A DNA stretch of 64,000 nucleotides from Maylandia zebra (lineage: Eukaryota; Chordata; Actinopteri; Cichliformes; Cichlidae): positions 29,479,786-29,543,785 of the forward strand of contig NC_135176.1 in NCBI RefSeq assembly GCF_041146795.1. The letters are read 5' to 3'. Under the pieces are notes generated by a model. That model was not told where the DNA came from, made no database searches, and worked only from the letters and a program-made list of their open reading frames with translations. The position numbers were made by a program, and so were the translations under genes. Position 1 is the first letter of the stretch. Each line of letters opens with the position of its first letter. Shown here piece by piece: positions 1 to 64,000 of this stretch.

Positions 1-1390
1 AAAAACCATAGCAGTTCACAGATACAGCTCTGCTGAATTTATTTAGAACCTGGCTTGCTGAGGTGGGATGTTATTTTCATCAGTTACCCAGAACATTATG
101 ACATGACGTTGGTAACTTGGCTGCATGCATGTGCACGGATGTCTCAGCAGCTAAGCTTATTTAATGAGTTAGTAGTGCAGGAAACCAACAGAGGAAATAC
201 GAAGGTTATACGTGTTTCACTGAGTCATGCTACTTTTAACAGCATATACTGAGAAAAACGATTAAAACGAGCGTTTGTGGGATGTTTTAATGCTTTAAAA
301 AAGCATATTTTCCTCTGCTAACAGGAACATCGGGTCCAAGGTCAAAATAGACATCAAAAGGTCAAATGGAGGTGATGTGAGATGTGAAATTTTACACTTG
401 CTTCAACTCGTACTAGCCAAATTCCATCAGAAGTGGATGGAAAGTTGGGGAAGAGACTCCACTACTAGCCCTTTTTTTTCTCTTTTACTCAACTGAGAAA
501 CTTTGAGGATTATCCAAAGGATTCTTCACGTCAGTCTAGTTTTTATGCTTGTTCTCTCTGTTGTTTCTTCCATCATGCAAACTTCAACAGTTTGTAGTTA
601 GAAGATTCCAAAGCAGGAGAAAACAATGAATAGTTTTTGGCAATCAGTCAGGAATAAATGTAATCTAATGACAACCTGAAGATGCCCACTGTATAATCAG
701 CAGTGGGTGAGGGCTCGGCATGGTGCTGCGTTGGTAGTCCGTAGGTGGTACGCAGAGCTTTCCAGAACCACGTCTGCATAGCTGTATACAGTCAGTGTCA
801 GAAATATGCGTATGAATATGCGGGCTACACTTGTTCTTGTAAGTGCTGTTTTTCATCACAGTGAGGTAGAAGCGGGGTTAAATTTACTTTGAAAATCTCC
901 TCTGTGGCCTTTGCTTCCGCATCTCATTTTGTGCTATTTTTTTCCCTTCCTCTTTGTTGATCTTCCCTTTTCTGTTGAAGCCGCCTTGTTAACCTATCAG
1001 GATAAGACCTAGATATGGCGTAATCGCTGCAGAGCCACCCGCCTCTGGCTTTTGAGAGTTTGTGAAGCCTCTGTGTTGGTTAAATTCCCACAATCCCCCT
1101 CTCTGCGTGGCCAAAGTGCTACGCAAATGGAAACCACTGCGGGTTCATAAATCCTGCGTTACTCAAAAGCAACTTGGCAGTAAATTTTCAGAAGAGATGA
1201 GGAGACAGTGAAATGTTGGGGGCAAGAGGAGTGAACAGCAAGATGATTAAACAATATGGCGAGCTCATATGAGTTAACTAGTGTTTGTCAGAGTGACAGA
1301 ATGGGTCAAAGTTCATTCAGCGGCCTAGATTTAGCTTTCCAGTGAAAGTTTTCTTTTAGTTGCTGTTCCTGTTTTTCGTTTTTTCCCCAG

Positions 1391-1391
<1 letters not shown>
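1..1391. other. No gene recognised (5' flank or intron of klf8)
   Basis: Ordinary AT-balanced sequence with only short chance reading frames and no splice-flanked frame that resembles a Kruppel-like factor. It lies upstream of the visible klf8 coding exons and could be promoter flank or first intron. Confidence 0.5.

Positions 1392-1486
<95 letters not shown>
1392..1486. repeat. (AC)n microsatellite
   Basis: An uninterrupted AC dinucleotide run of about 95 bases, followed by a pyrimidine-rich stretch. The His/Thr reading frames across it are artefacts of the repeat. Confidence 0.97.
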
Positions 1487-1489
<3 letters not shown>

Positions 1490-1648
1490 GTGCACTTTTA
1501 TCTCCCCTCATCTCTCTTTTTCTTTTCCCGCCATTCTTCTTCTTCTGCTTTCTCTTTCAGTCTCCCGACCCAAGCTCTTCTTCTCTCCCTTTCTCACTCT
1601 CTCATCCTAATAGGATATGTCGAGGGAGGCACTGCTTCCGCTCACCCC

Positions 1649-1662
1649 GTCGCCATGGCAAC
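1649..1662. promoter_or_regulatory. X-box (RFX-type) palindrome
   Basis: GTCGCCATGGCAAC fits the RFX X-box consensus GTNRCC-N2-RGYAAC at every position. It sits about 10.8 kb upstream of the first visible klf8 coding exon. The motif is directly visible; binding by an RFX factor is inference. Confidence 0.4.
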
Positions 1663-1852
1663 CATGGCTCTGGCGGGAGTTGCCGAAAAGACTGTGCAGC
1701 CTGACCCCCCCGCCATCACCACCACCAATCCTCACTCCTTCTCCTCCTCTTTTCTCCTCCACCTTTCCAACCAGTGCTTCTCTCTCCATCTTTCCCCTGC
1801 CCCCTCCTCAATCTCTCTCTTTTTCTAAATCACCACTTATGCCAAAGGGGAG

Positions 1853-1860
1853 CACGCATG

Positions 1861-1903
<43 letters not shown>

Positions 1904-1915
1904 GCAAACACACAC
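1853..1915. repeat. (CA)n microsatellite, slightly interrupted
   Basis: A CA run with GCACGCATGCACGCA at its left edge and CGCGCAAACACACAC at its right edge. More broken CA tracts follow to about 2135. Confidence 0.95.
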
Positions 1916-2252
1916 TGAATACCTGCCAGCACAGCACAGTGAATAGCCCTGTAATCGCTCTCTCTCTCACACGCACGCACACACAGACACACAAACAAAC
2001 AATGAGGCCCTCTGTGCATGCGTGTGTGTCACACTGATGTATTCACATAAACAAGTCAGTTGTCCTCCAGCAAACAGGAGCACTCATGCACAAAGAGACC
2101 ACATCACACACACATACACACAGACACGCACACACTTTCTATTACTCCCTGTGCGTTTGTGTGTGTGAGAGCAAGAGACATGAGAGGTTAGAGAGGCCGA
2201 TTTACTGTGCTTTTGCCAGCAGGGCTTTGGTAGCATGAGTTAGTTAGCAATC

Positions 2253-2368
<116 letters not shown>

Positions 2369-4597
2369 CATCTATGTTGGAGCATTCAGTCCATTCAAAG
2401 GGCAGCACATTCAAAATTTGGGATGCAGAGAGAGAGAGAAACAGGAGGGGTTGCAGTTCAGTGCAGATGCAGTCACCTCTGCTGGTGCAGGATGATGATG
2501 TCATTGTTGGCAGCCCACTTCCTACAGTGCAGAGCTTCCAGGAAGCAAATACATGACTTGGAGAGGAAGCTCTATGTTAGTCTAAAGTTATCTGGAAACA
2601 TGTAGGTCATTAAGTGGATTGGCTGGGGTTCAGTATAGTCGCAGTAAATCATGTTGTCTGTGCGTCAAATCGCAGCACATCCTGGCGAGGTCGTCGGAGG
2701 GGGTTCAGCTTTCCTGTGAGTTACAGGAGCAGCAGCAGCCAGATTTCTATTTTTTTTACCTGTCTGCATCAATAAACAGTTAAGACACTGCCTCTTAGTC
2801 TACTAGAAAAGATAAAGCAGCATGGGACAAAAGGGATTAATATGAAATGACTTCCACAGATTTTCTCCTTCTCAGACTAAGTTGAGATCAGTTTTTTTAG
2901 TATCAGCAAACTATTGTTTGTTTATCTTCCCTTTACTTTTTTCTTAACTGAGTGGATTCTGTCACATTTCAAGCCTGCTTATAGAACAAAATGACTGCCC
3001 ATATGGAAAAGATATATATAAATCTTATAAAGTTTGTATCTGTCTTGTGTGAAACTTGTATGAAAAGCATACAAGAGTGAAAACAGATATAAGATCCCTT
3101 GAAAAATTATAAAAATAAAACTTGTATGTTTTGGATACTTCCTAAAACAATATATGAAAGTAATGAGAAAGTGGCCACTTTCATGAGTAAATCATATAGG
3201 TTTTTACTATTTCTTTTCCATATGGGTGGGTTTGCATCACAAGTTAAACCCGGAAATCATTCGTATGGTCGGCAATCCACGTCTTTGATTTATCCTCAGG
3301 TGTTAAAACCCACCATTAAGGAAAAGAGTTGTGACCAGTTTTAACTTTAAAGTTCAGATAAGTTTAACTCTGAGCCTGCCCACTGCCAGCCTCTGCCCAT
3401 GTGAACACCATAGCAACTCCAACCAGCTGCTGTTCAAACCTTCTGTTTGTGCCGCTCAGCTGATTAGAAGCAAGCTGGCTTAAAGTGAGCGGAGCTCGTG
3501 TCAGACATCATGCACGGATCCACTGGTGCAAGAAGGCCCTGGATAATGAATAGTAGAGTCCAAGAAGGAAGGTGTGAACCTGACAGTTACTATAGTTGAA
3601 ATGGGCTATGGCAACTTTAACACTGTGTAGCATTTTTGTATCAAGAGTACCCTCTCCAGCTTGAGCCGAGTCTTTAAATTATGTGTTTGACATGAAACGC
3701 ACGCACCAACTTCAGGTCGCTGGTAGGCAGCCTCGATCAGGGCGACATGCACAACGTTTAATTTTGCCCAAGTTGTTCCAAGCAGCCTCTCACACATAAC
3801 TTAATACTTTGCATGTGCCTCTGAGATTAAAGAGTAGCCAGCAGACGTCCAAAACTAAAGGCGACGCTTGATGAGGTAATGACATCGTTTCAGTAATGCA
3901 GGCGGCGCTGATTTCTTAAATTACTCTGTCGTCATTAGCACTAGTTCAACAGCATCCCCCCTTGTGCTGGTGTAATTAATGACATCTTGTGGACATGTAG
4001 AAGTCATTTTTGACGTGTCAGGTGGCTGTCGCGTGCAAGTGCCTGTATAATTAATAGTGGGCTTCTTGCCCTGGGTCAAGCTGCTTGTTTCTCATCTCGC
4101 CGCTGTCAACTTGTCATGCTTCTTCTTTAGGTGACAAGCCTTCAGGGTAGGTTATGCTTCACGTAGGCATAGTTTGGATGGCGGGTTGTGTCTAAAGCTG
4201 AAAGTGTTGATCGCTGCTCTGAACGGCCGCGCCGGAAGACAAGGGGGGGGGGGCTGTCAGAGAGAAGGGTGAGACATGATAATTGTTTTAATATGCTTGT
4301 AGATGCGCATATTTTCACATCAAACTTAGATGTTATTTAAACTGGCGAGGGGGCGCAGGGGGGTAAAAAGCGGTGTCAGCAGAGCAAAATATATTCACCT
4401 GTTTCCAGTAAAAACAGACTGTTTCCCAGAGTTAAGCCGAGGTGCCACGGGTGCCAGCGTCTTCGCCGCTGAAACAAGAGAGGCAAAAAATGTTTGAGAT
4501 TTTCCGTTTGTGAAAGTGATGTTGTAGAAGTGTTGGATGGGTTGTGGACTTGACTCGGTTTTGGATTCTTGAGTAAAATAAGCAGGCAAATTTATGT
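2369..4597. other. No gene recognised
   Basis: Non-repetitive sequence with no convincing coding exon, RNA gene or mobile element. There is a short G run near 4243-4252. Confidence 0.5.
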
Positions 4598-4690
4598 TTT
4601 CCCACCCTCAGCTGAGTCTGTCTCACAATGATACTTTTAAACAGCCAGGGATCGAACCACCAACCTCCTGAGCTGCACCTGCTCAAAATG
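4598..4690 (-). repeat. tRNA-derived SINE head fragment
   Basis: Read on the minus strand, it contains GAGCAGGTGCAGCTCAGGAG followed by GGTTGGTGGTTCGATCCCTGG, which is a decayed A-box region and a good B-box. The same wording occurs in the fuller SINE at 52879-53170. The fragment stops soon after the B-box part and lacks the usual tail. Confidence 0.6.
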
Positions 4691-5639
4691 ATTTTCAGTA
4701 ATAATGTTCTGTTTGTAGCGATTGCAACATATTGATCGTAACATAAAAAGATTGCATGCTTTCTTTACCGACTTTAAAAGAAAAACGCTGTAGAGCTATC
4801 AGTGATAGCGAGCCGTCAGGAGAGACAGGCTGTGAACTCTGTCAGACTCTGCTGAACTGGTCAGGTTTTATATCTCTGTAACGTGTCTTGCACACCTGGT
4901 TCAGGCACATTCTTGCAGTTACAGAGAACCTTGTTGGAAACTTGGAAAAATAAAGTGAATTGTAAAGACGGATTATCGGTAAAGGCTTAAAAAAACTGTC
5001 TGCATATGATGAAAGTCTCTGCTGTTATTGTAAAGACGCAGGGAAAGGTTGCTAGAAAGACATTTTTGGGCGTTCCTGCACAATCAGACAGGTTTCGAAC
5101 AAGACCAGTTATGTAAACACTTCTTTGGAAGTGAAAGCAAAGGTATGCACCATGATAGCAGCACGTGCATTTGCTTCAGAGCTACAGCCACTGAACGCTT
5201 TTAGCTGCTTTCCACTAAAGCGGTTTTCAGAGGAACGGTTTATTAATTCATATGAAAGACTCAAAAATAATGGAAACAAGTTTATTATGAACATCCAGAA
5301 ATGACAATATATGGGTAAAAGAGATATTCTTCACCTTATATTTTATTCTGAATGAGCTGTCTGGTCGAGAACTTATCCTCTGTGGACAACAGCTAATATT
5401 TCTGAGCCTCTCGGTAGCATATAATGGATTTCTGGTTCAAGACTTTCTTAAATCAGAGATTATGAATGCAGATCAAATTTTAAAAAGCTTTATCAATGTT
5501 AGACAATAACTTAAAAGTTAAGACTGCATTGAAGTCTCTCTTCTGCTCTACATAAAGCCTCATTCTCACAGGCCTAGACTGGTTGACAACGACCCTGGCT
5601 ACCTCCTGTCATTAGAGAAAAATACGCATTCCCCAACTT

Positions 5640-6110
5640 ATTGGAAGTTGCTGGTGGCCATCATCAGGTGAAATTGATTGCAAAGAGGATGCTGTGTCAA
5701 TACTGTCATTGCTGCAGATGCCTGCAGTTTGCATGGAAGACGCCAACCAGTCTGCAAACACCATTTACTTCATTTACTTCATTTCAAAGTGTTTGCAGAA
5801 GTCGGCATCTTCCGGGCAAACTACGGGAAACTACCCGTTGCAGTCAGAGCAACTACTGCAATCACCAGGTTTTTAGTGCTGGACTCTACCGCTTTGCAGC
5901 CACTTTTCACACTAGCAACTGCCAGCAACCAGTTGCCAACCAGTTGTGGAATACACACCTTTCAGTAGCAGTCAAGGAGCTACTGACCGGTCTGTAGGCC
6001 TGCCTTAGCACAGTGACTGCCAGCAAACACTCTCAACTGGTTGGAGAATTTCCCTTGCAGCTGGTGGTTGTCAAGTGGTAGCCAACAGGTCTGTAAGCCT
6101 GTGTGACTGA
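5640..6110. repeat. Degenerate, internally repetitive segment
   Basis: Short phrases recur in imperfect form: CCAACCAGTTG-like and CAACTGGTTGG-like words, and two copies of GGTCTGTA(G/A)GCCTG near 5988 and 6090. This suggests an old tandem or dispersed repeat. I cannot name the family, and the 118-residue frame across it shows no protein features. Confidence 0.35.
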
Positions 6111-9100
6111 TGCCTAAATTATTTAGTCTACAAACAGCAGATTCTGCACATTCTTATGAATAGATCGGTTTAATATGCCGCAGTATTGTGTAGTATACTT
6201 TTCCTTCATGTCTGATTGTTTTCAATCAGAGATGCAAGCTTAACATTTTCTGTGGCTTGACATACGACTTGATGAACCTGAATCTTTGTACTGAAGCACC
6301 TGCTAATTGGAAAGCTAGTAGAATGCTAATGATACTTCTGAGGCTTTATTTACAACAGCTGTAGCAGAAAGACCAGCTTATTATGCCTACACATGGCAAA
6401 ATCACGTACAATAGCAGCATTAATTATGAGACGAATGCTGTTTGCAACAGATGCATAATTAGTTATTGTGGCTTTTAATTGGGTTTCTCTGATCACCTTC
6501 ACACATTTCCTTTTATGACTTAACCAAAAAGCTGCGAGATGTCATGGTTTACACTGTGAGCGTGTCTGAAGTTGGATTTTTCTTGCTGTGCACATTTATG
6601 CACACCTGTGCTGCGAGCTTTATAGGCAGGCTGTCCTGTGTAGGTGTAAGAGGTGAACAAGTTACTAAGCACCCAGGATATCAACACTGGCAACTCCTAA
6701 TAGGTAACATTAGACTGAGAGTCAACACTGACTGTGGCTAAGACTGAGCTGTGCTAGTATCAGCCTGCTAACAGGTGGGTGAAGCAGAGAGAGAGAAGCA
6801 GAAGGGAGTGTGCTTTAATCCAGGGTGGGGGCACTTGGTGTTGCACTGGGTGGGTAAGGATTTAAGGGGTGGAGCTGCAAAGCTGTGCCTGTGGTTAATG
6901 TCTTCCCCAGCTGTTGTTTATTCTCTCCATGTCCATATCTGACTTCACACTTCATATACTCAAGTGTGCAAACACACACAAATGGAAATGGCTGTCTGCA
7001 AGTGCCTAAACATATAAATTCTGTACACACAGGCACTGGAAATCACAACGAATCCACGCCAGATATGCCTCTTACTTAATTTCTGCTCGCTCCTTCTGTT
7101 TTTCCTCCATTTCCATCTCCGTCCTCCGTTCTCTCCGCTCGTATATAAGCAGTCACCGTGTGTCTGTCTCGCCTCGGGACCTATTGATTTCTTCCTGTTA
7201 GAAAAAAGACAACATTTAAACATCAGACTTAGAGGCCTCAGAGGAGCTAGCTTTGTTGTTTCTTTCCCTCTGTGTGTGCTCTGTGTGTTCTGTTGTTTTC
7301 TTTTCACCACAGCAGATCGTGTTCCCCACCGATGACCAGCGCAGGTGCAGCACGGGTAGTGTTACAAAGTCACCATCGGTCTCCTTTTTCACCATTTGGA
7401 AAATAACATTTTCCACAACAACCCAGGAACTTAAAGTCTTTGTAAGCTGATATTGATACTAGTGTTTAAAGCATAAACTGTATAAAAAAGATGGGTGGAT
7501 TTGACTGAAAAACCAAGGGGCTCTGACTCCAATGTGGTAGCGCTTGTAAATCACAAAGTGGGCCTGCTGTAAAGCAAACGGCGTCTTTATCGTCCTTTTT
7601 GACTCTAATGGGGACCGTAATTCAAAAAGGAACATTGTGTTGTAATAAATATGACTTGAAACTAAAACTAATGACCATAAACTCATCAGGAACGTGTTTA
7701 CTGAGGCCACAGATCAGCGACCCGAGGGCCATTTTCTTGTAGACAGTTTTATAGATGGGCTTTCTTCTGCACTTAGTTTCACACTGCTGGCCAAGGTAAC
7801 TTTACTATTCAGACATCCTTTTTATACAGTCGATGTTATAAAGTGATATTTAGCCTGACAGTTGGTGCTGATACCAGTCCATATTCTTTTGTTTATTGGG
7901 TTTTAGTTATTTCCCCTCTTTCTGTCAGGTGAGATGGCTTTAGTTTAAAAAACAAGTTTTAACGTCAGCTGTTGGCAACATTCAACCTTTAACAAGCACC
8001 TAACATAACCGACGAATATCAACCACTAAATACGGAGTTATTACTTTCTCATAAGCTGACATCAATCAACAAGATAGCTGATACCAATATTTGATACTAC
8101 TTACGAACGACTTAAAAACTCTCCAGATTATAAAATTGGAGCAAAAACAGTGACTTTGAGCGAGGATGCGCTCTCTGTATCAAAGGCAGTTTCTCAGTGC
8201 GACTTTGTGCGACTTTGTTATAGAGGGCTGTCACAGTTTACCCCACTTGTCATGTAACTTGACATCAATAAATTATGTGGCTGCTGACAGTCGAGCATGA
8301 TCGGCCTGTCAGGAGTCTACCTCTCATGTTTAGCGTCACCTGTTAGCTCTTTGTTAGACAGCCAGAAAGTGTGCTTTTCATTTGATCAAGTTGGTAAATA
8401 ATTCCCTGCTTGTGTACTCAAAAATATCGCCACGCAGTGTCCTCTCTGAACACATGAGGTTACTTATAGCCGAGCTGCATTGCAGCTGCAAATCGCTCAT
8501 TATTTGATCTGTATGAAGCCGGGATTAAAGTCCTCTGGACATTTTACATCTTCTTCTCTCTGCCGGGCTTCCTCACCACTACAGCTGCTCCCCACTTTCA
8601 TTCAAGTTAGAGATCACATGAATTAATTGCACGGCGAACACTGTGTGACCCATTTTATGATGGAGCAGATGAACTGAGAAGTGTAGGGTGTGTGTGTGTG
8701 TGTGGGGGGGGGGAGCTCCACTGCTACAGTAAAGGTTTTTCCGTGTATCGTTCTGGCATGTCGGGTTCACTTTTTAAAGGCTTGCAGCTTTGTGTGGCAG
8801 ATTGTTGCCATCGTGTCATTTTAACGACCTCGTGCAGAGATCTAGAGGAAGCTGCCTAGATTCTTTAAGCCATCATTTATTCATATTTACATGCAATTCA
8901 TGCTGGAAATATTCGGACAGTCGCACGGTGTTTGTAATTTTGCAGCCATCGCAATAGATTTTAGCAGCCCGAAAGTTTATGAAGGAAGATGATTCTTAGT
9001 AAATCTCCTGATCTCAGTCCAGTGGAGCATTACTGAGGGAGGGAAGGAAGACTCCAGGCAGAAGGGCATTTCCTGCACGCACTTATAAACATTAACATTT

Positions 9101-9899
9101 TATTTCGATCGCAGTTTTGAATTTAAACTGAAAGTGAGGTGTTCAGTTTCGGCTTAATTGATACTTTACAAATTTTTTGTGGTGGCATACGGAGCTCAAA
9201 TTGTGCCAGTGTCCAAACACAAACTGTTTCTGCTGTTCATTCCCTTAAAAAAATAAAAAAGGTCGAGCTTCAGACATTTCAGAAAAACTGTCCTGAAATC
9301 CTGACTTGCAGAAATGATGTCCTTCAGATTTTCTGTTTTTAAAAGTCTATCAGCTCTTCACTATTTGCAAACATCAATGGTATTTGAAAATACTACTGGG
9401 TGATTGATCCATACTATAATATACTGATGCTGTATTATGAAACCTGGCTGTGTTATTATCGATAATATGCATTCTCTGCAACTGAATAACAGTTTCTGAC
9501 CGAAGGATTGAAAGATCATTTTTGACTTTTATAGTAAAAACACCAAGAGCTTAAACCAAAGCCGATGGCAAAGTGTGGCTTAAAAACTTTTAAATAGGAG
9601 AATAGTTTATACATTTAATCAAGGACATTTATTGGGGGAAACAAAGCCACCGCTTTGACGCAGAGCGGGATATTAAATTGTGAGGAAAGAGCTCTTTTAC
9701 ATCCTCGCTCTTAAGCTAATCACTCTGTCTTCATAGAAAGTGTTTCTTCCTTTTTGGCCCCTCTTTCTTCCCTTCCATCTCCCTTCCTCTGAGATCAGAG
9801 CTCGCGGGCATCCGGAGGGGGTTTTATTTTCTTTTTCTGTCTCTTTTTTTTTATATTGGACTTCAGCCTTTCAGTCTCTTCTTTTGAGGATTTCGCACA
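6111..9899. other. No gene recognised
   Basis: Unique-looking noncoding sequence. A short GT/G tract lies at about 8689-8711. A candidate acceptor/donor pair surrounds roughly 7313-7350 (CACCACAG before, GGGTAGTG after), but the enclosed frame is not KLF-like, so no exon is called. Confidence 0.45.
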
Positions 9900-10620
9900 G
9901 AGTTGTGGGTTTAATCTGAGCAGCTGTGAAAAGAGGAAAAGTGGAGGGGAGAGGAAAATCGAAAAGAAGAAGGGGGGAAAAAAAGAGCGAGTGGGTAGAA
10001 ATGAAGCCAGTGAGGGATGAAAGGGTGAGGTGGTGAAGAAAAACAAGGGTGTGGTTGATGTAAAGAGCGAGAGATGCTGGAAGGAGAGGAGGGATGTGAC
10101 AGACAGAGAGAGAGAGAGAGAGAAAGGTGAAAGGGGTGTGGTCGTGATAGAGAGAGCGAAAAGAAAGGAGTGAGGAGAGGCGGGGCCTAAGCAATGGAAA
10201 GACGAGTGGACCGGGAGGGAAATGGAAGGGAGTTGGTGGTGGGTGGGGAACGAGTGGAAAAACATGGAGTCAGCTGATGGCTCCCAGTTTCCATGGCAAC
10301 GCTTGGCCTTTCCCACCCACTCTCTTTCTCTCTCTTTCTCCTGTCTCGTTCTGTGCCTCACCCACTCCCTCACTTCTTTCACACTTCATTTTCTTTTCAG
10401 TTTTTTTCCCTTTTTTTAAAGACCGTCTCAGTATAATCACGTTACAGCCCAGCTTCTCTTCGCCCATCTCCTCTCTTTTTTTTGTCCTACCTTCTCATCT
10501 TCTCTCTCCTTTCTTTTTCCTATTTGCCTATAAAGTGCTCCTTAAATCCCTCCTCACCTAAGCCGAGTTTCACGCAGGTGCGGCATGTTCCTTTCCTTTC
10601 CTTTCCTTTCCTTTCCTCGC
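9900..10620. repeat. Purine-rich block followed by pyrimidine-rich block
   Basis: From about 9915 to 10260 the plus strand is strongly G+A rich, with GAGAGA and GAAGGGG words. From about 10315 to 10620 it is strongly C+T rich, ending in five CTTTC/TTTCC units near 10591-10617. The long Ser/Phe-rich minus-strand frame here simply reflects this composition. Confidence 0.75.
10287..10300. promoter_or_regulatory. Near-consensus X-box (RFX-type)
   Basis: GTTTCCATGGCAAC matches the right half of the RFX X-box exactly and misses the left half at one position (T where a purine is expected). It sits at the purine-to-pyrimidine switch. Function is inferred only. Confidence 0.3.
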
Positions 10621-12460
10621 TCATTACTTTGTTTTGTTTTTTTGCTTGTTCAAGCCCACTGCATTAGACCACAGTGTAGAAGGTGAGCATTGATATGGAT
10701 TAACCATTGCAAATCGTATCTACAAACAAAAATCAAGACGCTAATCTATTTTAAATCTTCACGTGTCCTGTAATGCTGTAAAAAGGGGGAAAAAGCAGAA
10801 CAACAGGTTTGCTCTGTTGTAACTCTGGCTATTTGGACATGACGCTCACCGACGGGAAAGTTGTTTACCACTTATATTTGTGCCGATGCCACTGCCACAG
10901 CCTCCAGCTGAACTGTGTGACCCGATGAAAGGGCGTAGCAGAGTCTCCACCCTCTCCTCCTCACCCAGAGCCAAACTGTGCTCAGCTGAACTGGACGGAG
11001 GCCAACTCCCGGACTGGAGGCTCGCTGCTGCTCCCTCTCGCTCCAGTTCTCCCGTGTCTCTTTCACTCTTCCTGTGTCTTTTTTTTTTTTTTTTAACTCT
11101 CTCCCTCTCACACAGTACCAGTCTCTCTCTGTACCCATGCAGCCCTTCCCTCTCTTCTGTCTCCCTCACTTTCTCCTCCGCCCCCCCACCCAGTGTACCA
11201 CACTGCAGCCATTGTTCCCTGTGCTTTCGAGCTGCATGGCAGCCGAGTCCTGGCTTGCTGTAGATGCAAAGGGACAATATGAAAAACCACAATGCCTGTT
11301 ATAAGAAAGCATTTTCCTTTGCATGAAGCATTTCTTCAAAGCAAACCTTAACCAATCGCTGTCTGTCTTCATTCACTGAAGAATGAGGTCAGGCCATGAA
11401 AGATGTATGCCCAAAGGGTTGAGGAGGTTGCAGAAGCATCTCTCATTCCATAATTTTCTTTTAATTATATTTTAAATTCTTCTCCTATGGCTGACGCGTC
11501 TAACTACTACAGTACCCACGAGTCTCAGCATCATTCGTTATGTATCAAGCCTGTGATAAAAGTATACCATCATATTTCCTAATATGATCCTGGCATTGCA
11601 TTTGAGTCGGAGAATGAATTGTTCTACTCTTGTGAATATTGATGAAAGTGCACACTTTGGTTTTTCCTGGTGAAATTTGGTGAATGTTTTACACAAAAAT
11701 TGATAGCATTTGTTATTTGAGTTATTTGTTATTTGCACATTGGATGATGGTCCTGATGACAACCAGCAGTGTTTCTCTTCCATCCTCCCCAGTATTTTAC
11801 ACCTTATCTGCTCACAAATATATGCATTAATGGTGTTCTTTGCCATGACCATGTAACACACAGAGTGACTGCAAAGCAGAGAGAGATACAAAGATTCAAG
11901 GTCACCTGTTGTATTCATAACCAGCGCTGTATTTGCATGGACTCTAGTAGAGTAGCTTTGCATGATTCGATTCAGAATAATCTCCAGTAATCTTACAGCT
12001 TGATGGGCCTTGATGTAGCCACTGCCTCAGTTCTCTCTTTCAGGCTCTTAAGCTACTTGTTTTTGATTTTTGCCCCAAACAACAGTAAAAATGAGCATCT
12101 ACCATTGTATCAGTGTGTAATATTAGGTCCCTGTTTAACTACTGTTTCCTCTGCTGTTGTGTTCATTACTGTGGGTTGTTTGGCTCCTGCTGACTTTTTA
12201 AACAATAAACCAGCATGCATTAGCATTTTTCTTTTTTGGCATGCTACACATAACTATGATTACTGCTTCTAATTAATATATCAGATCGCTCTCCTTTGAG
12301 AATAAAAATCTAATTATGTTGAGGATATAAGTTGCCAGGTTTAGAGTAAAATCTGGAATAAAACCAGTCAACTTTAGTTTGCTGAAGCTGAGTTATCGCT
12401 TTGTCCTTTTCTTTCTAACCTTTTCTTATATCTTCTTGTCCACCGTGTTCTCTCTAGCAG
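10621..12460. other. Intron or upstream sequence of klf8, no gene recognised
   Basis: Includes another pyrimidine-rich patch with a T run at about 11080-11094. Frames of up to 148 codons occur, but they are compositionally biased and show no family resemblance. The last bases before 12461 form a normal acceptor, TCTCTAGCAG. Confidence 0.5.
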
Positions 12461-24930
<12,470 letters not shown>

Positions 24931-25930
24931 ACTCTGACTTCCTTCCTTCCTCTCCCCTGATGCCCCCAGCTCCCTATCAAACTGACCTCTGACCCTTTGA
25001 TTTCTCAAAAACAGCACATCTTGTACCAGTGCCCCCACACCTCACACTATACTTCCTGTTTCCTCTCTGCTCTCCTGCGGGATTTTAAACCCACCTTGCA
25101 AATAGAAAAAAAAAGGACTTTACCTTCTCCTCCTCTTCCTCCTCATCTTCATCTCACAGTCATAGGACAATTGTGTCTGTGTGTTTGTTCGGTGGTGGCA
25201 GCAGGATGTTTTTTGCTGCGTGTGTGTGTGTCTGTCATCATTACCGTCCAGCCCAAAAGCAGTCCTCTCTACCATCCTCCGACTCAGTCACACAAGATGT
25301 TGCCTCCTCAGAAAGAGAAAGGATGGACTGAAGGACATCCAGCAGCAGGGACTTTCATGCTTCCATCCATCCATTACATGCATCAGTCCATCCAAAAGGC
25401 AAAGAGGAAGAGGAGGGCTCACACAGATGTCACTTCAGCTGCTCTTTTCTTGATTTACAGTTTTTATTTTGTTCATATCCTGAGTTTGGAATCTACGTGA
25501 CTCCAAAATTTATTTTCTTGGAAGCTAAAGAGACTTCCGAGGACGCCGCTTCCCGCCACTGCTTTTCCAGGAAAAGTTGTTTTTGAGAACTTTGAGTTTC
25601 GTTCCACCCCAGTTATATTTGCCTGAGGCAAATGTGATCTTACTGAATGACCTTTTGATCAAATAACAGGTACATAAATATAAAATACAGCATTACGCAA
25701 AAATGCTCCAGGTATCATTATAGCTCCTTAAATATTAAGTAGCTGCGACTTGGATGACAGTAAACTGCTTACAATTGCTGAATATTTGGACTGTCTTCGG
25801 ATTTCAAAGTGGAGCGTAGAGAAGTGCAGTTCCTGGAGTTCTTTAGTTCCTGGTTCTGTTTGTAAAAGTAAAAGAACCAAAACTCATTTATCATAAATTC
25901 AGATGAGGTATTTACTTAACTGTGCATATC

Positions 25931-25931
<1 letters not shown>

Positions 25932-26020
<89 letters not shown>

Positions 26021-26044
26021 TGTGTGTGTGTGTGTGTGTGTGTG
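25932..26044. repeat. Compound (TG)n-(CGTG)n-(TG)n microsatellite
   Basis: About 57 bases of TG, about 32 bases of CGTG units, then TG again. It lies about 1 kb after the klf8 stop. It has the same architecture as the tract at 2255-2368 and is likewise alternating purine-pyrimidine. Confidence 0.97.
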
Positions 26045-29000
26045 CTTATTTCATTGACAGCAGCTGAAGTGACGTCAGATGCATCAGCATGTCTGAGGCT
26101 AAAACACTGCGCCCCACCCTCCCATCGCCATTCGCCTCCTTCTGCCCTAAACCCCCGCCACCTCCCCCGGTACAGGGAGCTACAAGACTGTGAATTTAAT
26201 AAAACTTCATTTGTTTTCATTGTATCGATCTATCGATCACGTGGTTGTTATCGCCCCGCCCCCTCCCCCGCCGCACACACCTTTCCGATTCCTCTTGAAT
26301 AACAGTATTTGCTTTGTTTGCGCCGTAGTCGCTGTTGTTTTATCAGAAAAACACAAAAAAAGGCCTTTAGTCCTGTCTACATTTTTTCTTTTCTTTTTTG
26401 GTGTTCTAAACAAAATGTTGTTCTTTTGGTTTTTATTTAAAAAGAAAAAAAACTTTCAGATCTTTTTTTTTTGTCGTTGTTTTCTGAGGCTGTGAAAAAG
26501 ACAGAGGAAAGGACACAAATAGATTGAGAATACAAGTAAAACTCTCATGCAGGGAATAGGGGAGCTTTTCTGAGTGTGCGTGTGTGCGTGTCCGTGAGTT
26601 AGTGTGCATGTTTTGAGACAAACACATAATCAAGAATTTAAGATTTTTATGAGTGCGTTGTTCCGGGCACTTGTTGTTCTTTTACCTCTTGCCCGTCGAG
26701 CCTTAATAACCGAAGTCAATCTGTAAGGGCAAAACTAGAACTGCCGACAGACGACGACTGGCCACAGCGTTCGCTTTAGTTCAGTTGTTTAGTTTTTGAA
26801 GTTTAAAAACAGGAAATTAAAGGTGTTATGTGTGGAATTTGTTTCCGTATTTGGTGAGAAAAGTTTTTTTGGCTGAAAAAAACATGCTTGCTGATTTTCA
26901 AGCCTTTTAAAATAGAAATTTTAACATTTATTTTAACAGTGTCACCAAAGTGAGTTGAACCTAAAGCATTTCAAAGTCTTAACAAATCAGATGGTTTGAG
27001 AATTTCCAGCTTTTGCTCATCAGACTCTTTCGAGACTGTTCTTTTTTAATATAATTAAATGGTTTTGTAACCTTGCATCGTTATGAGAGCAAGAAGACTG
27101 ATAACAGAGTGGTGACGGTCGTCTGTCGGTGGTTCTGGGAGAAATCGGGCGTCTCGTAGGGCTGTCGGGGTCCAGGCGCCTGGGGTTTAAACCACGGGGA
27201 AACTTAAGCGCTCTCCTCACTAGCATTTCTACCAGGGTGGGGGTCAATTCACTCCGGTTTGTTTTTAATGGCAATAGAATCTCAGTTAAAAGCCTCGAGT
27301 AGATACTAACAGATGAATCGTGTCTCGAATTGGGTTCTTTTGGAGCAGAATCGACCCCCGCCTCACCCTGGTTCCTTACCCACAGTGTCCATGTCTTAAG
27401 TGGGCTGGTTTTCAGCTCCCGATCCGGGCTGAACTTGATTATGCAACATAACGCAGACGCAGCTCCAAGCGCTGTTCTGATCTCAGTCCTAGAGCACTAG
27501 CTGGTAGTCGGGTTCCTGATAAGCAGCTCACGTAGGGTTGTTGCAGGAACCTTAAGAGGAAGGTCAGGTTTGTGTAGAGGCCTGCGCTGTTGATCACTAC
27601 TCTGTGTTGGTATATAAGACTTAAGGTGTGGAAACACATCCATAATTTCAAACAGACTTGGTAATGAGCGAGTGGGGAGCTGGGGTTGTGATGGACGGAG
27701 CAGGCTTTTCTCATCCTGGCTCGTCTCTTTTCAAGCAACAACCCCCCCCAATAAAAAACGGCTACACACATTTTGCTTTGAATTCGTTCTCGCCATTTAC
27801 AGTCGTCTTTGTCATCATTTCAGAAGCTAGTAAGTGAGAGCAAAATGTTTTACATCTTGACTTTTCACATTGCGATAAATGAGATGGACATGCAGGCTTG
27901 CTGTGAGCTGAGCGCATGCCGTGAAGAGGGCAGATTTGTTGCGTGGTCTCCGCGCTGCGAAACCGAAGAGAATCCGTCTTAGCCGAGTCACTGAATATGG
28001 TTTAAAAATGAGGGAATCTGTTCCTGTCTTTCCATTTCCCATCAGGGGAAGCATTACTTAGAATTCAGTCACTCGCTTGGAAGGATTTTAGTGGTTTATT
28101 TGTTATGTTTTTGCAGCGCAGAGCAATGCAATGTTCCCATTTCTCTTAACATCCCCTGCTTCAAGTAAAAAAACAAAAAAAGAAGTTACTAAGCACATCT
28201 TTCTAGGAGAGTATATGCATTTGATTGCAATTTTCTTTCTTTTGTAAACTGTTGATAAAGACATTAAGGACAATGACAAATAATTAAGAGAAATCCGTGT
28301 ACATAAATGTATATAATCAAAGTGCAGAGTAAATGTAACGGGTGAATTTCTATTTTTAACACTGACTAGATAATGTGAAAAATCTTTTTTTTTCTCTCTT
28401 CTTCCTCTGTTGGTTTGATGAAATGTGTTTTTCATCACGTGTATTTTTTTTTTCCAATCTAATACATTTGTTTCGTAGTTTCTTAAAAAAAGAACAATTA
28501 TATGGTCCCACTTGTGTTGTGCACATTTGTGTTGCATGGAGAGTAGCCTTCTTGTTTTCTTATAGTGACGTTGGTGAGCATGTCAAGTGCGTGTGAGACC
28601 GTTGAGATGCCCCAGCAGGGGTGGGGGTGGGAAACGACCCCCTACTCAACTAACTAGGGATTCATTATAACAACCGAGCTTAATGTCCCAGTACTGGACC
28701 TGGTTTTAAATGTCAAGTTAAATGTGAGATTCAGTTAGTTTGGGTCAGACCCATTTTTTCCTCCTTCAGCTTCAGGTGTGTTCTGCTCAGATAAGTTAAC
28801 AGGAAGTAAGAGGAAGTCCCCAGATTTACAGTAGCCAGTTTAAATGTGTTGATATGTTTCTCCTTTTTAAAATCGATGTTGAAATCCAAGCAGCAAAAAC
28901 ATTATTCATGTTAGATCAGTCAAGTGCTGCACTAACTAAAAGGTTCTTTTAAAGATACCTAATTGAAGTACAAAAACAAAACACAGAGCCACTGATTCAC

Positions 29001-29506
29001 TTGTTATCGGACCAGATGTCGTATACCTTATCTGTTTCTGGGGCTTCCTGGCTCCACGTCGTTACAGTTGAGGTGCGTGGACGTTTCTTTGTGGTGCTAA
29101 CAGGAAATGGGGTTCTGGTTTTTCCAGCACATTCAGTTTTATCTCTCCATCGGCCTCGTGTCTGTTTCGGAGATTGCTTTCGATTTTTTTGTTGTATGTG
29201 AATGGAATCGTTGATCTTTCCTCGACCACACACACTAACTGCTCGGCACTGACCTCGTTTATCGTTTAAATGTCATCTTTATGACTAATTAGTGGACGAG
29301 GTCAGGAATGAATGAACGTTTAGCAGAAATCCAGCGAAATCTCAAGACCTCCAAATACAGCTTCTTGTCTCCTTTTAGCACCACGAATGAAACCTTCCCT
29401 CTCACATATCTCAAATATATCGTAACAGAGGCAGAAGTCCCAAAGATTAATGCATTAAAAAGTACCCCTGAATGCTAAGCCCCTTTATTTCTGGGAATGT
29501 TAACCC

Positions 29507-29528
29507 CACAGAGCACATGTGCTCTGTG
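29507..29528. other. 22-bp perfect palindrome
   Basis: The centre is CACATGTG, extended by GAG/CTC and CACA/TGTG arms to a perfect 22-base self-complementary sequence. The core is an E-box of the CACATGTG type bound by MITF/TFE factors. Such length is rarely due to chance at one given site, but a role is unproven. Confidence 0.5.
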
Positions 29529-30488
29529 TCATTTAGTATCTGCTATTGGCCCTTTTGCTTTACAAGCACACTGATCAGCTCAGTTGGTATATTTGCACAC
29601 CGAGACAAACTCACACACGCACTGAAACCTCTGGAGACACACCGACGATGGTCGGTTAAACATCCGAGCCTGTTGACGACACCCTGGGCAGGATATTTTC
29701 GCTGGTGTCGGAGCTTTGGCAGGGAGACTGATGCATGTGTACATTTATCTCCTGCTTCTTGTTGGTTTGTGCAAGCTTGTTTTTCCTCAGTATTCCTCTT
29801 TTTCCCCGTTTCCTCCCCTTTTTGTTCTTGTATAAAAGCAGGATTGTGAAAAAAAGAACCATAAAGACAGAGTTTTATCCCTGCTGAAACCGTAACGGGA
29901 TCGAGTTCGTGTCTGAGGGTGACGTCACGTCTGTGCGCGAGTGCCTCGACTCACCACGAATCACATCTTCTGCAAATCTGGAACTTTTAGGTATTTTCTA
30001 TTGAATGCAGTAACTTATGGGCCAGTACTATATTTACTCAGTGCAATGCAGTTATCATTATAATAATACAATTATTAATAATATTTTTCTTTTTTGTATT
30101 TGTACAGAACAAATGTGTAAAGATCAGTGAGGAAAACGTGAGCTTTTTGATACTGTGACTCATGGTGTTTAAAAGTCAGTTTCTCCCTGTACAGTTGTGA
30201 TTATTTTCCCCTCCCTTTCTTCTTCTTTTATAGAATAAAACATGTTTTTGGTGCAATTTAATACCCTGTGTCTGTGTTGTTTCTTATACTTTGGTTCTTA
30301 AGTGTCATTTGCTATTAAATCGAAATGTAAGCAGTGTGTTTGTAAATTGCTGTGGCAATGAAATCAGAAAAATGGCAGAAAAGGTCGTATTTGTAACTGG
30401 CATTTTCAGAAAAAAGATTTCCCACATTTATATTCCAGACCTGCTGCTTTTACCAATATCTATAGTATATGTACGTCAGACACTTTCT

Positions 30489-31005
30489 TAAGTACACCTT
30501 GCTAGGGTTGCTCTGTCTTTTGCCTCGAGAAGTTCTCTGTGGCACAGATTCAATGATGCCCTGGAAACTGTCCTCTGGGATTTTGGTCCATATTGCACAT
30601 CCATAATGTGAATCTTCCATTCCACTACATCATGGATCTGCTCTATTTGATTAAGATCTTGAGACTGTGGAGGCCTTTGAGTAGAGTGAACTTATTATGT
30701 CCAAGAGGATAACACACTTTGGTCATAAAGGGATGGACATGGTGAGCAACAACACTCAGGTAGATTCCGGTTATTAAATGATGCTCAATTGGTACTAAAG
30801 GGCCTACAGTGTGCCAGTAATATATCCCCCACATATTTACATCACCAGCTGTAGCTCAAACCATTGGTACAAGGCTGGATGGATCTATACTTACATGTTT
30901 ATGCCAAATTATAAAACCACCATGTAAAAGTCTAAGGAGAAATCCAGAATGTTCAGACCAGGCAATTTTCTGTTGTCCAGTTTTGGTGAAGTTGTGTGAA
31001 TTTTA
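30489..31005 (-). pseudogene. Tc1-like transposon relic A
   Basis: The plus strand reads TAAGTACACCTTGCTAGGGTT, ATGCTCAATTGGTACTAAAG and CATAAAGGGATGGACATGGT, which is the reverse complement of a very common fish Tc1-like transposase gene. On the minus strand it covers the middle and C-terminal part of the enzyme, including the WTTEN-type segment near 30970. Frames are broken and parts are deleted, so it is inactive. The 197-codon frame at 30909-31502 partly overlaps it in a wrong frame. Confidence 0.65.
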
Positions 31006-32605
31006 GCCTCTAACACTAGTGGGATGAAAATTTTGAACAATTTCAGGCAAGTCACAAAGTCAAGCTCAGCCATTATCTGCAGATTCATATCAGCTACAAA
31101 TCTCGTATAGCGAGCTCTATCCAAGGGGTCTTTAGATTGAGGGGAGAAAAAGCTTGCATGGGTGTTACATGTGCAAAAGTGTAACTCGATTTTTGTTTTG
31201 CAATATGTGACTATCTGAAACACGCCAGACATAATAGAAGGAAATGATAAGCTTGCATACGATTCCAAATCGGCAATGTAGATCTGATTCTCAGTCTTCA
31301 TCCGAGCTGTGCTCCTAATAACAGTGATAACAATGGCACAGAATTCTTCATAAACCCATATAAAGTCTGCCATATTATATTTTGTGATTTTTATTTTACA
31401 GTCAGTCTCTCTTGAGATATTACATTTTAGGTAATGAAGCATCTTTTCTGTCCATGAGTGAAAACAGTGTGAACCCCGGTGATGTTGCAGGCTATCACAC
31501 AAAGACAGATGATCATTGACCGTCTCATCACACCTAGAGCCAATTTAGAACCACCAATCATCATCACCCTCAGCTGGATATGTGGTTAAGAGTGTTTGAG
31601 AGAGGAAAAAAATAGCATGCAAACTTTTTATTGAATGCAAATTAGATAACGACACTAAATGCTGGCAGCTCATGACGATACGTCCACCTGACAGGTGGAA
31701 CAGAGCACCAGCTCGAACACGTCTCCACAGCCTGCACGTTTTCTTCCAGTTTTAACTGATTAATTTGTATGCAGTGCATAGATCCACACCCACTCACACA
31801 CTAATTAAGGACATTTCAACCAGCATTTGAATAGAGAGTTAAACATGAGATGTGAGGATGCACCAGTGGGACCTAGAGCTCACCGTTGTTCCAAAACTGG
31901 TTCCACTGGGAATTCTGTGTGTAAAGAAAATGTGATAACGGCTACATTATAGAAACACAGGTAATGCTTTGCTTTACATAAACTGGACAGTGACAGTGAA
32001 AATACGGTGAGGTTAATGCTACCGCTTACAAAGACATGATACACTCACTGAGAAGGAAGATTAATCTCAGCTGATACACTTGCAAATTGATGTGTGCACC
32101 ACAAGGGGGCGTAGTGAAACAGCGAATAAACTCAGGCGCACCTAGTGTCTCAGTTACATCTGCACTTGTAAATGTTAGCCGACCTCATCTCAAACCAAGT
32201 TATCAACTTGGAATAACAGACCAGAGAACGACACTGAGCTAGAACTAGGTTAATAAGTAAAAACTTCCCAGCATGAAGTGCATGTACTAAGTCATAAAAA
32301 CCTCCTTGTGTGTGTGTGTGTGCGCGTTGTGAATAAAACTTTTGCGTCTTTGCCGTATGGTCTAAATGGATTTATGGGCCTCATGCAGTCATGATCAGGC
32401 CAATCATTAACACACACCATGTCAGTCGTTGGATTCATACAGGTGGAGAGTGAGACTGACACACACCATATAAGAGCAATAAAAGAACAAAAACCTTGCT
32501 GCTTAGAGGTTTATCCGCATGCATACCGTTGTCAGATCCGCATTATGAATCATTCCACTTCCACGCTTTCATCATAACTGCCTGCATCTCTTCGGTCACC
32601 AAACC
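31006..32605. other. Intergenic, nothing recognised
   Basis: No gene or named repeat. A minus-strand frame runs from 31502 leftward, but it shows no domain, ends inside the neighbouring transposon relic and is not called. Confidence 0.5.
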
Positions 32606-32675
32606 AGTCGGGATAGTTTAGAGGTGAAAGGTTTTCGCCTCCCATACAGAAGATTACTGGTTTTCAATTTGGTCT
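32606..32675 (+). pseudogene. tRNA-Gly(CCC)-like relic
   Basis: GATAGTTTAGAGGTGAAAGG, then TTTTCGCCTCCCATACAGAA and ACTGGTTTTCAATTTGG resemble the D arm, the anticodon arm (CCC in a CCTCCCA loop) and the T arm of a glycine tRNA. The anticodon stem and acceptor stem no longer pair well, so it is called a decayed copy. Confidence 0.4.
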
Positions 32676-33079
32676 TTGTGTACAGTTTAATAGCACATTT
32701 GACATGATTCCAAGACCCAGTTCATTGCTTGTGGGTACACAGTCACCGAACAGAAGACGCTGCTGTTTCTGCTATAATTGCACTTATGCAATCCCGAACG
32801 ACAACTCAGAACAAGCCACAAGCCCTGCATGTGTGTATGTGACTCAGTCTACTTTCAGAAATTAGTGCCCTATAGTGCCTCAGACTACATTTAAATCACC
32901 TCTGGATTAAGTTATGAAACCGTTTCGCCCAAAACTGAGCGATCACGTTTAGAGAAATAAGCCTGCTGTCAGATGTTGAGCTATTCAGTCCACATTTATT
33001 TACCTTTTGGTATATTTAACCAATGAAAAATCGTTACCAAGTCAGCTACATTATATTTCCAAAAGGATCAGGATATTTC

Positions 33080-33305
33080 CATCAGACGCAGTGATGTAAA
33101 GCACGCTGCCACTGGGCTACACAGCAGTGGAGATGTTTGGGGATGGCCCCTTCCTGTTCCAACATGACTGAGATGAGCGAGATTGGTGTGGAAGAACTTG
33201 AATGGGATATCTGGGATGGAAGAGTGGGATGCCACTCAAGTTCACATGTGTGTGAAGGTAAACGAGCGAATACTTTTAGGTATAGTGTATAAGCTATACC
33301 TAAAA
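33080..33305 (+). pseudogene. Tc1-like transposon relic B
   Basis: TTTGGGGATGGCCCCTTCCT and GTTCCAACATGACTG, then TTGGTGTGGAAGAACTTGA, correspond to the FGDGPFLFQHD and FGVEELEW-type segments around the second catalytic Asp of another fish Tc1-like family. The sequence then jumps to the terminal wording AATACTTTTAGGTATAGTGTA, so most of the gene is deleted. A perfect 12-bp stem with an 8-base loop occupies 33274-33305. Confidence 0.6.
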
Positions 33306-34075
33306 AATGCATATAAAACCTATTAGACATTTTCTTATTTCTGATAGGGTTGTTGAACAACCATGCACAAAATATCACCAGTAGTGCGATGGATCCAGCA
33401 TTAGTGTTATGCACACACTGCTTTAGGTACAAATCTGCACATAAGCAGTAACGGTGTGGCTTAAATGCAGACGCAAATGATGTGTTGTTTTTCAGGGTTT
33501 AAAACGAGTAAAATATTGTCACATGTTTGGGTTGGCTAAATGGCATCTCCCAGCATGCCCTGGGACACTGTGTGTTTGTTTAATTGAGCTTAAGAGAACT
33601 GTCCAGTTTTGCTACATATCTTTTTTTCAGTGTATTGCTGGCTTAGTGTTACTTTTAATAGTTACAGTATTAAAACAGGCACAAAGTTACATGCAAAGTT
33701 ACTAACCCTCTTGGAAGCTCAGTGTTTAGCGCTGTGTTCAAACGTAAGTAAATCAGCACCGGTCTGCGGCTGAGTGGAGTTTATAACTCAGGTGTGGCAG
33801 TGAGGTGTTATATTGTTTGTTCAGTTTCTGTTGTTACTGTATTAAAACTCTTACTTATACTAAATAAATACTCGGTTTAAAGGTACTTTGTTACTATGCT
33901 CTTCTGGTCTTACTGACCACTGACAGCACTGTTAACACTCTTCCCCAGGTCCTGAATCTTGTCCAAAGACACTCTGACATACCACGTGGACAGTAGCGTC
34001 CTCAGCTGCAGGCTGTTGTGCCTGGTGAGCTTGTTAAGTTAAAGGTTTATGGTTTCTTTGTATGAACTATAAAGG

Positions 34076-34147
34076 TCTAGTTTTGGGGACTGAACCCAAG
34101 ACCTTCTGTATGCAAAATAAATGCAGTAAACCCTACATAATGAAGCC
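34076..34147 (-). pseudogene. tRNA-like relic
   Basis: Read on the minus strand it has TTATGTAGGGTTTACTGCAT, an anticodon-like arm, GCATACAGAAGG, and the B-box-like GGTCTTGGGTTCAGTCCCC. The acceptor stem does not close. It is probably a tRNA pseudogene or the head of an old SINE. Confidence 0.4.
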
Positions 34148-34576
34148 ACACAGGTGCCACCTTCCTCTACCTTGTTTTTATTTTCCTGCAAGGCAGATAA
34201 CTACAGACCAGGAGCAGCAAAAAAATGTTTGATGAAAGGTTGTTGTGTTTTTGTAGAAACGAACATTTCAACAGTCTGAAGTGATATGCATCTGCCCTGT
34301 CGGAGATCTGTTTTCAGGTGACATGTTTTCCTTACACTTCTCAGAACAGAAATATGTGTGAATGTTGAGGGCCAAGCGGCCACCACAGACTAAAGTCTCT
34401 TGCCTGACTCCCTCGCACAGCAGGAAAAATGGACATGCACAAGGATTTGAGGGAGTTTGGGCCAAAATGATGGTAGATAAATGGGTCAGAGTGTTCATGC
34501 AGTATTCAGTATCTATCGAAAGCAGTCCAATGAACCAGTGGAGGTCGTGCCTCGTTGTGGTCATAATATTATATTA

Positions 34577-34601
34577 CAGTTTTTCTCGATTGCTTAAACA
34601 C
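34577..34601 (+). repeat. Left terminal inverted repeat of the IS630/Tc1-type element
   Basis: Starts CAGTTTTTCTCGATTGCTT directly after TA. It pairs with 36909-36933 at 24 of 25 positions. Confidence 0.93.
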
Positions 34602-34954
34602 TATAACCAGGCCTCTAAACTAAAATTTCAAAACCGTAACGCTATTGTTCAAAAAGCTCACCCATTTCCCTGAACTATAAACACTATTCCCTGCTTTGAC
34701 ACATGACTCAAATTTGGTGAACTGTTACTGCAAAACTCTACACACAAATCCCTACATTTTACAGTGCTTACACCATGTAGTCATTTAGAAAGTACTAGCA
34801 TGCAATAATGTTAACTTAAGTCAGCATAGCTTGAGCTCAATTAGCACACAATTAACCAGGTGGAAACACTAGGAGTCAAAATTTAGCACACACCAATCAG
34901 AACCTGCGATGGATAGATAAAAGGGCCAAAGTCAGCTCATTCAGGTTTGAAACA

Positions 34955-36542
34955 ATGGATCCAAAGAGATGCAAAGGAAGAGGACGTGGTGGAGAAAGAG
35001 GACGTGGTGAAGGAGGAGGACGTGGTGGAGGAAGAGGAGGAGGTGGTCTAGGACAACAGGAAGGTGGTGGAGGAGGAGGGAGAGGTGGAGGAGGAGGAGG
35101 ACGTGGTGAAGGAGGTGGAGGTGGAGAACGACGGCGACAAGGAAGGGGAAGAGCAAGGGCAAGAAGACAGTCAGTCTCGGATGAAATTCGAGCCACTTTA
35201 GTTGACCATGTCCTTGTCCATGGGATGACTATGAGGGAGGCTGGGCAACGAGTACAACCAAATTTGAGTCGCTTCACTGTTGCCTCCATCATCAGAACCT
35301 TCAGGGAGGAAAACAGGTAGGTGTACTTGCAGTAAGACTGCTTTGTACAGTAATGTTTAAGTTACTGAACTTATGTGTCTTGAGTTTCAGTATGTTTCCA
35401 TTATTTTCCTGTAAAATGAATGTGTGACAGTTACAGTAATGACTGCTTCTATTTTTGTAGGACACAGAGACGACCACCTGGTGGAGGCAGGTTAAGGCTT
35501 TTGTCGGAGGAGCAAGAGAGGGAACTTGTAAACATGGTAATTGCAAATAATGTAATCCGCCTGCAAGAGATTCAAAGGAGAGTGATTGAGGATGATCATC
35601 TTTTTCGAGGCATACATGCCATCAGCCTCTCCACAATTGACCGCATCCTCCGAAAGAATCAATTCCGGATGAAACAGGCATACCGAGTCCCTTTCGAACG
35701 AAACTCTGACAGAGTGAAAAACCAACGTGTGGAATATGTTCAGGTATGAGTTTTGATACTGTATAAAGTATTGTGTACCATCACAGCATGGCAGTTTATG
35801 CTGCCATTTCAGCACTCTTGAACTGTGGTTCAGGGTACCGATTGACTCTACTGTGTTATGTGTTTTGCAGAGAATCTTTGAGATTGAAGGACGGCCTCTT
35901 CCCCATGAAATAATCTTTGTGGATGAGGCAGGTTTTAACCTGACCAAAAGAAGGAAAAGGGGGAGGAACATAATTGGCCATCGGGCTATTGTAAATGTCC
36001 CTGGTCAGCGTGGGGGGAATGTCACTATGTGCGCAGCCATCAGCCAACGAGGGGTACTCCACCGCCATGCCGTACTAGGACCCTATAACACTATGCTTCT
36101 CCTTGCTTTTCTTGATGGTTTAAGACAACATATGTTCCAGCTGGACTACAGGGAACCAGCACAGCCAGAACAGCCTCACTACGCTGTTGTGTGGGATAAC
36201 GTCAGCTTCCATCGCGCTGCTCTGGTTCGTGACTGGTTTACCAATAACCCAAGGTTTTCTAATATCTTTCTGCCTGCATACTCTCCCTTTCTAAACCCGA
36301 TAGAGGAGTTATTTTCGGCATGGCGGTGGAAAGTGTATGACCGAGAACCTTATGTCCGTGTTCACCTCCTTCAGGCCATGGAAGAGGCCTGTCTAGACAT
36401 ATCAGTAGATGCATGCCAGGGGTGGATCAGGCATGCAAGAGGATTTTACCCCCGCTGCCTGGCTGGGGCCAATATAGCCTGTGATGTGGATGAGATTCTC
36501 TGGCCTGACCCAGACCAAAGACAAGATGCTGAGGTGGGATAA
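34955..36542 (+). CDS. Intron-containing DD35E transposase (IS630/Tc1 superfamily)
   Basis: A DNA-cutting and joining enzyme that mobilises its own element at TA sites. Exons 34955-35316, 35461-35743 and 35871-36542 join in frame (CAG|GTAGGT, TTTTTGTAG, CAG|GTATGA and TGTTTTGCAG boundaries) to give 438 residues. Residues 7-70 are an Arg/Gly-rich low-complexity tail. Residues 72-121 form a first helix-turn-helix (GMTMREAGQRV), and residues 133-190 a second winged one. The catalytic core has VDEAGF (Asp233), VWDNVSFH (Asp324) and SPFLNPIEELF (Glu360), with 35 residues between the last two. All three catalytic residues are present. The start ATG follows a TATA-like AGATAAAAGG at 34915-34924 and is the first in frame. 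Spliced transposases are uncommon in this superfamily. Fish annotations often label such proteins as IS630-like. Confidence 0.92.
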
Positions 36543-36908
36543 TGTTTCTGGTGTGTGTTGTACTGTATAGTACATGAATGACAATGTGCCACTGTACATA
36601 CATTGGTTGCGTCTTTTGTGTTTATCATGTGACAAGGGTTTTGAAGGGGAGAACCATAAGCAACCTATTTGTTTTGGAACTATTGTTTTGAATTAATTGT
36701 ACCAGTGTGCAAAACTCTGTTGTAGTGTGTGTGTTTTTGAGGGCTTGTGTTTGATGTCTGTGGGCAAAGTTTGGTTTTTCAGCAGGAGTGAATAGTTTTG
36801 GGTGTAGAGCTTCATTTTGACCTGGAAATAGGATGTTTGGGAAATTGAGTGAGATGTTATGGATTTGTGTTTACTGTTGTGAGGATATGAGGCGTAGTTT
36901 CAAGAAAT

Positions 36909-36933
36909 GTGTTTTAGCAATCGAGAAAAACTG
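36909..36933 (-). repeat. Right terminal inverted repeat of the IS630/Tc1-type element
   Basis: Ends AGCAATCGAGAAAAACTG directly before TA, the mirror of the left end. Confidence 0.93.
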
Positions 36934-37019
36934 TAATCATTATATATGTGAAACACAGGCTCCTTTTTGTATCTGCAGACAACTTTGAGCAGTTTGTCTA
37001 TCAATGCTTCAGTGTCCAG

Positions 37020-37098
37020 GTTATTGTGGTTCCACTTTGGATTGAACCCAGAACCCTTTGTGTTTAAGGCAGGTATGCTGGCCGCTACGCCATGCAAC
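37020..37098 (-). pseudogene. tRNA-like relic
   Basis: On the minus strand: GCATGGCGTAGCGGCCAGC (A-box-like), GGGTTCTGGGTTCAATCC (B-box-like) and AAGTGGAACCA at the 3' end. The 3' end resembles the valine tRNA acceptor arm, but the 5' strand does not match it. It lies immediately downstream of the intact transposon. Confidence 0.4.
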
Positions 37099-37499
37099 AA
37101 TATGGTATATCTCCAGACAGATTTCCAGAGGTAGATAAACTTAAGAAAAATGCATTTGCAGATGAACAACACGATGCAGAGGTTGGCTTAACAGTTTTCC
37201 CTCTGGCTGATGCAGTTAATGGGGAATCCTCTTAGGAGGGTTCACAGTTCTACCCGAAGAACAGGAACTACATCCTGTAATTTTTCAGTCACAAATTTGT
37301 TTTGCTGCACCGTTTCTGCACAATCGCTCTTGCAACACAGACATAGTGTAACAGGGTGACCACCCATTTAAATTATAATTAGGTTGTGTTTCACTGTCCC
37401 AGATTGTGGATTCGGGTGTGTCTTGTCCCAGAAAATTAACCCTAAAGTCAAAAAAGTTATAAAAAGAAAAGACAAGAAAAAAAAAGCCTCAGGTAACAT

Positions 37500-37925
37500 G
37501 TTAGCTGTTAAAATTTCATGTTGTTGTTTGGAAGGGTTTCTGGGAGAAAGCCTCTTCCTGGCTCAGCATGGCTTAGGTTTGCAAAGCTACATCTTAACAA
37601 ACCACTTCTGGAACAATGTCCTTGGGATATGTGAGACTAAAGTGGAGATGTTTGGCCATAAAACACAGCAACACATTTGGTGAAAACCTCCACAGCGGTG
37701 GAGGGGTGATGATTCGGGTTGTTTGGAGCAACAGAAACCGGACACCTTGAAGTCATTAAGCCAACCACGTGTTTCTCTGACTCTGTATACCATATACAGA
37801 GTCAGATGTCAAATGGCCCAAATTGGGTCACAGCAGCAAATCTACAGCAGAATAGCTGAGAAAGCCAAAAGCTTGGACACAAGTGAGGGCACGGATGTTT
37901 CTCATTATCTGGGACAATTTTAATA
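37500..37925 (+). pseudogene. Tc1-like transposon relic C
   Basis: TTTGCAAAGCTACATCTTAA, ACTTCTGGAACAATGTCCTT and AAAGTGGAGATGTTTGGCCA correspond to the LRFAKxHLN, FWNNVLW and ETKVEMFGHN segments of a fish Tc1-like transposase. GGTGGAGGGGTGATGATTCG (GGGGVMIW) and CCAAATTGGGTCACAGCAGC follow. Premature stops and internal deletions are frequent and the C-terminal third is gone. Confidence 0.7.
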
Positions 37926-39821
37926 AAATAAAATAAAATGAAATATGATGCACATGTTACGTTCTAGGTCTAGGCGTGTCCTGAACGCAACAAAAACATT
38001 GGCCCACCACACTGGCTGCTGCAGTGAACAATATATACAAGGTTGAAAAAATACTCAATTGCTACTTTACAAATCTATTTACAGCTATTTACAAAACTAA
38101 GATACCAACACCACAGTGATCACAACCCATGACAAACCGAAACACAGGGCTTAAATACATAGAGGGAGCAATCAGGGAATGGACAACAGGAGGGAAACAC
38201 GGCTGGGGCAAATCAGAACTGACGAGACAAGGAAGCGTAACCTGAACACACTGAGATAAGACAGACCTTCAAAGTAAAACAGGAAACACATAACAGTCAC
38301 GCCTAACACAAAACACTGACAACATTGGATCGTAACACGCATGTGTGCAAAATGAAGAGTGAGCACAAAGTTAATGTGCTACATCCCTATAAATATAAAG
38401 TAATTTAGAAGAAATTCATTACAGGACAAATCAGATTCATAGCACAACACCAGCCATGTTTGGTAGTGAGAAATTTCAAAGTGAATGACGTCTTTAAAGT
38501 TGCATTTATGATTTAGGTTTCCACTCACTGGCCTGTTAATGTAAGCTCGGGCCGAAACACATATTTGATAGACGGCACAATTTCCCGATTCAGCTCAGCT
38601 TACTGTAGATCGCTCATGTTGTTTTGTTGCTGTGATTATCGTTTTCATACAATCTGATAAGTACACCTCTGTGATCACATGTTTCCAAATTTTGTATTGT
38701 GCTTTCCTACATCTCAGTCATGGGTGCATAAGAAAAAATAAAGGAGAGTGACCAGAAAAGGGTTATTTTGTCTAAAGGTAAAACTCAAAATAACAACTAG
38801 TGCAACAAGTAATCACGTGAGCCTTTGTCTGACTCGCCCGTCGTGACTGTGCAGTTAAACTGCAGCCAGGGTCGGTAAGGACTGCCATAAATATCTCACT
38901 GTGCGGCCACAGGGACAAGTTGTTTTTACACCATAATCCAAAATATACTTGTGGGTATGAGAGAGCTTGTCAAAGCAGGTCCTCACCAAACCATGGAAGC
39001 CAGGTGAACAATACAGCTGATCCCTGCATATCTAAGTGACAACTCACAGTCTGCGGGCATTGTGGGTTGTTTTGACAGATCCGCTGGCTCGTTTTCCTTT
39101 TCCATCCTCTCACATGTTATCTGGGCATGGCACAGTGTGCTGCTTTTGTCTGCAGCACTGCCATAAATGCATGCGGTTATAGTAACGCCTATACGCGACA
39201 GCTGCCTGACAGATGATGCTGAAGCGGGTCACGTGGCCTTTCAAAAGGCTCTTCAAAAGATTATGAAGAGGATTCTGTGCATGTTCCAAGTAAAGACGGC
39301 CTTGCATATGGCTGACGTTCCAAGAAATGTCAAGTGACTTTTTTCCTGGCTTTTGTTGAAACAAGTCAGTCATTGCCGTACAACAGCCTCACCTTACTTT
39401 AATAGTTCCAAGAGGTGCACATTTTGCAGCGCAGAGATCTTTAATGACTGCTGATGAAAAGATACCAGACGACTTATCACTTAAAGATACATCTTGTTTG
39501 TTTTAAGATCGGACATGAAGTTATGCTGTTTTTGCAACCACAACCAAAACATTCCAGACCACAAATATATTTTTCACAAAACACACAGCTGGAGAAATCT
39601 CAGAACTTCAGCTTCACAACAAAGTTTTTTTTAGAGGTTTATGATTATGTAATTTTCATACAGTAAATCCACTACAAGCATCCCTACAAAATTAGTTACT
39701 GATGAAACAATATGAATTAATTGAGAGGAACCAATATTTAAATAAGAGTTATTTTATTGATTTGTATAGAAAGACGCAGCAAAGGAGTGGACCAGGGACA
39801 GCGATCTTCCTAAGAGGCAGT
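37926..39821. other. Intergenic, nothing recognised
   Basis: No supported gene. A short AAAAT-repeat patch lies at 37921-37945. Confidence 0.5.
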
Positions 39822-39965
39822 CTTAGATAACTGTTTAATGTGTGCGCTGAAGGACATATCGTGGTCAAAAATGACTTCGAGATTCCTCACAGTGGTGCTG
39901 GAGGCTGATGGCATCCAGACTATCTTCCTGGTTAGACAATATCTTTTCTTGGAAGAACACTTTAA
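39822..39965 (+). repeat. Fragment of the dispersed LINE-related repeat
   Basis: GTGGTCAAAAATGACTTCGA, GATTCCTCACAGTGGTGCTG and GGTTAGACAATATCTTTTC match a segment of the same teleost dispersed repeat seen at 19375-19880, recalled from other fish loci. It is a short decayed piece. Confidence 0.45.
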
Positions 39966-40619
39966 CAGAGCTGAAAATATTCCCACATGTTAAAACATGA
40001 ACAAACACAATAAAATAAAAGGCAAAAGGAGATGACTGACCAAGACAAGACCATATATAATGCTCCAGTCAGACCAGCCGGCTCAGGCTCAGGGTCTGGA
40101 TGGCAAGGAAGCTTCCCCACAGAGGGTTGACCTGGGCACGTTTTGGTGAAACACGCGAGGCGGGAAGTTATCTCTGTCTAGCCAGCCTGTCCTTATCTAT
40201 CACCAGAGGTTACTCATCCAGCTGCTTGATTCACAAGTCAAAAAATGTGCACACCCACACAGAAGCTTTCAGTTAATGGTGATTAAAATCTGCTAAGTTA
40301 CTTAAGGTCACCTCTCTCACTGCATTAATGAAGACAAGGGAAGTTCTTGAACAGGTGCAACGTCTGCGTTACACAGTGGGAAAGATGTTTATCATACACG
40401 AGCAAGTACAGCGGCACAGGCAGATGTGCAACATACAGCACTGTGTTGCAAGTAGTTTGAGGCATCAACTAAAATAGTAAAGAACAAAAAGTAGACTGAC
40501 AAGAATAAATTGGACTGCAAATATTCAAACAGGTCCACCACTTTGGCCTGTGCTGAGCTACCACCAACTTGACCACTGGCATAAAAGACAATCAGAAACT
40601 GAATGCAGTAGGTTGGAAA

Positions 40620-40860
40620 TCTTGTAAACCCAAATTTTATTCAGAACAAAACACAGGAAACACATCAAATGAAACTGAAATATTTTACTGTTTGGTGAGA
40701 ATATTAGTTCATTAGCTCTCTAAGATGCTCTTTTTATACCCAGTCAAATTACTGACACGTTGCCAGCCAACCTAATTAGTTGCAGACTGTTCCTCCAGCT
40801 GTTTTTTTCAGTACTACGGATATTTCCAGCATTTTGTTGTCCCAACTTTTTGGAGAAGTG
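40620..40860. mobile_element. Deletion derivative of a Tc1/mariner-type fish element
   Basis: It contains ATTTTATTCAGAACAAAACA, AACACATCAAATGAAACTG, CTCTTTTTATACCCAGTCAA, CTAATTAGTTGCAGACTG and TTTGTTGTCCCAACTTTTTG. Together these are the two ends of a common fish DNA element with the transposase gene removed. Exact ends and target duplication were not resolved. Confidence 0.5.
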
Positions 40861-40913
40861 CCACTGCCTTCAACTTCAAAATAAGCTAATGATGTAGCTC
40901 ATATATCATAGCT

Positions 40914-41373
40914 CAGTGTTTCCGAACCACTGTGCCGCGGCACATAGGTGTGTCGTGAGAAATGCTCAGGTATTCCAGATGATCTGTTTTCACTTGATTG
41001 GTGCTCCAAAGCGACTGGCGTGAGTAACGGCAGAACAATTACACCCTCTTCCACTAGAGGGCAGTGCAACTGCTTGCTCTAATTAAATGGGTTGCCAACA
41101 GCGAGTAAAACAGAAAAAGACGAAGAAGAGATTACATAGGCATGCTGTGAGTGAGACAACGCAGCGCATTACAATAGATAAATATTTGAAAAGAAAAAGT
41201 AGTAAAAAAAGTAAAAAAGGTATACTAGGGACAAACCGAGCTAATTCCGCTATACTTGGTGTGCAGGGAAAAATGATCAATCTGCTATTTGTGACATTTT
41301 TGTTTGGTGGTGTGCCGTGTGATTTTTCTAATGTTTAATATGTGCTGTGGCTCCAAAAGGTTGGGAAACACTG
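40914..41373. mobile_element. hAT-like miniature transposon (460 bp)
   Basis: The ends are CAGTGTTTCCGAACCAC and the near-complement GGTTGGGAAACACTG. The 8 bases on each side, TCATAGCT and ATATAGCT, agree at 6 of 8, as expected for an aged hAT target duplication. The interior keeps GCGGCACATAGGTGTGTCGTG and a Lys-rich 83-codon frame (QRITIDKYLKRKSSKKSKKG) that may be the start of a lost hAT transposase. Confidence 0.75.
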
Positions 41374-41381
41374 ATATAGCT

Positions 41382-42676
41382 AATATCATTAGCGCAAAAC
41401 GAGCTAATGATGCAGCTTAATGCTGAAAAATAATCGGCATGCTGGCCAGAGGGGTATGAAGGAAGCTCAACCTCGCTAGGATTTCTTGGTTCAACAAAAC
41501 CTAAACCCGCAGACAGAGATAACGGGTATCGTTAGCTCAAACACGTCTATATAGCTTATTTACGAATCTAATACCTCTCACATAAACAGCGTATTAATAT
41601 CTACCAGTACTGTCAACGCATATGTAAAAGTATTGATTTTCCTGCAGCGAAGAACTGAATTAGGATGAGCTTACAAAAAGCAGCTTGCTGAGACAAATAC
41701 TACATCGAGTGTTCAGTATAATCATTAGAAGAAATAGCTCAGGATGCAGGAAGAAATATTTTCAAATGTATTCACAGTCCTCAGAGGTCTTCTATCTATC
41801 TCTACAGCTGTTCGTCTTAGAGCTATTTTAACTCCTCAGAGAGAGGACTGCAGGCAGCATTGCAGAATCAGATCGACAAGTTTTGACAGGAGTTTTACTG
41901 CAGCAACTGTGGAATGAGCTGCGAGTCAAACAGCCAGCTTCACCAGGCCCCCGGGTGAATGCTCGGCAGGTCGAAGCCAAAGAAAATGTACCTGAGCATC
42001 AAATGGAAAAGGAACTGATTGTAGATAAACAGGTGAGTCATCTGGGTACCTGCAGGGAACAACCTGTAGCTGACTTTGTCCTTGTTAACATCTGGCAACT
42101 GTCAGTGAGGGAGATATTTAAAAGAATTCTTTTGACGCTTTTCTTTTAAGCGGCACACCGTGCACTCCTGTCATGTTTACATGCCACTATTGCATGTCAT
42201 AGACTTTGTGCATTCTCCAGCCGTTAGTCTGTGCTTTGTCACGTATCCTTGACTTTTAGACATCCTGATACTGCAGGATTTAACGGGAGTTCTTTCTCCC
42301 AAGTGAGATTGTTGAGGTTCACTCTTTAATATGGCATGAATCTTACCCTGCAATATAGCGAACCTTGGGATAACTGCTGTTGTGAACTGTCACTTAAAAA
42401 TCAATTGACCTAAACAAGCAAAAAGTAATAAAAACTTTGTAAAAGTCCTGTGGTTAGTTAATTGTCTTTACAACTACTGTGAGGATTATAGGTTTGGCTG
42501 AACAGCTGTTATAGGCGTTCATCAGATAGTTACTGCACTGAGACAGACAACCATTCACGCCTATGACAGTTAACCCAACCAGTGCATGTCTTTGAACATG
42601 TGCAGTGGGCAGAACATGGAAACATGAAACTAACCAACACATGTGCTGTCAGTCAGCTCATCTTCCGCTGCATTGT
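41382..42676. other. Intergenic, nothing recognised
   Basis: No supported gene or named repeat between the hAT-like element and the tRNA gene. Confidence 0.5.
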
Positions 42677-42749
42677 GGTTCCATAGTGTAGTGGTTAGCA
42701 TGTCTGCATTACACGCAGAAAGTCCTGAGTTCGATCCCCAGTGGAACCA
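42677..42749 (+). tRNA. tRNA-Val (anticodon UAC)
   Basis: Seventy-three bases with a 7-bp acceptor stem (GGTTCCA with TGGAACC), an A-box TAGTGTAGTGGTTAGCATG, and an anticodon arm TCTGC-ATTACAC-GCAGA that puts TAC at the anticodon. The B-box GAGTTCGATCCCCAG forms a closed T stem. It differs from the usual vertebrate valine tRNA at only a few loop and stem positions. The first T run (TTTTT) is about 57 bases downstream, so termination is not ideal. It could be a recent pseudogene, but it folds fully. Confidence 0.8.
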
Positions 42750-43080
42750 GAAAATACTTATCAAATCATAGTGAGAAGTGTTTGAATAATAGAAACCTAC
42801 TACCTCCATTTTTCTGTATTTAACACAAAAGCTAAACAGCACAGTCTACTAAGACAATGTGCTTAAACCAGTATATGTGATAATGTTGCACCCCTGAATC
42901 TGACATCTCAGTCAGAACTACAAAAGTAAACCTGCAGTGATTGGTCATTATCTGTCACTCACATTTAAAGTAAAACACCCCAAAACACAAGGTTTTCAGC
43001 AGTTATGGTCCCAAACTTAACTCTAACCTTAACTATGTTCTCAGGAAATCAGAATATGTCATTTTGCATGACTTAACCAG

Positions 43081-43186
43081 CGAGGCTGTGGCTCAGGAGG
43101 AGGTGGAGCAGGTTGTCTGCGGGTCAACCTTCTGATTAGTAGACAAGGCCGAGTGCTTAGGCATGGAAAAAAGTGCTTGTGTGAAT
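43081..43186 (+). repeat. SINE fragment with internal deletion
   Basis: GCTGTGGCTCAGGAGGAGGTGG and AGCAGGTTGTCTG match the head of the fish SINE also seen at 52879. The sequence ends with AAGTGCTTGTGTGAATAAGGC, which resembles its 3' end. The middle is missing. Confidence 0.5.
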
Positions 43187-44534
43187 AAGGCTTATGGAAA
43201 GAAAGTGGTCAATGGGAGAACTACTACTACTACTAATAATGATAATACATTTTTCTGTCACACATAAAGAACTATTTACATTCCCCCCCCCCAAAAAGTT
43301 TGTTTTGCTTGTCGCTACAGTGTGTAATGTTAAGATTATCACCCATGATGACATCACGCTCTGCCCAAAAAAGTTACATAACATAACTTCCAGTATTTGG
43401 AATATTGAGAATCTGTTTGAAATGGAAATCCTGAGTGGAGTCACAGTCAGGACTGAGAAAAAACTTGGCAGTGGAGATAAATTGCTTGTGGGGTTAAAGA
43501 GCTTTAGTAATTTGGGGGAAGACAGAAAGAGCTAAAATCATAGGCTGAGGTGCAGTCAGTGCCACTAAGAACTAAATTTTAACTGAGTCAGTGCACATTC
43601 ACATGCAATCCCTACCAGCACACAATTCTTACTCATTCGTACTGTGCATAAGGAGGCTAACACCCTTGCATACACACCGTGCATTAAGGGCGTTGTCCCC
43701 AGATGATGAAGCAAATCTCTGAGGCTCCTGAATGAAAGCGTCTTGGCGCAAACATAATGATTACTTCTCCTGCCAGCGAACTCAGCGGTGACTCCACCCT
43801 TTCTGTCATTATACCCTTATTCTTCTTGCTTAATTGTTGACTTTCTTCTGTCAAAATATCAGGTTCTTTTGTGTCACGCAGCCTCAGCAGAGCTGCTCGA
43901 CAGCAGCGTTATCCTCCACCTGTCACATCACGCAATGACAAACAGGTATCGCCGACCTGCAAAGCCACAATAAAGTGGATGAGTTGATACAGGGCAATGA
44001 GTGACTGTGATTCCTCACTGTTTTTGTGAAGAGCTGGCAAATCTATTATCTCCTCATAGGTAGGATTCTTTTGTGGAAGTGAGATTTTTCCATGACGTCA
44101 ACAACCTTGTATCTTTGCAATTCAGATATTTAAGGTTATCGCCAATTAATTTCATAACCATGCCCATCTATCTATCCTCATGCATAAATTGCACATATAG
44201 AAGCTACTTATCACTTATTTATTCCATATTATATATATTCCATAATTTATTCCAGCATCTTTGCAGACTCCACTATTGTATGAGAAATACGTTATGTACA
44301 CTGAGAGCAAAGACAGAGCCATAGGCCAGTTCCTTGTATGTGTACACATACGTGGTCGCTACAGCCGATTCTGATTGGTTACTGGTCAAAGATCTATGCT
44401 GTGCGTCTTAGTAAGAGTTTTGCTTATGGGCAAATTAATAGTTATAATATTCTTATTGTAGCTATCAGATCAGTTCGGTTAGAAAAGCTACACAGTGAAC
44501 AGCTAGAACAGTTAAATCAACTTTAGCAATGACC

Positions 44535-44620
44535 TGTGCAGGGTCAGCTATGACAGCCCAACAGCAGTTGCATCCAACACTGAATTGGACAAGCAGAAGA
44601 AAATGGATGGAAATAGTAAT
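44535..44620 (+). repeat. SINE/LINE 3' tail
   Basis: CACTGAATTGGACAAGCAGA followed by AGAAAATGGATGGA is the common fish retroelement 3' end. A similar tail occurs at 50418-50452. Confidence 0.5.
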
Positions 44621-45733
44621 TAGGCGTGGGTTTTGATAATCGATTTATCGATTAAAATCGATTCTGGCTTGGATAACGTGATATCGATTCATTAAAATCC
44701 TGAATTGATTTTTAAATATAAATTTATTTTGCACGAAACGCCAGAATCTCAGGTTAAACCTCACAAAATTTCAACAACCACCAAACAGCTAAAACAGTAA
44801 ATGAGAGCAGGAACACGGATTCTGCACAAAGATGTAAACACAAAGCGCGAACCCACCGACGCATCAGAATCAGCGAGATGTGACTTTATCACCCGACGGC
44901 ACGGACACGGTCGGGGCTGAAAGCCGACAGCTCGCCGATTCTGATGTTTCGGCGGGTCCGCGCTTTGTGTTCACGCCCTTTTTGCGCAGATTTGGAAGCT
45001 GCAGGTTTTTATCTCTCACCAAACAATATTGACCGAACCAGCAGCAAAAGAAGCAGCAAACTACGCTTCACATAAACATCGTCATGAATTCCCTCTTACT
45101 TTTCCTGTTTTGCTTCCACCACGATAAAAATCACACTTCATGCACAGCTCTCTCTCTCTCTCATCTAAAAATCTGTTTTCTGCATTATTCGCTTGCTAGT
45201 TACGCACAAGTCTACCGTTGTTTACAGCGCTGTCGGACGTTTTTTTCCTTTTACTTACTTCCGAAAAGAAAGCGTCATTTCTGATGTTCAATACTGAACA
45301 AATGTAAACTTTAAATTATGCAAAATTGCAAAACGCTTAGCTGTGTCTCTAATCAAACCTCTGTAGCTTTGCTTTGCTTCATGTCAGCAGCATCAGGTAA
45401 TGTTCATATGTTGATTAATGGTTTTCTTTCGTTTTTGATGTACTGCAGAATATTTTTATAAAATCCCAGGCCAGGAAAATCACCTTCATGTTTTTCTGTT
45501 TTATCTTCAGCTACTTTGACACAAAGGCATCTGCTGTGATGCTTACACCTTTGATAAAGTCTGGCAAGGGTCAGTTTTCTTTTTTTATTGATATAAAAAT
45601 ATGGAAATGTACTGATGAATGATCTGAATTATAATATTTCTGACTGTCTGAGACAAAATTTCCCTGATTTGAATCGAATGGAATTGAATCATGAATCGAA
45701 TCGATTCTAGAAATCAGTGACGACCCAGCCCTA
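44621..45733. mobile_element. Fold-back miniature element with AATCGAT-rich ends
   Basis: The left end is TAGGCGTGGGTTTTGATAAT and the right end, reverse complemented, is TAGGGCTGGGTCGTCACTGA. Both then pass into repeated AATCGATT words. Inside, 44834-44877 and 44931-44974 are inverted copies matching at 38 of 44 positions. The match continues more loosely outward to about 44820 and 44995. No transposase is encoded and no clear target duplication was seen. The superfamily is uncertain; hAT and PIF/Harbinger are both possible. Confidence 0.55.
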
Positions 45734-45939
45734 TTTCTGACCACTTGATGAATGTGGTATTTACTGGTTGCTGTGTGGCACTGAAGTGTTTGTCAGAGTG
45801 ATTCTTCATTATAACAACTGTTTTTACAGCAGCGACACAAATAATCTAAAACGTGTCCACCAATTATTTCCTATATAAGAGTTTGGAAAGCTGGAAAAAA
45901 TGTAAGAAACACCAGATAATCTATTATTTTATGAACATT

Positions 45940-45945
45940 TTTATT
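45940..45945 (-). terminator. Candidate poly(A) signal of the klf5-type gene
   Basis: TTTATT on the plus strand gives AATAAA on the minus strand. TGGTGTTTCTT lies a short distance further along the minus strand. If used, the 3' UTR would be about 3.3 kb. Confidence 0.35.
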
Positions 45946-47021
45946 ATTTTGTTGCAGCATCATTACTGCACAAACAAAAAGCAAAATAAACCATTGTTCT
46001 TATTAATTGGAACATAAACAATTTGATAATTTTCTTACACACATTAAGTATCAAAACAAAATTAAACAAACTCACATACGGCTGATCTAAAATCCCATTA
46101 TTTTAAAAAAAGGAAAAAATATCAATATTATAATAGGAAGTAAAACAAATATTTACAAAATCTTTCGATGAAGCTAAAACTACAGTATGTACACAGTGGG
46201 TGGTCAGAGCTCCCTTCTTTAGAGAGACAGGAGAACTTGTTCCTTGGGATGAAAAATAAAATAAAACAATCAGATTTGAAATAACAGGATGCGTTTCCCC
46301 TGCAGGGATCTGGGCCGAACCTTCAGCCTCTCGATACAAACAGGGCCAAGCTAAAATGACAATAAGGACGATGCGACTGTTTAAATGTTCTGGCATCACG
46401 CACCCGTTACAGATAAGAAAACACCAGTACGGCTGAGTATTTGCTCACAAAGTTTGTTGTTTTAAAAGAACAAAGAGGCACAGTGCTAATGGTACGAGAC
46501 ACCTGGGAAAGCAACAGCAGCAGTAGGGATTACAACAGATGTTTTCCTTTTCAGCTGCTTCACTTTGAATGCTGCACGTTTCCACTGCAGACAGAGTCTT
46601 GCACTCTCTGGCTCCACTTTGACAGCAGTTGTATTTGTTTTATATTTTAACCCTCCTGTTTTTTTTGTTTTTTTAAGGGCTCACGACAAGACCAAACAAA
46701 AAAACAAACATAGACAGCTCTTAATCATTTTCAGCTTTGACATGTCTGCAGACGGCAGTTGTTCTTATTACAGGATCCAAATTCTGGACCTCTGAAATGC
46801 TGCCACTGTTACGTTCTTGGATTATTTGTTTAAAGAGAGTGGGTGTGCACGCACCGTTCACTTAGAAAAACCTCTTTGGTTGCAAGATTGTCGTCTTCTG
46901 TTGTAATAATCAGTGTAGATTTTGTACTGTTTTTATATTAGAGTACAATTTGTCTTTAATGTGCACATTATACCAAAACTATGCTCACCAAGTATCAATC
47001 AATTCATTAATATCATTAATA

Positions 47022-47090
47022 ACAGTCCCTCAAGGCGCTTTATATTGTAAGGCAAAGACCCTAAAATAATAATCTGAGAATGTAGTGGCC
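47022..47090 (+). repeat. Fragment of the dispersed LINE-related repeat
   Basis: CTCAAGGCGCTTTATATTGT and AAGGCAAAGACCCTAAAATA are the opening words of the teleost repeat also present at 19375-19880. Confidence 0.5.
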
Positions 47091-48137
47091 TCGCTTTAAA
47101 TACGTTTAGATAAAAGGCTCAAGGAGAATCACAAAAGCCCACGAATTTCTTTACAGTTTACCCCAGTTGAAAGAAATCTGACAGGTAATGTAAACATACT
47201 ATACAGTAGATTTTAGAAATCTCCATCTCACCTATGTCATATAAAAAGACCCAACAGACCCCAAGTCAATATCTTTAAGGGTGTGTCTCTGTGATGAGGT
47301 TGTGCTGAAACTCTGTGGGTGGTGGATCTGGTCTGTGGAGAAGCAGCATGCTTGAAAAAAAGTGATAAAAACAGCCTGTAGTGAACTCTGCAAAATAAGG
47401 TAGGTAAACGTAGTGGGTGTATGCCTGCTGGTTTATAACTGAGGCATGAAAAAGTTCACTGCCACTGCAGATCAAACATTTCACTGCCTCTGAATGGTGA
47501 AAAACAAAACAAACAAAAAACAGTATGAACTCCAGCAGCACTCCTGTTATTGATCAGCGTGCAAGATTTACTGGAAGACGTTTAAGTCTGTTCTGAAGAG
47601 AAGCCGCACGAGGACACGACACAGCTGCTAATCCTTTTACCCTGAGAAGGTTTAGATCTCCACGAGGATCGTGTTTTCAGGAAGATGACTTTTAGTGCTG
47701 TTCACTTTACAGCATCCACTACTTGATAACATTTTTCCACGAATAGTGAAGGTTTCCCTTCTTTAGTGCTCAAGCATGTTGGAAGAGCACTGCTCAAAAA
47801 CAGTGTGGGGGCGAAAAGCCTTCTATGCTTTCCAAATAAAAGTCAAAAAGATGCAACAGCCCCATCGATTAAATGCTAAGCATTCATGTGAATGTGCACT
47901 TCCTGTTCTTTCAGTTAATAGGGCCGCCTGTGAGAGCGTAATGTACCAGGCGCACGGCGTATTAACAAACCTGATTACATAATAGAGCTATCCACCCATC
48001 TCTATCTTTCTTGGGTTGAAGTGTTGAATAAATACAGGACAATTAAGCAAAAAGAGAGAAAAAAAAAAAAAAGAGGGTGAAAAACAGCACTGAATGGAAA
48101 AGGCAAGCAAACACCAAACTGTTGTCATAGGAGCTCT

Positions 48138-48151
48138 GTTGCCACGGCAAC
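48138..48151. promoter_or_regulatory. Perfect palindromic X-box (RFX-type)
   Basis: GTTGCCACGGCAAC fits GTNRCC-N2-RGYAAC with both half sites exact. It lies about 1.1 kb beyond the stop codon of the klf5-type gene, within its likely 3' UTR. Function is inferred. Confidence 0.4.
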
Positions 48152-49243
48152 AGGTAATGTCATGGATACAAACATTGGCAAATTGCGCTGCTCCGTGAGC
48201 TCAACAGGTATTACCTGTATAGAAAAACATGCAGAACTAGGAGATGATTAACTTTTCCGTGCAGTTTTCTGATTCCGACTGATCTTTTTTTCTCTTTTCT
48301 TTCTTTTTGTTTTTTAAAAGACCCTTGACCCTTCTACCACAAGGAAGTTTTGAAGTGGGATAAGACATTCGATAAGAAAAAAAAAAAAAGTTGTCAAGTA
48401 TAAATTTCAATACATTCGTCATATTATTAAACACACATACGCACACTTACAAACAAGTATGTACAGAGGACAGGCAAGTGTTTCCACCTCTTACTTACAG
48501 TTCATACCTCAATCGATAAAAGGCGGTGACAGAGGTGAAGATGATGATGATGTTGGCAGCAGATTTGTTTGAAACGTTCATGTTGTTGTTGCTGGTGGTT
48601 TTCTTTTTTTTCTTTACTCTTTTTAAAAATGCAGCAGAAGAAAGTTTTCCAGGATTTGATCAGAGTCCCAAGTCCTGATTGCAAAGTCTGCAGGGAGGGA
48701 TTCGAATCGAGATTCACGAGCTGCTCGTGAGAGAGCATGTGATTTAGGACAAACTCCAAAATCACCACAGTGGTCGAATTTTTTTGCTAAACCGTCGGCT
48801 CTGGTGTGAGAGTTCAGCAAACTCTGCAGCGACTGACTGCAGACAGATTTCTATCTAACATGGAGCAGCTCCAAAAGTCTTGTTCTGTTATCATCTGCCT
48901 GGATCCCCTTTGCTGTTTGAACAACAAATGAAACTAACCGGGTGAGAGAGCAGCTAGTAACTGTAAGGCCTGTTCACCCGACATGTTGACAACAGATATG
49001 CAGGTCTGTTATTTATTTAAAAACTTGTTGGTGTAGCACCTACGCTGGAGTTTATCCACGGGTAAACTTCACGTGCGGTGCAACTTTTAATTTGATTTTT
49101 GGACAACTCATGAAATTAAACACCAGAGCACTTGGGGGTGGGGTGATTTTGGTTTTCTTTCTGACTCTTATAAAGCTGATTGGTTCAGGTGGCTGTCTCT
49201 TTATGCAACATGGAGTGTGTCTGTATATGCAGGTATATTTAGT

Positions 49244-49422
49244 TTAGTTCTGGTGACGCTTCATGTGCAGAGCCAAATGGTCCGAGCGTGAGAAGCAGCG
49301 GCTGCAGGCGATGCACTTGAAGGGTTTGGCCCCGGTGTGTTTCCGGTAGTGTCTGGTGAGCTCGTCGGATCGAGCGAAGCGCCAGTCGCAGTTGTCCCAT
49401 GTGCATCGGTATGGCTTCTCGC
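49244..49422 (-). CDS. klf5l: klf5-type last exon, zinc fingers 2 and 3
   Basis: The acceptor on the minus strand is TTTTTGCAG|GCGAG. It encodes [37 protein letters not shown] and [20 protein letters not shown], then QN and TAA. Finger 2 is C-x4-C-x12-H-x3-H and finger 3 is C-x2-C-x12-H-x3-H. The MKRHQN end is typical of KLF5. Confidence 0.96.
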
Positions 49423-52400
49423 CTGCAAAAAGAGAAGAGGAGAGCGCAGAGGCATCAGCTACATACTTTAGGTTTTTTCTTAAATTTCTTAAAGCAAAGA
49501 CAAGTTCGAGTACACATCAGTCAAAGGACCAACTTTACTTGAACACACCACAGAAAGCGATTCCACTTTCCCACACTCAGTCATTCAACATAAGTGCTAA
49601 AGAAAATTCCTTTAACATACCAGATCGTGTTTTCTATCAGATATAATTTTAGCTCATATATTTCTGAGTGTTTTGATGTTTGGCGGTTTGTTTCCTGCTG
49701 TTTGAAATATTACAGTGATGTCAGCACTCTAAAAATAACATCCCTTCACAATAAGACTTGTGTGCCTGTATGACGTCTGTGTGTAGTTGTATTTCTAAAT
49801 GTGGGGGGGATTGTTTGAATGGCAGTTAGCATGCACTTTTGGTGTTTACTGCTTCCTTCTGTAAAAACTCCTGTCTGACTTCAGCGAAACTAAACCGAGA
49901 TAAAAATCTCATGAAACAGTGTTTCAGACAATGGGTTCAACCATTGTGACGGTGGTGTGCATAAAAACAAGTGTCAAATTGTGAAAGGAAAGATTTGAGT
50001 TGGAAAAGTAAAAAAAACTTGTTTTCACATGAATTAACAGAAGAAAAATGAAAAAAGACACAAAGAATTAAAGAAATTTTGCAAGGACCTTGCAGCAGTG
50101 TGTGCGTGCGTGTCATCCCAGCTCACTTTATGGACATTTTCAGCTACAGTTTCAATTATCAGACTTGGTGCATACGAGGGAGAAAGTTAAGAAGGTTGCT
50201 TTTCCTTTTTTTTTGTAAATATAACAGCAGCAAATCAAGTTTTTCTGCAGTAAAACTTGATGACTTCAAAGCATTAAAGATTAACGACCAATTTTCTGTG
50301 TGCTTGCATCATTCCTTTACTTCTGAATCCTAAAGAAACTCCACACAAACATCGCACCGAAACCATTGTCAGCACTGCAGTCTGTCTCCTCTCTGATAAT
50401 ATTTAACTGATGAGCGCCTGAATTGGATAACCAGAAGAAAATGGATGGATGGAGCTCGTTTTATTCTATCAGCTCAACTTTATGTCATTCTGTCAACTTT
50501 CTAATGTGATTATCATCAAAGTATTTTGCCTTCACAAGAATTAGACTTGTTTTAATATCCCATCACAAGCGAGTGAACATCAATAAGACAGTTTATCTGT
50601 AACCACTGAAAGCGGCCTTTGTGTCAGGAGTCTCGGAGCACAGCACGAGTCGTTGTTACAGGTGTGGCAGTGTTTGATTGTCACACTGCACATTAAGAAA
50701 TGTAATTGTGAGATTGTACTTTTCCATTTTTTTGTTTTCGGAGGGGAGGTTATGGCTTTGTGCCATTTGCTGGAGACTGAAAACAAAATTGTTCAGAGGT
50801 GTGGATGTAAAAACGAGATTAGTGTTGTGTAACCCTATAGGCTCACAGCCTGCTTTGTTTTCATGTCATCAGTTGCTTTTTTTTTTTTTTAAATCCATGT
50901 TTTAGAGAAAATTAAAAGGATTATTGGAGAAAGTACAACTTGAACTCTTGCAAAAGCACAATGTCCCTGAATTGTTGATTGTCTGGGACATAAATCATAT
51001 TATGCTCCTGTAATTATAAGGTAACAGTAGTGGGTAGTAATGGGTAAGGAGGTATAATGACAGAGAACCTGTAGAATGGGAATTCAAAACACTGTGGAAT
51101 AACGAGTTAAGTAAATCTAGCACGACAGTTATCTTACCCCACCCAAACATGGACATTTCTCTGCTGTGCCGCAACGTGCTCTTGCCAAACAGTGAGCTAA
51201 TCATCAACAAAGAGAAAAAAAGGCGCAGTTGAAAGGGTTGGTATGCACATGACAAGAGAGAAAGAGGGGGAAAAAAGTCATCTTTCATAGCCAAGGTGGA
51301 AATTAATGTTCAGGAATCAATGCGAGGCCTGAGCACAAACATAAGTGAAAAGGAGATAAGCAAACAATAAAGGTCTGCTCAGGCCAGATTCCTTCAACTT
51401 TGAGTCGGTGCTTTCCAAAAGAAGAAAAAAAAAAAGTTCATGCCCTGACTAAAAGTTTAAATATGGCGTTTTCCTAAATCAAATGCCCCAGTTCCAGGAA
51501 AGTATCCAGACTAGATTTATTATTGGTTCCAATGCAGAATAAAAGTGATAGCTTTATACCTTGTACTGTTTGCTCACTGTCAATAGACTGTAGTGTTGTT
51601 GACATTCCAAATAAGCAATCCGGTAGGTATTCAATGCCATAAAGTATAATTTCTAAGACTCTAAGTTCTGTCTGATAGGCTGAGGTAACCTATCAGGCAG
51701 TGTCGAGGGAGTGTGCCTCTCCTCGGCTGTGTGGGCCATCAAGTGCTCATTATTAGCATGGGCCCTGTTTGTGCTGATTAGATAGCTTCTGTTATTGACC
51801 ATCAATCACCAGTGACAGCCATTAATGGAGTGAGTGGGTCCAAAGAGCAAAGGGCGGGCGGAGAATTTAGGTGACAGGAAGGAAGTATTAGTATGTATTA
51901 TTAGTAATGCAACATTTTGTGCGTCTTATACTAAAAAAAAGTGTATTTGCAATTCACATTTCCAAATATTTTGTCCTCAGTTAGTCCAGCCACTCTTCTG
52001 GGCAGGTACAAGCTAAAAATAACAGGACCGCAAGTGTGCTAGCTCAGTGGATCATTGGGTTTCTCTACTATTTTCAAGCATCTTTACCTTAAAGTGCCTT
52101 GAGATTACTCATGTTCTTAACCGGCTCTAAATAAATAAAAATTAAATGATCATGAACACGTTAATGGATTTTAAACAATCCAACCAGCCCCGAAACCCCA
52201 CATTACAGGCACTCCAGCCTCCTTTGAGGGCAATATCCTGTTTCTAGAGGTAACCGCACTTGATGTGTGTGAAGAGGTGGAGTGCAAATGTCTCCATATA
52301 AAAGGTTTAGGTTCTCAACCCACAGGTGTGTTTGGTTTTCCTCTATAGCTGCGCTGATGAGGTGAAAAGCACAGACGCCTCTCTCAGACTATTATCCCTG

Positions 52401-53555
52401 AAAGCTACAGCAAACATGACGGTGAAATACGACACACACACACACGCAGAACAAACAGACTTGACTGGTACATATATAGACGGTGGATAAAAAGAAGAAA
52501 AAAAAACTTGCATAGGATCCCTTCCTTTAGTCAAAGGGGGGAAAATGGGTTTGTGGGAGATTTACTACACATGCATGAGAAGGTAAAAACTGACACATCC
52601 ATCATGTATTGGAACCTCATGCACTAGAAAAACTGAGCTTTGACAATACTGAGACATTTCACAAAGAATTTAACTTTTTTCTGGCTGTCAGCGCTGTTCA
52701 AGTGGAAACTGGAAATTTGCATGACTTCGCTGTCTATTTTTAAATCGCTTAACAGGGACGCTTCTTAAAAGGTACCAGTACTCAAAAGACTTCACAGGCA
52801 TTTGTGTAGCTGTTTGATCAGGTGGCCGATTACAAACGGCAACGCCATTATCTCTCTCTTTCTCTAGAATGCACACATGGGTGGCTGTAGCTCAGGTGGC
52901 AGAGCAGGTCAGCCACTAATCAGAAGGTCGGTGGTTCGATCCCAGGCTGCCTCCTGGCTGCATGCCAAATATCTTTGGGCATGTTGCCTACTGGTGGTGG
53001 TCAGAGGGCCCGGCAGCCTCGCCTCTGTCAGTGTGCCCCAGGGCAGCTGTGGCTACAATGTAGCTTGCTATCGCCAGTGTGTGAATGTGTGAATGACCGA
53101 ATGTAGTGTAAAGCGCTTTGGGGTCCTTAGTGACTGAGTAAAGCGCTATACAAATGCAGGCCATTTACCATATATTAATAAATGCATGAAACACACACAT
53201 TCAGAATCATGACGATCTGGGTTTTAACTTGTGCACAAAACTGATTTTTCCAAGTTGTTTTTGTCCATAAAAAAACAACAACAGATTTTCTAACCTAATG
53301 CATTTCTATACCTTCTGCTTAATGTCATGGCAATGCACACTCAAGTAGAATATACCAGAAGTGTAATAATAACATTTTATAACCACCTCTACCTGGCTTT
53401 ACTGAGTCAAAGAGCAAACATTTTCAGGCTCTTCAGAACGCCAATAAACTCTTTGTGGACCTCTTGGCTTTATCAGCTCACTCTGTGTTTGTAAAGAGGG
53501 CTGGAGGGTTCCCTAATCAAACTGATAGTATTTTACTCTTTAGACACACACATGT

Positions 53556-53621
<66 letters not shown>

Positions 53622-55188
53622 CTGCAAAAGCCAATGTGAAGAGCTGGAGTGGCTGCTGAGGCCACGGTCAAGGTTACGCCCACGAACCAGTGGGAGGTGC
53701 AGACTGTTATCACAGACGTGCCGATGAGCACAGATAGCGATGCACTTAAACAATATTCACATCAGATGCTCCCTCAGGGGGTTCATGCCGATTGCCTCCA
53801 CAGAGGGCACCTGGGCTACGGCCGCTTAGCTGCTCTTCCTCTTCCTCATTCAAATGGGCGACCTGTATGTGCTCCATCTTGTTAAATGTTGATCACAGTA
53901 GTGGATTACATAGCCCGACCCTTCCTCTGTATAAAATTAAAAATGACACACTAAATGCACTTTAGAGGAAATATTTTGCTTATTTTCCATAAGGTGTAAT
54001 CTATGAAAAGATTGTAATAACAATATATTTTAGGGCTTCCTCTTGGGATATGTAACAGTCACGTGTCCTGTGGGATTGACTCTAATATATTGTGACAGCA
54101 TCAATATATCATGGCAGTGTCATATCTTAAGCTATTATACAATTTCCAAGTCTAATCTTCAACATAAGTAAGCCTAACGTTACATTAGTCATTACACTTT
54201 ACTCCTAAATATTATTACTTCATGTCCTGGTTTAGTACATCAGCACTTTATACCTCAAGATTTACTAACTTCCATTATTTGAATAATTATATCACCAAAG
54301 CAGCTACTACATATCTGACTAATCAGTGGTTATGAATTTGGGTTTCTTTGTCCTTTTGGTAACACTTTCTTTTAAGATCTTTATATAAGTATGAGATTAT
54401 AGGGAATAAGAAGCTTATACACACTTATAGCACAATATTATGGTATATATTGTTTAGCAGTCTTGTAGCTGCAAAAGAAAAAAGTTAACTATTAATTACA
54501 CATTATTATATAACCTTAAGCAACTTTATGATGTAGAGGTTAATGCCTGTAAGCTCACCAGGATTGAGACGTAATGGCTATTAGGAATAAGGAAGGAAGG
54601 AACAAAAGAAATAACATATAACGAACCAAAAATGTATATCTATGATTGAATTATAACCTCATTCGATGATGTTAATGGCCTTTATTATTTCCTATTATGC
54701 AAATGTGTTATTATTAGTCTTCAGTTTAGTTGTCTTATTATCTTTTTTGTAGTGGGTAACAAAGTAACTCTAAGTAACTATAGCTTATTAAAGTACCTTA
54801 AAGTTTTGTTGCAGAGGGACTGAAAAGTAACCAAAGATTTGGTCACATGTAAAAGTAAACTGGAGCCAAAAGGTCTGTGTACGAACATTAGACCATACTA
54901 GACAGACTAATACAGCAATTTCAAGTTTCCATTTCACTTAACATGCAAATCTTTAATCTGTGGGTGGGAATCTGAACATAAAGATCTTTACTTAAAGAGG
55001 ATTTCAAGCTCAATGAGCCACCAGATTGTTGGACCCTATGTGTATATAGATTTAAACCCAAGCCCAGACCGGGGACCTGCAGTCTACAGCAAATGATTTG
55101 TTAGCAGTAAGTTGCAAAAGCACAAGTCTGTTAGCCTGGGAAAACATGACTAATGCTTTGTGAAAGACTTATAGAATATTGTATTGTA

Positions 55189-55225
<37 letters not shown>

Positions 55226-58200
55226 CCAAAGGACTTCCTGATACTATTGCCTTAAGAAAAACAACTCCTGTCTCTCTGGCAGTGAACTGAAACAGACATA
55301 AATGAGGGATGATGTTTCACCACATTAAAGGTTCTGTGCCGGCAGACTGTTGATGCAACGTATGTGTTAATACCTCACAGGAAACCCTGTACGCACAGAC
55401 TGACACCAGTCATGCAGGCGTACATTACTATGTAGTTGTTAATGAGCCATCCCAATTAAACACTTTTGGGTTAATCGGGATCAATAACAGCCAGTTTATC
55501 ACCATTGAACACCGTGAGTAGCTGCTGGTTCGGTGGTATAAAACGGTGGGAGACACGACTCTCGGTAAATGTCTCACTTTTGATTTTGTGACTGGTTCAT
55601 AGTTACACACAGAGTAAACAAACACTGCAATCCTATCAGTCCTATCTATCTATCGATCTACAGAATGTAAACATGGGTTTAAACTTGGCAGGTCCTGTTA
55701 AGATACTATGTGTAGATTAATAATAAAATAACGATAATCTCTCTAGAAAATAGATTATTTTCAATTTCTTTGATAAGAAAACTACATACAGCATTCTTTA
55801 TGAGTTAAAGGTGTGGACTGCTTCAACTCAGGCAAACAGAACCAATTATAGAAAGGTTAATGCTGTAATGTAACTTTAAAAAGGTCAGTGTGAAGTCAGT
55901 GGCAACTTTATAGTGTTTGGTTTATATTTAAGGTCCAATATTATGCACCGATTCATGTGTGTGACTAAGTTCAGCAACCCAAATAAATCTGAGAATAAAA
56001 GGGGGGCCTAGAACGCAGCTGTGAGGCACTCCACAAGCACAGTATGCAGATGCCTAATCAATAGATAAGCCAAGCTATTTTTAAGGCCGATGTAAAACGA
56101 CTATCCATCCAGCAAATCACATTTGTTACGGAAATACACATAAAATAACTAAACCTTGTGTCACATATACTGTATTGTGTCATGATATGCCTCAAATACT
56201 TGCATTAGCTTTGTAAATTTCTTTTGATTTGCCTTAAACATTTCCTGGAGTTCAGAACAGTCGGTGCAATGTTTCTTTTACATGCTCAACTTATGAGTCA
56301 TCAACTGAATGCAAAACAAGACCAAACAAGCCTGGTTTGGCCAGACAGCAAGCGAAGCCTTGCGGTGGGAACCGTGGACTGACCAAAACAAGTAAACCAG
56401 GAATCCTTGGTCAGTGACATGTCTGCTGCTGTGGGATCTGCTAACCGTGACGCACTCTTTGAAATGAATGCCCATGACTCCATCACGCACTCAGCCTACG
56501 TCCAGTTGCGGTTTGCTAGTAAGACGCATTTAGTAGCCGCATCGACTTGCCAGATGATTATAAGGATGGGACGTGCACTGCGAGGTGCGTGTGGGCATGT
56601 GAACGTCTTTGTTCTGCTTTGTAAAGGTATCTGCACGTGCCAACTCATAAATTCACTGCAAGTCACACCTCATGACACAGATCTAACGCACGTGGGCAGA
56701 ATATGAAATTCGACATTGTAGGTCATAATAAAAGTGTCCGAATTTTGTCTACATTTGGTCATGATATCGTAACAAACTGCAGGTTTGGAGCCACAACCAA
56801 AAATACTGCTTAGCCAGTGATACAGTAAATACTGTAAAGGTTACTTTGTTTTCTTTTCACAAACAACAGGCGCTGAAACATGCGGCTGAAGCCACTGAGG
56901 TCCACACTTGTCAGCGTACTCTTTAATTGCTCTTGTTTTGTTTACCATTCTCACTGCATGTTTCGAAGCCCGTTTGTCTTTTGTGCTGCTGCATCCTGCT
57001 GCTTCAACAGCCCAACTTCCCCACTGGGATCCATAAAATTTCATCTTATCTATTTATGACCGCAGAGAGATCTGTTTCTATTTGTCTGTTCATTCACGTG
57101 TTCACGCTTCGCTCTGTCAATATTTTCACACTGGAGGAGCTCTGCAGCTTTAATTGCATGAGTAAATCTTCAAAATCCAGGTCTGGGGCCTCTGGGAATT
57201 CACAGGTTTCATCTTACAGAAGGGAAATACATTGAAACCAGCCCCTCCGCCCCCCTGCTCCGTTCTCCGAACCCCCTACCTTCCTCCTCCTCCATCCTTC
57301 CTTTCAGGAACTGAAAAGCAGGAGTAACTGGTTTGGCCTTTATTTAACTGCGTGTCTTTCCTCTTTTTTTTTTTTTTAACCCTTCTTTTCTTCGTCCTAC
57401 CCTCCTCCCTCGGCCCTTTGTTCTCTTTCACTGGGGACGCTACGTAGACAGGTATGAACATGTATAAACACGGCGCAGAAAAAACAAAAACTCAAATATG
57501 TTGCTTCTGTGCCTTTTCTTTTCATTGCGTTTACCTTCTTCATCAACATCATCTCTATTATTGTTGCTGGGTGTATCGAAACTGGCGCCGACATAAAGCA
57601 CAAATAAATAAGCTTAAAGCAACTGAACTTAGAGGATGACAAAGATGCATGACTGCAGCATGCTGCTGCTTCACCACCTACAGTGTAAAGTTAAAAAACT
57701 AACTTCCAACCTTTGAATGTTTGGTGAATCAATCCTAAATTAAAATTGGTATAAATTTGTAAATAACAGCAAAGACTGTATTTCAGCCCTCGGGGAGATT
57801 ATTTTCTTACCTGTGTGTGTTCTTTGGTGTGCCTTCAGATGGGAGCTCTTTGTGTAAACTTTGGTGCAGCCTGTGAGGAAATAACAGAGGATCATAAGCC
57901 AGGAGGACAGCTGACAGGAGGACACAGCACAAAATCTGTCTTCAACATGAATCATTAGGTGTTTACTTACTCATAACATATTAAAAGTACACTGTTTGGA
58001 TAACATAATGCAACATCTTGCTTCTAATTTAACTGCAAATTTAGTTGAATAGCAACAGGTTGTAGTCTTTACTGCAATGAACAGTTAAAGGAACAACGAT
58101 AATATGTATTATTTATAAAACGAAGAGTAAAGTAACTGATGCAAAGTTTGCTTTCAGCCTGGTTTTTGCACATTTTCTCTCACAGTATTAATGACTGTGA

Positions 58201-59733
58201 GGATTTCGTTTGCAGGTCAGAGCCGTGCATTGCCGAAAGATTTGCATGTGTGTTGCTTTGGGTATAGAGTTTATTTACATTCAGTGACACTGGGAATTGG
58301 ACTAGTTCATGTGTGCAGATATGGGATTGACTGAACCATGCTTTGTGTGTCCCATTGGTAATTTAGAAAAGATTGTAAGTGAAGCACCGACTGCCCTGAG
58401 CCGGCAAAGTGTACCACTTTTCGCGCTTTCAGGTGATGTCACCAGTAAGATCCCAGTACAGCGAGACAAAAGCTGCCCCTGACTGGGCTTTGGGGGCATG
58501 CGGTGAGGCACAAAGATCAATGTGTTGCGTACATCCTGGTAAGCTGCAAGGTTTGACTTGTTCATGTTGATTTTGGAAACAGTTTTGCCTTGAACATCAC
58601 AATGGTACATACCGGTCCAGACAATAGGACATGCAAATGAAAGTGAAGTCAGATAACGTAGTTTCATTTCACATCGGCTCATATTTTTATTTTCATTTCA
58701 GAGAATCGTTGTTAAAACCAGCTACGTGGGTTTACTTTCTAATGGAGAAACTTCAGTTGTAAACCATAGTTTATAGTGATATGGAAACAGACCACCCACC
58801 TGGGTAGTCGCAGAAGTGAATCCTCCTCTTCTCCAGCTCTGGGTTGTTTCGCCTATTGTATTTTGGACCTGTTAAGACACCCTGGCCGTGTGTCATCAGC
58901 ATGGCATGATGAGACATCCCCGCTAGCTTTATTCCTCCCATACGCTGCTGGTAAGGGGGTGGACCCTGGGGTGCTAGGCTCAGCAGCTCTGCCTGGCCGT
59001 CTGGGCTTCCGGGCTGGGAATTTGGTGGCGAAGGCGGTAGGCTGTGTGGCGCTGTGTGCTGGGATGAGTTGTTTGGAGAGTGCTGGTAGTAGCTGGGATG
59101 ATGATGTGGCAGTTGGTGCTCTGCCATCATGTAGTTGCCGTTGGTCGTCGGCAATGTGGCGTTGCTGAGGTTCAGCATGGTCCTGCCGCTGCTGGAGCCG
59201 TGCGGTGAGGGACTGTTGTGCGATAGGGTCATGGTGAGGTCGCCACTGCTCGCGATGGGCATGTGGTAGACCTGCGGCTGTGGAGGTGGAGGTCCGATGT
59301 GAAGCTCTGTGACCAAGTTTGGCTGCTGCTGCTGCTGAGATCCTGTGGTCACGTTCACCATTCCTCCAGCGCTCATGTCCGGTTTTATGAAAACGTTGTT
59401 GACTACAGGCGGCACGCTGAACACCGAGGTGAAGTCTGGAAGGGCCTGGCTGGTTGGGATGGAGCAGGGCACCTCCATCCCGGGTTCCGTCTTGATCTGC
59501 TGTGGTGTGAGGGTCTTGGTGTTGGGCCTGTAGAGGCCTGTGCGGAGGTGAGTGGTGCTGGGAAGGATGACGTTGATGTTGAGGCTGTATGGGGTGGCAG
59601 GTTTGTCCTCTGCGAAGTACTCGTCCACCACGGAGGCGCTCTCTCGTCTGTACTTCTTGTCGGTAGTGTCATTCGGGGTACTCAGTAGAGGACTGCTGTG
59701 CTGGGGAAGGTATTTGTCTAATTCGAGTTGAAT
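49244..59733 (-). CDS. klf5l: Kruppel-like factor 5-type transcription factor (exon 1 missing)
   Basis: A nuclear zinc-finger activator of the KLF5 group. Exons 58800-59733, 57811-57870 and 49244-49422 join in frame on the minus strand to give 390 visible residues and a TAA stop. Visible landmarks are [15 protein letters not shown] (near residue 29), [10 protein letters not shown] and [23 protein letters not shown] and [10 protein letters not shown] degron-like [12 protein letters not shown] (residues 233-244), the WW-domain ligand PPPY (258-261) and three C2H2 fingers ending HMKRHQN follow. These match KLF5 block by block. Human KLF5 has 457 residues, so roughly one exon is missing. Because it lies beside klf8 rather than klf12, it is more likely the klf5-like/klf5b copy than the direct KLF5 orthologue; the symbol is tentative. 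Confidence 0.88.
50418..50452 (+). repeat. SINE/LINE 3' tail
   Basis: CTGAATTGGATAACCAGAAG followed by AAAATGGATGGATGG, the common fish retroelement 3' end. Confidence 0.5.
52075..52145 (+). repeat. SINE tail fragment
   Basis: TTAAAGTGCCTTGAGATTAC followed later by CTCTAAATAAATAAAAATTAAATG resembles the 3' tail of a fish SINE whose head is absent here. Confidence 0.45.
52879..53170 (+). repeat. Near-complete tRNA-derived SINE
   Basis: Head GTGGCTGTAGCTCAGGTGGC with B-box GGTGGTTCGATCCCAGG, a body with CAGCCTCGCCTCTGTCAGTG and CCCCAGGGCAGCTGTGGCTA, and the tail TAAAGCGCTTTGGGGTCC, AAAGCGCTATACAAATGCAG and GCCATTTACCAT. It is the best copy in the window and the reference for the split SINE at 17443-19012. 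Confidence 0.88.
53557..53619. repeat. (AC)n microsatellite
   Basis: An uninterrupted AC run of about 60 bases in the klf5-type intron. Confidence 0.97.
55190..55223. repeat. (AC)n microsatellite, short
   Basis: An AC run of about 34 bases in the klf5-type intron. Confidence 0.95.
55965..56110 (+). repeat. Fragment of the dispersed LINE-related repeat
   Basis: GGGGGGCCTAGAACGCAGCT and GTGAGGCACTCCACAAGCAC resemble the part of the teleost repeat family that reads CCTAG-AC-GA-CCCTGTGGAACTCCA. It is a decayed piece. Confidence 0.4.
57811..57870 (-). CDS. klf5l: klf5-type 60-bp exon inside zinc finger 1
   Basis: Bounded on the minus strand by TTCCTCACAG and CACAG|GTAAGA. It encodes [20 protein letters not shown], the second half of finger 1. 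A 60-bp exon at this position, splitting finger 1 between its two cysteines, is a known hallmark of KLF5 genes. Confidence 0.96.
57871..58799 (-). other. Intron of the klf5-type gene (0.9 kb)
   Basis: Lies between the two halves of zinc finger 1. No other feature is seen. Confidence 0.85.
58800..59733 (-). CDS. klf5l: klf5-type large exon (activation region, degron, PY motif)
   Basis: Acceptor CTTTTTCAG|ATTCAACTCG and donor CCCAG|GTGGGT on the minus strand. The 311 whole codons run from [18 protein letters not shown] to [11 protein letters not shown]. The exon includes a Q run near residue 135, the degron-like [12 protein letters not shown] at about 59037-59002 and PPPY at 58962-58951. The upstream exon joins in phase 0. 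Confidence 0.93.
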
Positions 59734-62700
59734 CTGAAAAAGAAAAGAGACGCAAAGTTAACAGAAATACTTCAAATGTGTACTGAAACTAGGGGAAAAA
59801 ACATTCACACAGTTATTTCACAAACATCCTACCACACCCTTTAAATAACAATACATCATAAGCTGAGATTTGCACATGACTGTTGCTGTTAAAACTCACA
59901 GATCCCATCCATCTACGACAGACTTCCATGTTCACAGTTTTGGACTCTTTTCATGTGCTTTTGAGTCCTAATCTGATCAGCGCTTTAAGAGATTATTTGG
60001 TGAACGTGGATGCAGAAAGTTACACCCATTCCATGAAAAAGGAAACACAGCATGGTTGGAGGATGCTGTTTCTCCCAGCATCCTCCTTGCGTCATAGCTC
60101 ACATTCCTGTTTCCTACTGAAGCTCAATGTCCTGACAAGCAGCCACAATTGACAGTTGGGGCAGATAGCTAAAAAGGGAATTCACCTACAAGTAAACCTT
60201 ATAATACTGTAGCCTCCAGGCCTTTAGAGTGCATCACACCTGCTATGTGCTTGAATGATCATTCACTGACAATTATGCAGCTGCAGCAATAATCCTGGAC
60301 ACTGTCATATAAACATGCATACACTCTTACAGGTGATACACATTTAAAAACAAATGCTTCCCTGCTGAAAGCTGAAAGCCTTGCCCCTTTGCTTTCACTG
60401 CGCAGCAGGCTTTTGCCAGTAAAAATCCATTGGGACAAAGGAAGGGACGTGTTTTACATTTTCATTCCATTGGGATAAAGAGAAGAAGATGCAAACAGCC
60501 AACAGCGAGAGCAACGCAGGTAGAATTCCATAAAAAAATTGTAAGGAAAAAAAAAATGCAAATAGATTCAAACCTTCAGTGGCAGACCAAGCACATAAGT
60601 AATCTAGGGTCACTTTACATAGTCTGTTCAAGTCTTGTCATCTTAAAGAAGCAAATCTGACAACTTCCCCGTGACCGAGCACTAGACAGAGAAACGTCCA
60701 ATAGAATCACATTTAGAGAGGGCGACCATCTGCTGCAACCGGTTGGGAGAGAGGGAAAAGCAAAAAAAAAAAATTATTGAGAAACAACAAACAATACCAA
60801 CAATGGACAGGCTGGCGGGGCCTGTAATCGTAGACCTGATGTACAGAATGAAAGAAGACAGAGATGAAAAAGCCCAGGCTACTGAAAGAGAAGACAAAAC
60901 TAATGACGTGCAACAGTGCCAGGCAAATACCTGGAAATTAAAAGGAAACAGAAGAGATGCACTGCATCATGGGAGGTCCCGATGGACGTATAGCAGCATA
61001 AATAAAGAGAAGGTTCCAGGCCATATAATCTAGTTCTAACTATAGGAGTAAAGAACTCTACTGGATCAAAAATGGTAAGATGAGAAGGCAGATCATTAAT
61101 GGCTTTGCATGTAAGGAAGGTTTTATATTTGATAATTAGTTTGTTAATAACTCCCTATTATATAACTAGTAGCTAATTAGCTCTGTGTAAATAAGATGTG
61201 ATTATCTGGTTCCGTGTAGTGACGGGATCCCCAGCTGCGCAGCGTTCTTGTTCCTAACAAGTTTCTTTTTCAAGGAACTTGTGATTTCTCAGATATCTCA
61301 CAGTGATGCATATAGAAGGCATCCCACTTTAGCAATTCACTCACTAAAAGTTGCACAAGGAAGGTTATAAAACCCATTTTTCACCTTATACCTCATTAAT
61401 TTTGATCCACAGTACTTACATCTCTATGACTGTATTTTTTATTTGTACTCCTCTCGCTAATTTAAAGATGGTGAGGTCTACATTAAAAAAAAAGGCTTGA
61501 AAGTTGGAGGAGGCCAAGAAAATTGTAAAAGTGAGACACTGTATGGGTGTCTGCTACACAGGTTTTCAATGCAACAGGTAGCATTTATCATTACAACTAC
61601 CAGAATGTCTGCTGGAGCACAAAAGAACCATTTTCAGGTGACAGGATGAAACAGACAGAGTGAAGAAGAAAATAAAACTGCAGATATTTTCTTCTGATTA
61701 AGTGGAAAACATTTGATTTTCATCCAAAGTGCACCTTGGCACTGTTTCTCATTTAAAGTCTACATGTGGACTATTGCTCCTTCAGAGGTGCACAAGCTGT
61801 CAAACAAAAAAAGGATCTAGACTGCAGAAGCCACACACTGTGTCTACGATCATAAATGCACAAAGCCGTTTAATGCAGGCTATTTATATGCTGTACATAT
61901 GCATGCAGAATTTCATACTGTTCATGCACACCAACTTACTGACAAATTAAAGTTCACACGAGCATGCTAACACACACAAACAGGTAGAGAGTTGGCTCCA
62001 TGGGTGTGGCCGACAGTCTGATGCACGAAGAAGAGGAGGAGGGAGAAAAAAAAAGGGGAGAAAGCACTCACAGCTAAACCAAAACAAAGGCTGAAGGCAT
62101 GAGAAAGGTGCAGTGAAACCTAAACACTGTCAGGTAAAAATAGACCTGCCAGACAAATCTGATCCGCACAGTGACGACAGATATACACCCAGGATGATGG
62201 GAGGGAGGAGCGACCAGGTTAAAAAGAGAGGTGGGGGTGGGGGGAATCAGGAAGAACAAAGGTCCGGAGAAGAGACGGAGAGAAAGCCACGTGAGCGGTA
62301 AAAGTGATGATTAATTCTGAAAGTGATAGTTATGTCTGAATGAGTGCAGCTAATCTAACGGGGACATCTGATTAGATTCAAAGAGATTGTTTGTAAAGAT
62401 TTCCAAACTCCAGAATAAACTCACAAACTCAAACCAAATACTGCGCTCTGCCAGTCACTGAAACATAATGTTCACTGACCAAAAACGTGTTATTTCAGCA
62501 CCAGTTATAGTGCTTTTTGGGGTGATTCGAGAATGGAAGACAAGAATTATTTTAACTGATCTCGACCCGATCGGTGGGAGAGTGAATTCCATGAACTACG
62601 CCCCTTCCGTGGGAGATCACAAATCCACAGCTCGCAGTAAAATCCCGCTCTGAAACGAGCCATTTGGGACAAATGACCTAATGAGGTGCTGATGCGTTGG

Positions 62701-64000
62701 AGGTCGTGTCCTGCAACCGAACAAAAGAGCAGAGCGGGCTTGTTTCAATGCGCTTATTCTGCAGCGCTGCTTCCAGTGCCAGCCCCATCATCACACCAAC
62801 ACACACACACTCTGCTAATAAGCTGTTGATGTATTTGCACACACAAACCTTGGGTGGTTATTGGTCTGTGTGCACTTGAACTTGAGGAATGTGTGTATGC
62901 TGCATGAAAATTTCTACTACGTGCAATTCAATTTACTTAAAAGGCGCATCCCTGTTTTTACTGATGGTGGGTAACAATTAACAACAGAAACAATAGGCAA
63001 ATGCATGAATTAAAGAGGCACAATTAAGAAGGGAAAACTAAATCTATGATGAATTCAAAATGAGCAAAACTGATTTTACAGTGAAAACGAGTTTTGGCCA
63101 AATGCACCAGTCGCTGAAGTGGTTTACAATAGAAATGCCTATCATGCATTCCAAACAGCCTCGATGCAGTGATTAGTACTATAAACATGACAAGAACATA
63201 AACCTGAGGGCGGGGAATAAATGGGAGTATTATTTGTGTCGTGTACGTGGGTTCTGATTTTCTGTTGGCTTATTCTTAACTTATTATTCATTGTGATTCT
63301 TTTCTAATCCTCGCCAAACAAACTCAAAAAAGTCATTGTATAACGAATAAGCATACTCCTTGTGTTTGAGAGGACGAAACAAAGTACTAAAGACTGGCGT
63401 GAGCGGCGTTCCGTGCCTTTTTTGCATATTGCTATATGCACATGTCTCTGTGTGTACATTTGTATGTGCGTATTACTGTTAGAGCGTGTTTCCTGCAGGG
63501 CTAGGATAGATGGCCGCCATTCATCGCCGGTAAACTGCCCTGTCATCAGTGGAATCTGAGCACCTGGTGAAACGAAAGTCTTGGGTATTTACTGAGGGGG
63601 AGAAAAAAAAAGTGAAAACAAAAACAGACTCTCTGTTTCCTTCTGACTGAGAGCTCCTTTCACGATGGGACACAAACAGGTTCTGTAGTGCCGGGGTGCT
63701 GGCAGCTGTCACCTTTGGGTGCCCTTGGTCATGTCCCCTTACTGGACTGATGTTGATCTGTCTTCCTGTCAGCATCTGTACGCTGATACAAACACAAGCA
63801 AACTCTCCATATGCTCTTTTCATGAAGGCATGAAGAGAAAGGTTAGGGCTCTCATCAAAGAATATTTACAGAGAATACCAGCTACTTGGAAATGCACAGA
63901 ATGTACATATTTTTAAGTTGACCAACTTTGAAAGAGCTTTAAAAATGCAATCGACTTAAAACGAGTCCCTGCCAAAAGCAAGAACTCTCCTGTCTCGACT
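59734..64000 (-). other. First intron or 5' region of the klf5-type gene
   Basis: No exon 1 candidate in phase 0 and no KLF5 N-terminal wording was found on the minus strand up to 64000. Exon 1 probably lies beyond the window. A decayed dispersed repeat occupies 60715-61145. Nothing else is recognised. Confidence 0.6.
60715..61145 (+). repeat. Decayed copy of the dispersed LINE-related repeat
   Basis: GGGCGACCATCTGCTGCAAC, CGGTTGGGAGAGAGGG, GCATCATGGGAGGTCCCGAT and ATTAATGGCTTTGCATGTAA follow the order of the teleost repeat family also found at 19375-19880, with internal deletions. Confidence 0.55.

Follow-up and report, generated by a model that had tools for sequence, protein, structure and literature searches.

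A full-length, intron-bearing IS630-Tc1-mariner transposon of Maylandia zebra and its recently moved family

Genes of Tc1/mariner transposons are as a rule intronless, according to a passage in PMC10379824. The stretch of Maylandia zebra DNA analysed here (64,000 nucleotides, referred to as the window) holds a transposon whose gene appears to be divided into three exons, and the locus raises the questions of what kind of element this is and whether it, or its family, has moved of late. We conclude with considerable confidence that it is full-length, probably autonomous, and a member of a young cut-and-paste family in the IS630-Tc1-mariner group, within an intron-bearing clade that stands apart from the Tc1/mariner genes of the same genome.

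Structure of the element and its gene

The element spans positions 34577–36933 of the window and measures 2,357 bp between two TA dinucleotides (34575–34576 and 36934–36935, without strand), which represent the target duplication as it is known from two empty sites of other family copies. Its left terminal inverted repeat occupies 34577–34601 (+; family form ..GCTTAAACAC) and the right one 36909–36933 (−; family form ..GCTAAAACAC). The 25-nt termini match at 24 of 25 positions, and the slightly longer arms at 34573–34601 and 36909–36937 are 97% complementary across 29 nt. No further match to the 25-nt ends exists inside the window at up to three mismatches, and none is expected from shuffled sequences. 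The single terminal mismatch reflects a difference between left and right ends throughout the family rather than decay, since 21 of the other 28 copies with two ends, described below, are identical to the window element at both termini, the left end in its left form and the right end in its right form. A 16-nt subterminal motif, GCAAAACTCTACACAC, lies at 34730–34745 (+); it has an exact counterpart near the right end of the sister subfamily represented by L085 and may be a binding site of the transposase.

All parts of the gene lie on the forward strand. Exon 1 (34955–35316) carries the start codon, an in-frame repeat array (34975–35124) that encodes an Arg/Gly-rich N-terminus and differs in length among copies, and the beginning of the helix-turn-helix part. 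It is followed by intron 1 (35317–35460; 144 nt, GT..AG, phase 2), by exon 2 (35461–35743), which encodes the remainder of the helix-turn-helix region (HTH_32, residues 108–184, below Pfam's cut-off), and by intron 2 (35744–35870; 127 nt, GT..AG, phase 0). Exon 3 (35871–36542) encodes the RNase H-like catalytic domain and the stop, with the triad codons at 35922–35924 (D233), 36195–36197 (D324) and 36303–36305 (E360). The predicted spliced product has 438 residues, of which 35 separate D324 from E360. Matching ends, flanking TA, three exons with GT..AG introns and the 438-residue protein with its complete triad had all been claimed by the initial annotation, and each was found again here.

Profile and structure comparisons agree with this gene model. 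Exon 3 matches the Pfam model DDE_3 (E = 1.4e-22), and the protein matches transpos_IS630 (E = 8.3e-39), above NCBI's cut-off for IS630 transposases; the latter match does not separate Tc1 from IS630, because Tc1 genes pass the same cut-off. The predicted structure of exon 3 has a mean pLDDT of 80, and the solved structures that match it best are Sleeping Beauty, Mos1 and SETMAR. The element thus combines an RNase H-like DDE/D domain, a TA duplication and terminal inverted repeats, which are the defining features of the IS630-Tc1-mariner group.

As to the surroundings, two frames of the window, at 12720–13097 (+) and 58771–59757 (−), have no Pfam hit; they presumably resemble KLF12 and KLF5, in which case the element would lie in the KLF12-KLF5 interval. 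A tRNA-Val gene (anticodon TAC) is predicted at 42676–42750 (+) by ARAGORN in its bacterial setting and is matched by the Rfam tRNA model as well. Three pairs of dispersed repeats with 75–81% identity are also found (24730–24906 with 49265–49444, 17552–17681 with 52986–53102, and 24123–24189 with 57806–57872). Three Tc1 relics had been reported close to the element, and weak matches were located for two of them, at 30608–30969 (−) and 37606–37680 (+).

Copies, target sites and recent movement

We searched one assembly of the host genome, which comprises 962 Mb in 63 contigs. A DNA search with the element gave 412 candidates, 40 of which were scored and yielded 58 matches, and the exact 27-nt family end occurs 90 times genome-wide (46 + 44), with 0 occurrences of its reversed control. 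Thirty-nine places were fetched: 28 have both ends (with at most four mismatches) and flanking TA, making 29 copies with that of the window, and the 11 places that lack one end were excluded from further use. A search with exon 3 returned 3,881 candidates, and 34 of the 150 that were scored cover its full length with an identity of at least 97%. The element is one of dozens of copies and no rare or lone survivor. The same count was one of the checks proposed for recent mobility, and with 29 two-ended copies rather than a single one its outcome favours that claim.

The family is young. Divergence was counted in 26 of the 29 copies (L080, L082 and L083, which are nested, rearranged or internally deleted, were set aside) with the exon-1 repeat omitted, and the mean pairwise difference is 1.1%, with a range of 0.18–2.1%. 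At neutral rates of a few 1e-9 substitutions per site per year, this difference corresponds to an age on the scale of a million years for the family. An open spliced frame is present in 17 of the 29 copies; in L063, which is among them, the GT at intron 2 is lost, so that 16 retain GT..AG at both introns. Among copies, variation is lower in the coding parts than in intron 1 and the untranslated ends, and lowest in intron 2. The length of exon 1 varies between 245 and 644 nt across the family, and the frame is kept in 25 of the same 26 copies, although this requires no selection, since every repeat unit has a length divisible by three.

The target sites record how the copies were inserted. A T precedes the TA in all 29 copies and an A follows it in 26, and the wider target is the weak palindrome TATTAATA (29 copies). 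Empty sites could be found for two copies. L064 lies inside a sister element that, in L086, has no insert and a single TA (T-TA-T), with 94% identity over 220 nt across the joint; L045 interrupts a repeat that is also present in L017, where a single TTAA stands at the site, with 90% identity over 149 nt. TTAA is therefore the preferred target and its TA is duplicated, because both empty sites contain one TA and the flanks favour T and A. A sister element that is likewise nested shows the same duplication (CTTAAG became CTTA..TAAG). The sister copy L087 is flanked by A-TA-A, so that the target rule is looser there. The title of Tenzen and Ohtsubo (1991), as cited in PMC2170065, gives TA within CTAG as the preference of bacterial IS630, and a four-base palindromic target core is in this respect an IS630-like habit. 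The many near-identical copies at different sites, their mean difference and the two empty sites bear out the suggestion of recent mobility at the level of the family, which has moved in the recent past. Separately, four copies (L062, L063, L064 and L065) are of equal length and have in common a 9-nt deletion in exon 2, at four different places, and so have moved after the deletion, whether in cis or in trans.

From its parts, the element would be transcribed from inside, and kinship with the sister subfamilies described below suggests that two introns would then be spliced out to give a three-exon mRNA. The transposase would bind the ends, and perhaps subterminal sites, through its helix-turn-helix part, and the DDE domain would excise the element and insert it at TTAA with duplication of TA. 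We make no claim that the window copy itself works, because selection on the frame is weak: pooled dN/dS is 0.76 among the 17 open copies, a weak signal, and 1.56 among 9 broken ones. The window copy may instead be inactive, open only because it is recent and dependent on the transposase of a sister copy for any movement, and this we regard as a serious contender, at somewhat under even chances. It would accord with dN/dS values near neutrality and with the eight private substitutions of the window copy in 2,171 positions, among the higher values (the 25 other copies have 0 to 10) and more than in most copies; its protein has private replacements near the active site, one of them on the strand leading to D324 in the exon-3 model. 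Mobilisation in trans is plausible because broken copies and the four copies with the 9-nt deletion sit at different places. Against inactivity, the frame, splice sites, ends and triad of the window copy are all intact.

Introns and sister subfamilies

The genome contains several sister subfamilies, for which exon-3 identities of 67, 65, 61, 58 and 56% were measured; in the genome-wide exon-3 search they appear as tiers near 66, 65, 63, 59 and 56%, with several places each. Four sister exemplars (L085 to L088) were compared with the window copy at the exon borders. In all four, the same Asn-Arg precedes the GT at the end of exon 1, exon 2 is preceded by AG, and exon 3 is preceded by AG at the same place; exon 2 ends before a GT in the three exemplars in which this border was located (that of L088 was not located). 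Consistent with a conserved border, nearly all exon-3 matches begin at the start of exon 3 (150 scored of 3,881 candidates).

Evidence of splicing is preserved in one sister subfamily. The fossil L084 is the sole match in the genome to the junction pattern of the 65% sister subfamily. Unrelated sequence gives way to homology at the first base of exon 2, and exon 2 is joined exactly to exon 3, where L086 has a 181-nt intron. L084 thus speaks for the splicing of intron 2 in this sister subfamily, and its features suggest the remnant of a retro-copied, spliced and perhaps chimeric sister transcript. The piece lies at L084:1000–1778 (C18:30.79 Mb) and starts exactly with exon 2, as if an exon of the host or of a retroelement had been spliced on; an open frame of 295 codons was also noted there. 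The genome holds no match, at up to three mismatches, to the spliced-junction pattern of the window's own family, and for this family we infer splicing from the intron positions common to the sisters and from the one sister fossil. One might still argue that the introns are not real and mark two gaps in a pseudogene, given that the gene model comes from genomic sequence. This is hardly credible: of 29 copies, 27 keep GT..AG at intron 1 and 28 do so at intron 2, the positions are the same in four subfamilies, and intron 2 is exactly removed in L084.

Two further features are common to the clade. The protein begins with an Arg/Gly-rich region in the window family and in the four sister exemplars alike (59–78% R+G), and a C-terminal extension with the motif CDVDE.LWP is conserved in the fish sequences. 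The L085 subfamily has 709 exact ends of the form TACAGTTTTTTCTGAWTGCTTAA in the genome (367 and 342; control 0). Among 100 ends listed, many form pairs about 1.26 kb apart, with concentrations on contig C3 around 18.9 and 19.2 Mb; the pairs apparently represent a large class of shortened elements of about 1.26 kb. One L085-type copy of 1,262 bp is nested in a copy of the window family, at the equivalent of window positions 34817–34818. Eight places of the family search (within the scored subset of candidates) start at element position 236–237, and one of the eight was read through.

Place in the IS630-Tc1-mariner group

To place the clade, trees of the catalytic domain were built with six fish rows, seven Tc1 rows and 22 bacterial rows. 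They used 17 of the 80 loci of one relative search and five of six plasmid loci (without L003); 62 viral loci were unused, and the sister sequences L084, L095, L096 and L097 were left out. In the first tree the fish rows are separate (93/100), at the end of a long stem, and the Tc1 rows form a clade of their own (100/100). After pogo elements (three rows) and a mariner (one row) of the genome had been added, without the short mariner piece L242, the support became 98/97 for the fish rows and 95/84 for Tc1, and the pogo rows were placed away from the fish clade. The Tc1 genes of the genome lie close to salmonid-type Sleeping Beauty. These trees place the clade apart from the Tc1 and mariner sequences that they include, and the proposal that the element represents a lineage different from Tc1 holds, as fish and Tc1 rows form separate supported clades in both. 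The tree that had been proposed as a check is less decisive beyond this point. AU tests do not reject a grouping of fish with Tc1 (p-AU 0.489 in the first test, 0.435 in the enlarged tree) or of fish with bacteria (0.448 in the enlarged tree). The best enlarged tree groups fish with Tc1 and mariner at a support of 79/81, and long branches meet. A union of the fish clade with bacterial IS630 that excludes Tc1 had been considered and was dropped, because the AU tests reject neither grouping.

The spacing between the second D and the E is of limited help. It is 34 in 21 of 22 bacterial rows and in six of seven Tc1 rows (the remaining two lack one of these residues) and 35 in five of six fish rows, but 36 in L087. 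The element, with 35 residues, differs from the 34 of DD34E/Tc1 and is not inside the Tc1 clade, yet DD35E is a poor label, since the sister subfamily L087 is DD36E; the spacing given in the initial annotation thus does not place the element, nor does it by itself make it a Traveler.

Membership in Traveler, a published DD35E Tc1-like family, would explain the spacing, the TA duplication and the occurrence in fish, all of which are described in passages of PMC7093834. We consider it very improbable. By the same description, intact Traveler transposases of ray-finned fish have 303–350 residues and are nearest to DD34E/Tc1, and the words intron and exon are absent from the main text, whereas the present protein, with 438 residues, lies outside that range, its gene has two introns, and its clade falls outside Tc1 in a tree built without Traveler sequences. 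A place beside Tc1, as published for Traveler, is not rejected for the fish clade (p-AU 0.435).

The bacterial IS630 family (IS630, ISY100) is alike in its DDE_3 and transpos_IS630 matches and in the duplication of TA, and cut-and-paste transposition into TA has been demonstrated for ISY100, as stated in a passage of PMC2170065. Its preferred target is TA in CTAG, and here it is TA in TTAA. The fish clade differs in having introns, an Arg/Gly-rich N-terminus and a spacing of 35–36 instead of 34; of the 22 bacterial rows, 20 were read to the stop, and none of these showed the CDVDE.LWP extension. A recent arrival from bacterial IS630 might seem to be favoured by the mean identity of the window's catalytic domain, 28.1% to bacterial IS630 (22 rows) against 22.1% to Tc1 (7 rows). 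It is nevertheless most unlikely, as the best identity is 34.6% among the 15 of 491 plasmid records listed and 34% among the 80 loci retained of 324, the stem of the fish clade is long, and introns common to the subfamilies argue for long residence in eukaryotes. All 491 plasmid records are below 60% identity and none covers 80% of the query, and the 15 listed are bacterial IS630 only. Phage records contain no relative at E 1e-5, and viral contigs no close relative by exon 3 or by the exact pattern of the terminal repeats.

Intron-bearing elements have been reported from the group before. TLEWI (Puzakov 2020), Tc1-like elements of molluscs with 3–5 spliceosomal introns, are cited in PMC10379824; by this description they resemble the present element in having introns in the transposase gene, but they are Tc1-like and their introns number 3–5. 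Sailor, pogo, Gambol and Zator are described, in passages of PMC8533490 and PMC7386202, as eukaryotic branches apart from Tc1/mariner and mixed with IS630. Sailor has DD78–111E in these literature passages, against DD35E here. It is conceivable, though rather doubtful, that the clade is likewise a separate eukaryotic branch of the rank of pogo or Gambol, which still moves in a vertebrate and is marked by two conserved introns, an Arg/Gly-rich N-terminus of variable length, a conserved C-terminal extension and a preference for TA within TTAA.

No published description of the clade was found in the literature searched, to which Repbase and the majority of subscription journals did not belong; a text search with strings of the terminal repeats gave no transposon paper (by title), and one with transposase peptides gave none. 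The clade may already sit in the RepeatMasker class TcMar-ISRm11, which we take to be an IS630-like class in fish repeat annotation; the term was not found in the main texts of the fish genome and repeat papers searched.

Most Tc1-like genes of fish had been characterised as badly broken, and for this genome that is not supported as a general statement: of the 101 matches to the IS630 model that were scored, 81 are free of stops, although these are the best 101 of 12,763 candidates and so biased towards intact genes, and some belong to the element's own clade. About 40 of the 101 have a 361-codon open frame, and the one that was read, L091, is Tc1. A mariner-like transposase match within a 435-codon open frame was also seen twice, at C8:28104687–28104896 and C8:28719603–28719812.

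The element belongs to a recently active family within a known transposon group. Its length-variable Arg/Gly-rich region is an unusual addition to a transposase, and the preference for TTAA together with duplication of TA separates the choice of target from the length of the duplication. If the separate place of the clade is true, the classification of IS630-Tc1-mariner elements gains a branch. In the P element of Drosophila, splicing limits transposition to certain tissues, and a young family with open, intron-bearing genes allows a test of whether splicing confines transposition in the same manner here.
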